Source: Thiobacillus sp. (GTDB lineage: Bacteria; Pseudomonadota; Gammaproteobacteria; Burkholderiales; Thiobacillaceae). Taken from it: DNA of 64,000 nucleotides. Positions 1 to 64,000 of this stretch are shown here, piece after piece. How positions within the stretch are numbered: position 1 is the first letter of the stretch; every line of letters starts with the position of its first letter. Where the stretch lies: positions 1 through 64,000 of the forward strand of contig NZ_JADMKC010000004.1 of assembly GCF_018780105.1 (NCBI RefSeq). The letters run 5' to 3'. Position numbers and translations under genes: made by a program. Below the pieces are notes generated by a model. It ran no database searches, was not told the origin of the DNA, and was given only the letters and a program-made list of their open reading frames with translations.

Positions 1-596
1 AGATGCCTAACCGCGTCAAGCTGTCCACCTCCTGCTGCGAAATCAACTGCGGCGGTCAGGCTGACATCGCCATCATCGTTCAGCACACCAAGCCGCCTAA
101 GATCAACCACGATCTGGTTGCCAACGTGTGTGAGCGCCCCTCCGTTGTTGCCCGTTGCCCGGTGGCTGCAATCCGTCCCGCTCTGGTGAACGGCAAGCCC
201 TCGCTGGAAGTTGACGAGAAGAAGTGCATTTGCTGTGGCGCCTGCTTCCCGCCCTGCCCCCCGATGCAGATCAACGATCCCGAGCACTCCAAGATCGCAA
301 TCTGGGTGGGTGGCAAGAACTCCAACGCCCGTTCCAAGCCGACCTTCCACAAGCTAGTCGCCTCGGGTCTGCCGAACAACGCGCCGCGTTGGCCTGAAGT
401 TGCGGAAGTCGTTAAAAAGATTCTCGCAACCTACAAGGAAGACGGTAAGCCTTGGGAGCGCATGATCGACTGGATCGATCGTATTGGTTGGCCGGCGTTC
501 TTTGAAAAGACGGGTCTCCCCTTCACCAAGTATCACATTGATAATTGGCGTGGTGGTCGTGCCAACCTGAACGCTTCTGCGCATATCCGCTTCTAA
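1..596 (+). CDS. dsrB: Reverse dissimilatory sulfite reductase beta subunit DsrB (3' part)
   Basis: C-terminal 197 or so residues of DsrB; the gene enters from the left edge (reading frame starts at base 3), so roughly the first 40% is missing. DsrAB oxidises DsrC-bound sulfur to sulfite in the cytoplasm using siroheme coupled to a [4Fe-4S] cluster. Visible are the siroheme/cluster motif CCEINCGG (CC-x3-C, near residues 11-16) and an inserted ferredoxin domain with CICCGACFPPCP (near residues 75-86). Position directly before dsrEFH, found in sulfur oxidisers but not usual sulfate reducers, marks it as the oxidative (reverse) type. Confidence 0.96.
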   Translation, partial: MPNRVKLSTSCCEINCGGQADIAIIVQHTKPPKINHDLVANVCERPSVVARCPVAAIRPALVNGKPSLEVDEKKCICCGACFPPCPPMQINDPEHSKIAIWVGGKNSNARSKPTFHKLVASGLPNNAPRWPEVAEVVKKILATYKEDGKPWERMIDWIDRIGWPAFFEKTGLPFTKYHIDNWRGGRANLNASAHIRF

Positions 597-606
597 ATTT
601 TAGTGC

Positions 607-636
607 CCCCCTCCGCAATAGCTTTTGCGAAGGGGG
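607..636 (+). promoter_or_regulatory. Stem-loop between dsrB and dsrE
   Basis: A 12-bp stem with one C/A mismatch (left arm 607-618, right arm 625-636) in the 76-bp gap after dsrB. There is no T-run after it, so it is more likely an mRNA processing or stability hairpin, or a leaky terminator, than an intrinsic terminator. Seen directly; function inferred. Confidence 0.6.
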
Positions 637-672
637 AGTTCAGAATAAGCATAGATTTTTCGGAGTGGTTAC

Positions 673-1032
673 ATGCAATTCGGTATTCTTGTAAACGAAG
701 GGCCGTACAGCCACCAGGCAAGCGATTCGGCCTACCTTTTTGCGCGCACTGCGCTTGAAAAGGGCTATAAAGTCCCGCGTATTTTTTTCTACCATGACGG
801 CGTATATAACGCGTCACGTTTGGCCACGCCGCCGCAAGACGATCGTAACGTCGGTGCACGCTGGTCCAAACTGGCTGCCGATTATGGGGTCGACTTGGTT
901 GTGTGTGTTGCTGCTGCTCAGCGCCGCGGCATCACCGATGGCGTTCTTGGCGACAACTTCCGCATTTCCGGCCTTGGCCAGTTGGTGGAGATGGGTATTC
1001 AGTACGACCGTCTCGTGACGTTCGGTGATTAA
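673..1032 (+). CDS. dsrE: Sulfurtransferase subunit DsrE
   Basis: 119-residue DsrE-fold protein. In Allochromatium-type sulfur oxidisers DsrE forms a cytoplasmic E2F2H2 hexamer with DsrF and DsrH that relays persulfide sulfur to DsrC. The active cysteine is at residue 78 in VVCVAAAQRRG, the same number as the catalytic Cys78 described for DsrE of A. vinosum. The start has a weak upstream GGAG (661-664). dsrF begins 11 nt after the stop. The presence of dsrEFH is diagnostic for the oxidative Dsr pathway. Confidence 0.95.
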   Translation: MQFGILVNEGPYSHQASDSAYLFARTALEKGYKVPRIFFYHDGVYNASRLATPPQDDRNVGARWSKLAADYGVDLVVCVAAAQRRGITDGVLGDNFRISGLGQLVEMGIQYDRLVTFGD

Positions 1033-1043
1033 GGAAATACGAG

Positions 1044-1439
1044 ATGAGTGATATGGATGATATGGATGACGGTTCTGGAATCGTCAAGAAGTTCATGTTC
1101 CTGAACCGCAAGGCCCCGCACGGAACCGTGTATGCGCTTGAAGGTTTGGAAGTTGTGCTGATTACGGCGGCTTTCGATCAGGATGTGAGCATGGTGTTTA
1201 CCGACGACGGCGTATATCAGTTGCTGAAGGGCATTGACACCAAGGGCATCGAGGTTAAGGATTTTTCCAAGACCTATCGCGCGCTGGACGGCTACGACAT
1301 TGAAAAGTTGTACGTTGATCAGGCGTCGATGGATGCACGCGGCTTGACCGAGGATGACCTGATTGTTGATGTGACGGTGCTCTCCGTCGATGAGATGGCA
1401 AATCTCATGGCTGAGCAAGACGTCGTGATCAGCTTTTAA
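1044..1439 (+). CDS. dsrF: Sulfur relay subunit DsrF
   Basis: 131-residue DsrE/F-family protein, the partner of DsrE and DsrH in the sulfur relay hexamer. It contains no cysteine at all, in keeping with DsrF being the structural rather than the catalytic subunit. The N-terminus carries a repeated acidic stretch (MSDMDDMDDG) with several in-frame ATGs, so the exact start is open by a few codons; the first ATG follows a GGAAAT-like site. dsrH follows 11 nt downstream. Confidence 0.94.
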   Translation: MSDMDDMDDGSGIVKKFMFLNRKAPHGTVYALEGLEVVLITAAFDQDVSMVFTDDGVYQLLKGIDTKGIEVKDFSKTYRALDGYDIEKLYVDQASMDARGLTEDDLIVDVTVLSVDEMANLMAEQDVVISF

Positions 1440-1450
1440 GGGGATTGAAC

Positions 1451-1750
1451 ATGCTGCATATTGTGAATAAATCGGCCACAGATCGCGGATCGCTGGAAAG
1501 CTGCCTCGCTATGGCCACTAAAGGTTCTGCTGTATTGCTGATTGAAGACGCGGTTTACGCGGCGACGAATGGCAGCGCGGCAGCGGCGAAAATCCAGGCA
1601 GCAGCGGCTGACCTCAAGATTTACGCACTCGGTCCTGATCTGGCTGCGCGCGGCATGGCTGCACGTGTGCTGGACGGAGTCAATGTCGTAGATTACGCTG
1701 GTTTTGTGGATCTGGTTGCAGAACACAAAAGCTGCCAGTCTTGGCTGTAA
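1451..1750 (+). CDS. dsrH: Sulfur relay subunit DsrH
   Basis: 99-residue DsrH/TusB-family protein, third subunit of the DsrEFH complex. A cysteine at residue 18 (ESCLAM) fits the conserved Cys20 region of DsrH. An in-frame TTG exists at 1445, but AAGGGGA at 1438-1444 is spaced correctly for the ATG at 1451, which I chose. The C-terminal Cys in SCQSWL is an extra residue of unknown relevance. The gene sits between dsrF and dsrC as expected. Confidence 0.93.
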   Translation: MLHIVNKSATDRGSLESCLAMATKGSAVLLIEDAVYAATNGSAAAAKIQAAAADLKIYALGPDLAARGMAARVLDGVNVVDYAGFVDLVAEHKSCQSWL

Positions 1751-1772
1751 TTTAATTTAAAGGAGTATTGCT

Positions 1773-2108
1773 ATGCCCATGGTGAACATCGCCGGTAAGG
1801 ACTACGAAGTTGACGAAGAAGGTTATCTGATCGACTTGTCGCAGTGGAATGAAGACATCGCCAAATACATGGCTGTCGAAGAAAAAGTTGATCTGACCGA
1901 AGGTCACTGGGAAGTGGTTAACTTCCTGCGCGAATATTACGCTGAATATCAGATCGCCCCTGCTGTTCGCGTTCTGACCAAGGCAATTGGCAAGAAGCTC
2001 GGTCCCGATAAAGGCAACAACAAGTACTTGTATGAGCTGTTCCCCTACGGACCGGCTAAACAGGCTTGTAAGATCGCCGGCTTGCCCAAGCCGACCGGCT
2101 GTATCTAA
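1773..2108 (+). CDS. dsrC: Sulfur carrier protein DsrC
   Basis: 111-residue DsrC/TusE protein. It carries sulfur on a flexible C-terminal arm; the trisulfide between its two conserved cysteines is the substrate/product linking DsrAB to DsrMK. Both are present: Cys99 and the penultimate Cys110 (ending PTGCI), separated by ten residues, so this is a bona fide redox-active DsrC and not a one-cysteine homologue. A strong AAAGGAG ribosome site (1759-1765) in an AT-rich gap and the stem-loop directly after the gene fit a highly expressed, separately processed message. Confidence 0.97.
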   Translation: MPMVNIAGKDYEVDEEGYLIDLSQWNEDIAKYMAVEEKVDLTEGHWEVVNFLREYYAEYQIAPAVRVLTKAIGKKLGPDKGNNKYLYELFPYGPAKQACKIAGLPKPTGCI

Positions 2109-2124
2109 GCTTTAGTCTATTCGG

Positions 2125-2151
2125 GTCGCCCCGGATTTATTCCGGGGCGAC
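2125..2151 (+). terminator. Strong stem-loop after dsrC
   Basis: Perfect 11-bp GC-rich stem (2125-2135 with 2141-2151) and 5-nt loop 17 bp after the dsrC stop, followed by TTTGATT. The U-run is short, so partial termination or 3'-end protection of the dsrC mRNA is more likely than full stop, leaving some read-through to dsrM. Confidence 0.7.
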
Positions 2152-2230
2152 TTTGATTCTGGTGATGTGTTTCCAAATTGAATGCATAGGCGTTTGATTC
2201 GCAAACAGATACGTAGTTAGGGGAGTGGGT

Positions 2231-2965
2231 TTGTCTACTGTGACGATTATCTATGCTGGTTTGTTCTACGTTGCAACGTTGTTGCTGGTGGCGGGCTTGG
2301 CGTACAAAATATTTGACTACAGCCGCACGCCTGCGCCGCTGAAAATCCCAACCACGCCTGCGCCGACTACGCAAACGGGCGTGGTCTACCGGATGGCGAA
2401 AGAAGTCGTTTTGTTTGAATCCCTGTTCAAGTCCAACAAATGGATTTGGGTATTTGGCTGGATGTTCCATTTCGGATTGCTGCTGGTGTTGTTGCGCCAT
2501 CTGCGTTACTTCACCGAACCGGTCTGGTTCTGGGTCAATATCATTCAGCCGTTCGGCAAATATGCCAGCCTTATGATGGTTATTGGCCTCGCTGGATTGT
2601 TGGCTCGCCGTTTCCTGGTGGATCGCGTTCGCTACATATCCACCCCATCCGATTACCTCATGCTTGTGTTGTTGATTGTGATTGGATTGTCCGGAATCAT
2701 GATGACCTTTGTGGTGCACACTGACATTGTCGCGCTGAAGACTTTCTTCATGGGCTTGATGTACTTCGATGTGCAGCCTGTGCCGCTGGACCCGATTTTG
2801 CTGGTGCATCTTGCTTTGGTGGCGTTACTGATGCTTATTTTTCCGATCAGCAAACTGCTGCATGCGCCTGGCGTATTTTTCAGCCCCACCCGCAATCAGG
2901 CCGACAATCCACGTGAACATCGTCATGTGGCTGCTTGGGCGGCCAAGCTTGATCAGAAAAACTGA
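2231..2965 (+). CDS. dsrM: DsrM, membrane cytochrome b subunit of DsrMKJOP
   Basis: 244-residue NarI-like membrane protein with about five or six hydrophobic segments, from residue 5 onward. It is the haem b/quinone-reacting subunit of the DsrMKJOP complex and pairs with DsrK. Start: a GTG at 2225 overlaps the only good ribosome site (AGGGGAG, 2219-2225), so the TTG at 2231, six bases after that site, is the better start. Histidines in WMFHFGLL and VHTDI-like segments are candidate haem ligands. Followed by dsrK after 50 bp. Confidence 0.9.
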   Translation: MSTVTIIYAGLFYVATLLLVAGLAYKIFDYSRTPAPLKIPTTPAPTTQTGVVYRMAKEVVLFESLFKSNKWIWVFGWMFHFGLLLVLLRHLRYFTEPVWFWVNIIQPFGKYASLMMVIGLAGLLARRFLVDRVRYISTPSDYLMLVLLIVIGLSGIMMTFVVHTDIVALKTFFMGLMYFDVQPVPLDPILLVHLALVALLMLIFPISKLLHAPGVFFSPTRNQADNPREHRHVAAWAAKLDQKN

Positions 2966-3015
2966 TTCGCTGACATCGTTTAGCGAACACATAAGTACGG
3001 ACAGAGGACTCGCAA

Positions 3016-4539
3016 GTGGCTGCTGCTGAATTTGATATTCCCGAGATCAAGGACTACATCGAGGTCCCCAAGCTGCGTGAGGGTGCCATGGCTCATGCCA
3101 AGACATTCATCGCACCTCAGGCCGTCCAGGATTTCATGGGTTATCCGCACGAACTGGCGGATAACTGGAAGGAAAGTGCGCTCGAGAAGATGGGCGACCT
3201 GCTGGGCAAGTATCGCTCGCTGAAAGTGTTCCTGGATGCTTGTGTTCATTGTGGAGCTTGCACTGACAAGTGTCATTACTACTTGGGTACTTCGGATCCT
3301 AAAAACATGCCGGTTGCGCGTCAGGATTTGATGCGCCAGGTCTACCGTCGGTATTTCACCACCGCAGGCAAACTGTTCCCGAAGCTGGTCGGTGCAAAAG
3401 ACCTGACCAAGGACGTGCTCGACGATTGGTATAACTATTACCACCAGTGTTCGGAGTGCCGTCGTTGTTCTGTGTTCTGCCCTTATGGCATCGATACGGC
3501 CGAGATCACCATGGCCGGCCGCGAGATCCTGAACCACATCGGCATGGGGCAGAAATACTCCAACGAAATTCTGGGCAAGGTGCAGAAAATCGGTAACAAC
3601 CTGGGGCTGCCGGGCCCGGCGTTACTGGATACGCTTGAAGGCCTGGAAGAGGATATCGAAGCAGATACCGGCGTGGCCGTAAAAATGCCGATTGATGTCA
3701 AGGGCGCCGAAGTGTTGCTGGTCACCCCTTCGGCCGACTTTTTCTCCGAGCCGCATGTTGAGTCGCTGATTGGCTATGCCAAGGTGTTTCATGCGGCCGG
3801 CATCAGCTGGACACTTTCAACGCATGCGTCCGAGGCCGGCAATTTTGGCTTGTTCAACGGCAATTACGAAACCATGCGCAAAGTTGCGATGCGAATTCGC
3901 GACGCTGCACTTGAGTTGGGCGTCAAACGTATTGTCGTTGGCGAATGCGGCCATGCCTGGCGCGTCGCATACAGCTTCTGGAATACCTTGACGGGTATCG
4001 GCTACGGTGCAGACGATCCGTTCTCGATCGAGTTGCAGAAGCAGCTGGATCCGAATTATCCGCAGCCTCAGCATATTTGCGAATTGACCAATGACCTGAT
4101 CAAGTCGGGGCAGATCAAGGTCGATCCGTCGCTCAACGACGATCTGATCGTGACCTATCACGATTCCTGCAATGTGGCGCGAGCGTCGCGCATGGGGACC
4201 GAGCCCGGCGGGCAGTTCACCATACCGCGCGAACTGATCAAGTCGGTCGTTAATAATTTCCACAACATGGCGGATGACACCATTTATGAATCCACATTCT
4301 GCTGTGGCGGTGGCGGCGGTTTGTTGACGGATGACCTGATGGAAGTTCGGGTCAAGGGGGCATTGCCACGCGCAACTGCCTTGAACAATGTAGTCAAGGA
4401 ACATCAGGTCAATTTCATGGCCACGATTTGCGCAATCTGCAAGGCGCAATTCACCAAGGTTTTGCCCAAATATGGCTTCGATATGAGCATGGTGGGCGGG
4501 GTGCATCAATTAGTCAGCAAGGCAATCAAACTCGACTGA
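3016..4539 (+). CDS. dsrK: DsrK, HdrD-like iron-sulfur catalytic subunit
   Basis: 507-residue cytoplasmic/membrane-associated protein related to heterodisulfide reductase HdrD. Two ferredoxin-type [4Fe-4S] motifs: CVHCGACTDKC (near residue 76) and CSECRRCSVFCPYG (near 146). The C-terminal CCG region has CGHAW, DSCNVAR, FCCGGGGG and CAICKAQF cysteines that bind a special cubane cluster thought to act on the DsrC trisulfide/disulfide. GTG start with GAGGA eight bases upstream. dsrL follows after 62 bp. Confidence 0.96.
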   Translation: MAAAEFDIPEIKDYIEVPKLREGAMAHAKTFIAPQAVQDFMGYPHELADNWKESALEKMGDLLGKYRSLKVFLDACVHCGACTDKCHYYLGTSDPKNMPVARQDLMRQVYRRYFTTAGKLFPKLVGAKDLTKDVLDDWYNYYHQCSECRRCSVFCPYGIDTAEITMAGREILNHIGMGQKYSNEILGKVQKIGNNLGLPGPALLDTLEGLEEDIEADTGVAVKMPIDVKGAEVLLVTPSADFFSEPHVESLIGYAKVFHAAGISWTLSTHASEAGNFGLFNGNYETMRKVAMRIRDAALELGVKRIVVGECGHAWRVAYSFWNTLTGIGYGADDPFSIELQKQLDPNYPQPQHICELTNDLIKSGQIKVDPSLNDDLIVTYHDSCNVARASRMGTEPGGQFTIPRELIKSVVNNFHNMADDTIYESTFCCGGGGGLLTDDLMEVRVKGALPRATALNNVVKEHQVNFMATICAICKAQFTKVLPKYGFDMSMVGGVHQLVSKAIKLD

Positions 4540-4601
4540 GTTCATCAGCGAATTGATTGCGATTATTTATCTTTAGTAACGTAGGCGTTAGGAGAACCAG
4601 C

Positions 4602-6569
4602 ATGGCTGTCACGACGAATAAAGCAAAAACCGAAGGCCTTTCATGGCGTCGTTATAAGGATGGCGAAAGCGAAGCGAATATTCGCTCGTCTCAGGACATG
4701 ATTTTCCAGGCCAGCTGGACGCATAAATGCCCGGAATACATGCTTTCAACCCCGCCTTGCCAGGGCTCATGTCCGGCAGGTGAAGATATCCGCGGCTATC
4801 TGAATATCGCACGTGGCATCGAAAAGCCGCCTGCAGGTGTGACCTGGCAGCAATACGCATTCGAGCGCATCACTTCGGCCAACCCCTTCCCGGCCGTGAT
4901 GGGTCGCGTATGCCCGGCGCCTTGCGAATCCGGTTGTAACCGCAACATGGTCGAAGACCATGTGGGCATCAACTCAGTCGAGCATTTCGTCGGAGACTGG
5001 GGCATCGAAAACAACATGAAATTCACGCCGGCTGCGGCCTCGACCGGCAAGAAGGTTGCGATCATTGGCGCTGGCCCGGCCGGCCTGGCTGCGGCATACC
5101 AGCTGCGCCTTAAAGGTCACGGCGTGACCATCTTTGACGAGCACGAAGAGCTCGGCGGCATGATGCGTTACGGCATTCCCGGCTTCCGTACGCCGCGCGA
5201 AATGCTTGATTCGGAAATCGGCCGCATCATCGAAATGGGCGTCGAAACCCGTCTCAAGACCCGCGTTGGAACTGACGTCAGCTATGACGCCATCGACAAG
5301 GAATTCGACGCGATTTTCATGGCCATGGGCGCCCAGGCTGGCCGCCCGCTGCCGGTGCCCGGCGCTGAAGCACCGAACTGCGTCACCGCCGTAGCGTTCC
5401 TGCGTGCCTTTAACGAAGGCCGCCTGCAGCACGTCGGCAACCGTGTTGTCGTGATCGGCGGCGGTGATACCTCGATTGACGTTGTGACCGTCGCCCGTCG
5501 TCTGGGTAATGTGACCAAAACCGGCACGAATGACGAGCGCCCCAGTGCTGAAAACGTGATTTCTGGCCACATGGCTCACGATGTGGCCTCGATTTCCGCC
5601 CGAGACGGCGCTGAAGTCGTGCTGGTCTCGCGTGCCACCATCGACAAGATGAACGCCAGTAAGCACGAAATCGAACACGCATTGCAAGAAGGCATCGAGA
5701 TTCTCGGTGGCGTAACGCCCATCGCTGTCGTGCTCGACGAAAAGGGCCGTGCCACTGCGCTGCGCGTTTCTGATTTCGTGATGGAAGGCAAGGAAACCAA
5801 GCTGGTTGAAGGCACCGAACGTGACCTGCCTGCTGACCTGATCGTGTCCGCGATCGGCCAGGGCGTTGATTTCACCGGCATCGAGCAGTTCAATAACAAC
5901 AACGGTCTGATCAAGGCTGACAAGAACTACCGTTTCCCCGGCAGTGAAAAGGTCTTTGTTGGCGGCGACGTGATTCGTCCGCACCTGCTGACCACGGCTA
6001 TTGGTCACGCTTCCATTGCGGTTGATGGGATCGACGCATTCCTTTCCGGCAAGAAAGAGCTCGACAAGCGTCCGAAAGTGGATGTCCATCACTTCGACCA
6101 GATCCGTAAATGGCTGGAAACCGGTCACGAGTACAGCGAAATCCACACGCAGGAATGGGGTACCTCCGAGCGCAAGGATCTGTTGCATAACTTCGAAGAC
6201 CGTTCGGCTCGCCACATCATTCCGCATAACGAACTTTTCCTGGGTCATTTCCCGGCAGTTTCGCGACATATTCGTGACGTCACCGTGCTGGACAAGGAAG
6301 GCGCACTGGGTAACTTCGAAGAGCGGCTGCATGCGCTGTCGGACAAGGACACCATTGATGAAGCCAAACGCTGCATGTCCTGCGGTCAGTGCTTCGAATG
6401 CGACAACTGCGTGGTTTATTGCCCGCAGACCGCCGTGTTCAAGGTCAAGAAGAAAGACAACCCCACCGTCGGTCGTTATGTCGACACCGACTACGGCAAG
6501 TGCATCGGCTGTCACATCTGTGCTGACGTGTGTCCGACCGGTTACATCGTGATGGGTATGGGTGACTGA
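4602..6569 (+). CDS. dsrL: DsrL, NAD(P)H-linked iron-sulfur flavoprotein
   Basis: 655-residue homologue of the glutamate synthase small subunit (GltD). In sulfur oxidisers DsrL takes electrons from DsrAB and passes them to NAD(P)+. N-terminal cysteine cluster around CPEYMLSTPPCQGSCPAG (residues 41-58); FAD site GAGPAGLAAA (near 155); second dinucleotide site GGGDTSID (near 287); C-terminal double ferredoxin domain with CMSCGQCFECDNC and CIGCHICADVCP. The ATG at 4602 follows GGAG at 4591-4594; an upstream in-frame extension to 4557 lacks a ribosome site. Confidence 0.95.
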   Translation: MAVTTNKAKTEGLSWRRYKDGESEANIRSSQDMIFQASWTHKCPEYMLSTPPCQGSCPAGEDIRGYLNIARGIEKPPAGVTWQQYAFERITSANPFPAVMGRVCPAPCESGCNRNMVEDHVGINSVEHFVGDWGIENNMKFTPAAASTGKKVAIIGAGPAGLAAAYQLRLKGHGVTIFDEHEELGGMMRYGIPGFRTPREMLDSEIGRIIEMGVETRLKTRVGTDVSYDAIDKEFDAIFMAMGAQAGRPLPVPGAEAPNCVTAVAFLRAFNEGRLQHVGNRVVVIGGGDTSIDVVTVARRLGNVTKTGTNDERPSAENVISGHMAHDVASISARDGAEVVLVSRATIDKMNASKHEIEHALQEGIEILGGVTPIAVVLDEKGRATALRVSDFVMEGKETKLVEGTERDLPADLIVSAIGQGVDFTGIEQFNNNNGLIKADKNYRFPGSEKVFVGGDVIRPHLLTTAIGHASIAVDGIDAFLSGKKELDKRPKVDVHHFDQIRKWLETGHEYSEIHTQEWGTSERKDLLHNFEDRSARHIIPHNELFLGHFPAVSRHIRDVTVLDKEGALGNFEERLHALSDKDTIDEAKRCMSCGQCFECDNCVVYCPQTAVFKVKKKDNPTVGRYVDTDYGKCIGCHICADVCPTGYIVMGMGD

Positions 6570-6571
6570 GC

Positions 6572-7075
6572 GTGGCAGGCAAGATGAAACGTTTGCTGGC
6601 ATTGGGTGCAGTCGTTCTTACAACGGCCGCGCTTGCATGGGCGGGGGTGGATTCCACTTCCGCACCCAAGACCGGCGTTGCAGCCAAACCCGTGATCACC
6701 AAGGCGGTCAAGGGTGAGCAATGTGTGGAAGATACGGAATACATGCGGCGTAACCACATGGACGTTCTGGATCATCACCGTGATAAAACGGTCATCGAAG
6801 GTGTTCGCACCAAGAAGCACAGCCTCAAGGAGTGCATCAATTGTCACGCAAGCGAAACGACAGGTAGCGTAGCCAAGGGCAAGGATGACTTTTGCGTCAG
6901 TTGCCACAGTTACGCGGCTGTGAAGATCGATTGCTTTGAATGTCATTCCACCAAGCCGCAGGCTTCTATGGCGATGCATCCAATGAATGCTGAGTCCGCC
7001 CATTACGCACACAAGATGGCGACCCAGACAAACGATAAAGTCAGTGCTGAAGATATGGCTGGAATTGCCCAATGA
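6572..7075 (+). CDS. dsrJ: DsrJ, periplasmic triheme cytochrome c
   Basis: 167 residues with an N-terminal hydrophobic signal/anchor (KRLLALGAVVLTTAALAWAG) and three CxxCH haem sites: CINCH, CVSCH, CFECH. DsrJ is the periplasmic cytochrome of DsrMKJOP. A further cysteine in GEQCVEDTEY (residue 47 counted from the ATG at 6584) matches the unusual Cys haem ligand reported for A. vinosum DsrJ. Start is GTG 6572, or ATG 6584; neither has a clear ribosome site, suggesting coupling to dsrL, whose stop is 2 nt upstream. Its stop overlaps the dsrO ATG. Confidence 0.94.
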   Translation: MAGKMKRLLALGAVVLTTAALAWAGVDSTSAPKTGVAAKPVITKAVKGEQCVEDTEYMRRNHMDVLDHHRDKTVIEGVRTKKHSLKECINCHASETTGSVAKGKDDFCVSCHSYAAVKIDCFECHSTKPQASMAMHPMNAESAHYAHKMATQTNDKVSAEDMAGIAQ

Positions 7076-7845
7076 GCGAAGATAAATCCATAGAGAACAC
7101 GCCCAGCTCCCCTGAGCGGCGTCGATTTGTCGGGGTGGCGGCAACGGCTGCAGGATTGAGTTTGGCGCCTGGCATCATGCTGATGGAAGTCGCGCATGGG
7201 CGTCCCGAAGAACAGGCGGCGAGTAGTGCGGTACGCTGGGGCATGCTGGTAGACGCAACCAAGTGCGGAACGGGCTGCAACGATTGTGTTTCTGCGTGCA
7301 GCACAGAGAATGGCTGGACGCCTGTTGCTGAAAGCCAGCATAAGAACCAGGCTCCTCAGTGGATCCGCAAGCTCGAATTGCAGGATCCTTTGACGCAGTT
7401 TGAAACCAATCTGCCGATGATGTGCCAGCACTGCGCAGATGCGCCTTGCGTCGATGTGTGTCCGACCGGAGCTTCGTTCAAACGTGCTGACGGTATCGTC
7501 CTGGTCAATCGACACACTTGTATTGGCTGCCGCTATTGCATGATGGCTTGTCCCTACAAGGCCCGTTCGCTGGTGCACGAACCCTTGAACGATACCCAGA
7601 AAGCGGATGTACCGCGTGGCATGGGCTGCGTGGAGTCATGCACCCTCTGCGTACAAAAAATCGACCGCGGCGACGGCACGACAGCATGTGCGGAAGCCTG
7701 TACGGCTTCTGGTCACAATGCACTGTTGTTCGGCGACATGAATGACCCCGAAAGCGAGATTTCGAAGCGTTTGCGCGAACTGCCTACCAAGCAGGTTCGT
7801 GCCGACCTGAATCTGAATCTCGGCGTTCGCTATCACGGAATCTAA
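7072..7845 (+). CDS. dsrO: DsrO, periplasmic ferredoxin-like subunit
   Basis: 257 residues. A twin-arginine signal near the N-terminus (PERRRFVGVAATAAG) indicates Tat export of a folded iron-sulfur protein. Four cysteine groups typical of the DmsB/NrfC family follow: CGTGCNDCVSAC, CQHCADAPCVDVCP, CIGCRYCMMACP and CTLCVQ with later AC motifs. It links DsrJ and DsrP in the membrane complex. Translation is coupled to dsrJ by an ATGA overlap (7072-7075). Confidence 0.95.
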   Translation: MSEDKSIENTPSSPERRRFVGVAATAAGLSLAPGIMLMEVAHGRPEEQAASSAVRWGMLVDATKCGTGCNDCVSACSTENGWTPVAESQHKNQAPQWIRKLELQDPLTQFETNLPMMCQHCADAPCVDVCPTGASFKRADGIVLVNRHTCIGCRYCMMACPYKARSLVHEPLNDTQKADVPRGMGCVESCTLCVQKIDRGDGTTACAEACTASGHNALLFGDMNDPESEISKRLRELPTKQVRADLNLNLGVRYHGI

Positions 7846-7851
7846 ATCAAC

Positions 7852-9054
7852 ATGGCAAGCATCACTTTCCGCGAAGTAGAAGGCAGCAGCCTGAAATACT
7901 GGCTGTTGTTCGGAGGACTGGGTCTTTTCGTGCTGTTTGGCGCATTGGCCTGGAATTACATGCACCACCACGGTCACGTCGTAACGGGCATGGACAACCA
8001 GATTGTTTGGGGACTGCCGCACGTGTTTGCAGTGTTCCTGATCGTGGCAGCATCGGGTGCGCTTAACGTCGCCTCCATCGCTTCAGTGTTCAACCAGAAA
8101 ATGTACAAGCCACTAGCCCCACTGTCGGCTGTACTTGCACTGGCCCTGATGCTGGGCGGTTTGCTGGTTCTCGTGCTGGATCTGGGGCGTTCAGATCGTT
8201 TGATCGTGGCGATGACGCACTTCAACTTCAAGTCGATGTTCACCTGGAACGTATTTCTGTACTCCGGTTTCTTTGGCTTGGTTGGCATTTACTTGTGGAC
8301 GATGCTTGATCGTTCGGTTGCCCCGTACTCGAAAGCAGCCGGTACGGCAGCTTTCATTTGGCGCCTGATTCTGACTACCGGTACGGGATCGTTGTTTGGC
8401 TTCCTGATTGCGCGCGAGCTTTACGGCACTTCCATGCTGGCACCGATGTTCATCATCATGTCGTTTGCCTACGGCCTTGCTGTCTACCTGATGGTGCTGG
8501 CAGCGGCTTACGCTTGGACGGGCCGCGCGCTGGGTGATGCAGTCATGCTTCGCCTGAAAGGGCTGCTTGCTGTATTCGTTGCGGCTGTGCTGTATTTCAC
8601 CGTGGTTTACCATCTGACAAGTTTGTACTTCGCCAAAATGGAAGGTGTCGAGGCGTTCATCCTGCGTGATGGCGGCATCATTACCACGCTGTTCTGGGTT
8701 GGCCAAATCCTTATTGGTTGCGTGCTCCCGCTATTGATATTGCTGACGGCTCTGGGCAAACAGCGTACCTGGATCATGGTTGCATGTGCATTGATCATTC
8801 TGGGCGGCATGGCACAGATGTACGTCACGATCATTGGCGCGCAGGCTTTCCCTCTGGACATGTTCCCTGGCTTGATCGAAAAGAGCAGCTTCGCTGATGG
8901 CCAGGTTCACAGCTATGCACCCAGCGTGCCCGAGTTCTTCCTCGGATTGGGGGGCGTGGCGATCGCCCTGTTGGCAACGACCTTTGGCGTAAAGGTTTTG
9001 CGCTTGCTGCCGGCCACGCTGGACGACGCAACGGTTGCCAAACTGGAACACTGA
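7852..9054 (+). CDS. dsrP: DsrP, NrfD-family integral membrane subunit
   Basis: 400-residue protein made almost entirely of hydrophobic helices (about ten), of the NrfD/PsrC family that exchanges electrons with the quinone pool and partners a DsrO-like ferredoxin. Begins 6 nt after the dsrO stop. A short inverted repeat (9067-9081) and the large palindrome at 9132-9157 follow, so it is likely the last gene of the tightly coupled dsrL-JOP stretch. Confidence 0.94.
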   Translation: MASITFREVEGSSLKYWLLFGGLGLFVLFGALAWNYMHHHGHVVTGMDNQIVWGLPHVFAVFLIVAASGALNVASIASVFNQKMYKPLAPLSAVLALALMLGGLLVLVLDLGRSDRLIVAMTHFNFKSMFTWNVFLYSGFFGLVGIYLWTMLDRSVAPYSKAAGTAAFIWRLILTTGTGSLFGFLIARELYGTSMLAPMFIIMSFAYGLAVYLMVLAAAYAWTGRALGDAVMLRLKGLLAVFVAAVLYFTVVYHLTSLYFAKMEGVEAFILRDGGIITTLFWVGQILIGCVLPLLILLTALGKQRTWIMVACALIILGGMAQMYVTIIGAQAFPLDMFPGLIEKSSFADGQVHSYAPSVPEFFLGLGGVAIALLATTFGVKVLRLLPATLDDATVAKLEH

Positions 9055-9088
9055 TACCTAAGCCGGCCAGGTTTAACCTGGTTGGCGA

Positions 9089-10516
9089 ATGGACAGCATG
9101 AGCCAGCACAGCACGGACATAGCAGAAACAGGACGCGGGGCAAATTTGCCCCGCGTCTTTATTTCTGCAGCGCATAAGTCTTCAGGCAAGACCACGCTTA
9201 GCCTCGGCCTCTGCGCTGCGCTTCATGCGCAGGGCTATAGCGTACAGCCCTTCAAGAAGGGGCCCGACTACATCGACCCGCTCTGGTTGAGCATGGCTGC
9301 GCAACGTCCCTGCTACAACCTCGATTTCCATATGATGGAGCGCGACGAAATCGAGCAACAATTCGCACGCGCTGCCTCGACTGCCCGAATCAGCTTGATA
9401 GAGGGGAACAAGGGGCTGTATGACGGCCTTGATCTCGATGGTAGCAACAGTAATGCCGCGTTAGCCAAGCTGCTGGGCGTGCCGGTGGTATTGGTGATCG
9501 ATGCGCGCGGCATGACCCGCGGCGTCGCCCCCTTGATCCTGGGTTACCAGGCATTCGATCCGGATATCCGGATTGCCGGTGTGATCCTCAACAACTTGGG
9601 CGGCGGCCGTCACGAATCCAAATTGCGCGCGGTGATTGAGCATTACACGGATGTAGAGGTCATTGGCGCGGTGCAGCACGATGTCAGCCTACAGATTGCT
9701 GAAAGACATCTTGGACTGGTCCCCGCTAATGAGCAGGAGGCTGCGCGTGCGCGCATCCAGCACGTGGGCGAGCGTGTGGCCGCACAGGTTGACCTGACAC
9801 GACTTCTAGCGATTGCAGATGGTGCTGCAGCCAGCAAGATCCAACGCGTGGCCGAGAGGCCGGCGAATTCCGAGCGCTTGCGGATCGGGATCGCGCACGA
9901 TCAGGCTTTTGGTTTCTATTACAACGAAGATCTCGACACGCTGCGTTCAACGAATGTGGACTTGATTGAAATCGATACCCTGAGTACGCCAGACCTGCCC
10001 GAGCTGGATGGGTTAATCATCGGGGGGGGGTTTCCTGAAGTGTTCATGACCGAGCTTGAAGCCAATGCTTCGCTACGCGGCAAGATTCGCGATGCCATCG
10101 AAGCAGGCTTGCCGACTTATGCCGAATGTGGCGGACTCATGTACCTGTCTAGAAGTTTGCGTTGGCAGGGGCTGACCCGACAGATGGTAGGTTCGGTGCC
10201 GGGCGATACCGTGATGCACGAACGTCCGGTCGGGCGAGGGTATGCCGTGCTGCAACCCACGGGAAAGGATCGTTGGTTGGAGACCGATACGATACCGGCG
10301 CATGAATTTCACTATTCGAGCTTGGAAAACCTGCCTGCTGACTCCACATACGCTTATGAAGTGAAGCGTGGTCACGGCATCGACGGGCAGCACGACGGAT
10401 ATCAGCGGCATAACCTACTTGCAGGCTATGTGCATCGTCGTGGCTCCGGCCCACGGGGTTGGATCTCCCCCTTTCTAAAACAGGCTCGCGCGCGCAAAGC
10501 GCTTGCGTCCACTTAA
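9089..10516 (+). CDS. dsrN: DsrN, siroheme amidase (CobB/CbiA-like)
   Basis: 475 residues similar to cobyrinic acid a,c-diamide synthase. DsrN is thought to amidate siroheme with glutamine nitrogen, giving the siroheme amide used by DsrAB. Visible: P-loop SAAHKSSGKTT, a dethiobiotin-synthetase-like first half, a class-I glutamine amidotransferase second half with the nucleophile in YAECGGLMY and a late EFHYS His. Two ATGs (9089, 9098) or TTG 9146 could be the start; the conserved part begins at PRVFISAAHK. A G9 tract at 10022-10030 encodes IIGGGFPE. Confidence 0.92.
   Translation: MDSMSQHSTDIAETGRGANLPRVFISAAHKSSGKTTLSLGLCAALHAQGYSVQPFKKGPDYIDPLWLSMAAQRPCYNLDFHMMERDEIEQQFARAASTARISLIEGNKGLYDGLDLDGSNSNAALAKLLGVPVVLVIDARGMTRGVAPLILGYQAFDPDIRIAGVILNNLGGGRHESKLRAVIEHYTDVEVIGAVQHDVSLQIAERHLGLVPANEQEAARARIQHVGERVAAQVDLTRLLAIADGAAASKIQRVAERPANSERLRIGIAHDQAFGFYYNEDLDTLRSTNVDLIEIDTLSTPDLPELDGLIIGGGFPEVFMTELEANASLRGKIRDAIEAGLPTYAECGGLMYLSRSLRWQGLTRQMVGSVPGDTVMHERPVGRGYAVLQPTGKDRWLETDTIPAHEFHYSSLENLPADSTYAYEVKRGHGIDGQHDGYQRHNLLAGYVHRRGSGPRGWISPFLKQARARKALAST
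9132..9157 (+). promoter_or_regulatory. 26-bp perfect palindrome at the start of dsrN
   Basis: Bases 9132-9157 are a perfect GC-flanked palindrome centred on AAATTT, followed by TTTATTT; weaker outer arms GCAGAAA (9122-9128) and TTTCTGC extend it. In RNA it is a terminator-like hairpin after dsrP. It lies inside the longest dsrN reading frame and contains a possible TTG start for dsrN (9146). It may be a terminator for the upstream genes, a control hairpin for dsrN, or a dimeric protein site. Confidence 0.65.
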
Positions 10517-10531
10517 TTTCGAGGTTTGCCC

Positions 10532-10852
10532 ATGATTAAAATTACCGACAGCGCAGCTGCGCAGATTCGCGTTGCCAACAACAACCCCGATGTATTCGAT
10601 TTAATTTTGAGGGTTGCGGCTTACCAGGAAGAAGATGGTGGCGTGAACTATGGCATGGGGTTCGATACCGAGCGCGAGGCAGACGAACATCTTGTCGTCA
10701 ACGGCATCGAGGTATTGATTGCTGCATCAAGCACGCCCTATTTGCAGGGCGTCACGCTCGACTTCGTCGAAATGAATCCGGGCGATATGCGCTTCATTTT
10801 CATTCCGCCTTATTCCGCTGAAGATGAATCCGAAACCCCGACTACCGAGTAA
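10532..10852 (+). CDS. dsrR: DsrR, A-type iron-sulfur carrier-like protein
   Basis: 106-residue IscA/HesB-fold protein that has lost all cysteines, as described for DsrR, so it is not a cluster scaffold; in A. vinosum it is needed for normal dsr expression. The ATG at 10532 is preceded by GAGG seven bases upstream; an in-frame TTG at 10526 is too close to that site. It ends 3 nt before cysG. No dsrS-like gene follows. Confidence 0.88.
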   Translation: MIKITDSAAAQIRVANNNPDVFDLILRVAAYQEEDGGVNYGMGFDTEREADEHLVVNGIEVLIAASSTPYLQGVTLDFVEMNPGDMRFIFIPPYSAEDESETPTTE

Positions 10853-10855
10853 TAC

Positions 10856-12295
10856 ATGAACTATCTGCCTATTTTTCTTGACTTGCGTGACCGCCATTGT
10901 CTGGTCGTCGGCGGCTCTGAAACGGCTGCGCGCAAAGCTGAGCTGCTGCTGCGTGCAGGTGCGCGTGTAGATGTTGCGGCACCGGCCTTGCATGAAGCCT
11001 GGGAGCGCTTGCCTGGTACCGACCGGGTGAGCCGGGTCGCCGACAGCTTCTCGGTGTCGCTGCTCGACGGCAAGGATGCCGTTATTGTGGTCGAAGACGA
11101 TATGGCGCTTGCCACGCTCATCTCCGATGCCGCGCGAGCGCGTCATCTGCCGATCAACGTCGCTGACAAGCCCGCACTGTGCAGTTACATCCTGCCATCG
11201 ATCATCGATCGCTCGCCCATCATGGTTGCGGTTTCCAGTGGGGGGGAAGCGCCGGTACTGGCGCGCATGCTGCGCGCGCGTCTGGAAACCATGATTCCGG
11301 CCGCCTATGGCCGTCTGGGTGCGCTCGCTTCGCGCTTCAAGGAACGCGTGCGCGGCACAGTCAAGCCTGCGCAGCGGCGCGCATTCTGGGAGAAGGTGTT
11401 CCTGTCGCCAGTCGCGGAAATGGTTTTTTCCGGGCGCGAAGCCGAGGCAGAAAAGCAACTCGAGGCGATGATCGCGAATGCCGCAACCCATGACATCAGC
11501 CGGGGCGAGGTCTATCTCGTCGGCGCCGGCCCGGGTAATCCGGACTTGCTGACTTTCCGCGCGCTCCGCTTGATGCAGCAGGCCGATGTCATCGTGCACG
11601 ACCGGCTCGTCTCGCAGCCCATTCTCGATATGTGTCGACGCGATGCCGAGCGCATCTATGTTGGCAAGGAGCGCGATGACCACGCTGTCCCGCAAGAGGA
11701 AATCAACATGCTGCTGGTGCGTCTGGCCAAGGCCGGCAAGCGAACCCTGCGGCTCAAGGGGGGTGATCCGTTCATCTTTGGTCGGGGCGGCGAGGAAATC
11801 GAAACCCTGGTTGAGCATGGCGTGTCCTTTCAGGTTGTTCCGGGTATTACGGCAGCAGCCGGCGTTGCGTCCTATGCCGGGATTCCGCTGACGCATCGGG
11901 ATTACGCACAGTCGGTCGCCTTCGTCACCGGTCATCTCAAGGACAACACCTTCAACATGAACTGGGACGGCATTGCCCGCCACGACCAGACTATTGTCAT
12001 TTACATGGGGCTGAAAGGCTTGCCATTGCTGTGTGAGGCGCTGGTCAAGCACGGGCTCGACTCGACCACGCCAGCCGCGATCATCCAGCAGGGAACGTTG
12101 CCTACCCAGCGCGTTGTGACCGGAACCTTATCCACGCTCCCCGGACTTGCCGCGACTGCCGGCCTCAAAGCGCCTACGCTGATCATCGTAGGTAATGTGG
12201 TCAAATTGCGCGAGAAGCTGGGTTGGTATCAGCCTGAGCAACATCAGGAGCAAGCGCAGCGTTCACCGCTTGAGGCACCCGATCACTTGCGCTGA
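10856..12295 (+). CDS. cysG: Siroheme synthase CysG (trifunctional)
   Basis: 479 residues. N-terminal half (1-about 210): NAD-dependent precorrin-2 dehydrogenase/sirohydrochlorin ferrochelatase, with GGSETAARKAELLL Rossmann motif. C-terminal half: uroporphyrinogen III C-methyltransferase, with VYLVGAGPGNPDLLT and GGDPFIFGRGGEE. It makes siroheme from uroporphyrinogen III. Placement 3 nt after dsrR, in the same operon, strongly suggests it is dedicated to supplying DsrAB, with DsrN amidating the product. Confidence 0.96.
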   Translation: MNYLPIFLDLRDRHCLVVGGSETAARKAELLLRAGARVDVAAPALHEAWERLPGTDRVSRVADSFSVSLLDGKDAVIVVEDDMALATLISDAARARHLPINVADKPALCSYILPSIIDRSPIMVAVSSGGEAPVLARMLRARLETMIPAAYGRLGALASRFKERVRGTVKPAQRRAFWEKVFLSPVAEMVFSGREAEAEKQLEAMIANAATHDISRGEVYLVGAGPGNPDLLTFRALRLMQQADVIVHDRLVSQPILDMCRRDAERIYVGKERDDHAVPQEEINMLLVRLAKAGKRTLRLKGGDPFIFGRGGEEIETLVEHGVSFQVVPGITAAAGVASYAGIPLTHRDYAQSVAFVTGHLKDNTFNMNWDGIARHDQTIVIYMGLKGLPLLCEALVKHGLDSTTPAAIIQQGTLPTQRVVTGTLSTLPGLAATAGLKAPTLIIVGNVVKLREKLGWYQPEQHQEQAQRSPLEAPDHLR

Positions 12296-12614
12296 ATTCT
12301 GAACCTTTGTATCCGCGCATGTGGGGCATGATGCACATAGCCGTCGAATCGCTACCGACTTCTTTTAGTTGTTGATGAATTCGGATTACGCACTGCCGTA
12401 GCAGCAGTGTGGCATTAAAGTCACAAACTGAAGAAAATGTAGCCTTAATGCTAACAGTGCGCGACGAATCCGGGCAAAATCCTGCCCCATGCCCTTGTAA
12501 GGTGTACAGGCATAGCGTTATAGTCACGCAACCAAGCATGTTCCCGTACGCTTTTGGCATCAGCAACATGCGACGAATTAAAAGCTTTAAATCAATCACA
12601 GGAGCCTAATCACT
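12296..12614. other. Intergenic region between cysG and the OmpA-family gene
   Basis: 319 bp with no convincing gene. It contains a sigma-70-like promoter (12495-12524) about 90 bp before the next gene, an AT-rich leader and an AGGAG ribosome site near 12600. Short open frames here have no ribosome sites or recognisable features. Confidence 0.6.
12495..12524 (+). promoter_or_regulatory. Candidate sigma-70 promoter of the OmpA-family gene
   Basis: TTGTAA at 12495-12500 and TATAGT at 12519-12524 with an 18-bp spacer. Leader to the ATG at 12615 is about 85 nt. Confidence 0.5.
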
Positions 12615-13445
12615 ATGCGTACCCCCCTCGTTCTCAGCTTGCTCAGCACAGCCCTGATCACTGTTGGTGCAGTCAATGCCCAGGCAGCCGATGGTAATTT
12701 TTACGATCCGTCCAACGTTGGCGCGGGCGTATACAAGCCTGAAACCATTCATGCTCCGAACGCAGTTCAGGTGCCGGCTACGACTGCCCATGAAATCAAC
12801 CGCACCATTGGTTGCCCCGGCAAGCAGATTCTGGACAAGGGATGTGCTGTAGAAGATGCGGACAAGGACACGGTTGAAAACTGGACCGATAAGTGCCCCA
12901 ACACGCCTGCAGGCATGAAAGTGAATGCCCTCGGTTGCGAAATCGATACCGATGGCGATGGCGTACTGGATTCCGCAGACAAGTGCCCCACCGTTTTCGC
13001 ACAAACCCCTGATGGTTGCCCGCCCGTTGTAGTTGCTCCCGAACCCGCTGCTGTTCCCGCCCCCGCTCCCGCTCCCGCCACACCCGATGCACCGATTGTG
13101 GTTTTGGGTGACGTGAATTTTGATTTCGACAAGGCTGCGCTGAAGCCGACTGCCGACGAGAAAATCGACAAGGCTGTTGAGCACGTCAATAAAATGGCCG
13201 GTGAGACATTCGAGTTGAAAGGTTACACCGACAGCGTTGGTTCAGAAGCCTACAACTTGAAGTTGTCGCAGAAGCGTGCGGATGTCGTGCGTAATGCAAT
13301 GATCAAGAAGGGTGCCCCTGCTGATCGTATTACTGCAAAAGGCTACGGCGAAGCCAGCCCGGTTGCCAGCAATAGCACCAAAGCAGGCCGTGCTGAAAAC
13401 CGCCGTGTCGAACTGTGGGGTGCTAAAGTTGCACCTGCTCAGTAA
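12615..13445 (+). CDS. OmpA-family outer-membrane/peptidoglycan protein with TSP3 repeats
   Basis: 276 residues: signal peptide (1-about 24, ending VNAQA), a region with cysteine-bearing calcium-binding thrombospondin type-3 repeats (DADKDTVENWTDKCP, DTDGDGVLDSADKCP, residues about 75-135), a Pro/Ala linker (about 137-157), then a C-terminal OmpA domain that binds peptidoglycan (FDFDKAALKP; the TDSVGS and NRRVELW motifs). No N-terminal beta-barrel is evident. It has its own promoter and a strong terminator, so it is a single-gene unit. Confidence 0.9.
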   Translation: MRTPLVLSLLSTALITVGAVNAQAADGNFYDPSNVGAGVYKPETIHAPNAVQVPATTAHEINRTIGCPGKQILDKGCAVEDADKDTVENWTDKCPNTPAGMKVNALGCEIDTDGDGVLDSADKCPTVFAQTPDGCPPVVVAPEPAAVPAPAPAPATPDAPIVVLGDVNFDFDKAALKPTADEKIDKAVEHVNKMAGETFELKGYTDSVGSEAYNLKLSQKRADVVRNAMIKKGAPADRITAKGYGEASPVASNSTKAGRAENRRVELWGAKVAPAQ

Positions 13446-13464
13446 TACTTGAGCGTTGACGATT

Positions 13465-13495
13465 AAAACGGGAGCTTCGGCTCCCGTTTTTTTTT
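13465..13495 (+). terminator. Intrinsic terminator of the OmpA-family gene
   Basis: 11-bp stem (13465-13475 with 13480-13490) with a TTCG tetraloop and a run of nine T's from 13487. Confidence 0.93.
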
Positions 13496-13584
13496 GCATT
13501 CAGTCGGATCAGGCAAAGACCTGTGCACCATATGCTCGATGGCCGAACGAATGCTTCGTTATTGCCCTGCGCTCTGCGCGATAT

Positions 13585-15747
13585 TCAGAACACCAGAGGA
13601 TCGATATCCAGCGACCAGCGTGCAACGCGTGGTTTGATCGTGTCCAGTTGCGGCTGCCAGTTGTGAACAAATGCCTGTAATGCTCGCCGCGATGCTGATT
13701 GGATAAGCAGTTGCGCGCGCTCCAGGTTTGCGACGCGTGCCATGGGGGCGGGCACGGCGGTAAACACGCTGATGTGCGGGTGTTCGGGCGCAATTCGCGC
13801 GGCTTGCTGCAGGAACGCCAACGATGCTGACATCGATGGCGCTTCGGCGCGTAGCAGTACCTGCCGGGTCAAGGGGGGCAGATCAAGTTGCTTGCGTTCG
13901 GCCAGCAGCATACGGGCGTAGCCAGCGAAGTCATGCCGCTGTAGAAACCGGAATATTGGGTGGTCCGGGAATGCTGTCTGTATCAATACGCGCCCCGGTT
14001 TGTCGGCTCGGCCTGCGCGTCCGGCGACTTGCATCAGCTGGGCGAACAGTCGTTCCGTTGCACGAAAATCCGGACTGTAGAGTGCGCCGTCGGTGTCGAG
14101 GATCAGTGCCAGCGTCATGTTGGGAAAATCGTGGCCTTTGGCCAGCATTTGCGTGCCAACCAGAATATCGAGCGCGCCCGCATGCACAGCCTCCCCAAGC
14201 TCGGACCAGGCGCGTGGCCGCATGCTATCGCGATCGATGCGGCGAATGCGTGCGGCAGGTAGCAGCGCCGCGAGCGTTTCTTCCAGCCGCTGCGTGCCCT
14301 GGCCAAGCGCTTTGAGGTCCGGGTTGCCGCAACTCGGACACTCGGCAGGGATGCGCGATTCAAAACCGCAGTGATGGCACTTAAGCCGCCGCGCGGCTTG
14401 ATGCAGTACCAGACGCGACGAGCAGCTGGGGCAGGGCGACACCCATGCGCAACTTGGGCAATACAGTGCAGGCGCATAGCCGCGCCGGTTGAGGAAAACC
14501 AGGCTTTGCTCGCCGCGCGCAAGGGTTTCGCCGAGCGCTTGCAGGGCCGGACGGGTGAGGCCATTGTCAACCGGGATGTGCTTGAGATCCACCAGTTCGA
14601 TCGTCGGGAGTTGCGCCTGTTTGATCGCGCGCTGCTTCAGCTCGACCAGCTGATAGCGACCACTCAGGGCTTGCGAGTAGCTTTCCAGAGAAGGCGTGGC
14701 CGAACCCAGCAATATCGGGATATTGCATTGCTGTGCACGCGCGATCGCAACATCGCGCGCTGAATAGCGCAGCCCTTCCTGCTGCTTGAACGAGAGGTCG
14801 TGCTCTTCGTCGACCACGATCAGGCCCAGTCGCGGCAGCGGTGTAAACACCGACAGACGGGTGCCGAGCAGGAGATCTGCTTCGGGTGCGGCCAGCCAGT
14901 TTTCAGTGCGTTCTTTCTCACTCAATCCGCTGTGCAGGGTGACGATACGGCGCCCGGGAAAGCGGCGGCGAAATTGTTGCTCCAGTTGCGGCGTGAGCGA
15001 TATTTCAGGAATCAGGACCAGGGATTGCCGACCTTGGTCCAGTACGGCGTCGATCATCCTCAAATACAGCTCAGTCTTGCCGCTGCCTGTGACGCCGTGG
15101 ATCAGGTGAACACCGAATTGTCCGAGGGCCGGCCGCAGACGATCGAAGGCCGCTTGCTGTTCAACAGTGGCGGGTGGCGGTATCGCGGTTGTGGCTGGCG
15201 GCACACTGCCCGCCGGGAGCGAGCGCGCCCATTTGGCCCAGCCTTCTGCAATCAATGCGCTGGCGTGACGGGTATGCCCGTTTGCGCGCAGTGCCTCGCG
15301 CGCTTGTGGCGCAGTTCGCAGGGCTTCGAGCAGTGCAAGCCGTGATTTTGCGCGCGCAGACGGCGTAGCAGTGCGGCCGGCTTCGGTCAGCACCAGCCAG
15401 GGGGTGGCTGGGGCGAACGGCGAGGCGTTGCGCAGGCGTGGCGGCAGCGTGGACAGCAGGATCGCGCCGAGCGGATAGTGATAGTAGTCAGCGCAAAACT
15501 GTGCCAAACGAAGAACATCGGCAGCCAGCGCGGGACGATCGTCAAAAATGCGGATGACGTCGCGCAGCTTGTCGGCCTGGATCGTACTGTGGCTGGTTTG
15601 TTTCAGGGCAATGCCTATTTGCCGGGTCCGGCCGAATGGCACCTCGATCAGGCTGCCGGGAGGAACGACGCCCAGTGTGTCCGGCAGGCGATAGTCGAAC
15701 AGTCGGTACAAGGGGGTATCGAGTGCGACCTGAAGGATGGACGACAT
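13585..15747 (-). CDS. priA: Primosomal protein N' PriA (replication restart helicase)
   Basis: 720 residues. PriA binds stalled forks and reloads DnaB. N-terminal 3'-binding domain; superfamily-2 helicase with Walker A GVTGSGKTELY (about residue 215) and DEEHD; eight cysteines binding two zinc ions (CPSC, CPSC, CHHC, CPSC, about residues 430-470). Full length. ATG start at 15747 on the complementary strand. It is convergent with the OmpA-family gene. Confidence 0.96.
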   Translation of the reverse strand: MSSILQVALDTPLYRLFDYRLPDTLGVVPPGSLIEVPFGRTRQIGIALKQTSHSTIQADKLRDVIRIFDDRPALAADVLRLAQFCADYYHYPLGAILLSTLPPRLRNASPFAPATPWLVLTEAGRTATPSARAKSRLALLEALRTAPQAREALRANGHTRHASALIAEGWAKWARSLPAGSVPPATTAIPPPATVEQQAAFDRLRPALGQFGVHLIHGVTGSGKTELYLRMIDAVLDQGRQSLVLIPEISLTPQLEQQFRRRFPGRRIVTLHSGLSEKERTENWLAAPEADLLLGTRLSVFTPLPRLGLIVVDEEHDLSFKQQEGLRYSARDVAIARAQQCNIPILLGSATPSLESYSQALSGRYQLVELKQRAIKQAQLPTIELVDLKHIPVDNGLTRPALQALGETLARGEQSLVFLNRRGYAPALYCPSCAWVSPCPSCSSRLVLHQAARRLKCHHCGFESRIPAECPSCGNPDLKALGQGTQRLEETLAALLPAARIRRIDRDSMRPRAWSELGEAVHAGALDILVGTQMLAKGHDFPNMTLALILDTDGALYSPDFRATERLFAQLMQVAGRAGRADKPGRVLIQTAFPDHPIFRFLQRHDFAGYARMLLAERKQLDLPPLTRQVLLRAEAPSMSASLAFLQQAARIAPEHPHISVFTAVPAPMARVANLERAQLLIQSASRRALQAFVHNWQPQLDTIKPRVARWSLDIDPLVF

Positions 15748-16089
15748 AACTTAAGGGCGAAACCTGGCTGAAAGTCGGGGAATCCTTGCTAAGTGGATGT
15801 TCAGAAAGTCTTATTCTGTTTTGTCCACGCAGTCTGTGGATAATTATGTGGGTGATTCGGTTTGAAACGTCCCAAACGCCCGTATACAGGCACTCGGGAA
15901 CGATAGGCTAAAAAGCAGGCAAACCAATAATTATAATTTTATCAATGGCTTATAAATATGCTTGGCGTGTCAAGGGGGCGCGGTAAAAAAAGAACGCTTG
16001 CACCAACGCTGTGCATAAGTTAGTTAGCACTAGCCTATATGGAACAAGGCTTATTCGCCCTATTGGTGAATAAGCCTTTGTTTTTAATA
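15748..16089. other. Non-coding gap with DnaA-box-like sites and an AT-rich core
   Basis: 342 bp without a gene. It holds two perfect TTATNCACA boxes on the complementary strand (15835-15843 and 16010-16018), weaker box-like copies at 15821-15829 and 15847-15855, an AT-rich core (about 15926-15959) and a hairpin with T-run at 16046-16085. It could be a DnaA-responsive control region, a minor origin-like locus or a small-RNA gene; none is proven. Confidence 0.5.
16046..16085 (+). terminator. Intrinsic terminator with no obvious upstream gene on its strand
   Basis: Perfect 11-bp stem (16046-16056 with 16068-16078), 11-nt loop, then TTTGTTTTT. The T-run is on the + strand although both flanking genes are on the - strand; on the - strand the downstream run is weak. 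It may serve the Tim44 gene in reverse or end an unannotated + strand transcript. Confidence 0.7.
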
Positions 16090-16926
16090 CTACTGTTGCT
16101 GGATACCGGCAATCAGCCAGCCGCCCTGACCCGCGATGGGTTTGCTCAGGTGCCAGATTTCATTTAGTGCGACCGGTGCAGCATCATCCTCTTCGCGCAC
16201 CATACCGGTGAAACGTACGCTCACGATGTGATAGTTGCCCTCGTCAACAGCTTCCAGCACTTCGGCATTGAGCTGCATGACATCGGTGGTTTGTTGGGCA
16301 TCGCCGCGCTCGGCGAGTTGCATGCTGATTTCAGCGAAGATTTCGGGGGCGGTAAAGCTGCGGATATCGTCCAGATTGCGGGCATCGAACGCAGCCTGCA
16401 GACGGATGAAGTTCAACTTGGCTTCACGGGCAAATGCCTCGGCGTCAAAGCCGGGGGGGAACGGGGTATCGCCGGCTGTTGCGTACGCGCTACCGAGTGC
16501 GGCAGGGGTCTGGTCGAACGCAGCGGGGGCGGTATGCGGCATGCCGGCATATTGCATGGCCGGCGCGGCCGGTGCGTTGCGTCGCATGAACCAGCGGAAC
16601 AGCATGAATGCGGCCAGCGCCAGCAAGGCCAGCATCATGAAGTTTGCCATTTCCGCACCCATGCCCAGGTGCGAAAATAGGGCGGCCAGACCCAAGCCCG
16701 CGGCGAGGCCGGCAATCGGTCCCATCCAGCTGTTTTTCCTGGGTGCGGTGGTGGGCGCGGCGCCTTGTTGCGGGCGCTGCTGTGTGGGCGCAACGCTTTG
16801 CTTGGCAGGTGCGCTGCGCTGCATGCCGAACGATTTTCCGCCGCCCATGCGTTTGGCTTCGGCCTGTTCAACGGCAAAGCCAAAGCTGATGAAGAGGGCA
16901 AACAGGCTGATCAAAATACGTTTCAT
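16090..16926 (-). CDS. Exported Tim44-like domain protein
   Basis: 278 residues: signal peptide (about 1-24, ending VEQAEA), a Gly/Gln/Pro-rich segment, one or two hydrophobic helices (about 67-110: GPIAGLAAGLGLAALFSHLG and MMLALLALAAFMLFRWF), then a Tim44-like C-terminal domain (about 150-278). Such proteins occur widely in betaproteobacteria as membrane-associated proteins of unknown role. It is 56 bp downstream of hemE on the same strand, but the gap has no shared features that prove an operon. Confidence 0.82.
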   Translation of the reverse strand: MKRILISLFALFISFGFAVEQAEAKRMGGGKSFGMQRSAPAKQSVAPTQQRPQQGAAPTTAPRKNSWMGPIAGLAAGLGLAALFSHLGMGAEMANFMMLALLALAAFMLFRWFMRRNAPAAPAMQYAGMPHTAPAAFDQTPAALGSAYATAGDTPFPPGFDAEAFAREAKLNFIRLQAAFDARNLDDIRSFTAPEIFAEISMQLAERGDAQQTTDVMQLNAEVLEAVDEGNYHIVSVRFTGMVREEDDAAPVALNEIWHLSKPIAGQGGWLIAGIQQQ

Positions 16927-16982
16927 GGTGAATCCTTGAAGAAGGAGCGGGTTAGGGCGATGGTGCCGGGAAAAGTTCAGGC

Positions 16983-18047
16983 TCAGGCGCGAATCGTGCG
17001 GCTCTGGCTGTGTACGGCTTCGACCAGTACGCTGACCTTGTCCGGATCGGTGAACTGCGAAATGCCGTGGCCGAGGTTGAACACGTGGCCGGGATGGTTG
17101 CCGTAGCCATTCAGAATGTGCGCCACTTCACTGCGTATGATCTCCGGCGAGCCATGCAGAACATTGGGGTCGAGATTGCCTTGCAATGCAACCTGGCCAG
17201 CCACGCGGCGGCGAGCTTCGCTGATGTCGGTGCTCCAGTCCAGCCCCACGGCATCGGCGCCGATACCGGCAATGGCTTCCAGCCAGTTACCGCCCCCCTT
17301 GGTGAAAACGATGCTTGGGACACGGCGACCGTCACGCTCCTTGATCAGGCCGGCGACGATACGTTCCATGTAATCGAGCGAAAACTCGCGGTAGGCATGC
17401 GGGGTGAGACTGCCGCCCCAGGAGTCGAAAATCATCACTGCGTGCACCCCAGCCTCGATCTGCGCATTGAGGTAGTCGGTTACCGCGCGGGTATTGATTT
17501 CCAGAATGCGGTGCAGCAAGTCGGGCCGGCTGTACAGCATGGTCTTGATATGGCGGTAGTCATCCGAGCTGCCGCCTTCGACCATATAACACGCCAAGGT
17601 GTAGGGGCTGCCGGAAAAGCCGATCAACGGCACTGAACCATCCAGCGCGCGGCGAATGCTTTTCACCGCATCCATCACATAGCCGAGTTTGTCAGTCGGG
17701 TCGGGGGCGGTGAGATCGCGGATTTCCCATTCGTCGCGCAGCGGGCGTTCGAAGCGCGGGCCTTCGCCCTGTGCGAAATACAGCCCCAGTCCCATCGCGT
17801 CAGGCACGGTGAGAATGTCGGAAAACAGAATGGCGGCGTCGAGTGGGTAGCGAGCCAGTGGCTGCAGCGTGACTTCGGTGGCCAGATCAGGCGTCTTGCA
17901 GAGAGTCAGAAAATCGCCGGCGCGCGCGCGCGTCGCATTGTATTCAGGCAGGTAGCGACCGGCCTGGCGCATGAGCCACAGCGGGGTGTAATCGGTGGGC
18001 TGACGCAATAGCGCACGCAGAAAAGTATCGTTCTTGAGGGCGGACAT
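16983..18047 (-). CDS. hemE: Uroporphyrinogen decarboxylase HemE
   Basis: 354 residues, family-typical length. It decarboxylates uroporphyrinogen III to coproporphyrinogen III in haem synthesis, and competes with CysG for uroporphyrinogen III. Signature [15 protein letters not shown] near the N-terminus (residues about 22-36) and [16 protein letters not shown] in the middle are intact. ATG start. Confidence 0.97.
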
Positions 18048-18218
18048 GAAATGAGCCGGTACACAAAGGCCGCATTCTAACAGGCCCGGTGCCGGAGCCT
18101 GGCAGGCTGAGGGTCAAGATGCAGATGTTGGAGGGGAACAGGCGGAAGAGGTGGCTGAAGTTGTCGCAGATGAGGCTTTCATGCATAGTCAAAAGTCTTC
18201 AAACCTTCGGATACGACG

Positions 18219-18749
18219 ATGCGCATTTCTTTACTTGGCCTAGCCTGGATGTCGACAGTCGCGACTGCTGCACTGGCTGCAACAGAACTCGTGGCATTCA
18301 ATGAGGCAGCGTTCGAGCAGCGCTTCAAAGCCGCCGACAAAGGCAATACGGGCAAGCTATCGAGAGCGCAGGCTTATGCTGCGTTTCCACGGATACCGGA
18401 GTTTTTCGCCGAGATCGATACAAACAAGGACGATTTCATCACCTTGCTTGAAGTCTCAAATGCTATGGAGCGACGGGTGAATGCGGCGATCGATGAAAGC
18501 CGTCCCGGGAGTGGCTACGCAACGGCAAGGGAAATGAAGGATAAAGGCGGGCCCGGCTCGGCAGATGCAGCGAGTTCCGGCCAGCCGTTTTCGAGCCCCG
18601 CCGAGGCACGCCGCTACCATCGCTACCAGTACTATGAATCGCTGGCAGCGGACAGCCAGGAAAGCGCAATCAACCGGGGTGTCATTGCGCCAGCCGCGCC
18701 GCTCAAGGCCTTGCCGGCTGCACCCATGCAGTTTGACAAGACTTTTTGA
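18219..18749 (+). CDS. Exported EF-hand protein
   Basis: 176 residues with a signal peptide (1-about 20, ATAALAA) and two EF-hand-like loops: DKGNTGKLSRAQA (about 40-52) and DTNKDDFITLLEV (about 67-79). The first loop is degenerate. The rest is low complexity and has no known domain. Probably a periplasmic calcium-binding protein; function unknown. Convergent with the Sel1 gene 28 bp downstream. Confidence 0.75.
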   Translation: MRISLLGLAWMSTVATAALAATELVAFNEAAFEQRFKAADKGNTGKLSRAQAYAAFPRIPEFFAEIDTNKDDFITLLEVSNAMERRVNAAIDESRPGSGYATAREMKDKGGPGSADAASSGQPFSSPAEARRYHRYQYYESLAADSQESAINRGVIAPAAPLKALPAAPMQFDKTF

Positions 18750-18777
18750 AGCGCGTCCGGCGACCGGAGCCCAGCCG

Positions 18778-19533
18778 CTACTGCTTGGAGGTGGGCGTCG
18801 TTGGGGGGGGGGAGGGTGTGGTGGGCGTAGACGGGGCTAGGCTCATCCGCTGCGCTTCTTCCTGCATGGCGGTGAGCTGCTCGGGATCCAGCTGCCACAC
18901 CAGACTGTCGCGCGCCTTGGCGGCAGCCTCCACGCCCTGCGCGGCGGCGAGGTTGAACCACAGGTAGGCGCGCGGCTTGTCGACTGCGGTGCCGGTGCCG
19001 TAGCGATACAACTCGCCGAGGTCGTATTGCGCCTTCGGGTAGCCGCGTCTGGCCGCTTTTTCAATCCAACGGAAAGCCGCCCGATAGTCCTGTACCACCC
19101 CCCTTCCGTGGAGCAGGGCGAGACCGTAGTGATATTGCGCATCGGTCTGCCCTTGATTGGCAGCCAGGGCAAACCACTTGGTGGCTTCCTTGTCGTTCTG
19201 GATCACCCCATTGCCTTCGGCATAGCGCAAACCCAGCTTCAATTGTGCATTGGCGTCGCCAGCTGCGGCCTGGGTATGCGGCAGGCTGACCTCTGCGCGG
19301 CGAGAAGGCGTGATGTCCGACAATTCAAGCGCAAACCAGGCGGTGATGCCAACCAGTGCAGCGACTGCCAGCAGCAACAGGGTGGGTTTGACCGGGTTGA
19401 AGGTCCAGAAGTGATGTCGACAGTCGCGGCAGCGAAGCGGCGTGTCCAGCAGGATATGGCGCACGCCATCGTGTGCGTGCAGCCGGGCAGTGCGGATTTG
19501 GGTGCTCCCACAGTGTGGGCAGGTGCGGGACAT
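18778..19533 (-). CDS. Zinc-ribbon, membrane-anchored Sel1-repeat protein
   Basis: 251 residues from the ATG at 19533. N-terminal zinc ribbon (CPHCGST and CRDCRHHF), one membrane helix (about 50-71), then three or so Sel1/TPR-like repeats (LKLGLRYAEGNGV, YHYGLALLHGRGV, YDLGELYRYGTGT) and a Pro/Thr tail. A longer frame from 19575 begins with TTG inside a stable hairpin, so I reject it. A G10 tract (18803-18812, + strand) in the tail codes for prolines and could slip. Role unknown; Sel1 proteins usually scaffold interactions. Confidence 0.78.
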   Translation of the reverse strand: MSRTCPHCGSTQIRTARLHAHDGVRHILLDTPLRCRDCRHHFWTFNPVKPTLLLLAVAALVGITAWFALELSDITPSRRAEVSLPHTQAAAGDANAQLKLGLRYAEGNGVIQNDKEATKWFALAANQGQTDAQYHYGLALLHGRGVVQDYRAAFRWIEKAARRGYPKAQYDLGELYRYGTGTAVDKPRAYLWFNLAAAQGVEAAAKARDSLVWQLDPEQLTAMQEEAQRMSLAPSTPTTPSPPPTTPTSKQ

Positions 19534-19548
19534 CGCAGAAGTGTCGTG

Positions 19549-19574
19549 TGGCGGAAGCGATTGCGCTTCCGCCA
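19549..19574 (-). terminator. Stem-loop between the cytochrome c and Sel1 genes
   Basis: Perfect 11-bp stem (19549-19559 with 19564-19574) and 4-nt loop, 11 bp after the cytochrome stop. No T-run on either strand, so it is a weak terminator or a 3'-end protecting hairpin. Confidence 0.6.
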
Positions 19575-19584
19575 ACTGAGCTTG

Positions 19585-20403
19585 TTAGAGCTTGCCGCCT
19601 GCTTCGACCAGCATATAGCCCACGGCATTGGCCAGATCGGCTTCCGGCAAATCGGCGTTGCCGCCTTTGGCGGGCATGGCGTTTTTGCCATTCAGCGCCG
19701 AATGGTAAAGGCCCTCGAAGCCTTGGCCGATGCGCGCCGACCAGGCGGCCTTGTCGCCCAGCTTGGGGGCACCCGCTACGCCGGTGGCGTGGCAGGCTGC
19801 GCAAGTGGCTTCATAAACAACCTTGCCTTTGGCCGGATCGGGCTTGGCGACGCTGGCGGTCGCTGCGGCACCTGCAGCAGCCGGCGCCGCAGCGGCGGGC
19901 GCGGCCGCTTCCGGCGCGGTAAATTTTGCGCCCCCCGAGTTGGCCATGTAGGCCACGGCGCGTGCAACTTCCACGTCGGACAGATCGCTGCCGCCGCCGC
20001 GCGGCGGCATCTGGCGGATACCTTCGATCGCGTGCTTGACCAGCGTGTCGTAGCCCTGACCAATACGTGAGCCCCAGTCGCCCTTGTTGTCGAATTTGGG
20101 TGCGCCCAGTGCGCCCGCGGCGTGACAGGACGTACAGATCGCGTCATAAACTTCCTGACCGGATTTTTCGACCTTGGGTGCGTTGGCGTCGATTGCTTCC
20201 AGACGGGCAACCGGTTTGATTCGCTCGGCGATGGCCTTTTGCGCAGCTTCGCTGGTGGTGTCGGGCTTCTGCTCGTCCTGAATGCCCAGTACCAGCTGGA
20301 CGACCAGGAAAATGGCCAGCAGCGGTGCGAGGAGTCCTGCGACAATCGAGATGATGACTTCCTGCGGGGTAGCTTGGGTCATCTTGGCGTGCGGATCGGC
20401 CAT
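19585..20403 (-). CDS. Membrane-anchored dihaem cytochrome c (c5-like)
   Basis: 272 residues: N-terminal membrane helix (about 15-42), first haem domain CTSCH with Met ligand region MPPRGGG, an Ala/Pro linker (about 165-187), second haem domain CAACH with MPAKGG. Two tandem cytochrome c5-type domains facing the periplasm suggest an electron carrier to a terminal oxidase or between thiosulfate/sulfite-oxidising enzymes and the oxidase. An AAGGA site precedes the ATG. No redox partner is adjacent. Confidence 0.88.
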   Translation of the reverse strand: MADPHAKMTQATPQEVIISIVAGLLAPLLAIFLVVQLVLGIQDEQKPDTTSEAAQKAIAERIKPVARLEAIDANAPKVEKSGQEVYDAICTSCHAAGALGAPKFDNKGDWGSRIGQGYDTLVKHAIEGIRQMPPRGGGSDLSDVEVARAVAYMANSGGAKFTAPEAAAPAAAAPAAAGAAATASVAKPDPAKGKVVYEATCAACHATGVAGAPKLGDKAAWSARIGQGFEGLYHSALNGKNAMPAKGGNADLPEADLANAVGYMLVEAGGKL

Positions 20404-20558
20404 GTGAAATTATCCTTGGAGGTGGGCATCGAAAGGCGGGATTATAAGGAAAGCGCTCCCGACAGGAAAGAGCGACGCGCCCGGGCAGTCGCTTGGTGGA
20501 TGGACGACATAATGCAAACCCGCTATGCTTCGCCACCCGAAGTTGCATCCCAATACAG

Positions 20559-20635
20559 GCGCCCGTAGCTCAGCTGGATAGAGTACTGCCCTCCGAAGGC
20601 AGGGGTCGTGCGTTCGAATCGCGCCGGGCGCGCCA
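20559..20635 (+). tRNA. tRNA-Arg (anticodon CCG)
   Basis: 77 nt with a complete cloverleaf: acceptor GCGCCCG paired with CGGGCGC, anticodon stem CTGCC/GGCAG around CTCCGAA (anticodon CCG, reads CGG), T loop TTCGAAT, and an encoded CCA end. The single copy stands alone between two protein genes with no sign of an integrated element beside it. Confidence 0.97.
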
Positions 20636-20752
20636 GTTTTCAGTTCATCCCGAACATCCATTCCTTGAATGTCAGTCCCTTGCCCGCCAGGGGTTTAATC
20701 TCCGCCGTGCGGGATTACACTTAGTGCTGATTTGACTTTGAGAGCGTCCAAC

Positions 20753-21151
20753 ATGGCTATCCCCACCCCTACCGACATCAAGCTGCATCAGGCTTCGAAG
20801 AAGCTGGAAATCGCGTTCACCGATGGTGCACGATTCGAGCTGCCGTTCGAGTTTTTGCGCGTGTATTCGCCGTCCGCTGAAGTGCGCGGTCACGGTCCCG
20901 GGCAGGAAGTGCTGCAGACCGGCAAGAAGGGCGTGATCATCAATGCGGCAGAGCCGGTCGGCCTGTATGGCATCAATTTCTTTTTCTCGGACGGCCACGA
21001 CACCGGCATCTACTCCTGGGAATACCTGTACGAGCTGGGCGTGAACCACGATGCGATGTGGGCCGAGTACCTCAAACGCATGGAAGCCGCCAAGGCATCG
21101 CGCGACCCCGGCATCGCCGCGATGTTCGATCGCAAGGTTCTGCAGAAGTAA
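20753..21151 (+). CDS. DUF971 domain protein
   Basis: 132 residues, the gamma-butyrobetaine-hydroxylase-like N-terminal domain found alone (IKLHQASKKLEIAFTDG, then GLYGINFFFSDGHDTGIYSW). Stand-alone members are widespread in betaproteobacteria, often near ubiE or hslUV; a metal-binding or iron-sulfur assembly role has been proposed for the family but is not shown here. ATG at 20753 chosen over an upstream TTG. A terminator follows at 21180. Confidence 0.85.
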   Translation: MAIPTPTDIKLHQASKKLEIAFTDGARFELPFEFLRVYSPSAEVRGHGPGQEVLQTGKKGVIINAAEPVGLYGINFFFSDGHDTGIYSWEYLYELGVNHDAMWAEYLKRMEAAKASRDPGIAAMFDRKVLQK

Positions 21152-21179
21152 ATTGCGATGGCTGGTCTGGTGTCGAACG

Positions 21180-21207
21180 ACGCGCCCTGTTGGGCGCGTT
21201 TTGTTTT
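21180..21207 (+). terminator. Intrinsic terminator after the DUF971 gene
   Basis: Perfect 8-bp stem (21180-21187 with 21192-21199), TGTT loop, then TTTGTTTT. It ends only about 10 bp before the ATG of the next gene. Confidence 0.85.
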
Positions 21208-21216
21208 CGCAGATGG

Positions 21217-22155
21217 ATGGCGATGAGTTGGCACGCGGCGGTTGCGGAAGCGATTTCGAACGCGACCGGCAGCGCTTTTGTGGCGCGTGCTTCGCACAGC
21301 GTATCCGGCGGCGACATCCACGCGGCCTCGATTCTGCAGGATGGCGCGCAGCGGTTTTTTGTGAAAACGAATCGCGCAGACAGGCTGGCGTTGTTCGAAG
21401 CCGAGTCCACCGGGCTCGCCGCGCTGGCGGCGACGGGCGCTGTCCGCGTGCCGCAGCCGGTGTGCGCAGGTGTTGCGGCAGGGCAGGCGTTTCTGGTACT
21501 GGAGTATCTGGAATTGCGCGGGCACGGCGACACTGCCCGGCTCGGCGAGCAACTCGCCCAGCTGCACCGCATCCCGCAGCAGCGCTTTGGCTGGCCGCGC
21601 GACAACTGGATCGGCACTACGCCGCAGCCCAATGCCTGGCGGGACGACTGGATCGCATTCTGGCGCGAACAACGGCTCGGCTTTCAGCTTCGGTTGGCGG
21701 CGCAAAATGGCTATGGCGGCGCCTTGCAGCGCGATGGCGAAATGCTGCTGGCGCGGCTCGATACCCTGTTCGACGCTTATGTGCCCGCGCCGTCCCTGCT
21801 GCATGGCGATTTGTGGGGTGGCAACCATGGCTATCTGGCGGATGGGTCATACGATCTTTCATGCCCTTCAGGGCATAGAAAGTCGGAGTCCCCTTGTGGG
21901 ACGCCGGTGATTTTCGATCCGGCGTCTTATATTGGCGACCGCGAATGCGATCTGGCGATGAGCGAACTGTTCGGCGGCTTTGCGCCGGAGTTTTATGCGG
22001 CGTATCGCGCCAGCTGGCCGCTCGATGCGGGCTATGGCGTGCGCAAAACGCTTTATAACCTGTACCACATTCTCAACCACGCCAACCTGTTCGGCGGCAG
22101 CTATGCAGCGCAGGCCGCACGCATGACCGCACAGTTGCTGGCGCAGATTCGATAG
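21217..22155 (+). CDS. Fructosamine-kinase-family protein with an 18-codon insertion
   Basis: 312 residues of the fructosamine/ketosamine-3-kinase family (YniA-like; aminoglycoside-phosphotransferase fold), which phosphorylates sugars bound to amines for protein deglycation. Visible: ATP-binding N-lobe (RASHSVSGGDIHAASI), catalytic LLHGDLWGGNHGYL (about residue 189) and metal-binding IFDPASYIGDRECDLAM. Between them, codons from 21847 to 21900 add 18 residues absent from the usual ADGTPVIFDP join. ATG 21217 or 21223; no clear ribosome site and a terminator just upstream, so expression is uncertain. Confidence 0.88.
   Translation: MAMSWHAAVAEAISNATGSAFVARASHSVSGGDIHAASILQDGAQRFFVKTNRADRLALFEAESTGLAALAATGAVRVPQPVCAGVAAGQAFLVLEYLELRGHGDTARLGEQLAQLHRIPQQRFGWPRDNWIGTTPQPNAWRDDWIAFWREQRLGFQLRLAAQNGYGGALQRDGEMLLARLDTLFDAYVPAPSLLHGDLWGGNHGYLADGSYDLSCPSGHRKSESPCGTPVIFDPASYIGDRECDLAMSELFGGFAPEFYAAYRASWPLDAGYGVRKTLYNLYHILNHANLFGGSYAAQAARMTAQLLAQIR
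21847..21900 (+). repeat. 54-bp hairpin-rich insertion inside the kinase gene
   Basis: Removing these 54 bases restores the reading ADG-TPVIFDP expected for the family. The insert ends in GGG, repeating the GGG just before it (possible 3-bp target duplication). It contains an inverted repeat (21856-21882: CTTTC-TGCCC arms) and a second imperfect one (GTCGGAGTCCC with GGGACGCCG). REP- or MITE-like short element; no stop codon is introduced. Confidence 0.65.
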
Positions 22156-22161
22156 GAATTC

Positions 22162-22641
22162 ATGATCATGCAACGTCTGTTGATGGCGCTTCTGGCCCTT
22201 GCGATTGCAGCCTGTTCCGGGTTGCCCTTCAATGCCGTCGCCCCCAAGGTGAGCGTGGCCGATGTCACGATCAAAAGCCTGGGCCTGATGGAACAGCGCC
22301 TGGACGTCGGGCTGCGCATCAGCAATCCGAATGACTTCGATTTGACGATCGTGGCGCTGGAATTCGAGCTGGAAGTGAATGGGCACCCGTTCGCCAACGG
22401 GCTTTCACACAAGGCCACGTTGGTTCCCGCAGTGGCGAGTGCGTTGCTGCGGGTCGATACCTACATGCAATCAAAAGACCTGATCCGGCAGTTCAAGCGC
22501 CTGTCGCAGGGCGCGCTGGCGGCCGGCGTGCCGTATCGCGTCAAGGGCCGTTTCAAGACCGACAAGTCATCCGGCTGGATGCCGTTCGATCACGGCGGCG
22601 TGTACGGCGGCGACGAAAAACCACAGGGCAAGGCGATCTGA
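22162..22641 (+). CDS. LEA14/WHy-type lipoprotein
   Basis: 159 residues; lipobox AIAACSG gives a mature lipidated Cys at about residue 18. The rest matches the LEA type-2 (water stress and hypersensitive response) domain, with the typical NPNDFDLTIVALEFELEVNG stretch. Probably a periplasmic-facing lipoprotein of unknown role. ATG at 22162 (or 22168), 6 bp after the kinase. Its last 52 bp overlap the 3' end of the convergent Rossmann gene. Confidence 0.82.
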   Translation: MIMQRLLMALLALAIAACSGLPFNAVAPKVSVADVTIKSLGLMEQRLDVGLRISNPNDFDLTIVALEFELEVNGHPFANGLSHKATLVPAVASALLRVDTYMQSKDLIRQFKRLSQGALAAGVPYRVKGRFKTDKSSGWMPFDHGGVYGGDEKPQGKAI

Positions 22642-23393
22642 CGAGCCAGTGTCCGCAGCGTTGGCACGGGCAGGCCGAACGCGTCGGCATGCGCAATTGC
22701 GCGCGTGAGCCGCGCCGGAGCTGAGCGTCCGGTGCAGCCGTGCTGCGGGTCACCGTCGAAGGCTTCGAGCATGCCAGCGATCAGCGCTGCGCGATCGTGG
22801 TGCGTGCCGGTGAGCGCGTCCTGGATATCCATCACTTCGTTCGCCACCTCGCGCGCAAAACTTTCGTGTAACGCCCACAAGTCGGCGACTGTGCCGCCGG
22901 TTATGAGGCCGGCGATATTGGTGGTAAGGATGTAGACGTTCTTGCGTACCAGTTCGAACAGCAGCGCATCGCCCGCAGCGACTTCGCGAGCGGGCAACTC
23001 GATGGAGGCCAGCGCGCGTACCAGCAGGTCCGCGCCGGGACCGGCCACGGGGGAGGCGATCAGCGGTTTGGCATCGATACCCTTTTTCTTTTCGAACCAC
23101 ACCGAGATCACGGTCGGGTCGACCAGCCCGTGCGCCAGCCAGTCGCGCGGCAGCAATTCGTTCTGGATCAGCGCGGCGCGCGATTTCCAGATGTCGGGCA
23201 AGGCGCCCAGCACGGTGTGCAGATCATTCTCGCCCACTGCGACCAGCACCCTTTCCGGATCGGGATGGACTCGCGCCAGCCCGGCCATGTCGTCGTTGCG
23301 GTTGACCGGAATGACGCTGCACCCGGCGCGCAGCAGGCCACCGGCGAACACGCGGCCGAGCTGGCCGAGGCCGATGATGACGACTTCGTTCAT
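22590..23393 (-). CDS. NAD(P)-binding Rossmann-fold protein, function unknown
   Basis: 267 residues beginning VVIIGLGQLGRVFAGGLLRAG, a clear dinucleotide-binding motif, with later parts resembling ketopantoate reductase or 6-phosphogluconate-dehydrogenase-type proteins. I cannot assign a substrate. It ends inside the last codons of the convergent lipoprotein gene (52-bp overlap), and its ATG is 11 bp downstream of the ybiT stop, so the two probably form an operon. Confidence 0.7.
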   Translation of the reverse strand: MNEVVIIGLGQLGRVFAGGLLRAGCSVIPVNRNDDMAGLARVHPDPERVLVAVGENDLHTVLGALPDIWKSRAALIQNELLPRDWLAHGLVDPTVISVWFEKKKGIDAKPLIASPVAGPGADLLVRALASIELPAREVAAGDALLFELVRKNVYILTTNIAGLITGGTVADLWALHESFAREVANEVMDIQDALTGTHHDRAALIAGMLEAFDGDPQHGCTGRSAPARLTRAIAHADAFGLPVPTLRTLARQIALPCGFSSPPYTPP

Positions 23394-23404
23394 TGCCGCA
23401 ATCC

Positions 23405-24997
23405 TTATTCCAGACCTTTGGAATGCAGGTAGTCGTCGTAGCCACCCATGTAGAACTCGACGCCTTCGGGGGTGATTTCGAGGATGCGGGTGGCGAGACT
23501 GCTGACGAACTGGCGGTCGTGCGAGACGAAGATCAGCGTGCCCTTGAACAGGTCGAGCGCGAGGTTGAGCGACTCGATCGATTCCATGTCCATGTGGTTG
23601 GTCGGTTCGTCCATCAGCAACACGTTGTGGCGGCCGAGCATCAGCTTGCCGTAGAGCATGCGGCCCTTCTCGCCGCCGGACAGCACGCGCACCGATTTTT
23701 TCACGTCGTCGCCGGAGAACAGCAGGCGGCCGAGAATGCCGCGCAGCACCTGCTCGTCATCGCCCTGCTGGGTCCACTGGTGCATCCAGTCGGTGAGGTT
23801 CTTGTCCATGTCGAAATCGGCGATATGGTCCTGCGAGAAGTAGCCGATGCTGGCGTTCTCGCTCCATTTCACTTCGCCGAACTGTGGTGCCAGTTCACTC
23901 ATCAACAACTTCATCAAGGTCGACTTGCCGACGCCGTTGCCGCCGATGACGGCCATTTTCTCGCCCGCTTCCAAGGAAAAGTTCATGTTGGAAAACAGCG
24001 GCGAGCCGTCATAGCCGAACTTGAGGTTCTCGACTTCGAGTGCGCGGCGATGCAGGGGTTTTTCCTGCTCGAAACGGATGTAGGGGTTTTGCCGCGAGCT
24101 GGGTTTGAAGTCCTCGATCTTGATCTTGTCGATCATCTTCATGCGGCTGGTGGCCTGACGCGCCTTCGACTTGTTGGCCGAGAAGCGGCGCACGAACTCC
24201 TGCAGTTCGGCGACCTTGTCCTTGGCTTTGGCGTTGGCCGAGGCCTGGCGTTCCTTGACCTGGGTCGAGGCCAGCATGTAGTCGTCGTAATTGCCGGGAT
24301 AGGTCTTGATGGTGCCAAAGTCGAGGTCGGCCATGTGGGTACAGACCTGGTTCAGAAAGTGGCGGTCGTGCGAGATGACGATGATGGTCGCCTTGCTCTC
24401 GTTCAGTATTTCTTCGAGCCAGCGGATGGTGTTGATGTCGAGGTTGTTGGTCGGCTCGTCGAGCAGCAGGATGTCGGGGTTGGAGAACAGCGCCTGCGTC
24501 AGCAACACGCGCAGCTTGAAGCCGGGTGCGATCTCGCTCATGGGGCCGTTGTGCTGCTCGATGGGGATGCCGACGCCCAGCAATAATTGACCGGCGCGCG
24601 CTTCGGCGTCGTAACCGCCCATCTCGCCGAATTTGGCTTCGAGCTCGGCGGCATGCAGGTAGTCTTCCTCGGTCGCCTCCGGGTTCATGTAGATGGCGTC
24701 TTTTTCCTGCATCACCCGCCACATTTCGGCATGGCCCTGCATCACCACGTCGAGTACGCGCTGCTCTTCGTAGCCGAACTGATCCTGGCGCAACCAGGCC
24801 ATGCGTTCGCCGGGATCGAGCGAGACGTTGCCGGAAGTCGGCTCCAACTCGCCGGCGAGGATTTTCATGAAAGTGGACTTGCCGCAGCCGTTGGCGCCGA
24901 TCAGGCCATAGCGGTTGCCGTCGCCGAACTTGACGTTGACGTTCTCGAACAGCGGTTTGGCGGCGAATTGCAGGGTGATGCTGGAAGCGGTGAGCAC
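23405..24997 (-). CDS. ybiT: ABC-F family ATPase YbiT
   Basis: 530 residues with two ABC cassettes (Walker [10 protein letters not shown] and [17 protein letters not shown] and DEPTNHMD) joined by the PtIM linker (about 240-320). It has no membrane part. ABC-F proteins bind the ribosomal E site and ease stalled translation. The sequence follows E. coli YbiT closely along its length, more than EttA or Uup, hence the symbol. Confidence 0.92.
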
Positions 24998-25086
24998 GGC
25001 GGGGTTCCTGAATGGCGGGAAAAGCGCGGCATTTTACCATTGCGCCCTGTCGGGCACGCGCGTGCGCCGCGCCCGGGAACGCTTGC

Positions 25087-27867
25087 CTACTCGATCAAAT
25101 CCTGTAAGGCGGGGTGTTTGCGAACCGGCTTGTCGAGGTAGTAGCCCTGCACCAGGTCGACGCCGAACTGGCGCAGCAGCGACAGGGTTTTGCCGTCGCC
25201 GACGTATTCCGCCACCACCGATTTGCCCAAGCCAAGCGCAACGCTGACCATGGCTTGTACGAAGACCTGATTGTCGGGGTCGCTGATGAGGTCGCGAATG
25301 AACATGCCGTCGATCTTGATGGTGTCGACTTTCAGGTGCTTGAGGTAGGCAAACGAGGCAAAGCCGACGCCGAAATCGTCGAGGCTGATGCCGCAGCCCA
25401 TTTGCCGCAGGGCCTCGATCATGCGCTGCGCGTCGTGCAGGTCGGACACCGCGGCGGTTTCCGTGATCTCGACGATCAGGCGGCTGGGATTGACGCTGCG
25501 GGTGCGCAGGCTTTCGCTGATGTACTGCGGCAGCGAAGGCTCGGACAGCGAGCGTCCGGACAGGTTGACAGCGATGGGCGGGATGCCCGGATTGTTCGCC
25601 AGCATCTGCACCACCGTGCCGATCACCCAGCGGTCGATGTCGAGAATGCGGCCGCTCTTTTCGGCCAGCTGGATGAAATGCGCCGGCATGATGAGCTGGT
25701 CCGGGTTGCGCTCGTCCACCATGCGGATAAGCGCTTCCAGGTGCGACAGGGCGCGGTCGTCGGTGCGGTAGACACCCTGGAAATGGAGCTCGAACAGGTT
25801 TTTTTCGAGCGCGTTGCTGATGCGTTCGCTCCACGACAGGCGGTTGCGCATTTCGGTGTCCGCCTCGAGGTCGGCGCGGAATACGCGCCAGGTGTTTTTG
25901 CCGGCCTGCTTGGCCTGGTACATCGCAATGTCGGCGCGCGCCACCAACTCGTCGGCGTCAGCGGCGTGTGTCGGGTAATAGGCGATACCGAGGCTGGCAG
26001 TGACCCGCAGGTTGCGGCCTTCAAAGCGGAAGGGAATTTGCGAAACGGCATGGATCACGCGGTCTGCCAGCGCTTCGGCTTCGTTGCCCTGCGCCGCGGG
26101 CAGCAGCACTGCGAATTCGTCGCCGCCGAGGCGTGCCAGCACTTCGTTGCGCCGGATCAGTGCGCTGACCTCGCCCGCCACCCGGATCAGCAGGGCGTCG
26201 CCGGCACGATGACCGTAGGTGTCGTTGATGGTCTTGAATTCGTCGAGGTCGAAGAACATCACCGCGCACGGAATGAAATGGCGGTCCGTCTCCAGCATGG
26301 TGCGGGTCAGCTCCTGCTGGAAACGGTGGCGATTGTAGAGCCCGGTCAGCGCGTCGCGCTCGGCCAGATAGACCAGTTGTTCTGCGGTCTGGCGTTCGCG
26401 GGTGATGTCTTCGTACACCCACAGGTGGCCGATGAAATGGCCGTCGCGATCGCGCACCGGATAGTCGAGTTCGGTAATGACGCGGCCGTCGGTCATTGCG
26501 ATTTCGAAGCTGTCGGATATCTCGCGGGTTTCCAGCACGGACAGCAGATGGTTCGAAAAGTGGTCGGGGCGTGCCAGCGCCGAGTTCGATTTGGCGAGCG
26601 CGTCGTGCACCGGCAGACCGATCAGTTCGATGCTTTCGTCGATCATCCAGGTGTGGTTGAACGCCGGGTTGTGATACACCACGCGGCCATCGGCGGCGAC
26701 GAACAGGATGCCCAGATTCATCGCCGACAGCAGCGACACCAGGCGCGCGCGCTCCTGGTCGATTTCTTCCAGATACTTGCGCTGCAGGGTTTCCGCCATG
26801 CGCAGCTCATTGAGCGCATGGCGCAGGTCGGCCTCGGTTGCCTTGATGTCGTCGATGCTGTGGATGCTGGCACGCAAGCCTTGATACACGTGGTTGCCAT
26901 CGTGGATCGGCTGCCAGTTCGCCATTGCCCAGAAATGGCCGCCGTCCTTGCGGCAGATGCGGAAGGTATAGCCCTGCCCGGCCGAGCCACGCAGCGACTG
27001 GCGCATCTGGAATTCGGCGGCGGCGCGGTCTTCCGGATGGATGATGTCCGAGGGAAAGCTTGCCAGCGCCATGCATTCCTCGACGCTGAAGCCCAACATG
27101 CGCTCGACCGATGGGTTGATCCACAGCAGTTTGCCGTTGGGCGCCAGCCAGAATTCGATGTCGTGGGTGTAGTCGGCGATGGCATGGAAGCGTGCCTCGT
27201 TTTCACGCGCCCGCTCGACGTTGACGCGAACCGATTCGGCCATGCTGTTGAAGGTGGCGATCAGCTGGCCGATTTCGTCGCCCCCTTCGCCTGCCAGCTT
27301 GATGTTGAGGTCGCCCTGTGCCATTTGCTTGCTGGCGCGGGTCAGCAAGGTAAAGCGGCGGATCACCCAGCTGGAACTCAGGGCGAGCAGCAAGCTGGTC
27401 AGCAAAAGGGCGAGCGCGGCGATGATCAGGCTTTGCTGGATATAGCGGGCGCGCGCCTCCTCAATGAACCTGCCCGACAACACCAGGATGGCTTCGCCGT
27501 AGCGCTGGCCGGCCAGTTCAATCGGGATCTGTCGCCGAAAATCTGCGTCGGCGTCGTCGGCGCCGACCTGGTGCACGATGCGGTTGCGGCTGTCGCGCAC
27601 CTCGATCATTTTCAGCCCGTTGCTATCGAGCAGGGTTTCAATGATGTCGCGGGTGCTGGCGTCGTCCTGCTGCGACAGCGGTGCCTGCAGTGCAACGCTC
27701 AGCATTTTGGCCAATTCGGTGACGCGTTGTTCACCCTGTTGCTGCAGTTCGCGGTTGGTGGACTGCATGCCGTTGCCGATCAGGAAGGCGAGCATGATGC
27801 CTTCTACTGCCAGTGCGGCAAAGGTCAGCTTGTAGCGCAGGGAGAGTTGATCCAGCCAGCTTTTCAT
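25087..27867 (-). CDS. Membrane PAS-PAS-GGDEF-EAL protein (c-di-GMP turnover)
   Basis: 926 residues: membrane helix (about 11-31), periplasmic loop (about 32-140), second helix (about 142-166), HAMP, two PAS domains (about 225-345 and 375-490), GGDEF domain with intact RLGGDEFAVLL (cyclase) but no RxxD product-inhibition site, and EAL domain (about 670-920). The EAL domain keeps EAL, VNLSG, EITE, DDFGVGF and KIDG residues but has AEYVGD in place of AEGVE, so phosphodiesterase activity is less certain. Its ATG overlaps the stop of the PhnD-like gene, which probably feeds it a periplasmic signal. Confidence 0.93.
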   Translation of the reverse strand: MKSWLDQLSLRYKLTFAALAVEGIMLAFLIGNGMQSTNRELQQQGEQRVTELAKMLSVALQAPLSQQDDASTRDIIETLLDSNGLKMIEVRDSRNRIVHQVGADDADADFRRQIPIELAGQRYGEAILVLSGRFIEEARARYIQQSLIIAALALLLTSLLLALSSSWVIRRFTLLTRASKQMAQGDLNIKLAGEGGDEIGQLIATFNSMAESVRVNVERARENEARFHAIADYTHDIEFWLAPNGKLLWINPSVERMLGFSVEECMALASFPSDIIHPEDRAAAEFQMRQSLRGSAGQGYTFRICRKDGGHFWAMANWQPIHDGNHVYQGLRASIHSIDDIKATEADLRHALNELRMAETLQRKYLEEIDQERARLVSLLSAMNLGILFVAADGRVVYHNPAFNHTWMIDESIELIGLPVHDALAKSNSALARPDHFSNHLLSVLETREISDSFEIAMTDGRVITELDYPVRDRDGHFIGHLWVYEDITRERQTAEQLVYLAERDALTGLYNRHRFQQELTRTMLETDRHFIPCAVMFFDLDEFKTINDTYGHRAGDALLIRVAGEVSALIRRNEVLARLGGDEFAVLLPAAQGNEAEALADRVIHAVSQIPFRFEGRNLRVTASLGIAYYPTHAADADELVARADIAMYQAKQAGKNTWRVFRADLEADTEMRNRLSWSERISNALEKNLFELHFQGVYRTDDRALSHLEALIRMVDERNPDQLIMPAHFIQLAEKSGRILDIDRWVIGTVVQMLANNPGIPPIAVNLSGRSLSEPSLPQYISESLRTRSVNPSRLIVEITETAAVSDLHDAQRMIEALRQMGCGISLDDFGVGFASFAYLKHLKVDTIKIDGMFIRDLISDPDNQVFVQAMVSVALGLGKSVVAEYVGDGKTLSLLRQFGVDLVQGYYLDKPVRKHPALQDLIE

Positions 27868-28757
27868 TGCGCGCCCTGCAGCATTTTCTGGGTCTGCAAT
27901 GCGTAGGGACGGAATGCATTCAGTTCGTTGCCGTTGAGCGGGCTGAAGCCGCCGAAGCCGCCTTTTTTCAGGAAGGCCTGGCCTTCGGCCGTGGCCGCAA
28001 ATGCCAGCAGGCCTTTGCGGATGGCTTGCACGTCAGCCTCGCGGATGCGCGGATGGGTCAGATAGGTCAGGCTGGATAACGGGGGGGTTTCCAGCAGAAC
28101 GTGCAATTGGCGTCGCACTTCGGGTGGGAACAGCAAGAAGGGAAGCTGCCCCACCATGGCCGCATCTGCGCGGCCCTTGACGACCTGCATGGCGGCGTTG
28201 ACGTGCGTGTCTGCATTGAGTGTGCGGAAGTCGCTGCCGCTGTTGAGCCCGTTTTCGGCCAGCTCGGCCTGCAAGGCCAGCACGATTACGGCCAGGGGGT
28301 CGGGAATGGCAATGGTGCGGCCGCGCAGCGCGTCCACTTCGCGGTAAGACGAACTGGATTTGACGACGAGCAGGCCGCGTACCGGTTCGGCGTATTTGAA
28401 CAGGGGACGATAGCCCGCATCCTGGCGTGCCAGCCAGGCAAAGTGGGGGGCGGTGAGCAGCAGGTCGTATTCGCCCTGACGCGTGCGATCGACAAAGGAT
28501 TTGAAATTGGGTGCGCTATAGATTTCGACGCGTCGCTGCAGGGTTTTTTCCAGCGCGTTCGCCAGCGGACGATAGGTCTCGACGATCTGCTTGGCAGTGG
28601 TATTGGGGAATATTCCCAATACCAGCGGCGGAGCTTCGGCCGCCCAGACTGGGCGCAGGGCGAACAGGCCGAACAGCAGCCCGAGGACGCACAGTGCGAT
28701 GCGGCGCGCGGAGTGGGCTGGGCCTGTACATAGAAAATGCTGGCTTGCTGGAATCAT
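27864..28757 (-). CDS. PhnD-like periplasmic binding protein
   Basis: 297 residues from the ATG at 28757, which has GGAG six bases upstream; a longer frame to 28856 reads through a mobile element and is rejected. Signal peptide RIALCVLGLLFGLFALRPVWA, then the PhnD family fold (LVLGIFPNTTAKQIVETYRP). The family binds phosphate, phosphite or phosphonate for ABC import, but no permease or ATPase is near. The ATGA overlap with the GGDEF-EAL gene suggests it is a sensory binding protein for that receptor. Confidence 0.85.
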   Translation of the reverse strand: MIPASQHFLCTGPAHSARRIALCVLGLLFGLFALRPVWAAEAPPLVLGIFPNTTAKQIVETYRPLANALEKTLQRRVEIYSAPNFKSFVDRTRQGEYDLLLTAPHFAWLARQDAGYRPLFKYAEPVRGLLVVKSSSSYREVDALRGRTIAIPDPLAVIVLALQAELAENGLNSGSDFRTLNADTHVNAAMQVVKGRADAAMVGQLPFLLFPPEVRRQLHVLLETPPLSSLTYLTHPRIREADVQAIRKGLLAFAATAEGQAFLKKGGFGGFSPLNGNELNAFRPYALQTQKMLQGAQ

Positions 28758-28780
28758 CGCAGGCTCCGGGTGATTCATAT

Positions 28781-28945
28781 TAGTGGCCTGCTTTCGAAAT
28801 ACTGGAACATGAAACGGCGTCTTTTTCCGCATGGCGGCGTTGCTCGTCGTTGCCATAGAGCCAGCTATGTCGCCTCCTCGCGCCTTGCCCTGCGAAAAAA
28901 TCCATCCGTTTCATTTTGTCCCCCTATTTCGAAAGCGGACCACTA
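28781..28945. mobile_element. MITE-like element, 165 bp, with 21-bp terminal inverted repeats
   Basis: The ends 28781-28801 and 28925-28945 are inverted repeats matching at 19 of 21 positions (TAGTGG..GCTTTCGAAATA). Similarity between the two halves continues inward for about 40 more bases with small gaps (for example TGAAACGG in each half). Both ends carry TA, as with TA-targeting IS630/mariner-type elements and Neisseria Correia repeats. It has no reading frame for a transposase. The right tip supplies the argA stop codon; the left tip lies 23 bp before the PhnD-like start. Confidence 0.8.
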
Positions 28946-30256
28946 GATAGCCTTTTCAAGTACTTTCGAGCGGCGTTTGTAGTTGTACAAGGCCTGCTTG
29001 CCATGCGGCAACTGGTCGGGGCTGCTGTCGATAAAGCCGCGTTCTTCGAACCACTGCTCGGTGCGGGTGGTCAGCACGAACAGCCGTTTGAAGCCGGCCT
29101 TCTTGCCGCGTTGCTCGGCTCCGGCCAGCAACAGGTCGCCAAAGCCGCGTCCGCGAAACTCGGCAGAGACCGCCAGACAGGCGAGTTCGGCGGCCAGTTC
29201 TTCGGGAAACGGATAAAGCGCGGCGCAGCCTGCGATGACGCCGTCGGATTCAAGCACCAGAAAGCGGTCGATTTCCATTTCCAGCCGTTCGCGCGAGCGG
29301 CGGACCAGAATGCCTTCGCGCTCCAGTGGTTCGATCAGGCCGAGAATGCCGCCGACATCGTCGATGGTGGCCGCGCGCAGGGTTTCCAGCGGCGCCGGCG
29401 TGATGAGTGTGCCAACGCCCTCGCGGGTGAACAGTTCGGACAACAGGGCGCCGTCGCGGTGGCGGCTGATAAGGTGGGCGCGTTTGACGCCGCCGGTGCA
29501 GGCGGTGATCGCGCAGGGCAGGTAATAGCTGACGTCTTCCGGTAGCTTGCGCGACTTGTCCAGCACCTGCCGCGCCTCGTTGACGGTGAGGGTGTTGTGG
29601 ATGGTGCGCGCCTTGTCGGGTACGCCTTCGGTGTCCATCAGGAAAATCAGCTTGTCGGCGGCCAGTTCCACCGCCGCCTGGGTGGCGACGTCTTCCAGGC
29701 TCAGGTTGAAAATCTCGCCCGTGGGGGAATAGCCGATCGGTGACAGCAGCACGATGTCGTGCTGGTCGAGCCGTCTGCGGATTGCGGCGGCATCGATTTT
29801 GCGGACTTCGCCGGTATGCAGCAGGTCGACGCCATCGCGTATCCCGAGCGGCCGCGCGGTGACGAAATTGCCCGAGGCGACGCGGATGCTTGCGCCCGCC
29901 ATCGGCGTGTTGGCGAGTCCCAGCGACAGCAGCGCTTCGATTTCGACCCGCACCGTGCCGGCCGCTTCCTTGACGCAGGCCAGCGCAGCGTCGTCGGTGA
30001 CGCGCAAGCCTTCGACGTAGCGGATCGCGGCGCCGTTTTCGTTCAGCCGCGCTTCCACCTGGGGCCGCACGCCATGAATCAGCACCAGGCGCACACCCAG
30101 GCTGTTCAACAGGTTGACGTCATGCGCCAGCTGCACGAAATCGCCGTCGGCCACCAGTTCGCCGCCGAATGCAATAACGAAAGTTTTGCCGCGAAAACCG
30201 TGGATGTAGGGCGCGGCGGAGCGAAACCAGTGAACGAAATCAGCGGTGTCTTTCAA
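28943..30256 (-). CDS. argA: Amino-acid N-acetyltransferase ArgA
   Basis: 437 residues. N-acetylglutamate synthase, first step of arginine synthesis. N-terminal amino-acid-kinase-like regulatory domain (FVIAFGGELVADGDF; VRLVLIHGVRPQVE) and C-terminal GNAT domain (about 290-430, AVSAEFRGRGFGDLLL acetyl-CoA site). The start is TTG at 30256, fitting the usual N-terminus. The TAG stop is formed by the tip of the MITE-like element, so the last residues may differ from the ancestral protein. Confidence 0.94.
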   Translation of the reverse strand: MKDTADFVHWFRSAAPYIHGFRGKTFVIAFGGELVADGDFVQLAHDVNLLNSLGVRLVLIHGVRPQVEARLNENGAAIRYVEGLRVTDDAALACVKEAAGTVRVEIEALLSLGLANTPMAGASIRVASGNFVTARPLGIRDGVDLLHTGEVRKIDAAAIRRRLDQHDIVLLSPIGYSPTGEIFNLSLEDVATQAAVELAADKLIFLMDTEGVPDKARTIHNTLTVNEARQVLDKSRKLPEDVSYYLPCAITACTGGVKRAHLISRHRDGALLSELFTREGVGTLITPAPLETLRAATIDDVGGILGLIEPLEREGILVRRSRERLEMEIDRFLVLESDGVIAGCAALYPFPEELAAELACLAVSAEFRGRGFGDLLLAGAEQRGKKAGFKRLFVLTTRTEQWFEERGFIDSSPDQLPHGKQALYNYKRRSKVLEKAI

Positions 30257-30429
30257 GGCAGGTAACCTGAATTTGAATTTTTGTACGCGAAGGATACCAA
30301 ATTGCCCTGATGGCGCGGTCTTGAGCCTGTTTCAAGTGTCGGATAAATGGATTGAATGCACTATTGCCTGCTTGATTAATTGGTGCTTAGATAACATCCG
30401 TTCATCAAAATTATCAGGAGAAGAGAATC

Positions 30430-30858
30430 ATGAAACAGGTCGTGAAGCGTGCAGTGCTGGGTAGCCTGCTGGTGCTGGGGTCCTTGGGTATGTCGACTGC
30501 CGTTCTGGCGGTGGAAAAAGAAAAGGTCGTGATCCAGGTGAGCCAGAATGACGCGGCCGCCTGGAATCTGGCTTTGAACAACGCCAAAAACATACAGAAA
30601 GATATCGGCGCCGACAAAGTCGACATCGAAGTGGTGGCCTTCGGCCCTGGCCTTGAAATGCTGAAGCTGGAATCCGAAGTGGCCAATCGCATTGGCGAAA
30701 TGGTCGATTCTGGCGTGAAAGTGGTAGCGTGCCAGAACACCATGCGCAACCGTAAAGTTGAACCGGCCGACATCAATCCCAAAGCGGGCTTTGTTCCGTC
30801 GGGTGTGGTGGAAATCATGCGCCGCCAGCAGCAGGGCTACGCTTACCTGCGGCCCTGA
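30430..30858 (+). CDS. Exported DsrE/DsrF-family protein
   Basis: 142 residues with a signal peptide (about 1-28, ending AVLAV) and a DsrE-like domain. It keeps one cysteine in VVACQNTMRN, at the place where DsrE-family members carry the reactive cysteine. AGGAGAAG ribosome site directly upstream. Periplasmic DsrE-like proteins are common in sulfur oxidisers, and a role in sulfur handling is inferred only. Single-gene unit closed by a strong terminator. Confidence 0.85.
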   Translation: MKQVVKRAVLGSLLVLGSLGMSTAVLAVEKEKVVIQVSQNDAAAWNLALNNAKNIQKDIGADKVDIEVVAFGPGLEMLKLESEVANRIGEMVDSGVKVVACQNTMRNRKVEPADINPKAGFVPSGVVEIMRRQQQGYAYLRP

Positions 30859-30863
30859 GCGTA

Positions 30864-30913
30864 TTGCGGCCATGAAAAAACCGGGCGTTTGCCCGGTTTT
30901 TTCATGGCCGCAA
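30864..30913. terminator. Bidirectional terminator with a 23-bp perfect stem
   Basis: Arms 30864-30886 and 30891-30913 are perfect inverted repeats around a GTTT loop. An A6 on the left and a T6 on the right give U-runs in both directions, serving the converging DsrE-like and rsmE genes. Confidence 0.92.
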
Positions 30914-30931
30914 TTTGAACGGGCGCCACCA

Positions 30932-31657
30932 TTAAAAATCGCCCCACAGGGTTTGCATGGCGGCGAGCGCGGCGAGCGCGGCGGTTTCGGTACGCAGGAT
31001 GCGTGCGCCCAAGCGCACCGGGATTGCGCCGGCCGCGTGCAGGGCGGCGATTTCGTCTGCCTCGAAGCCGCCTTCGGGGCCCGCTACCAGACAATCGCTG
31101 GCGCTGGGAGCAGGCAGGTCCGCCAGCCGTGCGTCGGCGAGCGGCGATAAAAACAGCAGGCGTCCTTCTGCCTGAGCGAGCCAGTTGGCCAGCGTCAGTG
31201 GGGCGCCGACCGGCGGCACCTGATTGCGCCCACACTGTTCGCAGGCGCTGGCGACCACGCCCTGCCAATGCGCCACCCGCTTGTCGGCGCGCTCGCCCGA
31301 CAGCTTGACCACGCTGCGTTTGGCGGCGATCGGCTGGATCGCCGCGACGCCGAGTTCGACCGCCTTCTGCAGGGTGTAATCCATCCGCTCGCCGCTCGAA
31401 ATGCCTTGCGCCAGCATCACGTGCAGGCGCGATTCGCGTTCGACATCGGCAAAGCCGGTGAGGCTGACCGCGACCTCATCTTTGTTGATGCGCTCGATGC
31501 GCGCGTTGTATTCGCCGCCGCAGCCATTGAACAGAACGACGGTGTCGTCCACCGCCAGCCGCAGCGCCCGTGCCGCATGGCGTGCGGGGCCTGGCGGCAG
31601 GTTGAAACGGGCACCCGGAGCGAGCGGCTGGTCGAGATAAAAACGCGGCGTGGACAT
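30932..31657 (-). CDS. rsmE: 16S rRNA (uracil1498-N3)-methyltransferase RsmE
   Basis: 241 residues from the ATG at 31657 (PRFYLDQPLAPG start typical of the family). SPOUT-fold methyltransferase that methylates U1498 of 16S rRNA; the knot region is near the C-terminus (LVAGPEGGFEADEI and LGARILRTETA). The open frame continues upstream to 32272, but that extension is antisense to the next gene. Divergent from the thioredoxin-like gene by 45 bp. Confidence 0.94.
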   Translation of the reverse strand: MSTPRFYLDQPLAPGARFNLPPGPARHAARALRLAVDDTVVLFNGCGGEYNARIERINKDEVAVSLTGFADVERESRLHVMLAQGISSGERMDYTLQKAVELGVAAIQPIAAKRSVVKLSGERADKRVAHWQGVVASACEQCGRNQVPPVGAPLTLANWLAQAEGRLLFLSPLADARLADLPAPSASDCLVAGPEGGFEADEIAALHAAGAIPVRLGARILRTETAALAALAAMQTLWGDF

Positions 31658-31702
31658 CTTGTTATTATGCCGGTGTTGTCCCAATTTTCTGCGGAGCACG
31701 TC

Positions 31703-32260
31703 ATGGTTTCCCTGCTCACCCCAGTGTGCGATTTTGGCTGGAAGGCCCCCGATTTCAGCCTCCCCGGCGTGGATGGCCGGCAGTGGAGACTGCACGATGC
31801 GATGGGCGCGAATGGTTTGCTGGTGATGTTCATATGCAACCACTGCCCCTACGTGAAAGCCATCCGCCCGCGCCTGGTGCGCGACCTCGCCGAACTCAAG
31901 CGGCATGGCATTCACGCCATCGCCATCATGTCGAACGATCCGACCGAATATGCCGAGGATTCGTTCGACAACATGAGAGCGGTGGCGACGGAATTCGATT
32001 TCCCCTTTCCCTACGTGATCGACGCTACGCAACAGGTCGCCAAGGCCTACGGTGCGGTATGCACGCCGGATTTCTTTGGTTTCAATCGCGATTACGAACT
32101 GCAGTACCGCGGCCGTTTCGACGAATCGCGCAAGGAAACCGCGCCCGAGGGCGTGCGCCGCGATCTGTTCGAGGCGATGAAGGACATCGCTGTCAGCCAG
32201 CGCGGGCCCAGCGAGCAGATTCCCAGCATGGGGTGCTCGATCAAATGGAAAGGGGAATGA
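31703..32260 (+). CDS. Thioredoxin-like (AhpC/TSA-type) protein
   Basis: 185 residues of the thioredoxin fold with a CxxC site in FICNHCPYVKA (about residues 43-53) and cis-Pro region VCTPDFFGF. No signal peptide, so cytoplasmic. Members of this CNHC group are annotated as peroxiredoxin or thiol-disulfide proteins without a known substrate. CGGAG ribosome site six bases before the ATG. It overlaps none of its neighbours but is 1 nt from the methyltransferase ATG, suggesting one operon. Confidence 0.87.
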   Translation: MVSLLTPVCDFGWKAPDFSLPGVDGRQWRLHDAMGANGLLVMFICNHCPYVKAIRPRLVRDLAELKRHGIHAIAIMSNDPTEYAEDSFDNMRAVATEFDFPFPYVIDATQQVAKAYGAVCTPDFFGFNRDYELQYRGRFDESRKETAPEGVRRDLFEAMKDIAVSQRGPSEQIPSMGCSIKWKGE

Positions 32261-32261
32261 C

Positions 32262-32879
32262 ATGGTCGACAATCGTCAGCACTGGGAGTCGGTTTACCAC
32301 CACAAGGCGACCGACGCGGTCAGCTGGTTTCAGCCACACGCCGCGTCGTCGCTGCGCTTGATCCAGGGCTGCACCGACATCCATGCGCACATCATCGACG
32401 TCGGCGGCGGCGCCTCGGTGCTGGTGGATGATCTGCTCGACGCCGGCTATCGCAATCTGAGCGTACTTGATCTGGCTGAATCGGCGCTGGCCGCCAGCCG
32501 CCAGCGGCTGGGCGTACGCGCTCAGCCAGTGCAATGGATCGCAGCCGACATCACGCAGGCTGAGCTGCTACCCGCCGCGCGTTACGATGTCTGGCACGAC
32601 CGTGCGGTGTTTCATTTTCTGACGGACCCGGCCGATCGCGCACGCTATGTGGAAACGGTTCTGAAAAGCGTGAAGCCGGGCGGCCACGTCATCGTGGCGA
32701 CATTCGGCCCCGGCGGGCCGCTGCAATGCTCGGGGCTGGAGGTGGTGCGCTATGCGCCCGACGCGCTGCATGCTGAATTTGGCGCGCCCTTTCGTCTGAT
32801 CAGGCATGAAACCGAAATCCATCACACCCCGACAGGGAAGGAGCAGGAATTTGTGTACTGTTATTGCGTGCGGGTCTGA
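32262..32879 (+). CDS. Class I SAM-dependent methyltransferase
   Basis: 205 residues with a clear SAM site (IIDVGGGASVLVDDLL, about 42-57) and the post-motif DVWHDRAVFHFL. It starts with HWESVYHHK, typical of a group related to thiopurine/tellurite-type small-molecule methyltransferases. Substrate unknown. The ATG is 1 nt after the previous stop, so it is co-translated with the thioredoxin-like gene. Confidence 0.85.
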   Translation: MVDNRQHWESVYHHKATDAVSWFQPHAASSLRLIQGCTDIHAHIIDVGGGASVLVDDLLDAGYRNLSVLDLAESALAASRQRLGVRAQPVQWIAADITQAELLPAARYDVWHDRAVFHFLTDPADRARYVETVLKSVKPGGHVIVATFGPGGPLQCSGLEVVRYAPDALHAEFGAPFRLIRHETEIHHTPTGKEQEFVYCYCVRV

Positions 32880-32881
32880 CC

Positions 32882-33664
32882 GTGCTTGAAGACGTCAAAG
32901 CCCTGGTCCGGGAAATCGCACAGCGCGAGGTGAGCCCGCGCTTTCTCAAGGTGGCGCACAGCCACAAGGCCGACGGCAGCCTGTTTACGGAGGCGGACGC
33001 AGCGACGCAGGCGGCGCTCGAGCAGGCGCTGCCGTTGATCCGCGACGTGCCGGTGCTGGGCGAGGAAATGACCGAGCAGCAGCAGCACGACGCCTGGAAC
33101 GCCGGGCGCGACGGCATGTGGTGCGTCGATCCGATCGACGGCACCTCCAACTTCGTGGCCGGGGTGCCGTATTTTGCCGTTTCGGTGGCCTATCTCTACA
33201 AGGGCGAGCGCCAGCTCGGCGTGATCTACGATCCGATCGCCGATGAAATGTTCAGCGCTGAACGCGGCAAGGGCGCCCATCTCAATGGCACGCCGCTGCC
33301 ACTGCGGCCGGCGGCCACGGAGCTCAAGCGCGCGCTGGCCGGGGTGGAAATGAAGCGGATCAAACGCGAGCTTGCCGGGCGGCTGGCTTCATGGCCGCCG
33401 TATGCCTCGCAGCGCAACTTCGGCGCCAGCACGCTGGACTGGTGCTACACCGCGGCGGGTCGTTTCGACATCTATGTGCACGGCGGGCAAAAGCTGTGGG
33501 ATTACGCAGCCGGCGCGCTGATTCTGGAAGAGGCCGGCGGGCGGCTGTCCAGCTTGAGCGGCAGCTTCGATACGGCGAACATCTGGGAGCGTTCGGTGGT
33601 GGCTTCGGCCAGTCCGGAGCTGTTCGAACTGTGGCGTGACTGGCTGAAAGCCGCAGGCGCGTAA
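32882..33664 (+). CDS. Inositol-monophosphatase-family phosphatase
   Basis: 260 residues with the metal-binding DPIDGTSNF (about residues 82-90), the FTEADAATQ upstream acid site, and WDYAAGALILEEAGG near the C-terminus. The family covers inositol monophosphatase, fructose-1,6-bisphosphatase-like and 3'(2'),5'-bisphosphate nucleotidase (CysQ). CysQ would suit sulfur metabolism, but the motif looks more like SuhB-type. Start GTG 32882 (2 nt after the previous stop) or GTG 32864, which overlaps it. Confidence 0.85.
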   Translation: MLEDVKALVREIAQREVSPRFLKVAHSHKADGSLFTEADAATQAALEQALPLIRDVPVLGEEMTEQQQHDAWNAGRDGMWCVDPIDGTSNFVAGVPYFAVSVAYLYKGERQLGVIYDPIADEMFSAERGKGAHLNGTPLPLRPAATELKRALAGVEMKRIKRELAGRLASWPPYASQRNFGASTLDWCYTAAGRFDIYVHGGQKLWDYAAGALILEEAGGRLSSLSGSFDTANIWERSVVASASPELFELWRDWLKAAGA

Positions 33665-33672
33665 GCGGGCCT

Positions 33673-34332
33673 TCAGGTGTTGTCGCGCCCCGGCGCGACT
33701 CGGTTTTCGACTGCAAATACCGCTGCTTCCACCCGCGAGGACAGATTCAGCTTGGCCAGGATGTGCCGCACGTGCAGTTTGACGGTGTCGTGGCTGATGT
33801 CGAGCGTGCGGGCGATGGCCTTGTTGCTCTCGCCGCGCGACAGATGGGTGAGGATTTCACTTTCGCGCGGGGTCAGTGAATCGAGCAGCGAGCCCTTGCG
33901 CTGGTCCTTCTGGTCGTACAGCTTGACCAGCTTGGCGGTCATCGCCAGGGCAACCACCGTTTCGCCACGCTGGGCGCGCAGGATGGCGTCTACCACTTCG
34001 TCGGGTTCCATGCTTTTCAGCAGATAGCCGTTTGCCCCTGCGCGCAGGGCGCGCGCCAGATCGTCTTCGGCCTCGCTCAAGGTCAGGATCAGTACCGGCA
34101 GGGTGTAGCCCTCGGCCCGCAGTTGCTGCATCAGGGTGATGCCGTCGATGCCGGGCATGTTGAGGTCGAGGATGAGCACGTCGGGGCGGTGGGCGTGCAG
34201 CAGCATGCTGACCTCGCCCGGATTGCCGGTGAAGGCGGTGACTTCGATCTGGCCGCTTTGCTCAAGCAGCTCGGCCAGCCCTTTGCGGAACAGGGTGTGG
34301 TCGTCAACGAGAATGATGCGGGTCTGGCTCAT
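33673..34332 (-). CDS. NarL/FixJ-family response regulator
   Basis: 219 residues: receiver domain with DD (about 10-11), phospho-acceptor Asp in LILDLNMPG (about 56) and Lys in LLKSMEP; C-terminal LuxR-type helix-turn-helix (LTPRESEILTHLSRGESNKAIA). Most like NarL. Co-translated with the sensor kinase by a 4-nt overlap. The regulated genes are not evident from this window. Confidence 0.92.
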   Translation of the reverse strand: MSQTRIILVDDHTLFRKGLAELLEQSGQIEVTAFTGNPGEVSMLLHAHRPDVLILDLNMPGIDGITLMQQLRAEGYTLPVLILTLSEAEDDLARALRAGANGYLLKSMEPDEVVDAILRAQRGETVVALAMTAKLVKLYDQKDQRKGSLLDSLTPRESEILTHLSRGESNKAIARTLDISHDTVKLHVRHILAKLNLSSRVEAAVFAVENRVAPGRDNT

Positions 34333-35573
34333 AGGTTGCGGCCGGGCTGCTCGTGCTCGGCTGGGGGCTGGTTTCCGGGGCGCCGCGGGAACACCAGGCG
34401 TACCACGGTGCCGCCGGCGGGACGGCTTTCCACCTTGAGTTTGCCGTCAAGCTTGGCGGCGCGCTCGCGCATGATGGTCAGCCCGAAGCTCTTGCCCATG
34501 GTCGACGATTCGTCGTTCTTGCGCTGCACGCCGACGCCGTCGTCGGCGACGTTGACGATGTACTGGCCTTCCTCGAGATCGAAGGTGATGACGACGTGGC
34601 GCGCGCGCGCGTGCTTGGCGATGTTGTAGAGCGATTCCTGGATGATGTGGAAGACCTGGATTTCCTCGTCGGGGGTCAGCGAAACGTCCTGCACCAGGTT
34701 GAGGAAATCGACGTCGGCATTGGCTTTTTTGCGGAAGCTCTTGGCCAGTTCCTGGATCGCCGGCACCAGCCCGCGCGGGTTGATGCGGTCGCGGTATTGC
34801 GTGATCAGGTCGCGCAGATCGGCGTAGGCCAGATCGACGGCTTCTTCGACATCGCCGAGGTAGCGGTTGGCCTTGGGGTAGTCCTCGTGGCGCATCGCGT
34901 CGCTCAAGACGGTGAGCCGCATCTTGGCGTAGGCCAGCGTCTGCGCCAGCGAATCGTGGATCTGGTTGGCCAGCATCTGGCGTTCGTTCATCAGCGAGAT
35001 GCGCATGTTCTCGCGGGTCAGGCGGGCATTTTCCAGCGCAATGCCGAGGTGTTCGCCGATCGAGCGGAACAGCATGCGCACGTCTTCGGGCACGGTGTGG
35101 CCTTCATCGAGGAACAGGTTGTAAACGCCCATGACCTGGTTTTTGTGCATCAGCGGGACGGCGACGACGGTTTTGCAGCTGCCGCTGAAATAGGCGTCGT
35201 TCGCCTGCTTTTTGCAGAAGGCGACATTGTTCCAGCTGCTGGTGGTGATTTCGCGCGCTGCCTTGCCGCACACCCCGCAATCGACGCTGACGATGGCTTC
35301 GTGCTCGACCATTTCGGGTGGCAGGCCGACCGAGCCGATCAACCTTAAATGAGTGCGGTCGTCGGTGATGACGCGTACCGCGCCGGCCTGCGCACCGGCC
35401 AGCCGGATCATGGTCGACAGGAAACGCCCCAGCAGCTGTTCGACATTGGCATCGGTCGACAGGCTGGTGGTGATTTCCGATAGCACGCGCAGCGCGGGCA
35501 CGCTGACATTGCCGGCGTCGGAAGGCGCGTGCTGGATCAGTGGATGGACGTCTTGCAGCTTGAGGGTAGGCAT
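34329..35573 (-). CDS. Soluble GAF-domain NarX-type histidine kinase with a cysteine group
   Basis: 414 residues without a membrane helix. GAF domain (about 35-185), HisKA_3 dimerisation box around ANQIHDSLAQTLAY (about 205-220), and an HATPase_c domain (about 300-400). The GAF domain carries four cysteines spaced C-x2-C-x17-C-x12-C (DCGVC, VAFC, SGSC), which could bind an iron-sulfur cluster or act as a thiol switch. NarX itself has periplasmic nitrate sensing; this soluble layout suggests cytoplasmic redox, oxygen or sulfide sensing. Confidence 0.9.
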   Translation of the reverse strand: MPTLKLQDVHPLIQHAPSDAGNVSVPALRVLSEITTSLSTDANVEQLLGRFLSTMIRLAGAQAGAVRVITDDRTHLRLIGSVGLPPEMVEHEAIVSVDCGVCGKAAREITTSSWNNVAFCKKQANDAYFSGSCKTVVAVPLMHKNQVMGVYNLFLDEGHTVPEDVRMLFRSIGEHLGIALENARLTRENMRISLMNERQMLANQIHDSLAQTLAYAKMRLTVLSDAMRHEDYPKANRYLGDVEEAVDLAYADLRDLITQYRDRINPRGLVPAIQELAKSFRKKANADVDFLNLVQDVSLTPDEEIQVFHIIQESLYNIAKHARARHVVITFDLEEGQYIVNVADDGVGVQRKNDESSTMGKSFGLTIMRERAAKLDGKLKVESRPAGGTVVRLVFPRRPGNQPPAEHEQPGRNL

Positions 35574-35610
35574 AGTCTCAGCATATCCGATTTACGGGCG
35601 ACAGCCAGCT

Positions 35611-38600
35611 TCACGGCGCCGTCGTGGGCGCGGGGAGCTCGGGCGGCACCGGCGCTGCCGGAGGCTCGGGCGCAGCAGTCGGCGCCGGCTCTGGCTGTGC
35701 AGCGGCAGGCGCCGGTGGCGCGGCGGGTGCCGCCGGCGCGAGCGGCTCCAGGTCTTCGGGGAAACCGCCCTGCGTGGGGGGCGGTTCCTGCACCGGAACG
35801 TCGACCTTGCTGGTGGTGTCGTCGGGCGCTTCGGTCACCGTAGCCTTGGCGGGCTTGCTGTCGTCGCGGGGCACGGGGATCGGTTTGGCCGGTTCCGGCG
35901 GCAGCGGATACAGATGCGGCTGCAGCTGCGGCAGCAGGGTTTTCAGGATCTGCGTGGCGAGCGAGCTGGTAAACACGAATTGCCCGGCCTGTTCGCCCGG
36001 AACCAGTGCGGTCAGGGTGCCGAAGTAGCGGTCGCCCAGATAGAAGGCGAAGGTGGCGGTACGGTTGACCACGCGCGATTCCAGCAACTGGCCGCCGCGA
36101 CCGAAGCGCTGGAAGCGGTGGTCGCCGGTACCGGTCTTGCCGCCGATGGTGAGCGGGTTGCCGGCCGCATCCTTCAGCACGCCCGACAGGCGTGACGCGG
36201 TGCCGTTCTGGACCACGCCTGCCAGCGCGCGGCGCACGGTTTGCGCCAGTTCGGGCGGCAGCAGTTGCTCACCCTGGCCGGGCTTGCGCGACAGTTTGGT
36301 GTCGAACGGCGTGTGGGCGGCGAAATGCATGTGGGTGAGGCTGACCATGGGTTTGCGCACACCGTCGTTGACCAGAATGCTCATCAGTTCGGCCAGCGCC
36401 GCCGGGCGGTCGCCCGAACTGCCGATCGAGGTGCCGTAGGACGGCGTGATGTTGTCGAACGGATAGCCCAGACGCTTCCAGTCCACCAACAGGCGGTCGA
36501 AGGCTTCGACTTCGAGCAGCGACTGGATGCGGATGTTCTGCGTCTGGGTGCGGCTGGTCTTGAACAGCCAGTTGTAGACCTCGCGGCGCACCTCACCCCC
36601 CTGTTCGTACAGTTCGCCGAGGCTGGTTTTGGGTGCGGCGCGCAGGGTCTTCACCACCCACAGTTCGAGCGGGTGGATCTGCGTGACGTAGCCGCGATCG
36701 GCCATGTTGTAGGCGTTGGGGGCATGTGCTTTGTACATCGATTCCAGGGTGTTCTGGCTCAGGCTTGTGCTGGCGGGCAGATGCTTGTGCAAGGCCGCGA
36801 CGTATTGCTCAAGGCGGGCCTGCGGCTCCAGATACCGGAATACCGAGGTGAAGCGGCGCGGGTTGAGGCGCACGCGGCCATACAGGTCGTCGGCCATTTG
36901 CGCGGCAGTCTGCTTTTTGTGGCGATTGTAAAAACGGCTGATGAAGACGCGGCCTTCCTGGTCGACAAAACGCTTGAGGTAGGTCTGGCGCAGCGGATTG
37001 CCGGTATCGTCGAGAATATGCGCAACCGCGCCTGGGGTGGCGCTGACGTAGTAGCGCACGATGTCGCGCATCATGCGGACGTAGACCAGGTTGACCGAAT
37101 TGCGGGTCGCCTCCCACACGTCCATGACGCGGCTGTTGTCCTTCTTGTCGAAGTTGGAGAAGGTGTGTTGCCCGCCGCCGGTGAAGAAGGTTTCCGGCGC
37201 GGCCGAGTAGCGTCGGCCCATGGCGGCGTCGAGCGTGACCGCAAGGCTTTCCTTGCGGTTGGCGAGCAGGCGCTCGGCCACCCATTGCGACAGCACATCG
37301 CGTCGCGGCTGGGCCTTTTCCTTGAGTGCGGCATTGTCGAGCGTGCGGTATTCGGCATGCCGCCGCGCGATGATTTCCAGGTAGGTGGTCAGGGTGCGCA
37401 GCTTGGCGGTGGAGCCGAGGTCGAGGCGCGCCTGGCTGTTGATGTCGAATGGCTGGTTGAGGTTGTCGGCCTGGATGCGCAGGGCATTGCCGAGCGGCGT
37501 TTTCTCATACAGCGTGAAGCTGTAGATCACCTCGCCCAGCGGGTTTTCGGGCTGCAGCAGGCGATGCCCGACCAGCCCGGAGGCGCGCGCAGCCTCGAGA
37601 CTCGACAGGCTTTGCAGATAGGTACTGATGATCTTCTGTGCCGGCTGGTTGATGGTGGTGTTGACCTGAAGATCGAGGCGATCGAGGTCGTACAGCCGCT
37701 TCTCGCCCAGCAGCTGCGCCACGCGGATGCGCTGCGCGTTGGTGGCCTTCTGGTCGACGAAGCGCGGCGGCGGCGGATCGGTGCGCTGTTTGGTGCTGCG
37801 CAGCTTGACCTGCTTGGCCTGGTTGGCCAGTTCGCGCGTGATCACGTCGGCGTTGGCCAGCAGGTCGAGGTGGTCGTCGGTGCTGGCGTCGAGCGCCTTG
37901 CGGTTGGCGGCGAGGTAATACGACGGGCGGCGTTCTGCCACGATCAGCGACAACGCATGTTTGAGTGCGCTGGCATAGGCATCGTTGCGGGTTGAGGGTT
38001 TGCCGTTCAGCGTCTTGTTGATGGCGGCAAAATCCAGCCCGTACCACGCCCATAGGCCGTCGCCGATGCCGTTGACTTCGCCGAAGCGCGGCGCCGCGGC
38101 AAGCGGCACCGTGTTGAGATAGGCCATCACGGTCTTGCGCCGCATCGGCAGGGTGTTGGGGCCGTCGAGATAGGCGCGCAGGCTGGCGCTGCCCATCTGG
38201 CGCAGCTTGTCGGTCATGTTGTTAGTCAGCCCCTCGGGCGAGTGGCGATATTTCTCGATCTGCGTCGGCAGGGTGCTGCCGCCGGGCACGTTGCGGTTGG
38301 TGTCGATCAGGCTGATGCCTTTTTCGAGCAGGGCTTGCGCCAGACGGTCCCATTCCACCGCCGGGTTGCGGGTGGGAAACTGCTCGGTCAGCAATTCGCG
38401 GTTTTCGATGTAGAGCAGCGACTGCACCAGCACCGCGGGAATGGTCTCGAAGCGCTCGTAGACGCGGGTCGGGTGCTTGCCTTGGTAGAGCAGCTTGCCG
38501 TCGCTGTCGAGCAGGCTCAGGCCGGCCTGGTCTTTTTCCTGATAGGGCATGAACAGGCCGAGGTCGTCCGCCCGCTCCATCTGGATGCTGATCTTGGCCT

Positions 38601-38874
38601 GCTCGTCGATTTTCCAGCCGGCCTGGTCGAGTCGCTCCAGGTAGGCTGGCAGGGTGTGGTAGCCGAGACGAACGTCATACGGCCCGTCGCCGGGATAGCG
38701 GATGCGCTTGGACGGTCCCGGCTGCATCTGCCAGGTCATTTTTTGTGCGGTCTTGACCAGGTACTTGGCTTCGAGCGCTGACGACAGCAGTTCCCAGGCG
38801 ATCAGGGCGGTGGCGGCGATCAGCAGCAGCAGAACGCCCAATGCAATGAGGATGCGACGCGGGGTTTTTCTCAT
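35611..38874 (-). CDS. Large divergent class-A penicillin-binding protein
   Basis: 1087 residues from the ATG at 38874 (an open extension to 39024 has no support). Membrane anchor (about 7-28); GT51 glycosyltransferase with a changed EDxxF motif (YIENRELL) and GGSTLPTQIEKY; transpeptidase with STAK (about Ser488), SVN (about 593) and KTGTG (about 913). A Pro/Ala-rich C-terminal tail of about 90 residues follows (PAAPAAPPAPAAAQ). The long inter-motif inserts and the tail set it apart from MrcA and MrcB. It synthesises peptidoglycan in the periplasm, perhaps in a specialised role. Confidence 0.87.
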   Translation of the reverse strand: MRKTPRRILIALGVLLLLIAATALIAWELLSSALEAKYLVKTAQKMTWQMQPGPSKRIRYPGDGPYDVRLGYHTLPAYLERLDQAGWKIDEQAKISIQMERADDLGLFMPYQEKDQAGLSLLDSDGKLLYQGKHPTRVYERFETIPAVLVQSLLYIENRELLTEQFPTRNPAVEWDRLAQALLEKGISLIDTNRNVPGGSTLPTQIEKYRHSPEGLTNNMTDKLRQMGSASLRAYLDGPNTLPMRRKTVMAYLNTVPLAAAPRFGEVNGIGDGLWAWYGLDFAAINKTLNGKPSTRNDAYASALKHALSLIVAERRPSYYLAANRKALDASTDDHLDLLANADVITRELANQAKQVKLRSTKQRTDPPPPRFVDQKATNAQRIRVAQLLGEKRLYDLDRLDLQVNTTINQPAQKIISTYLQSLSSLEAARASGLVGHRLLQPENPLGEVIYSFTLYEKTPLGNALRIQADNLNQPFDINSQARLDLGSTAKLRTLTTYLEIIARRHAEYRTLDNAALKEKAQPRRDVLSQWVAERLLANRKESLAVTLDAAMGRRYSAAPETFFTGGGQHTFSNFDKKDNSRVMDVWEATRNSVNLVYVRMMRDIVRYYVSATPGAVAHILDDTGNPLRQTYLKRFVDQEGRVFISRFYNRHKKQTAAQMADDLYGRVRLNPRRFTSVFRYLEPQARLEQYVAALHKHLPASTSLSQNTLESMYKAHAPNAYNMADRGYVTQIHPLELWVVKTLRAAPKTSLGELYEQGGEVRREVYNWLFKTSRTQTQNIRIQSLLEVEAFDRLLVDWKRLGYPFDNITPSYGTSIGSSGDRPAALAELMSILVNDGVRKPMVSLTHMHFAAHTPFDTKLSRKPGQGEQLLPPELAQTVRRALAGVVQNGTASRLSGVLKDAAGNPLTIGGKTGTGDHRFQRFGRGGQLLESRVVNRTATFAFYLGDRYFGTLTALVPGEQAGQFVFTSSLATQILKTLLPQLQPHLYPLPPEPAKPIPVPRDDSKPAKATVTEAPDDTTSKVDVPVQEPPPTQGGFPEDLEPLAPAAPAAPPAPAAAQPEPAPTAAPEPPAAPVPPELPAPTTAP

Positions 38875-39116
38875 AATCCTAGAAACCACAGTTGGACGCG
38901 CCCGAGGGTGCGTCTGATCGGGTGTCTGCCGCGAAGCAACGACGCTGCGGGCCGGGGCCCGCAAAGAGGCGCGACAAAGGCAGGCGCACGAGCAGGCGTG
39001 CCCTCGGGCACGTAGCGGACTCACCGCATGGGTGAATGAGATCGAAGGCGTTCAATTTTTTATTCATGCGGTATTTACGAGAGAAATGAGCGGTCAACTG
39101 CGGTTTTTAGGATGAC

Positions 39117-40028
39117 TCAGATCCAGTCGCGCGCAACAAGAAAGTCGGAGTAGAGGCGGGCTTCCGCCGTGCCGGGTTCGGGATGCCAGTCGTAGCGCCA
39201 TTTCACGATCGGCGGCAGCGACATCAGGATGGATTCGGTACGGCCGCCGGACTGCAGGCCGAACAGGGTGCCGCGGTCGTACACCAGGTTGAATTCGACA
39301 TAGCGACCGCGTCGGTAGGCCTGGAAATCGCGTTCGCGTTCGCCGTACGGGCTGTCTTTGCGGCGTTCGAGGATGGGTAGATACGCGGCGAGGAAGGCAT
39401 CGCCCACGCTCTGCGTCATGGCGAAGGCGTGCTCGAAACCACCCTCGGCAAAGTCGTCGAAGAACACGCCGCCAATGCCGCGCGGTTCGTTACGATGCTT
39501 GAGGAAAAAATAACGGTCGCACCAATCCTTGAAGCGCGGATGCAGGTCGGCGCCGAACGGATCGAGCGCGCGCTTGCAGGTGGTGTGGAAGTGCTGCGCG
39601 TCGTCCTCGAAGCCGTAATAGGGCGTCAGGTCCATGCCGCCACCGAACCACCACACCGGCGCCTCGCCCTCCTTCATCGCGACGAAGCAGCGCACGTTCA
39701 TATGCACCGTCGGCGCGTAGGGATTGCGTGGATGCAGCACCAGCGACACGCCCATGGCTTCCCAGCGGCGGCCGGCCAGTTCCGGACGGTGGGCACTGGC
39801 GGACGGCGGCAGCTGGCTGCCGAGTACATGCGAGAAATTCACCCCGCCGCGTTCGAACACCTGGCCTTCTTCGATCAGCCGCGAGATGCCGCCGCCGCCT
39901 TCGGGGCGTTGCCAGGCATCGGTGCGGAAGGGCAGGCCGTCGGCGGTTTCCAGTGCGGCGACGATGCGCGCCTGCAGGTCGAGCAGATAGGTTTTGACGG
40001 CGGCGGTATCGAAGGTCGGAGAGGTCAT
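39117..40028 (-). CDS. hemF: Oxygen-dependent coproporphyrinogen III oxidase HemF
   Basis: 303 residues. Aerobic conversion of coproporphyrinogen III to protoporphyrinogen IX. Signature [20 protein letters not shown] and the C-terminal [12 protein letters not shown] are intact. Start is the ATG at 40028, which overlaps the tsaC stop by one base (TGATG); the longer frame into tsaC is rejected. Use of HemF implies an aerobic or facultative lifestyle. Confidence 0.96.
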
Positions 40029-40576
40029 CAGGGGCGAAGCGTGGTTCCGCTGGCTAGGTCGATCAGGGTGGAGGGGCGGCGGCGCGTACCGATGCGGCCA
40101 TCGATCACGCGTACCTGCGCGCCGAACATTCTGCTGCATTGTGCCGCAGTTTGCGCGGCGCGTCGGCCGCTTTTGTTGGCGCTGGTGGAGACCAGCGCCA
40201 TGCCCAGTTCACGGCACAGCCGGGCAGCAACCGGATGGGCGGTGACGCGAACCGCAAGCGTGCCGCGCCCGCCGGTGAGCAGCGGCGAACAGGTGGCGGC
40301 AGCCGGCACCACCCAGGTGACCGGGCCGGGCCAACCGGACTGGACGCGCGTCCGCTCGGCCGGACGCAGGGGGCGGATGAAGGGCAGCAGTCGTTTGAGG
40401 TGGTCGGCAATCAGAATCATGCCCTTGGCGGCGCTGCGGCCCTTGAGGCGGATCAGGCGTTTGAGGGCGCGCGGGTTGCGCGGATCGCAGCCGAGGCCGA
40501 AGCAGGATTCGGTAGGGTAGGCAATGAGCCCGCCGCGCTTGAGATACGCGCGCAGTTCGGCTGCCTCAGCGCTCAC
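40028..40576 (-). CDS. tsaC: L-threonylcarbamoyladenylate synthase (TsaC/Sua5 family)
   Basis: 182 residues of the Sua5/YciO/YrdC fold ([28 protein letters not shown]). It makes threonylcarbamoyl-AMP for the tRNA t6A modification. It is the short YrdC-type without the Sua5 domain. The GTG start at 40576 lies inside a heptamer repeat array, and its stop is fused to the hemF start. Confidence 0.92.
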
Positions 40577-40598
40577 CGCTCACGCCTCACCGTTTACT
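40571..40598. repeat. Heptamer array (GCTCACC-type) at the purD/tsaC junction
   Basis: Four consecutive 7-bp units: GCTCACC, GCTCACG, CCTCACC, GTTTACT. They cover both the purD stop codon (40594-40596) and the tsaC GTG start (40574-40576). Same unit family as the array at 41877-41958. Confidence 0.8.
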
Positions 40599-41871
40599 TT
40601 TTGCGATCCAGCGCGCGCCAGCCGATGTCGCGACGGAACTGCATGCCATCGAAGTGGATCGCGGCGACGGCCTCGTAGGCGCGGGCTTGCGCCATGCGGA
40701 CGCTGTCGCCCAGCGCGGTGACGGCCAGCACGCGGCCGCCACTCACCACGGTCTCGCCGTCCTGCGCGGCAGTGCCGGCGTGGAAGACGTGCAGATCGTC
40801 AGCTGCGGCGGGCAGCGCGCCGATGACGTCGCCTTTGCGCGGCGCATCCGGATAGCCTGCTGCGGCCAGCACCACGGCCAGCGCGGTGCGGCGGTCCCAT
40901 TCGGCTTCGACCTGGTCGAGCGTGCCGTCGATGGCGGCGTCCATCAGCACGACCAGATCGGTTTTCAGCCGCATCATGATCGGCTGGGTTTCCGGATCGC
41001 CCATGCGGCAGTTGAATTCCAGCACCTTGGGCGCGCCGTCGGCGCCGACCATGATGCCGGCGTACAAAAAGCCGGTGTAGCGGATGCCGTCGGCGGCCAT
41101 GCCGGCGACGGTGGGGTGGATCACCTCGCGCATGATGCGGGCATGCAGTTCCGGCGTGACCACGGGCGCTGGCGAATAGGCGCCCATGCCGCCGGTGTTT
41201 GGCCCGCTGTCGCCATCGCCGAGGCGTTTGTGATCCTGGCTCGACGCCAGTGCCAGCACGTGCGCGCCGTCGACCATGACGATGAAGCTGGCTTCCTCGC
41301 CGAGCAGGCATTCCTCGATCACCACGCGATGGCCGGCCTCGCCCATGCTGTTGCCGGACAGCATGGCGTCGACCGCAGCGTGGGCCTCGTCCGCCGTGGT
41401 TGCGACGACCACGCCCTTGCCTGCAGCCAGGCCGTCGGCTTTCACCACGATGGGCGCGCCGTGCTGGTCGATGTAGGCGTGGGCCGCGGCGGTATCGGTG
41501 AAGGTGCCGAACGCCGCGGTCGGGATGCCGTGGCGCGCCATGAACTGCTTGGCGTAATCCTTGGAACTTTCGAGCTGGGCGGCTGCCTGGGTCGGGCCGA
41601 AAATCCGCAGCCCGGCGGCGCGAAACGCGTCGACCACGCCCGCCGCCAGCGGCGCTTCGGGGCCGACCACGGTGAACGCGATATCGCTGTCGCTGCGCAC
41701 GAATTCAAGCAGGTCGGGGATCGAGGTGAACGGTACGTTGATCAGGCCGTCCTCGGTTGCGGTGCCGCCGTTGCCGGGGGCGACGAGGACGTTTGAAACG
41801 CGGGGGGATTGCGCGAGCTTCCACGCCAGTGCGTGTTCGCGTCCGCCGGAGCCGATGACTAGGATTTTCAT
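40594..41871 (-). CDS. purD: Phosphoribosylamine-glycine ligase PurD
   Basis: 425 residues. GAR synthetase, the second step of purine synthesis, ATP-grasp enzyme. N-terminal KILVIGSGGREHALAWKL, catalytic region GDPETQPIMMRL. Start is the ATG at 41871; a longer frame to 41943 is translated repeat sequence. The 12 bases before the ATG on its own strand read CTCACCTCCTT, the reverse of a ribosome site, so translation probably relies on coupling or another signal. Follows purH on the same strand. Confidence 0.96.
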   Translation of the reverse strand: MKILVIGSGGREHALAWKLAQSPRVSNVLVAPGNGGTATEDGLINVPFTSIPDLLEFVRSDSDIAFTVVGPEAPLAAGVVDAFRAAGLRIFGPTQAAAQLESSKDYAKQFMARHGIPTAAFGTFTDTAAAHAYIDQHGAPIVVKADGLAAGKGVVVATTADEAHAAVDAMLSGNSMGEAGHRVVIEECLLGEEASFIVMVDGAHVLALASSQDHKRLGDGDSGPNTGGMGAYSPAPVVTPELHARIMREVIHPTVAGMAADGIRYTGFLYAGIMVGADGAPKVLEFNCRMGDPETQPIMMRLKTDLVVLMDAAIDGTLDQVEAEWDRRTALAVVLAAAGYPDAPRKGDVIGALPAAADDLHVFHAGTAAQDGETVVSGGRVLAVTALGDSVRMAQARAYEAVAAIHFDGMQFRRDIGWRALDRKK

Positions 41872-41876
41872 AAGGA

Positions 41877-41958
41877 GGTGAGCGGTGAGGGGTAAGCGGT
41901 GAGCGGTGGGTGGAGTGAGGTGTTTTTTCCGCTCACTGCTCACCGTTCACCGCTTACC
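41877..41958. repeat. Two opposed heptamer arrays forming a hairpin between purH and purD
   Basis: Left array 41877-41911: GGTGAGC, GGTGAGG, GGTAAGC, GGTGAGC, GGTGGGT. Right array 41931-41958 in reverse: GCTCACT, GCTCACC, GTTCACC, GCTTACC. Arms 41891-41911 and 41938-41958 match at 18 of 21 positions in inverted orientation, so the RNA can fold, with a T6 stretch in the loop region. Confidence 0.8.
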
Positions 41959-41963
41959 AAAAA

Positions 41964-43523
41964 TCAATGCCGGAAATGCCGCGTTCCGGTGAACACCATC
42001 GCGATGCCGTGTTCGTTGGCGGCCGCGATGACTTCGTCGTCGCGCATCGAGCCGCCGGGCTGGATCACCGCCTTGATGCCGGCTGCGGCTGCCTGGTCGA
42101 TGCCGTCGCGGAAGGGGAAGAAGGCGTCTGACGCCATCACAGAACCGGGCACCGGCAGGCCGGCGTGTTCGGCCTTGATCGCGGCGATGCGGGCCGAGTT
42201 GATGCGGCTCATCTGGCCTGCGCCGACGCCGACCGTCATGCGATCCTTGACGTAGACGATGGCGTTGGATTTGACGAACTTGGCGACGCGCCAGGCGAAT
42301 AGCAGGTCGTCCATTTCCTGCGCGGTCGGGGTGCGGGTGGTGACGGTTTTGAGTTCGCCGTGCAGCAGGATGTCGGCGTCCTGCACCAGCAGGCCGCCGG
42401 CCACGCGTTTCATGTCGAGCTGGGCGACAGAACCGGACCACGCGCCGCATTCGAGCAGGCGCACGTTTTTCTTCGCGGCGACGGCGGCGGATGCTTCGGG
42501 GCTGACTTCGGGCGCGATGATGACTTCAACGAACTGGCGCTCGACGATGGCAGCAGCGGTCGCGCCATCGAGGCGGCCGTTGAAGGCGATGATGCCGCCG
42601 AAAGCCGATTCGGGATCGGTCTGGTAGGCGCGGTTGTAGGCGTCGAGCAGGTTGGTGCCGTAGGCGACGCCGCACGGGTTGGCGTGTTTGACGATGACGC
42701 AGGCGGGCGCGGTGTCGAACAGTTTCACGCATTCGAGCGCCGCATCGGTGTCGGCGATGTTGTTGTAGCTGAGTTCCTTACCCTGGATCTGGCGCGCGGT
42801 GGAAATGGTGCCGGCCGGGGCGTTGGCCTCGACGTAGAACGCGCCGGCCTGATGCGGGTTCTCGCCGTAGCGGCAGACTTGCGCGCGGGTGAACTGCAGG
42901 TTGAGCTTGCCGCCGAACGCCTCGCGTTCGTTGTCGGCGTTCAGCGCGGTGAGGTAGTTGCTGATATGGCCGTCGTATTCGGCGGTGTGGGTGAAAGCTT
43001 TTTTCGCTAGACCGAAGCGGGTGACGTCCGTCAGCGCGCCGCCGTTGGCCTGCATTTCGGTGGTAAGCAGCGGGTAGTCGGCGGGGTCGGTGACGATGGC
43101 GACGAAGCGGTAGTTTTTGGCGGAGGAACGCACCATCGCCGGGCCGCCGATGTCGATGTTCTCGATCGCGTCATCGAGCGTGTGCGGCTTCGACACCGTG
43201 GCAACAAACGGATACAGGTTCACGCACACCAGATCGATGTAGGGCAGGCCGTGTTCGTTCATGGTAGCGACGTGTTCGGGCAGGTCGCGCCGCGCCAGGA
43301 TACCGCCATGGACTTTCGGATGCAGCGTCTTCACCCGGCCGTCGAGCATCTCGGGGAAGCCGGTGTAGTCGGCAACGTCGATCACCGGCAAGCCGGCGTC
43401 GCGGATGGCCTTGGCTGTGCCGCCGGTGGACAGCAGTTCGACCCCTTGGGCGGCAAGCGCGCGGGCAAATTCGACGAGGCCGGTTTTGTCGGAAACCGAG
43501 AGGAGGGCGCGCTGGATTTTCAT
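41964..43523 (-). CDS. purH: Bifunctional AICAR transformylase/IMP cyclohydrolase PurH
   Basis: 519 residues, full length. It performs the last two steps of IMP synthesis. N-terminal cyclohydrolase ([30 protein letters not shown]), C-terminal transformylase ([24 protein letters not shown]). Its start lacks an AGGAGG-like site; the upstream bases are a C-rich stretch of CCACC type. It lies between fis and purD in the same direction, with gaps of 36 and about 92 bp. Confidence 0.97.
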
Positions 43524-43559
43524 GGGGTGGTGGGCAGGAAGCGGTGAGGGAGGGGCGGC

Positions 43560-43799
43560 TTATTCGGAGAGACCGTATTCGCGCATTTTCTTGCGCAGGG
43601 TGTTGCGGTTGATGCCGAGCATTTCGGCGGCGCGGGTCTGATTGCCTTCGGAGCGGTCGAGAATATAGGCGAGAAGGGGCTTTTCCATGGCGCCCAGCAC
43701 CATGTTGTAGATCTCGCTCGGTGTCTCGCCGTCGAGGTCCTTGAAATAGCGGTTGAGCGACCGCCGCATGCAGGCGGCGATTTCGGTTTCTTCGATCAT
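43560..43799 (-). CDS. fis: DNA-binding protein Fis
   Basis: 79 residues. Nucleoid protein that bends DNA and activates rRNA promoters. The C-terminal helix-turn-helix (GNQTRAAEMLGINRNTLRKK) is intact; the N-terminal part matches betaproteobacterial Fis. It directly follows dusB with 12 bp between, the classical dusB-fis operon, and precedes purH. Confidence 0.95.
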   Translation of the reverse strand: MIEETEIAACMRRSLNRYFKDLDGETPSEIYNMVLGAMEKPLLAYILDRSEGNQTRAAEMLGINRNTLRKKMREYGLSE

Positions 43800-43811
43800 T
43801 ATTCTTCCCTG

Positions 43812-44900
43812 TTATGCCGCGAGCCGTGAACCTGGCGGCAAATCTTGCGTGGTCTGACTGTGAAGACTGCTTGCGCTGCGGAATTCGGTGGGGGCGTCGC
43901 TGGCGGTTTCGTAGCGCAGGCGACTGTCGGCCCGTGCCGCCTGGGAAAAGTAGTCGTTGACCATGCCGAGCTGTTCGGCCACCGAGTCGAGCTGGTTCAT
44001 CGTGTGGCGGAACGCGCTGCTGCCGACCAGCCCACGGGTATACCAGGAGATGTGCTTGCGTGCGACGCGCACGCCGGTGACGTCGCCGTAAAACGCGTAC
44101 AGGTCGTGGATGTGTTCGAGCAGCACGGCGTGGATTTCCGTCACTTCAGGCTGCGGCAGGTGTTCACCGGTGTTCAGGAAATGCTCGATCTCGCGGAAGA
44201 TCCACGGCCGCCCCTGCGCGGCGCGGCCGATCATCACCGCATCGGCGCCGGTGTATTCGAGGACGAATTTCGCTTTTTCCGGCGTGGTGATGTCGCCGTT
44301 GGCGATGACCGGGATGCGCGCGGCAGTTTTCACCGCGCGGATGGTGTCGTATTCGGCGTCGCCGGTGTAGCCGCAGGCGCGGGTGCGGCCGTGCATCGCC
44401 AGCGCCTGCACGCCGGCGTTCTCAGCGATCCTGAGAATGTTCAGTGCATTGCGGTGTTCGCGATCCCAGCCGGTGCGGATCTTCAGCGTCACCGGCACCT
44501 CGGGCACTGCCTTGACCACGGCATCGAGGATGCGGCCGACCAGCGCTTCATCCTGCAGCAGCGCGGAGCCGGCCATCACGTTGCACACCTTCTTCGCCGG
44601 GCAGCCCATGTTGATATCGATGATCTGGGCGCCGCGGTCGACGTTGTGACGCGCGGCTTCCGCCAGCATCGCCGGGTCAGCGCCGGCGATCTGCACGCTG
44701 ATCGGATCGACTTCGCCTTCGTGGTTGGCGCGTCGCGCGGTCTTGGCCGAGCCATACAGCAGCGAGTTCGAGGTCACCATCTCGGACACCGCCATGCCGG
44801 CGCCCAGCTTTTTGCAAAGCTGGCGGAACGGCCGGTCGGTCACCCCGGCCATGGGGGCGACGACCAGACGGTTTTTGAGGAGGTGGGAACCGATACGCAT
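43812..44900 (-). CDS. dusB: tRNA-dihydrouridine synthase DusB
   Basis: 362 residues from ATG 44900. FMN enzyme reducing uridine in tRNA D loops. Signature VAPMAGVTDRPFRQLCKKLG, catalytic Cys in MGCPAKKVCN, FMN-binding GNGDIT-like VIANGDITTP. The family start MRIG fits ATG 44900; in-frame ATG 44912 and an earlier GTG/ATG extension also exist. The start is preceded by CCTCCTT, an anti-ribosome-site sequence, as in purD. The C-terminus is longer than in E. coli DusB. Confidence 0.95.
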   Translation of the reverse strand: MRIGSHLLKNRLVVAPMAGVTDRPFRQLCKKLGAGMAVSEMVTSNSLLYGSAKTARRANHEGEVDPISVQIAGADPAMLAEAARHNVDRGAQIIDINMGCPAKKVCNVMAGSALLQDEALVGRILDAVVKAVPEVPVTLKIRTGWDREHRNALNILRIAENAGVQALAMHGRTRACGYTGDAEYDTIRAVKTAARIPVIANGDITTPEKAKFVLEYTGADAVMIGRAAQGRPWIFREIEHFLNTGEHLPQPEVTEIHAVLLEHIHDLYAFYGDVTGVRVARKHISWYTRGLVGSSAFRHTMNQLDSVAEQLGMVNDYFSQAARADSRLRYETASDAPTEFRSASSLHSQTTQDLPPGSRLAA

Positions 44901-45031
44901 AAGGAGGGGCATTTTACCCGTGTCGGGAACACCCACCAAGCAGATGAGAATTTACATGAAGGCTTGGAGCCAGCTTGCCTCAACGATTACCATCGGCCTG
45001 GCATTTCCGTTCAAATTTCAGGGAGAAAGCA

Positions 45032-45454
45032 ATGAGCTTCATGTCGGAATTCAAGCAGTTCGCAGTCAAGGGCAATGCGATGGATCTGGCAGTCGGCGTC
45101 ATCATCGGCGCGGCCTTCGGCAAGATCGTCGACTCGGTCGTCAACGATCTGGTCATGCCGATCATCGGCGCCCTGTCCGGCGGGCTCGATTTCACCAACC
45201 TGTTCATCGCGCTGGGCAGCGTGCCGGAGGGCGTCGGTGCGACGCTGGCGGAAGTCAAGAAAGCCGGCGTGCCGGTGTTTGCCTACGGCAGCTTCCTCAC
45301 CATCCTGCTCAACTTCATCATCCTGGCTTTCATCGTGTTCTTGCTGGTGCGCCAGATGAACCGGTTGAAGCAGGCCGAAGCGCCTGCCGCGCCGCCGGCC
45401 ACGCCGGAAGATGTGGTGCTGCTGCGCGAGATTCGCGACAGCTTGCGCAAGTAA
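45032..45454 (+). CDS. mscL: Large-conductance mechanosensitive channel MscL
   Basis: 140 residues. N-terminal [20 protein letters not shown], first helix with [21 protein letters not shown], second helix [20 protein letters not shown], and a charged C-terminal bundle ending [10 protein letters not shown]. Pentameric inner-membrane pressure valve. ATG at 45032 with GGGAGA upstream. Nine bp from the convergent prsT stop. Confidence 0.97.
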
Positions 45455-45463
45455 ATTGGGGTG

Positions 45464-48247
45464 TCAGCGCGCCCTGGCCTGCAGTTGCTGGAGCAGGGCG
45501 CGTGCCTCGGCCTCCTGCGGGAACGCCAGGCCGTTGCCCAGCAGGCGTTCGAGTTCGCTGCGCGCCCGCGCGGTATCGCCGGTCTGCGCGTAGGCTGCCG
45601 CCAGGTGGTACTGGATTTCCGCTGCATCGGGGGATTTGCTCAGCGCTTGCTGCAGCAGCTTGATGCCGCGCGCGGTTTGTTTCTGTTGCACCAGGATCCA
45701 GCCCAGCGTATCCATCACAGCCGGGTTGTTGGGCGCCAGCTTGAGTGCCTGCTCGGCATAGGTCGCGGCGCGCTTGTCTCCGCTTTCGAAGAGCGCCCAG
45801 GCCAGATTGTTGAGAATCAGCAAGTTGTTCGGGTTGCTGGCGTTGAGCAGCAGATAGTGTTCGCTGGCCGCGGCAAACTGTTTGCGCTTGATCAGGCTTT
45901 CGGCCAGCACGGCGCGGCTGCTGGTGTCTTTCGGTTGTGTGGCGAGCCAGGCGGCAAGACGCTTCTCGCCTTCTTTGGGGCGTTGCATTGCACTCAGCAC
46001 TTTCAACTGGCGCGCCAGCAGGGCACCTGACGGAGCCAGCTGCTGGGCGCGTTCGAGTGCGGCGAGCGCAGCGGGGTAATCCTTGCGCGCATAGGCAACG
46101 TCGCCTTCCAGCACGTAGCCGGCCGGGTTGGCGGGTTTTTGCTGCTGCACCTGCCGGGCCTGCTTGAGGGCGTCATCCAGACGGGCGCCCTGGATATCGA
46201 CGCCGACCAGCATGACTTGCGCATCCAGCAGATCGGGCTGGATCCGCAGCGCATCCTGCAGGGTCTTGCGTGCGCCCGCGAAATCCTTGGCGACGATTTG
46301 CGCGCCCGCCAGCTTGACCAGCGGCTCGGCCTTGCCGGGCTGGCGTTCGACCAGTTTGCGGTAGCTGTTGAGCGCGTTGGCGGTGTCGCCGAGCGATAGC
46401 TGGGTGGTGCCGAGCAATTCAAGTGCGGCCGCGTTGTCCGGCTGGGCATTCACGGCTTCGCGGGCGACGCTCAGCGCCTTGTTTCGGTCGCCTTTGGCAA
46501 GCAGGTAGCGCGCCAGCGCGATGCGCGGCTGCAGCGCCTGCGGATGAACGCTGGCGGCTTTTTCCAGCCAGGCGACATAGGCTTTTTCATCCTGCTCGCG
46601 CTGCGCCAGCTCGGCCAGCATCAGCATGGCGTTGAGGTGCTTGGGGTCGGCTTTGAGAATGCCCTCGAAACGCTGGCGTGCGGCGGCAGGCTGTTTGTCC
46701 TGCAGGTCGAGCTGCGCCAGATTGGCTGCCGCCGGGAAAAATGCGGGGTCGAGTTTGAGCGCCTGGCTGAGGCTTTCGCGGGCGCGGGCGTTGTCGCGTT
46801 TGCCCAGATAGGCCGCTGCCCGGTAATTCCAGGAGAGCGGGGTGGCCGCCTGTTTCTTTTCCAGGGCGTCGATGCTGGCAAGGGCCGCATCGAACTGCTT
46901 GCGTTTGAGCTGATCGAGGATGATGACGCTATCCGCGCGACTGCCGCCGCCCGCCATGTCGGACGCGCTTTGCAAATCGCCCAGCGCGCGGGCGTCGCCC
47001 TGCGCCAGACGCGAGATGCCGAGTTCGGTGCGGATGTCGGCGCTGCCGGGACTGAGCCGGGCGGCCTGTTCGAAATAGCCCGAAGCCTTGGGGAAATCCT
47101 TTTGGGCCAGTGCGATTTCGCCGGCCACAACCAGCACGCCGGCATCCACCTGCGCGGCCTTCAGCGCAGGCGCCAGGGTGCGCTCCGCGTCATCCGGACG
47201 GCCGAGGCGCAATTGTGCGGCTGCCAGCAGGCGCAGCGCATACACATTGCCCGGCGCGGCCTTGATCACCTTGTTGAGATGCGCTTCGGCGGTTTGCATG
47301 TTGCCGAGCGCGAACTCGATCGCGCCGCCGAGCAGCAGTGCCGGGACGAAATCGGGCGCGGTCTTGAGCACGGCGGCCAGGTGGTCGCGCGCACGTCCGG
47401 TTTTCTTTTCCTGAAAATCGATCAGGGCTTCGGTGTAGCGCGCCTGCAGGCTGTTGGGGGTGATTTTCAGCGCAGCGTCGACGTGCTTGCGGGCCTCGCT
47501 CAACTGGTTCTGCTTGATGGCGATGCCGGCCAAGGCGAGCCGGGTGTTGCTGTTTTGCGGGTTCAGCCGGATGACTTCGCGGTAAGCCGCAATGGCTTCG
47601 GTCTCCTGGCCGCTGGCGCGCAGCAGGTCGCCTTTCATGATCAGGGCATCTTCATGTTTGGGGTCGAGGCGCAGCGCCTGATCGGTCTCCTGCATCGCCA
47701 GGGCGAGATCGCGGTCCGCCAGGGCGAGCTGGGCCAGCGCCAGATGCACCCAGGGATTGTCGGGGGCGATCTGCTGCGCCCGTTTCAGGGTGTTGCGGGC
47801 GTCGTCTGCGCGTTGTAGTCCGAGTTCGGCTGTGGCGCGCAGCGCGAGCAGGGTTGCGGCCTCGTTGCTGCTGTCGCCGGGCGCGGGCAGTTCGTCGAGG
47901 ATGCGCTGGTATTCCTGCTGCATCAGGAGCGTGCGGGCAATCAGCGGATTGACGGTGCCGGCAGCGATGCCGGCCTCGCGGGCGCGGCGGAACTCTTTTT
48001 CCGCGCTGGCCAGATCGAGCTGGGCAAGATAGAGCTTGCCCAGTTCAAAACGCGCTTCGGCGTTGTTGTCGTCCTGATCGATGGCGTTTTTGAGCTGGAT
48101 CGTCGCGGCTTTGATATCCCCGGCAGCGATTTTCAGCTGGGCTTCTTTTACCAGCGTGGCGCTGTCCTCCCCGCCGCAGGCGGTCAACAGGCTGGCGCCC
48201 AGTATCAGGGCGAGCAGCAGGCGTGAGGCGGGAGGAGACGGGGGCAT
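45464..48247 (-). CDS. prsT: PEP-CTERM system TPR-repeat lipoprotein PrsT
   Basis: 927 residues; lipobox SLLTACGG (Cys at about 24), followed by a series of about 20 TPR-like helices (motifs such as ALELLGTTQLSLGDTANALN). PrsT accompanies the XrtA exosortase/PEP-CTERM secretion-anchoring systems and is thought to act at the outer membrane during exopolysaccharide or protein export. 39 bp downstream of prsR on the same strand. No exosortase gene (xrtA) is in this window. Confidence 0.9.
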   Translation of the reverse strand: MPPSPPASRLLLALILGASLLTACGGEDSATLVKEAQLKIAAGDIKAATIQLKNAIDQDDNNAEARFELGKLYLAQLDLASAEKEFRRAREAGIAAGTVNPLIARTLLMQQEYQRILDELPAPGDSSNEAATLLALRATAELGLQRADDARNTLKRAQQIAPDNPWVHLALAQLALADRDLALAMQETDQALRLDPKHEDALIMKGDLLRASGQETEAIAAYREVIRLNPQNSNTRLALAGIAIKQNQLSEARKHVDAALKITPNSLQARYTEALIDFQEKKTGRARDHLAAVLKTAPDFVPALLLGGAIEFALGNMQTAEAHLNKVIKAAPGNVYALRLLAAAQLRLGRPDDAERTLAPALKAAQVDAGVLVVAGEIALAQKDFPKASGYFEQAARLSPGSADIRTELGISRLAQGDARALGDLQSASDMAGGGSRADSVIILDQLKRKQFDAALASIDALEKKQAATPLSWNYRAAAYLGKRDNARARESLSQALKLDPAFFPAAANLAQLDLQDKQPAAARQRFEGILKADPKHLNAMLMLAELAQREQDEKAYVAWLEKAASVHPQALQPRIALARYLLAKGDRNKALSVAREAVNAQPDNAAALELLGTTQLSLGDTANALNSYRKLVERQPGKAEPLVKLAGAQIVAKDFAGARKTLQDALRIQPDLLDAQVMLVGVDIQGARLDDALKQARQVQQQKPANPAGYVLEGDVAYARKDYPAALAALERAQQLAPSGALLARQLKVLSAMQRPKEGEKRLAAWLATQPKDTSSRAVLAESLIKRKQFAAASEHYLLLNASNPNNLLILNNLAWALFESGDKRAATYAEQALKLAPNNPAVMDTLGWILVQQKQTARGIKLLQQALSKSPDAAEIQYHLAAAYAQTGDTARARSELERLLGNGLAFPQEAEARALLQQLQARAR

Positions 48248-48286
48248 GGGGGCTCCGGAGGCGCGTGTGAATGGAAGGAAGCGTGC

Positions 48287-49639
48287 TTATTTCAGGCCGA
48301 TTTTGGCCATCAGGTCGTACAGGGTCGGGCGCGTGATGCCCAGCAGTTCGGCCGCCTGCGCGACGCTGTTGTCGGTCTGGGTCAGTGCGCGGGTGATGGC
48401 CTGCCGTTCGGCGTTTTCGCGCGCCTGACGCAGGTTGAGCGGTTGCGGGTCGGCATGGCCGGGTTCGAGACTGAGATCGCTGGCGGTGATCTGGGTGCCG
48501 TCGGCCATGATGGTGGCGCGCTTGACCAGATTTTCCAGTTCCCGCACGTTGCCCGGCCAGGCGTGGCTCTCCAGCGCATTCAGCGCGTCGGGGCTGAAGC
48601 CGCGAATGTTGCGGCCGAGTTCCTGCGCGTTGCGTTCGAGAAAGGCTTGTGCGAGTAAAACAGCGTCGCCGGGACGTTCGCGCAGCGGCGGGATTTTGAC
48701 GGTGATTTCGGAGAGCCGGTAGTACAGGTCTTCGCGGAAGCTGCCTTCCTTGATCATGCCGGTGAGATCGCGGTGAGTCGCGCAGACGACGCGTACGTCG
48801 ACCGGGATTTCGCCGCGTCCGCCCAGCCGTTCGATCACCCGTTCCTGCAGGAAACGCAGGAATTTGGCCTGCAGCGGCAGCGGCAGGTCGCCGATTTCGT
48901 CGAGGAACAGGGTGCCTTCGTTGGCGTATTCGATGCGGCCGGCGGTCTGCTTGGCGGCGCCGGTGAAGGCACCTTTTTCATAGCCGAACAGTTCGGACTC
49001 CAGCAAGGTGTCGGGAATCGCCGCGCAGTTGATGGCGACGAAGCGCTTGCCGGCGCGCGGCGAAAGATCGTGCACGCCATGCGCCAGCACTTCCTTGCCG
49101 GTGCCAGACTCGCCCAGCAGCAGCACGGTGACATTGGCCGGGGCGACCTTTTCCACGGTGCGGCAGATTTTCAGCATCGAGTCGCTGCTGGTGATCAGGC
49201 CGCGCAGCGCCGACCCGCTCTGCTTCGCGAGCAGCATGCGGTTTTCGCTTTCCAGCGCATGCACGTGCAGCGCGCGGGCAATCATCAGCGCCAGCGTGTC
49301 GGGATCGAACGGCTTCTGGAAAAAGTCGTAGGCGCCCAGGCGGATGGCCTGCACGGCATTGCTGCGATCGAGATTGCCGGTGACGACGATGATCTTGGTG
49401 GTCGGGACGAGCGCCAGGATCTGCTGCAGGGTGGCCAGTCCTTCGGTTGCACCGTCGACATCCGGCGGCAGGCCGAGGTCAAGCAGCACCACCGCGGGTT
49501 CGTGGCGACGCAGCTGGGTGATGGCGCTGTCGCGGTCGTCGGCGACCACCAGTTCGTAATCGCCCAAGCTCCACTTGAGCTGCTTTTGCAAGCCGGGGTC
49601 GTCTTCGACCAGCAGTATTTTTGGTTTGGCGTCGCTCAT
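48287..49639 (-). CDS. prsR: PEP-CTERM-box sigma-54 response regulator PrsR
   Basis: 450 residues: receiver domain (1-about 120), sigma-54 interaction AAA+ domain (about 145-375) with Walker A GESGTGKEV and GAFTGA loop, and a Fis-type DNA-binding helix (QAAELLGITRPTLYDLMAKI). It activates sigma-54 promoters of PEP-CTERM genes. Its ATG overlaps the prsK stop by 4 nt. A candidate sigma-54 promoter is present upstream of the operon (53172-53188). Confidence 0.94.
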   Translation of the reverse strand: MSDAKPKILLVEDDPGLQKQLKWSLGDYELVVADDRDSAITQLRRHEPAVVLLDLGLPPDVDGATEGLATLQQILALVPTTKIIVVTGNLDRSNAVQAIRLGAYDFFQKPFDPDTLALMIARALHVHALESENRMLLAKQSGSALRGLITSSDSMLKICRTVEKVAPANVTVLLLGESGTGKEVLAHGVHDLSPRAGKRFVAINCAAIPDTLLESELFGYEKGAFTGAAKQTAGRIEYANEGTLFLDEIGDLPLPLQAKFLRFLQERVIERLGGRGEIPVDVRVVCATHRDLTGMIKEGSFREDLYYRLSEITVKIPPLRERPGDAVLLAQAFLERNAQELGRNIRGFSPDALNALESHAWPGNVRELENLVKRATIMADGTQITASDLSLEPGHADPQPLNLRQARENAERQAITRALTQTDNSVAQAAELLGITRPTLYDLMAKIGLK

Positions 49640-51714
49640 GCGGCGTCTCCTTTAGAGTCGTTGTCCAGCGGTAAATTGAGTCGAAAGCGTGTGCCCTGCC
49701 CGGGGGTGCTGCTGACTTCGATGTTGCCATCGAGTGCGCGCAGGGTTTCCCGGCATTCGTAGGCGCCGATGCCCATGCCTGCGCCCTTGGTCGAATCGAA
49801 GGGCTGGAACAGGCGGGTGCGGATGAACTCCTCGTCCATGCCGCTGCCGGTATCGGTGATTTCGATGATCGCCTGCCCGGCTTCCTCGAATGCGTGCAAG
49901 GTCACGCTGCCGTTCGGCGGGGTCGCTTCCAGCGCATTTTGCAGCAGATGGCCGATGGCGCGGGTGAGGCGTTCGGGTTCGGCGCTGACCCGCAATTCAA
50001 CGGGCGGCAATATCAGGGTGGGGCGCAGCTTGAACGCCTGTTTGCTGGCCACCGCGTCGTTCAGGATATCGGTCAGGCTGACCGGGTGGTTGCGGGTTGG
50101 GTTGCCGTCGCGGCGCAATTGTCTGAGCACCTTGTTCATGCGGGTGACGGCGTTGTCCACGGTGTCCAGCATGTCGGCCTGAAACTCGGGGTTGTCCTTG
50201 TGCTTTTCGGCGTTGGCCAGCAGCAGCGAGAGCTGGGCGACCAGATTTTTCAGATCGTGAATGACGAACGTGGTGGTGCGGTTGAACGATTCGAACTGGC
50301 GCGCCACGATGAGTTCATTGGATGCGCGCATTTGCGCCAGATGTGCGGCTGCCTGACGCGCCGCCACCTTGAGTAGGTCGCTCACTTCCCAGTTGAAACT
50401 GATTTTGCCCAGCGAATGTTTCAGCACGACAAAGCCCAGCAGTTCGTCGTGCAGCAACAATGGCACCACCAGCCACGCGTCGGCGGTCTGCTGCAGCCAG
50501 ACCGGCGCGTTGAGCTCGCCGTAGAGGTCGCGGCGGGTCTGCATTTCGTCCAGATCCATCACCCACTGGGTGCGGGTGAGCCATTGCACGAATTCGGAAT
50601 CGGCCGGCTCGGCGCCCTGAATGTCGGCCCAGTTCCAGTGGCTGGCGCGCTGGTAGCTGCCGGGGCTTTCACGCATCCACAGTGCGCCGCCCGGACTTTC
50701 AAGCAGCTTGGCCAGCGCTTCGACTGCGCGCTCGCACAGTTGCTCGCCAGGCCGGCCTTCGGTGAGGGTGCGGGTGAATTTGAGCCATTCTTCGCGGTAG
50801 TCGTAGCGGTAGCTGAAGAAATGCTTGGACAGGAATACCCGCAGGCGCGCGCGCAGGGTGCCGGAAAACATCAGCAGCACCAGCAGCATGGCGGCGGCGA
50901 AAACGAACACGGTCTGCACCACGTCGCCCCACTCGCCGCCGAACAGTCGCAGGTAATAGCCGGCGCTGGCCATCAGAAGCAGATAGACGCCGGCGGCGAG
51001 CAGGCTGGCCGTGTGGAAGGCCATGCTGCGCGACAGCCCGACCGGCGCAGACCATTGCGGGTTGCGTGCGGCCGAGACGGCGATCAGCGGCGTGATCAGG
51101 GCAGCGGCATAGCCGCGCGCCGCCCATACCCGGAGATCGATCGCGCCAAACAGGGCGGCATTGGCGTAAAGATAGAAGTCGTAGACAAACAGGCCGCCGA
51201 GGCCGAGGCAGAGAAACTTGATGGCCCAGCGGTCCTCAGGACGCGAACTGCGATAGACCTGCTCGATCAGGACCAGCCCCATGACGGCAAGCAGCACCAG
51301 TCCCATGTGGCCCAGCCAGCGTACTTGCATCGCTTGCAGGGGCACGATCGCGGGCGCGGCGCTGATCAGCAGCAGGCCCAGTACCAGCGCGCCACCCAGC
51401 ACGGCGATGAGTCGCAGTGGCGTGGGCATGGACGCGCCTTGCGGCAGGCGCAGATGCAGGATGTAGAGCAGCAGCGCGAGCCAGGCGCCATTGCGTGCAA
51501 CTTCGGCCATCAGCCCCAGCCGGGGCGGCAGCCAGCCGCTTGCCGTCAGCATCGACAGCGTGCCCCAGAGGGCGCTCAGGCCGGTGGCCAGCACCAGCAG
51601 ACGGCCTTGCGGGCGCTGCCGCCAGCTGGCGACGATGAGCCCCGACAGGCCCAGATAGGCCAGCGCAGCCAGTCCGTAGCCGATGGCGGCCAGAATGAAC
51701 GGGGTGCTGGGCAT
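49636..51714 (-). CDS. prsK: PEP-CTERM system histidine kinase PrsK
   Basis: 692 residues: about eight to ten hydrophobic N-terminal helices (1-about 310), GAF-like domain (about 320-460), dimerisation helix with His in FVIHDLKNLVAQLSLLL (about 480), HATPase_c domain (ITDTGSGMDEEFI; GAGMGIGAYECRE). It is the partner of PrsR. Translationally coupled to prsR. The sugar transferase lies 22 bp upstream, so the four genes form one unit. Confidence 0.93.
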   Translation of the reverse strand: MPSTPFILAAIGYGLAALAYLGLSGLIVASWRQRPQGRLLVLATGLSALWGTLSMLTASGWLPPRLGLMAEVARNGAWLALLLYILHLRLPQGASMPTPLRLIAVLGGALVLGLLLISAAPAIVPLQAMQVRWLGHMGLVLLAVMGLVLIEQVYRSSRPEDRWAIKFLCLGLGGLFVYDFYLYANAALFGAIDLRVWAARGYAAALITPLIAVSAARNPQWSAPVGLSRSMAFHTASLLAAGVYLLLMASAGYYLRLFGGEWGDVVQTVFVFAAAMLLVLLMFSGTLRARLRVFLSKHFFSYRYDYREEWLKFTRTLTEGRPGEQLCERAVEALAKLLESPGGALWMRESPGSYQRASHWNWADIQGAEPADSEFVQWLTRTQWVMDLDEMQTRRDLYGELNAPVWLQQTADAWLVVPLLLHDELLGFVVLKHSLGKISFNWEVSDLLKVAARQAAAHLAQMRASNELIVARQFESFNRTTTFVIHDLKNLVAQLSLLLANAEKHKDNPEFQADMLDTVDNAVTRMNKVLRQLRRDGNPTRNHPVSLTDILNDAVASKQAFKLRPTLILPPVELRVSAEPERLTRAIGHLLQNALEATPPNGSVTLHAFEEAGQAIIEITDTGSGMDEEFIRTRLFQPFDSTKGAGMGIGAYECRETLRALDGNIEVSSTPGQGTRFRLNLPLDNDSKGDAA

Positions 51715-51736
51715 GGGAGAAGTCAGGCGGGCGCGC

Positions 51737-53131
51737 TCAACGCACGCCTTTGCCCCACAGCACGACTTGTGCGGTCTGGAACAGGATCATGAGGTCAAGA
51801 AACAGGCTGTGGTTTTTGACGTAGTAGAGGTCGTACTGCAGTTTGTGCATGGCGTCTTCATCGGTCGCGCCGTAGGGGTAGCGGACCTGCGCCCAACCGG
51901 TGATGCCGGGCTTCACCGTATGGCGTACGCCGTAATAAGGGATTTTCTGGGTCAGGTCCTGCACGAAATAGGGCCGTTCCGGGCGCGGGCCGACAAAGCT
52001 CATGTCGCCGAAGAATACGTTGAATATCTGCGGCAGTTCGTCAATCCGGGTGCGCCGGATAAAGCGCCCGGTGAGCGTGACGCGGCTGTCGTTCTGTCCG
52101 GCCCAGCGCGGTTTGCCGTCTTTTTCGGCATCGACGCACATGCTGCGGAATTTCAGGATGGTGAAGTTGCGGCAGCCTTGTCCTACGCGTTCCTGGCGGT
52201 ACAGCACCGGGCCGGGGCTTTCCATTTTGATCAAAAGGGCGGTGAGCGCGATCAGGGGCAGGGTTACCACCAGCATGGCGGCGCTGATCACCAGGTCGAA
52301 CAGGCGCTTGACGGTGTCACGCATCATGCCCTGATGGAAACCGTCGGCCAGGATCATCCAGCTGGCGTTCATCGAGTCGAGCTGCAGATGGCCGTTTTCC
52401 CGCTCGAAGAAATTGGACAGTTCCAGAATGCGAACCCCCCGCAGTTTGCACTGCAGAAGATCCTGAACCGGCATGCCGCCATTGCGGCGGTCGCGCACGG
52501 CGATGATGATTTCGTTGATTTGCAGGCGTGTGGTGAGGTCAACCAGCGATTCCTGGGTGTCGATAATCCGGGCATGATCGACGAAATGATGACTCCCTCC
52601 CATCGGCAGATAGCCGACCACCTGGGTGTTGCTGGCATGGCCAAGCTTGGACAGCAACGCTTCGATATGCGCGGCGCGGCTGCTGGTGCCGATCACCAGG
52701 GTGCGGGTTTTGAGTGCACCGACCTGGGTCCAGTGAATGAACAGGGCGCGGCTGAGCAGGATGCCGCATAGCGCCAGTCCGAACGAGAGCAGGAACACCC
52801 CGCGACCAACCAGCAGGACGGGGAACAGGTAGAACAACAGGCTCATCGTCACCAGCCCCAGCCCGAAGCTGAGGCCGAGTCGTTGCAGTAGAGCGCGGAT
52901 GCCGCCGCGCCATTCGGCTGCATAGAGGCCGCTTGCTGTCATCAGGCCCAGCATGACCGTGGTGAATGCCAGCGCCTTGGGCAGCAAGGGGTCGAGATCG
53001 TGCGGCGTGGCGCCGAGGTCGAGAAAACGTGCGCTGACGCCCAGATAGATGGCGCCGCCGAGAATCAGGGACTCGATCAGCAGCAGCATCAGTAGATTCA
53101 GCGGCACGTAGTGCCTGAAAAAGCGGATCAC
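51737..53131 (-). CDS. TIGR03013-type sugar transferase of the XrtA/PEP-CTERM system
   Basis: 464 residues: about four or five N-terminal membrane helices, a CoA-binding-like domain (RTLVIGTSSRAAHIEALLSK), then the bacterial sugar-transferase domain (KRLFDLVISAAMLV, YRQERVG, IRRTRIDELPQ). It probably loads the first sugar onto undecaprenyl phosphate for the exopolysaccharide that accompanies PEP-CTERM proteins. First gene of the sugar transferase-prsK-prsR-prsT unit. Confidence 0.92.
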   Translation of the reverse strand: MIRFFRHYVPLNLLMLLLIESLILGGAIYLGVSARFLDLGATPHDLDPLLPKALAFTTVMLGLMTASGLYAAEWRGGIRALLQRLGLSFGLGLVTMSLLFYLFPVLLVGRGVFLLSFGLALCGILLSRALFIHWTQVGALKTRTLVIGTSSRAAHIEALLSKLGHASNTQVVGYLPMGGSHHFVDHARIIDTQESLVDLTTRLQINEIIIAVRDRRNGGMPVQDLLQCKLRGVRILELSNFFERENGHLQLDSMNASWMILADGFHQGMMRDTVKRLFDLVISAAMLVVTLPLIALTALLIKMESPGPVLYRQERVGQGCRNFTILKFRSMCVDAEKDGKPRWAGQNDSRVTLTGRFIRRTRIDELPQIFNVFFGDMSFVGPRPERPYFVQDLTQKIPYYGVRHTVKPGITGWAQVRYPYGATDEDAMHKLQYDLYYVKNHSLFLDLMILFQTAQVVLWGKGVR

Positions 53132-53171
53132 GGTGAGAGCTCGGTTGCGATATTTATATGGTGTGCTTGTG

Positions 53172-53188
53172 AGCAGCTTTCATGCCAA
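53172..53188 (-). promoter_or_regulatory. Candidate sigma-54 (-24/-12) promoter
   Basis: On the complementary strand TTGGCATGAAAGCTGCT has GG and GC exactly ten bases apart, as in sigma-54 promoters (TGGCAC-N5-TTGC), with the GC at 53173-53174-side. Distance from the inferred start point to the sugar-transferase ATG at 53131 is about 30 nt. The match fits the presence of PrsR, a sigma-54 activator, in the operon. Confidence 0.55.
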
Positions 53189-53213
53189 TGAAGACGGTTG
53201 GGGCATGATTGGA

Positions 53214-53789
53214 CTAAGTCAGCGCCCGCACTTGCGGCAGGCGCAGGCGGCGGGGGCTGCCATCCGCCTGCAGGCGTTTCATGTTGCGCAATTCTGCAGC
53301 GGGATAAACGACGAGATCAACTGGTGCGCGCGGATCGTTGATGAGGTAGCGCGGATGACCTTGCCCCGCGCCGTCCGGCGGGCGGAATTCCCCGGCCTGG
53401 TAAGGGGTGGGGAGCTGCATCAGCAGAAATTCCACTTCCTTCTGGTCGTCGGTAAACAGCTGCAGGTTGATGTCGGCATGCGGGCCGGCCGTGCCGTTGA
53501 GTACCGAGCCGGTCAGGTGGGGGTCAAACGCAGCCAGCTGCTCCATGTATTCCATCGCGGTTTGGCGCAGCAAGGCGAGCAGGGAACGGGTTTCATCCGC
53601 CTGGAACAGCGACTGGTAGCTGCGCAGGGCCTCTTCGACCTGCTGGTTGTCAGGCAGGCTGCCGCTGTCGGGCACGCCCAGCTGGCGTGCCGCTTTGCGT
53701 TTGGCGGTGCCGTAATCGAGCGCGCCTTCTTCGGCCAGGATGCGTGCCGCTGCGTGGGCGATGCGGCGGCGCATGTCTTGATGTTTCAT
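53214..53789 (-). CDS. Small conserved protein with nucleotidyltransferase-like motif
   Basis: 191 residues. N-terminal helical part rich in Lys/Arg (AKRKAARQLGV), then LTGSVLNGTAGPHADINL (about 90-107), which resembles the GS and acidic-pair pattern of the minimal nucleotidyltransferase fold, although the acid pattern is not fully standard. Function unknown. Its ATG overlaps the mrcA stop by 4 nt, so it is translated with mrcA. Confidence 0.6.
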   Translation of the reverse strand: MKHQDMRRRIAHAAARILAEEGALDYGTAKRKAARQLGVPDSGSLPDNQQVEEALRSYQSLFQADETRSLLALLRQTAMEYMEQLAAFDPHLTGSVLNGTAGPHADINLQLFTDDQKEVEFLLMQLPTPYQAGEFRPPDGAGQGHPRYLINDPRAPVDLVVYPAAELRNMKRLQADGSPRRLRLPQVRALT

Positions 53790-56176
53790 GGAAGAAATCC
53801 TGGATCGGTGGTGGTCGGTTCGGCGGCGGGTGCCGGCTCGGCCGTCGCGGCAGGGTCTCCGTTGGGTGCAAGCGGTGCGCCTTCGGCAGGCAGAAACTCC
53901 TGATAAAAGTGTTCCACCATGCCTGGTGAGGATTTTTCCAACAGTAGCCCGAACAATTCGTCCGGGAGGGTCTCCGTCAGACGCCTGCCGGTATCCGGAT
54001 TGATGCGGGCGGTGATGATTCCGCTCGGCATAGGCCAGGTTTTCTGGGGCAGGCCGCTCAGCGCCGCACCCATGAATTTGATCCAGATCGGCAGGGCGGT
54101 TTGCGCGCCGGTTTCTCCGCGGCCGAGTGAGCGCGGCTGGTCGTAACCCATCCAGGAAACAGCCACCAGATCAGGGGTGTAACCCGCAAACCAGGTGTCG
54201 CGCGCGTCGTTGGTCGTGCCGGTCTTGCCGGCCAGATCGCTGCGCCCCAACTGGCCGGCGCGCGCAGCGGTACCGTAGCGAACCACGTCCTGCATCATGT
54301 TAGTCATCAGCCAGGCATTGCGCGGGTCGATCACGCGCGGCGCCTTGCCGCCGACGGTCTGCGGGCTCGCCTGCATCAGCAGGCGGCCGTCCTTGTCGGT
54401 CACCCGGTCGATCAGATAGGGTTTGACGCCGAATCCGCCGTTGGCGAATACGCCGTACCCAGCCGCCAGCTGCAGCGGGGTGACGCTGCCGGCGCCCAGC
54501 GCCATGGTGAGATAGGGCGGATGGCGCGCCGGGTCGAAGCCGAAGCGGCGGATGTAGTCGCGCGCGTAATACGGGCCTATTCCCTGCAGAATGCGCACCG
54601 ACACCAGATTGAGCGATTTGGTCAGCGCGCTGCGCATCCGTACCGGGCCGCTGCTGCTGCCGTCGTAGTTCTTCGGCTCCCAGGCGGTGCCGCCAGCTTC
54701 TTCGGCGGCCAGCGTCAGCGGCATGTTGTCGATCAAGGTGGCCGGGGTATAGCCTTTTTCCAGCGCGGCCGAATAAATGAAGGGTTTGAAGCTCGACCCG
54801 GGCTGGCGCCAGGCCTGGGTGACGTGGTTGAACTTGTTGCGGTTGAAATCAAACCCGCCTACCAGCGCGGTGATCGCGCCATTTGCCGGGTTCAGGGCAA
54901 TCAGGGCAGCTTCCACGTCGGGTAGCTGGACCAGCCGCCATTGCTGGGACTTGCCCGCAGCTTGCACCCGGATCACGGCACCGCTTGCCAGCTTGCGGCC
55001 CTTTTTGCCGGCCACCCAGTTGTCCACCCATTTCAGCGAGTTTCCCGAAATATCGATGAGTTTGCCGTCGCGCAGCTGGGCGCGGATCGATTTCGGGCTG
55101 GTGCTGACGACCACGGCGGGCTGCATGTCGCTTACCGGCGCGATCTCTTCCAGCGCCTGGCTGATCGCCGTTGTCCGTGCATCTCTGTCCTGTGGCAGCG
55201 GGATGTGTTTTTCCGGACCCCGATAGCCGTGGCGTTGGTCGTAATCGGCAATCCCCTGCCAGACTGCCCGGTTGGCAGCAGACTGTTGCTTGCTGCGCAG
55301 CGTGGTGACGGCTTTGTAGCCCGAGCTGTAAATGGATTCCCCGTATTTCTCGAACAGGGCCTGGCGCACCATTTCGGTCGCGTAATCGGCGTCCACGTTG
55401 GTGTGCTGGCGTTCCTGGCGGATGACCAGTTTTTGTTTGACGGCGGCCTGGCGGGTGGCCTCGTCGATGAACTTCAGCGTGTACATGCGCTTGAGCACAT
55501 ATTCCTGGCGGGTTTTGGCACGCGGGAAATTCACCACCGGGTTGTAGCGCGACGGCGCCTTGGGCAAACCGGCCAACATGGCGAACTCGGCCAGCGAAAG
55601 ATCGTGGATCGGCTTGCCGAAGTAAGTGCGCGCTGCGGCCTCAAAGCCGTAGGCACGCTGTCCGAGGTAAATCTGGTTGATGTAAAGCTCGAGGATTTTG
55701 TCCTTCGACAGGCTGTGTTCGATTTTCATCGCCAGCATGGCCTCCGACAGTTTGCGCGTCAGGGTTTTTTCGTTCGACAGGAAGAAATTGCGTGCTACCT
55801 GCATGGTGATGGTCGATGCGCCTTCCTTGGCGCCGCCCGACAGCAGATTGGAGCCGGCTGCACGCAGGATGCCCAGCGTATCGACGCCGCCGTGGCTGTA
55901 GAAGCGCTCGTCCTCGGCGGCAATGATGGCCTGCTTCATATAAGCCGGAACCTTGTCGATCGCAATGAAGGCGCGGCGCTCCTCGCCAAACTCACCGATC
56001 AGGACGCCGTCAGCCGTAAATATGCGCAGCGGCAGCTTGGGCTTGTAGTCGGTCAGGGCCTCGAGCGGAGGCAGATTGGGGTAAATCAGTGCGGCCGCCA
56101 GTCCGGCGAGTGCGGTACCGACCACGCCAAGGCTGATAACGAGTGCCAGTGCGTAATGCCACCATTTGGAAAACAT
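53786..56176 (-). CDS. mrcA: Penicillin-binding protein 1A MrcA
   Basis: 796 residues from the ATG at 56176, chosen because AGAAGGGA lies just upstream. Membrane anchor (about 5-27), GT51 glycosyltransferase (EDERFYSHGG with Glu at about 88; GASTITMQVARN), OB-like insert, and transpeptidase with SSFK (about 461), SLN and KTGTT (about 652). A Pro/Ala tail ends the protein. Class-A peptidoglycan synthase in the inner membrane. mrcA is divergent from pilM, a very common betaproteobacterial arrangement. Confidence 0.95.
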   Translation of the reverse strand: MFSKWWHYALALVISLGVVGTALAGLAAALIYPNLPPLEALTDYKPKLPLRIFTADGVLIGEFGEERRAFIAIDKVPAYMKQAIIAAEDERFYSHGGVDTLGILRAAGSNLLSGGAKEGASTITMQVARNFFLSNEKTLTRKLSEAMLAMKIEHSLSKDKILELYINQIYLGQRAYGFEAAARTYFGKPIHDLSLAEFAMLAGLPKAPSRYNPVVNFPRAKTRQEYVLKRMYTLKFIDEATRQAAVKQKLVIRQERQHTNVDADYATEMVRQALFEKYGESIYSSGYKAVTTLRSKQQSAANRAVWQGIADYDQRHGYRGPEKHIPLPQDRDARTTAISQALEEIAPVSDMQPAVVVSTSPKSIRAQLRDGKLIDISGNSLKWVDNWVAGKKGRKLASGAVIRVQAAGKSQQWRLVQLPDVEAALIALNPANGAITALVGGFDFNRNKFNHVTQAWRQPGSSFKPFIYSAALEKGYTPATLIDNMPLTLAAEEAGGTAWEPKNYDGSSSGPVRMRSALTKSLNLVSVRILQGIGPYYARDYIRRFGFDPARHPPYLTMALGAGSVTPLQLAAGYGVFANGGFGVKPYLIDRVTDKDGRLLMQASPQTVGGKAPRVIDPRNAWLMTNMMQDVVRYGTAARAGQLGRSDLAGKTGTTNDARDTWFAGYTPDLVAVSWMGYDQPRSLGRGETGAQTALPIWIKFMGAALSGLPQKTWPMPSGIITARINPDTGRRLTETLPDELFGLLLEKSSPGMVEHFYQEFLPAEGAPLAPNGDPAATAEPAPAAEPTTTDPGFLP

Positions 56177-56297
56177 CCGATCCCTTCTGAGCAAGCCTAA
56201 AGTTTCCGCCGATTATAGGCGTTAGTGGTGTTGGAAATTGGATACAGTTGTGGAGTGCCCGCCAAACGGCCGGGAAATAACTGTTAAAAACCGTGTG

Positions 56298-56326
56298 TTG
56301 TTGCTAGCATCTAAAAACAATAATAA
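56298..56326 (+). promoter_or_regulatory. Candidate sigma-70 promoter of the pil operon
   Basis: TTGTTG (56298-56303), 17-bp spacer and TAATAA (56321-56326), about 40 bp before the pilM start. Confidence 0.5.
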
Positions 56327-56365
56327 GAAAAAGCGCCAACCCACAGAAGCGTAAAGGAAAAACTC

Positions 56366-57454
56366 TTGCACCTGAATATCAATCTAGATTGGTTGTCCGC
56401 CAAAGGGCTGCCCATCCTGGGTCTGGATATCAGTACGACTGCGATCAAACTGGTCGAGTTGTCCGATGCCGGTAAAGGGATGTTGCGGGTCGAGCGCTAT
56501 GTGATCGAACCCTTGCCCAAGGACGCGGTGATGGATGGCAATATTGCCAACCTGGATCAAGTAGCCGATACCTTGCGGTCTGCCTGGAAGAATCTGGGCT
56601 CGCGAATCAAGAACGTGGCGCTGGCGCTGCCTTCGTCGGCCGTGATCACCAAAAAGATTCTGGCACCTGCGAGCCTTACCGGGCTCGATCTGGAAAACCA
56701 GGTGGAAACCGAGGCCAACCAGGTCATTCCGTTTTCACTGGATGAAGTGAATCTGGATTTTCAGGTACTGGGCCCCTCGCCCGGTAGTCCAGACGACGTG
56801 CAGATCCTGCTGGCTGCCGCGCGCAAGGAAAAGGTCGAGGACCGTGTGGCTGCCGTGCAGGCAGCCGGACTCAAGGCGATGATCATGGACGTCGAGTCCT
56901 ATGCAACGCAAACGGCCTACGAACAGATCGCCCACCTGATGCCCAGTGGCGGCGCGGGGATCACCGTAGCGATCATTGATGTCGGTGCGCAAAACATGCA
57001 TATCAACATTCTTCACAACAACGACTCGGTTTATTTGCGCGAACATGGATTCGGCGGCACTCAGCTCAACAACGAAATTGCCCGCCGTTACGGCATGAGC
57101 GGAGAAGAGGCCGAAAATGCCAAGCGCAAGGGCACGCTGCCCGAAAGCTATGACGTGGAAGTGCTGCAACCCTATAGCGAAACGCTGGCGATGGAAATCG
57201 GGCGGGCGATGCAGCTGTTCACGACCTCCACCCAATATCGCAAGGTCGACCAGATTCTGCTGGCCGGTGGCGGCGCGATGATTCCGGGTGTCGACGAAGT
57301 GGTTGCCCAACGCACTGGAACGCCGACCATGGTGGTCAACCCGTTTGCCAACATGGCTGTGGGCGCCAAAATCCGGCCCCAGGCATTGACCGCCGATGCA
57401 CCTTCCCTCTTTGTTGCCTGTGGCCTTGCCATGCGGAGGTTCGATCCCCAATGA
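56366..57454 (+). CDS. pilM: Type IV pilus assembly ATPase-like protein PilM
   Basis: 362 residues, actin-like (FtsA fold; GLDISTTAIKLVEL near the N-terminus, DVGAQNMHINI, GGGAMIPGVDEVV). It binds the PilN tail on the cytoplasmic face of the pilus alignment complex. TTG start at 56366 with AAAGGA (56353-56358). Overlaps pilN by 4 nt. Confidence 0.95.
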   Translation: MHLNINLDWLSAKGLPILGLDISTTAIKLVELSDAGKGMLRVERYVIEPLPKDAVMDGNIANLDQVADTLRSAWKNLGSRIKNVALALPSSAVITKKILAPASLTGLDLENQVETEANQVIPFSLDEVNLDFQVLGPSPGSPDDVQILLAAARKEKVEDRVAAVQAAGLKAMIMDVESYATQTAYEQIAHLMPSGGAGITVAIIDVGAQNMHINILHNNDSVYLREHGFGGTQLNNEIARRYGMSGEEAENAKRKGTLPESYDVEVLQPYSETLAMEIGRAMQLFTTSTQYRKVDQILLAGGGAMIPGVDEVVAQRTGTPTMVVNPFANMAVGAKIRPQALTADAPSLFVACGLAMRRFDPQ

Positions 57455-58029
57455 TCCGCATTAACCTACTCCCCCACCGCGAACTGGCGCGTGCTTCCCG
57501 CCGCCGTCAGTTCACTGTTCTATTTGGCGTCGCCGTGGCTGCGGGTCTGGTCGCGGTCATTCTTGGGCATCTCGTGATTGCGGCCCGGCAGTCCAACCAG
57601 GATGCACGCAATGCGTTCCTGACTGAAGAGATCGCCAAGCTGGATACGCAGATTGGCGAGATCAAAAAAATCCGTGAACAGACCCAGGCCCTGCTGGCGC
57701 GCAAGCAGGTTGTGGAAACCTTGCAATCCAATCGTACTGAAGTCGTGCATCTGTTCGATCAGATGATCCGTCTGTTGCCGGATGGGCTGTATCTCAAATC
57801 CTTCAAGCAAGCAGGGGATCTTGTCACCATTACGGGTTACACGCAGTCGAGTGCACGTGTTTCCACGCTGATGCGGTCGCTGGATGACTCGCCCTGGTTC
57901 GAGTCGGCCAGTCTGATCGAAATCAAGTCGGCTACAGTCAACAATCTGCGCGCCAACGAATTTGTATTGACGGTCAAGCAAACACGCCAACAGGCCGATG
58001 ATGCAACCGAAAAGGGGCCCAAAGCATGA
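57451..58029 (+). CDS. pilN: Type IV pilus assembly protein PilN
   Basis: 192 residues: conserved N-terminal IRINLLPHRELARA that docks into PilM, one membrane helix (about 25-47), periplasmic coiled coil and ferredoxin-like domain. It forms a heterodimer with PilO. Overlaps pilM and pilO by 4 nt each. Confidence 0.95.
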   Translation: MIRINLLPHRELARASRRRQFTVLFGVAVAAGLVAVILGHLVIAARQSNQDARNAFLTEEIAKLDTQIGEIKKIREQTQALLARKQVVETLQSNRTEVVHLFDQMIRLLPDGLYLKSFKQAGDLVTITGYTQSSARVSTLMRSLDDSPWFESASLIEIKSATVNNLRANEFVLTVKQTRQQADDATEKGPKA

Positions 58030-58646
58030 CCCTGGACGAACTTAACAAACTGGATTTGAAAACGCTGGCCGACTGGCCGTTGCCAAGCAAGCTGGCGGCG
58101 CTGGCTTTGCTGTGCGTGGCGATTGTGGGCGCGGGCTGGTGGTTCGACTGGCGCGGCGGTATGGAAACCCTGGATGCGGCCAAGCAGAAAGAAACCGAGT
58201 TGCGTGGTGTGTTCACCACCAAGAAAGTTCAGGCGATCAATCTGGAGGCTTACAAAAAGCAACTGGCCGACATCGAGCAGGCATTCGGCGCACTGTTGAA
58301 ACAATTGCCGAACAAGCAGGAGATGGATGCGTTGATTACTGACGTAAACCAGGCCGGTTTGGGTCGGGGTCTGCAATTTGAACTGTTCAAGCCGGAGGCT
58401 GAAACGGTGTCGGAGTTCTACGCTGAAACGCCGATTCGCGTCAAAATCACTGGGGGCTATCACGATGCGGCAGCTTTTGTCAGCGATGTGTCCAAGCTCT
58501 CGCGCATCGTCACCTTGCAGGATATCGTCATGGAACCGGGCAAGGACGGGGGGCTGAACATGGATGCTATCGTCAAAACCTATCGGTATCTGGACGACGA
58601 AGAAATCATCGCCAGCAAGAAGAAAACCAAGGAGCAGCCCAAATGA
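58026..58646 (+). CDS. pilO: Type IV pilus assembly protein PilO
   Basis: 206 residues: short cytoplasmic N-terminus, one membrane helix (about 19-40, ALALLCVAIVGAGWWFDW), coiled coil, and a ferredoxin-like periplasmic domain. Pairs with PilN. Overlaps pilP. Confidence 0.95.
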   Translation: MTLDELNKLDLKTLADWPLPSKLAALALLCVAIVGAGWWFDWRGGMETLDAAKQKETELRGVFTTKKVQAINLEAYKKQLADIEQAFGALLKQLPNKQEMDALITDVNQAGLGRGLQFELFKPEAETVSEFYAETPIRVKITGGYHDAAAFVSDVSKLSRIVTLQDIVMEPGKDGGLNMDAIVKTYRYLDDEEIIASKKKTKEQPK

Positions 58647-59140
58647 AGCGCTTGCCCATTGTGTTGATTGTGTTGGGTTTGAGTGGCTGCGGCGGCGGCA
58701 ACATGGAAGACCTGCATACCTTTGTTGCCGAGACCGGAAAAGAAATGCAGGGCAAGATCGAGCCGCTGCCCGAGGTCAAGGTTTACGAACCCTTTACATA
58801 TAACGCGTTCGATCTGCCCGATCCGTTCAAGCCGAGAAAGCTGTCTATGGGCGGCGGCGGTGGAATGCAGCCCGACCTCACCCGACCGAAAGAACCGCTG
58901 GAAGCGTTTTCATTGGAAACGCTGAAAATGGTGGGTGTGCTGTCCAAAAATGGCACCGTTCATGCGGTGGTCAAGACGCCTGACAACGCGATTTATCACG
59001 TCAAAAAAGGCAATTACATGGGCCAGAATTTTGGCCTGATCACGCAGATCAACGAGAACGAAGTGGGTTTGCGTGAAATTGTCCAGGATAGCGCCGGAGA
59101 CTGGTCCGAGCGTTCCAGCACCCTGGTTTTGCAAGAGTGA
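58643..59140 (+). CDS. pilP: Type IV pilus lipoprotein PilP
   Basis: 165 residues; lipobox LGLSGCGGG (Cys at about 17) and a C-terminal beta domain (MVGVLSKNGTVHAVV, YHVKKGNYMGQNFG) that contacts the secretin PilQ. Ends 31 bp before pilQ. Confidence 0.94.
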   Translation: MKRLPIVLIVLGLSGCGGGNMEDLHTFVAETGKEMQGKIEPLPEVKVYEPFTYNAFDLPDPFKPRKLSMGGGGGMQPDLTRPKEPLEAFSLETLKMVGVLSKNGTVHAVVKTPDNAIYHVKKGNYMGQNFGLITQINENEVGLREIVQDSAGDWSERSSTLVLQE

Positions 59141-59171
59141 TTTGTAGTACTGAATATATATAGAGGCTGAC

Positions 59172-61343
59172 ATGAACGCACTGCCGAAGATTGCCCAGAA
59201 AATGACCCGTCACCTGTTCGGGATCGCCCTGCTCACCAGCTTGGTGTTGCCTTTTGCCGCGCGTGCGGCCGACACGCCGCCCACCGGTAACGCGGTGCAG
59301 AGCGTCGAAACGACTACGCAGCCAGGCGGAAAGGTCGTGGTGCGCGTCAAGCTCAAAAATGCACTGACTGCGACGCCAGCAGGATTTACCGTGGGCAATC
59401 CGCCGCGCATTGCACTGGACTTGCCGGATACCGGAAATGCGCTCGGGCGCAATACCGTGGAGGCTAACCTTGGGCCGCTGACAAGCGTGAACGTGGTGCA
59501 GGCGGGTACGCGTTCCCGCCTGGTGCTGAATCTGAACAAGTCGGTGGAATATGACACACAGATAGACGGCAACTCGCTGCTGATTTCCCTGGGCGATACC
59601 GGTGCCGGGGCCGCGCCAGTGAATACCAACCCCAGGTTTGCAGAAGCGGCACCGGGCGCAGCCGCTCACAGCATTCGCAATGTCGATTTCCGGCGCGGTG
59701 TGACGGGCGAGGCGCGCGTCGTCACGACGCTGTCGGACTCCCAGGCGGGCATCAATATCCGCCAGCAGTCCGGCGGCGTGGTGGTTGACTTCATCGGAAC
59801 CGATTTGCCCAAGTCCTTGCAGCGTCGAATGGATGTGGCCGATTTCGGCACGCCCGTGCAGACCATCGAAACCTACAAGCTGGGCGAAAACACCCGCATG
59901 GTGATCCAGCCCAAGGGCGGCTGGGAGTATTCGGCGTATCAGACCGACAACAACTTCATTGTCGAAGTCAAAAAGAGCGACGATGCCCAGAAGAAAACAG
60001 CTGACGGCAAGGTGAAGTACACCGGTGAGAAACTGTCCCTCAATTTCCAGAATGTCGAAGTGCGTTCGGTGCTGCAGGTGATCGCAGACTTCACCGGCCT
60101 GAACATCATCGCCAGCGATACGGTGACCGGAAACCTGACCCTGCGTTTGAAAGATGTGCCGTGGGATCAGGCGCTTGAACTCATCATGCAGACCAAGGGG
60201 CTGGACAAGCGCCAGAACGGCAACGTGATCTGGATTGCGCCCAAGGACGAGCTGCTGACCAAGGAAAAGCTCGAGTATGAAGCGCGCTCTGCGGTCGCCG
60301 ATCTGGAGCCCCTGTCTACCGAGTACATTCAGCTCAACTACATGCGGGCGGATGAAGCGCAAACCATGTTGTACGGTTTTTCCATGGGTGCCTTCCTGAA
60401 CTCGGCTGGGGGTGGCGTCAACTGCTCGGCGCAGGCTCAGGGCCTGGGTGGGGGGGCTGTGGCGCAAGCCTCGCAGCAGGGTGAGGGCAAGAGCGATCAG
60501 AAGGTTCTAACCAAGCGTGGCCGTGCGACCTATGAACTGAAAAGCAACACGCTGATCATTACTGACACCCCGCGCAAAATTCAGGAAATACGAGAATTGT
60601 TGACCCGCCTGGATGTGCCCGCGCGTCAGGTCATGATCGAGGCGCGAGTCGTGTTGGCCAACGATGGCTGGAGCCGTGATTTGGGTACGCGTCTGAGTTT
60701 TGCAGTGGGCGGAAGCAACCCCAGCAAAGCCAGTGGCAGCAGCGTCGGGCTCTTGCCGGGCGCATCTCCTGGTCTCGCATCCAATTTCCTCGTCAATCTG
60801 CTTGACCCCGCGAGTGGCAACCTGCTGAATCTTGAGTTGTTGGCGCTGGAAGAAGAGAATCGGGGCAAGGTCATTTCCAATCCTCGCGTGATGACCACCA
60901 ACCAGAAGCCGGCAGTCATTCTGAACGGTACGCAAATTCCGTACATTACCCCGGGTACGGCGAACAATCCGGCTACGGTCACGTTCAAGGACGCTTTCCT
61001 GTGCTTGCTGGTCGATCCACAGATCCTCAACAATGACTCGGTCATCCTGACGGTCGAGGTGCAAAAGGACTCGGTGCGAAATGCTTCGCTGGTTTTGCAG
61101 GACAACCCTGCCATCGATACCAAGCGGATCAAGACCCAGGTTCGTGTGAACAACGGTGAAACCCTGGTGTTGGGCGGAATTTTCGATGGTGAAGAGCTTT
61201 CGACCGTGAGCAAGGTGCCGCTGCTGGGCGACATACCCGGACTCGGCTGGATGTTCAAGTACACGACTAAAGATACCACCAAGACCGAGCTGATCATCTT
61301 CCTGACACCGCGGATTCTCGACGAGCGCTTGTCACTGCGTTAA
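59172..61343 (+). CDS. pilQ: Type IV pilus secretin PilQ
   Basis: 723 residues with a signal peptide (about 1-33). N-terminal AMIN domains (about 40-270) bind peptidoglycan, followed by secretin and TonB short N-terminal domains (SLNFQNVEVRSVLQVIADF), the NolW-type N domain with a variable Gly-rich insert (around SAQAQGLGGGAVAQASQQG), and the secretin channel (LLPGASPGLASNF... VPLLGDIPGLGWMF). Outer-membrane gate for the pilus. A terminator follows. Confidence 0.95.
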   Translation: MNALPKIAQKMTRHLFGIALLTSLVLPFAARAADTPPTGNAVQSVETTTQPGGKVVVRVKLKNALTATPAGFTVGNPPRIALDLPDTGNALGRNTVEANLGPLTSVNVVQAGTRSRLVLNLNKSVEYDTQIDGNSLLISLGDTGAGAAPVNTNPRFAEAAPGAAAHSIRNVDFRRGVTGEARVVTTLSDSQAGINIRQQSGGVVVDFIGTDLPKSLQRRMDVADFGTPVQTIETYKLGENTRMVIQPKGGWEYSAYQTDNNFIVEVKKSDDAQKKTADGKVKYTGEKLSLNFQNVEVRSVLQVIADFTGLNIIASDTVTGNLTLRLKDVPWDQALELIMQTKGLDKRQNGNVIWIAPKDELLTKEKLEYEARSAVADLEPLSTEYIQLNYMRADEAQTMLYGFSMGAFLNSAGGGVNCSAQAQGLGGGAVAQASQQGEGKSDQKVLTKRGRATYELKSNTLIITDTPRKIQEIRELLTRLDVPARQVMIEARVVLANDGWSRDLGTRLSFAVGGSNPSKASGSSVGLLPGASPGLASNFLVNLLDPASGNLLNLELLALEEENRGKVISNPRVMTTNQKPAVILNGTQIPYITPGTANNPATVTFKDAFLCLLVDPQILNNDSVILTVEVQKDSVRNASLVLQDNPAIDTKRIKTQVRVNNGETLVLGGIFDGEELSTVSKVPLLGDIPGLGWMFKYTTKDTTKTELIIFLTPRILDERLSLR

Positions 61344-61357
61344 TCGCGTACACACCC

Positions 61358-61388
61358 AAAGCGCGGGTTTCATACCCGCGCTTTTTTT
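61358..61388 (+). terminator. Intrinsic terminator after pilQ
   Basis: Perfect 11-bp stem (61358-61368 with 61374-61384) and TTCAT loop, then T's to 61388. It separates pilQ from aroK. Confidence 0.9.
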
Positions 61389-61458
61389 CGTTTAAAGCAC
61401 CCGTATTTTCATGCTGTGGCATACCTGTCGGCAGTCAGTCGTCCTTTACAATGCGGCC

Positions 61459-62010
61459 ATGAGCAAGCAAGACAATCTTTTTCTCGTGGGGCTGATGGGC
61501 GCGGGCAAGACCACGGTTGGTCGGTTGCTGGCCAAGCATTACGGGTGTGGGTTTTTCGATTCGGATCACGAAATCGAGGCGCACACCGGGGTCAAGATTC
61601 CGGTCATATTCGAAATCGAGGGTGAAGCGGGTTTCCGTAAACGTGAAGAAACGGCGATTGCAGAACTGACAGCCTTGTCTGGCGTGGTGCTTGCCACGGG
61701 CGGCGGGGCGGTTTTGTCGCCTAACAATCGCGACAGGCTGCGCAAAAACGGGGTTGTGGTTTATTTGCGCGGTACGCCAGAACACTTGTACGAACGCACC
61801 CGGCATGACCGCAGCCGCCCCCTGCTGCAAACTGAAAACCCCTTGGCCCGCTTGCGCGAACTGTATGCACAACGTGATCCCTTGTATCGCGAAGTGGCGG
61901 ATATCGTTGTGGATACCGGGCGGCAAAGCGTGTCTGGCATGTTGCGCGTGCTGTACGGGAAAGTGGATTTACTGAGGAGCGGTTTGCCGTCTCCCGACAA
62001 GGGGGACTGA
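61459..62010 (+). CDS. aroK: Shikimate kinase AroK
   Basis: 183 residues. Walker A GLMGAGKTTVG, shikimate-binding FDSDHEIE and RKREE, and GGGAVLSP are intact. It phosphorylates shikimate in aromatic amino-acid synthesis. ATG 61459 chosen; an earlier frame start (61411) is unsupported. Normally aroB follows aroK in this neighbourhood, but here an unrelated exported protein starts immediately after the stop. Confidence 0.95.
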   Translation: MSKQDNLFLVGLMGAGKTTVGRLLAKHYGCGFFDSDHEIEAHTGVKIPVIFEIEGEAGFRKREETAIAELTALSGVVLATGGGAVLSPNNRDRLRKNGVVVYLRGTPEHLYERTRHDRSRPLLQTENPLARLRELYAQRDPLYREVADIVVDTGRQSVSGMLRVLYGKVDLLRSGLPSPDKGD

Positions 62011-63267
62011 GTGCTGCGCATCGTCTGGGCGTGGCTTTTTTGTCACCTGGCGGCGCCTGCTGCCATGGCAATCGATTACCACGCAGGCCCGGACGATTAT
62101 CGGGCGTATCTGCAGCGCCTGCAGCCAGGTGACCGTTTGCTGCTGCAGCCGGGCGATTACCATCATGGTTTGCCATTGCATCGTCTGTCGGGTGAGGCGG
62201 GACAGCCCATCGTCATCGCCGCCGCCAACTCTGCCGCACCACCCCGGTTCATTGCCCGGCCGCGCGCCAATACGCTCAGCCTGGTCGATGTGCGGCATAT
62301 CAGCGTGCGCGATCTGGAGCTCGATGGACAGAACCTGCCGGTGGACGCGGTCAAGGCTGAAGGCCACAGCCGCTTTGCCGATTTCATTACGCTGGAGCGG
62401 CTGCATATCCATGACCACGCTGCATCGCAACAGAATGTGGGGATATCGACCAAGTGTCCGGCATACGGCTGGGAGATCCGGGATAACCGTATCGAGCGGG
62501 TTGGCACCGGCATGTATCTGGGTGACTCGGATGGTTCGGATGCCTTCATCGGCGGACGTATCGAGGGCAACCGGATTACGCATACGCTGGGATATTCCCT
62601 GCAGATCAAACATCAGAAAAGCCGGCCGGCGGAGTTTTCCGGGCGCCATGACACGCTGATTCGCTACAACATATTTTCCAAGCAGGGCAGCTTGCCCGGC
62701 CCGCAGGCACGCCCCAATGTTTTGCTGGGGCACTTCCCGTTGAGCGGTGCGGGGAGCGAGGATCGCTATCTGATCCAGGGCAACCTGTTTGCGCACAATT
62801 CCAGCGAAGCGCTGTTGCAGGCTGAGGGGCGGATCGCGCTGTACGACAATCTGTTCGTCAATGGCAACGGCGACGCGATTCATATTCAGCCGCATAACGA
62901 TGTGCCGCGCGATATGGCCATTTTTTCCAACACCGTATTGTCCTCGGGGACCGGGATACAGGTGCGCAGCACCGGGGGTACGGCCTATCGCCAGCGGGTG
63001 GTCGGCAATCTCGTGGTAGCGGCGCAGCCCTTGCAGGGGGGAGCGACGAGCCACAACCAGACGCTGGCGTATCGCGCCGCCTGCCTGGATGTTCATCCAG
63101 CCGAATTGAACCGCTGCCTGCTTGCCGGAAGTCGGCCGCCGCCTCGCTTGCCGAGTGAACTCGCGCGCGAGCTGGCAGCTTACCCGGAGTGGAATCCGGC
63201 AACCGCTTCGTACGGCGCCCGGATCCCTGCGGGCTTGTTGCTGACGCTCGATAAGGCCGGGCCATGA
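62011..63267 (+). CDS. Exported right-handed parallel beta-helix protein
   Basis: 418 residues with a signal peptide (about 1-20, CHLAAPAAMA). Parallel beta-helix repeats with short rungs around Asn and Gly (NRIERVGTGMYL, NRITHTLGYSLQI, NLFVNGNGDAIHI), as in NosD/mannuronan epimerase and polysaccharide lyase families, so binding or modification of a polysaccharide is likely. The GTG start touches the aroK stop (TGA-GTG). It overlaps the VanZ-type gene by 4 nt. Confidence 0.82.
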   Translation: MLRIVWAWLFCHLAAPAAMAIDYHAGPDDYRAYLQRLQPGDRLLLQPGDYHHGLPLHRLSGEAGQPIVIAAANSAAPPRFIARPRANTLSLVDVRHISVRDLELDGQNLPVDAVKAEGHSRFADFITLERLHIHDHAASQQNVGISTKCPAYGWEIRDNRIERVGTGMYLGDSDGSDAFIGGRIEGNRITHTLGYSLQIKHQKSRPAEFSGRHDTLIRYNIFSKQGSLPGPQARPNVLLGHFPLSGAGSEDRYLIQGNLFAHNSSEALLQAEGRIALYDNLFVNGNGDAIHIQPHNDVPRDMAIFSNTVLSSGTGIQVRSTGGTAYRQRVVGNLVVAAQPLQGGATSHNQTLAYRAACLDVHPAELNRCLLAGSRPPPRLPSELARELAAYPEWNPATASYGARIPAGLLLTLDKAGP

Positions 63268-64000
63268 GTCGCCAGGCAGATCGATTCGCTTCGCTTCAAG
63301 GGCTGCTGTGGCTGGGTGCGCTGGCTTACACGGCGTTCGTGATTTACGGCAGTCTGGTGCCGCTGGATTTCAGGACTTTGCCGTGGGAAGAGGCCGTTGC
63401 CCGCTTTAGCCGGATTCCTTTCCTCAAACTCGGTATCGGGTCGCGCGCCGACTGGATGGCCAACCTGCTGTTGTTCATTCCGCTGGCATTTTTGTGGATG
63501 GGCGCGTTGTCGGCCGGTTCCGGCACGCTGGCAAAAGGGCTGGCCACTCTGGCGCTGATTCCCGCGGCCACCGCCCTGAGTGTGGGCATCGAGTTTACCC
63601 AGCTGTATTTCCCACAGCGCACCGTGTCGCAAAACGACATCCTGGCCGAAACCCTGGGCGGTCTCATCGGGGTGCTGACCTGGTGGGTGGCCGGCGACCG
63701 TTTTCTGGCGTGGCTGCAATCGTGGCAGCACCAGCACGCGCAGGCGGCCCTGGCGGAAAGGCTGGCCTGGGTGTATTGGGCGGCCGTGCTTGTTTACAAC
63801 GTTCTGCCGCTCGATCTGACCATCAGCCTGGTCGAGATTTTTCACAAATGGCAGAGCGGCATGGTCAATCTGATTCCGTTCGGCCGCTTGCCGGATGATG
63901 CCGCCTATGCGCTGTACGAAATCGCCACCGATGCCTTGATCTGGTTTCCGCTTGCTCTGCTGTGGCGGCTCGATGGCACGCGCAGTGCTTGGCGGGCGTG
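63264..64000 (+). CDS. VanZ-family membrane protein (5' part)
   Basis: Open to the end of the window, so at least 245 residues are visible with no stop. Starts ATG 63264 in a 4-nt overlap. Hydrophobic helices in VanZ arrangement: GALAYTAFVIYGSLVPLDF, DWMANLLLFIPLAFLW, EFTQLYFPQRTVSQNDIL with the Asn-Asp motif typical of VanZ, then a second similar set from VYWAAVLVYNVLPLDLTI. The VanZ family is found beside exosortase and exopolysaccharide genes. Function unknown here. Confidence 0.8.
   Translation, partial: MSRQADRFASLQGLLWLGALAYTAFVIYGSLVPLDFRTLPWEEAVARFSRIPFLKLGIGSRADWMANLLLFIPLAFLWMGALSAGSGTLAKGLATLALIPAATALSVGIEFTQLYFPQRTVSQNDILAETLGGLIGVLTWWVAGDRFLAWLQSWQHQHAQAALAERLAWVYWAAVLVYNVLPLDLTISLVEIFHKWQSGMVNLIPFGRLPDDAAYALYEIATDALIWFPLALLWRLDGTRSAWRA

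Follow-up and report, generated by a model that had tools for sequence, protein, structure and literature searches.

A TA-flanked MITE with a conserved hairpin core at the stop codon of argA in Thiobacillus

REP elements are dispersed chromosomal hairpins with conserved unpaired features. The Correia elements (NEMIS) of Neisseria are described as being about 107 or 155 bp long, with terminal inverted repeats (TIRs), TA ends and a target duplication, and their transcripts as folding into long stem loops (PMC2229807). In the same account, RUP of Streptococcus pneumoniae is a small element with TA ends whose movement in trans is ascribed to IS630-Spn1. For E. coli IS5, a 4-bp target duplication of the form C(A/T)A(G/A) is given (PMC11677980).

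The window, i.e. the whole 64,000-nucleotide stretch of Thiobacillus sp. DNA that was analysed, contains a short, non-coding, TIR-bounded element of 165 bp at 28781-28945 (both TA copies counted in). A preliminary description had called this segment MITE-like, and its tips, dispersed copies and empty sites in relatives identified it as a real MITE. The target TA was present at both ends, as described (left copy 28781-28782, a single TA at the empty site of relative G025, locus L201; right copy 28944-28945, placed from the sequence and the same comparison). By sequence, copies and empty sites, the element proper spans 28783-28943, with G as first and C as last base. The left TIR including TA (28781-28801, plus strand, TAGTGGCCTGCTTTCGAAATA) and the right TIR including TA (28925-28945, minus strand, reverse-complemented TAGTGGTCCGCTTTCGAAATA) have 21 bases each and agree at 19 of 21 positions, the figure previously reported; a repeat finder joined 29 nt per arm at 83% identity. 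RNA folding of either strand yielded a single long hairpin over the element, with a stability against 200 shuffles of z = -6.55 (plus strand) and -9.42 (minus strand).

The element is located between two minus-strand genes. Upstream lies argA (28943-30256, amino-acid kinase plus GNAT; assigned by frame and domain search), and downstream a gene for a PhnD-like substrate-binding protein (27864-28757 from its conserved ATG; assigned by frame, relatives and domain search). The right tip had been said to form the TAG stop of argA, and frame and relatives' gene ends placed this codon at 28943-28945 (minus strand), composed of the element base C/G and the target TA. The stop falls at the tip because target TA plus the element's first G reads TAG, from either side.

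For the own genome, BLAST gave 11 matches, in line with the expectation of further copies. These correspond to eight elements, since some matches were pieces of one copy and one was the element against its own reverse strand: six of the window kind (contigs C51, C29, C19, C37, C14 and C17) and two of a related second kind, which has different ends and the same core. A small insert splits or lengthens three of the six window-kind copies. The copies on C37, C14 and C17 (L004, L005 and L006) contain a REP-like palindrome, about GTGCCCAGGCCGACAGGCCGTCGGGTAT, at different points of the stem, which brings element length to 194 or 224 bases. In same-genus relatives, matches were present in 29 of 35 genomes, some of them weak or core-only, and overall in 33 of 60 genomes, own genome counted. 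Second-kind elements of Thiobacillus (L008, L010, L037, L039) have ends like ATCCTTGATTCCTCGGTTGA, which vary between copies yet remain complementary, and the same core as the window kind. A second small repeat, CCGTGGTTGTAAAGCCGATAAATCGGCAACAACCACGCTCT-like, was seen within or beside the core in L033 (near 1580-1636), in L031, and upstream of the core in L039. The largest number of tip matches in 12 named genomes searched was found in Sulfuriferula multivorans Bin2_2 (G628, locus L041; 44 in 2.7 Mb). Phages, E. coli and viral contigs gave no element match, and a plasmid search gave one Burkholderia record with 41% of the query covered. The element had not been recognised as a named family, and none was found under any name: core and tip letter strings were not found in print by full-text search (subscription papers and insertion-sequence databases being outside its scope), and among the papers listed on MITEs and stop-codon insertion nothing on point was recognised regarding the stop-codon habit of such MITEs.

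Empty sites were present in relatives for all six window-kind copies. The argA end was located in 53 of 56 genus genomes, and 30 loci (own plus 29 relatives) were compared over the 70 bases downstream of the stop; the element was absent from this interval in 29 of 29 relatives. The junction between argA and the PhnD-like gene was recognisable in five of them (G025, G027, G033, G019, G018). Of these, the closest is G025 (95% identical). Its sequence is ATC TAG TG ATGAATCACCC, compared with ATC TA, element, TA ATATGAATCACCC in the window; element aside, about two bases of the junction differ. The argA insertion is therefore derived, and the end residue of ArgA is unchanged. The earlier suggestion that the element altered the end of argA is thus not borne out, the last ArgA residue being the same as in empty-site G025. 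Nor is this an intergenic sequence conserved at the argA/phnD junction in all relatives, as other copies exist and relatives lack the element at this junction.

The flanks of the remaining five copies were joined into one query and searched for continuous element-free matches. Such matches were obtained for all five: for C29, C19 and C14 in G025, for C17 in G027, and for C37 in G068, G022 and G063. The C37 site in G032 and G002 is interrupted by other sequence. A single TA was found at the empty junction of argA, of C17 and of one C37 relative. The remaining empty junctions have CA, TG, AA, GA or a gap in place of TA, so these sites were altered since or before insertion and the TA duplication is clean at few sites. 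Among 109 insertions, the target tetramers were CTAG (67), CTAA (13), TTAG (11), TTAA (6) and others (12), i.e. YTAR in 97 of 109. The window element occupies the TA within a CTAG-like target.

Four of the six window-kind copies have a tip that forms the stop of a frame ending at the same codon in relatives. The relatives' stops are TAG for argA, where the tip also gives TAG (G025), TGA for the C19 frame, which has no Pfam domain (G025), TAG for the C17 gene (G027), and TGA, TAA and TGA in three relatives for the ribose-phosphate pyrophosphokinase gene on C37. For a wider census, element ends were sought in the collected loci, TAG being needed on at least one tip and frames being counted if they had 150 or more codons. 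Of 113 elements found, 109 had clear tips, some of them possibly with misplaced ends, and four were dropped for weak tips or odd length. Before alike flanks were removed, the tip-TAG frame was present in 60 of 185 flanks, versus 22 and 13 for the other frames; 83 insertions had both flanks long enough (alike flanks kept), of which 47 had a frame of this kind ending at a tip, seven on both sides. Removal of alike flanks (three elements) left 106 elements, 81 with both flanks. In these 81 separate insertions (162 flanks), tip-frame ends numbered 52 against 19 and 12 (p = 4e-8). A stricter set, in which both tips had TAG, any base but A next to it and a G after that base, comprised 77 elements, 55 with both flanks, and gave 38 versus 15 and 9 of 110 flanks, with a gene end in 33 of 55 insertions; it agrees with the main census despite possibly misplaced ends there. 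Control counts by frame were 76, 61 and 37 of 446 flanks for ordinary CTAG sites and 1250, 1207 and 743 of 6063 flanks for random TA sites. Ordinary CTAG sites thus have a slight tip-frame lean, far below that of element insertions.

From 43 tip-ending frames (L040-L154 and L230 onward; 60 such frames over all loci), 20 were drawn at random for Pfam analysis. A domain was present in 16 of 20, and in six the domain model ends at most nine residues from the tip (SCFA_trans, HATPase_c, GTP_cyclohydroI, Exo_endo_phos, RuvA_C, tRNA_U5-meth_tr). Many tip-ending frames are thus native gene ends. Stop-codon siting, a point absent from the preliminary description, is common in this element family. The excess over ordinary CTAG sites may come from loss of gene-breaking insertions rather than from active targeting. 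At L012:1501-1665, open frames of 408 and 439 codons terminate at the two tips, an arrangement that looks like two convergent genes with one common CTAG before insertion.

On the PhnD side, the distance of 23 bp from the left tip to the start, as noted before, fits the ATG at 28757, which has a counterpart in all five relatives whose junction is recognisable. An alternative in-frame ATG is located at 28778, 2 bp from the TA. Change of the phnD promoter, likewise proposed, is unproven: the interval 28700-29000 contains no sigma-70-like promoter and no terminator-like site, the element no consensus promoter or terminator, and the 23 bases before ATG 28757 are kept, the counterparts in five relatives indicating that the bases directly before it are intact. 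Loss of a phnD ribosome site, suggested by GAGAAGG before the upper ATG in G025, was considered and rejected, as ATG 28757 keeps its own upstream bases. The insertion puts the PhnD ATG 163 bases further from argA, and altered argA-phnD coupling through this added distance is possible. The PhnD frame is open into the element (28779-28856, minus strand) up to an ATG at 28856; on paper, judged from the reading frame, an element-coded N-terminal extension of PhnD would be possible.

Deep inside the tips the element carries a conserved hairpin core, which the preliminary description did not mention. It spans 28813-28913 (minus strand), as supported by covariation and by a covariance model, R1, which gave it 106.5 bits and was built from 26 sequences, the window copy among them. 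Its signature consists of CAAGGCGC on the 5' side (28880-28887, minus strand) and GCAACGC on the 3' side (28837-28843, minus strand). A core pattern scan of the genome collection, in which the exact core motif was required, yielded at least 115 stretches; motif conservation in L040-L154 is partly by construction, the exact motif having been demanded. Some stretches of the scan are chance matches in genes, L043, L050, L056, L058, L061 and L091 being examples. Among the matches listed, the core occurs in Thiobacillus, Sulfuriferula, Gallionellaceae, Nitrosospira, Polaromonas, Cupriavidus and Herbaspirillum, and also in a Massilia, Salinicola, Kushneria, Lysobacterales, Tepidiphilus and Sedimenticola; the core-bearing elements of these records have differing tips.

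For covariation analysis, alignment A1 comprised 26 of 31 representatives; omitted were L032 and L168, which have an insert next to the core, as well as L069 and two of the three units from L153. In A1, 88.3% of cells were paired, versus 70.7% after shuffling and 30-51% with slid partners, and 17 of 24 pairs were changed on both sides. The core middle has GANGA opposite GAN'GA, and N pairs with N' in 56 of 57 representatives (G-C 52, C-G 2, T-A 1, G-T 1), a count from which small-insert copies were meant to be omitted and in which some remained. This pattern suggests tandem G.A pairs flanking a standard pair. In L023, C replaces both A beside the stem, and the two G.A pairs become G-C and C-G.

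With R1, matches were obtained in 72 of 276 class genomes and 60 of 216 genera (E up to 1e-4); 14 candidates were scored per genome, and copy counts are lower bounds. Alignment A2, fitted to the model, comprised 46 R1 matches from 36 chosen loci. Here 85.9% of cells were paired (31-44% slid, 56.6% shuffled), the covariation score was 0.71 versus 0.18, and two of 28 pairs were invariant. Of the four G.A positions, two were standard pairs in about half of the rows and two were non-standard in 36 and 40 of 44, so the G.A feature is partly kept and partly replaced. At 12 of 36 loci, two R1 matches lie on opposite strands, i.e. two facing hairpins per element. Elements with TAGGGCCTGTT ends and two opposite-strand cores were seen at L255:1501-1712, L250:1501-1711 and L252:1391-1601. 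In Nitrosospira sp. NpAV (L153:4281-4994) the core is repeated 7.5 times in tandem, with a unit length of 95 bases. Rfam 15, searched with 11 loci at E up to 1, returned only a tRNA and one sub-threshold frameshift-element match.

An IS630-like transposase with the same ends, anticipated in the preliminary description, was not found at the genus loci inspected. The own genome gave no match to DDE_3 (IS630) or DUF4096 (IS5-type) at E up to 1e-8. DDE_3 was matched in 15 of 56 genus genomes; the ends visible at 25 DDE_3 loci, several of which end at contig ends, differ from the window's, as do those visible at seven IS5-type loci (E up to 1e-8; some contig-cut). Tip pairs at insertion-sequence (IS) distance were absent for both tip types among the listed places of 37 genomes and of 12 named genomes, and for the first tip type among the matches listed for 300 order genomes; tips were listed at MITE distance only. 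The genome G458, from the same class and consisting of one contig, has core-bearing MITEs that are about 270 bp long and have tip TAGGGCCTGTTAACACT. It also has five elements of 811-812 bp, whose tip TAGGGCGTGTTAACACT differs from the MITE tip by one base. Genes were read in one 812-bp element and code for DUF4096 and DDE_Tnp_1 proteins (IS5-type), a combination that we take to belong to the IS427 group. The near-common tips tie the element class to an IS5-type transposase in G458. From this we infer an IS5-type motor for the window element as well, although G458 is distant and its tip is a different one.

The window element is very probably a non-autonomous DNA transposon (MITE) that was moved in trans into TA and whose silent stop-codon insertions were kept, in keeping with the observed dispersal, empty sites, end TAs, stop-codon enrichment, same gene end in relatives and covarying core. 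A DDE transposase supplied in trans would act on the TIRs and paste the element into TA, mostly in CTAG or YTAR, so that each end is bordered by TA. Where the TA hit lies in a TAA or TAG stop, the stop would be rebuilt as TAG by the element, with its G first and C at the far end; such insertions would spare the upstream protein and be retained, and those within genes would be lost. The enrichment would accordingly stem from selection, not active targeting, and the core would serve the element, not a host gene. The transposase was most likely IS5/IS427-like, with IS630 next, and the window element probably has no resident motor in its own genome and is a passenger there. Against this explanation stand several findings: the searches made returned no transposase with the window's own tips, the sole IS tie is to a distant genome with a different tip, E. 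coli IS5 duplicates 4 bp, yet only TA is common to both ends here, and three empty sites have CA, TG and GA at the junction, so that duplication is cleanly read at few sites.

Movement of a Correia-like MITE by an IS630/Tc1-type transposase, as first supposed, is a possibility that we consider rather unlikely. The TA ends and the CTAG context would fit, as IS630 itself prefers CTAG. A further point in its favour is that the TA-ended RUP is ascribed to IS630-Spn1 in PMC2229807; the missing DDE_3 in the own genome and the differing ends visible around genus DDE_3 genes speak against it, as does the IS5-type nature of the only IS whose tip type matches in the element class. Alternatively, the hairpin itself might be mobilised by an enzyme that reads the folded single strand or a cruciform, as for REP or IS200/IS605, the TIRs then needing only to pair. 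Arms that covary over their full length around a constant CAAGGC/AACG signature, and one core with many tips, would agree with this; conserved tips within each group, the tip-matched IS5-type IS in G458 and the fixed TA target make it improbable.

The strong covariation and the non-standard yet conserved pairs would be consistent with a core that is maintained for a host gene, as a regulatory RNA or as a messenger-stabilising hairpin. Relative to the gene ended at the tip, however, the core strand was the same in 18 cases and opposite in 19, which speaks against a core role in that gene's message, and host RNA function was rejected for this lack of orientation bias. With no consensus terminator or promoter, and absence from the relatives' orthologous sites, such a function appears very unlikely. 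Ordinary intergenic sequence with a chance palindrome is favoured by the short length and nothing more; copies, empty sites and covariation oppose it, the own-genome copies and the empty argA site already refute it, and its probability is negligible.

For the MITE moved in trans, covarying arms deep inside the tips exceed the needs of a plain MITE. We tentatively propose, while rating it below an even chance, that the core hairpin is what really unites a superfamily of TA-inserting mini-transposons spread over the class, and that it is kept while tips diverge or are exchanged for different transposases. Recognised as folded DNA, it would act as a mobility module that can be reused, with settling in stop codons since the tips rebuild the stop. 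The findings provide a rule for harmless settling, in that TA within a stop codon plus a G-first tip is silent for the upstream protein, and a hairpin family that has no Rfam match and occurs in 72 of 276 sampled class genomes, about one in four. Both the part that conserved hairpins play in MITEs and the way in which MITEs change their ends thereby become directly testable.

In kind, the window element belongs to the MITEs and comes closest to Correia, RUP and similar elements with TA ends. The Correia-like size and layout given in the preliminary description hold, with 165 bp including TA against about 107 or 155 bp; judged by the published description and not by sequence, Correia/NEMIS elements share size, TIRs, TA ends, duplication and stem loops, whereas the element class described here has a longer conserved core hairpin with CAAGGC/AACG, is spread over the class with many types of tip and habitually sits in stop codons. 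RUP, as portrayed in PMC2229807, is likewise a small TA-ended element, with its movement in trans ascribed to an IS; in contrast, no IS630 partner was found here, and the only sign of a partner is IS5-type with a different tip. The likeness to the IS5 family (IS427-like, DUF4096 plus DDE_Tnp_1) lies in the tip of the 812-bp G458 IS, which is near that of a core-bearing MITE, but the window element encodes no such protein and its tips match no IS ends seen. The E. coli IS5 target as given in PMC11677980 is near YTAR, with only TA common to both ends here. REP elements resemble the window element as hairpins and differ from it in that the latter has long TIRs, TA ends and stop-codon sites.
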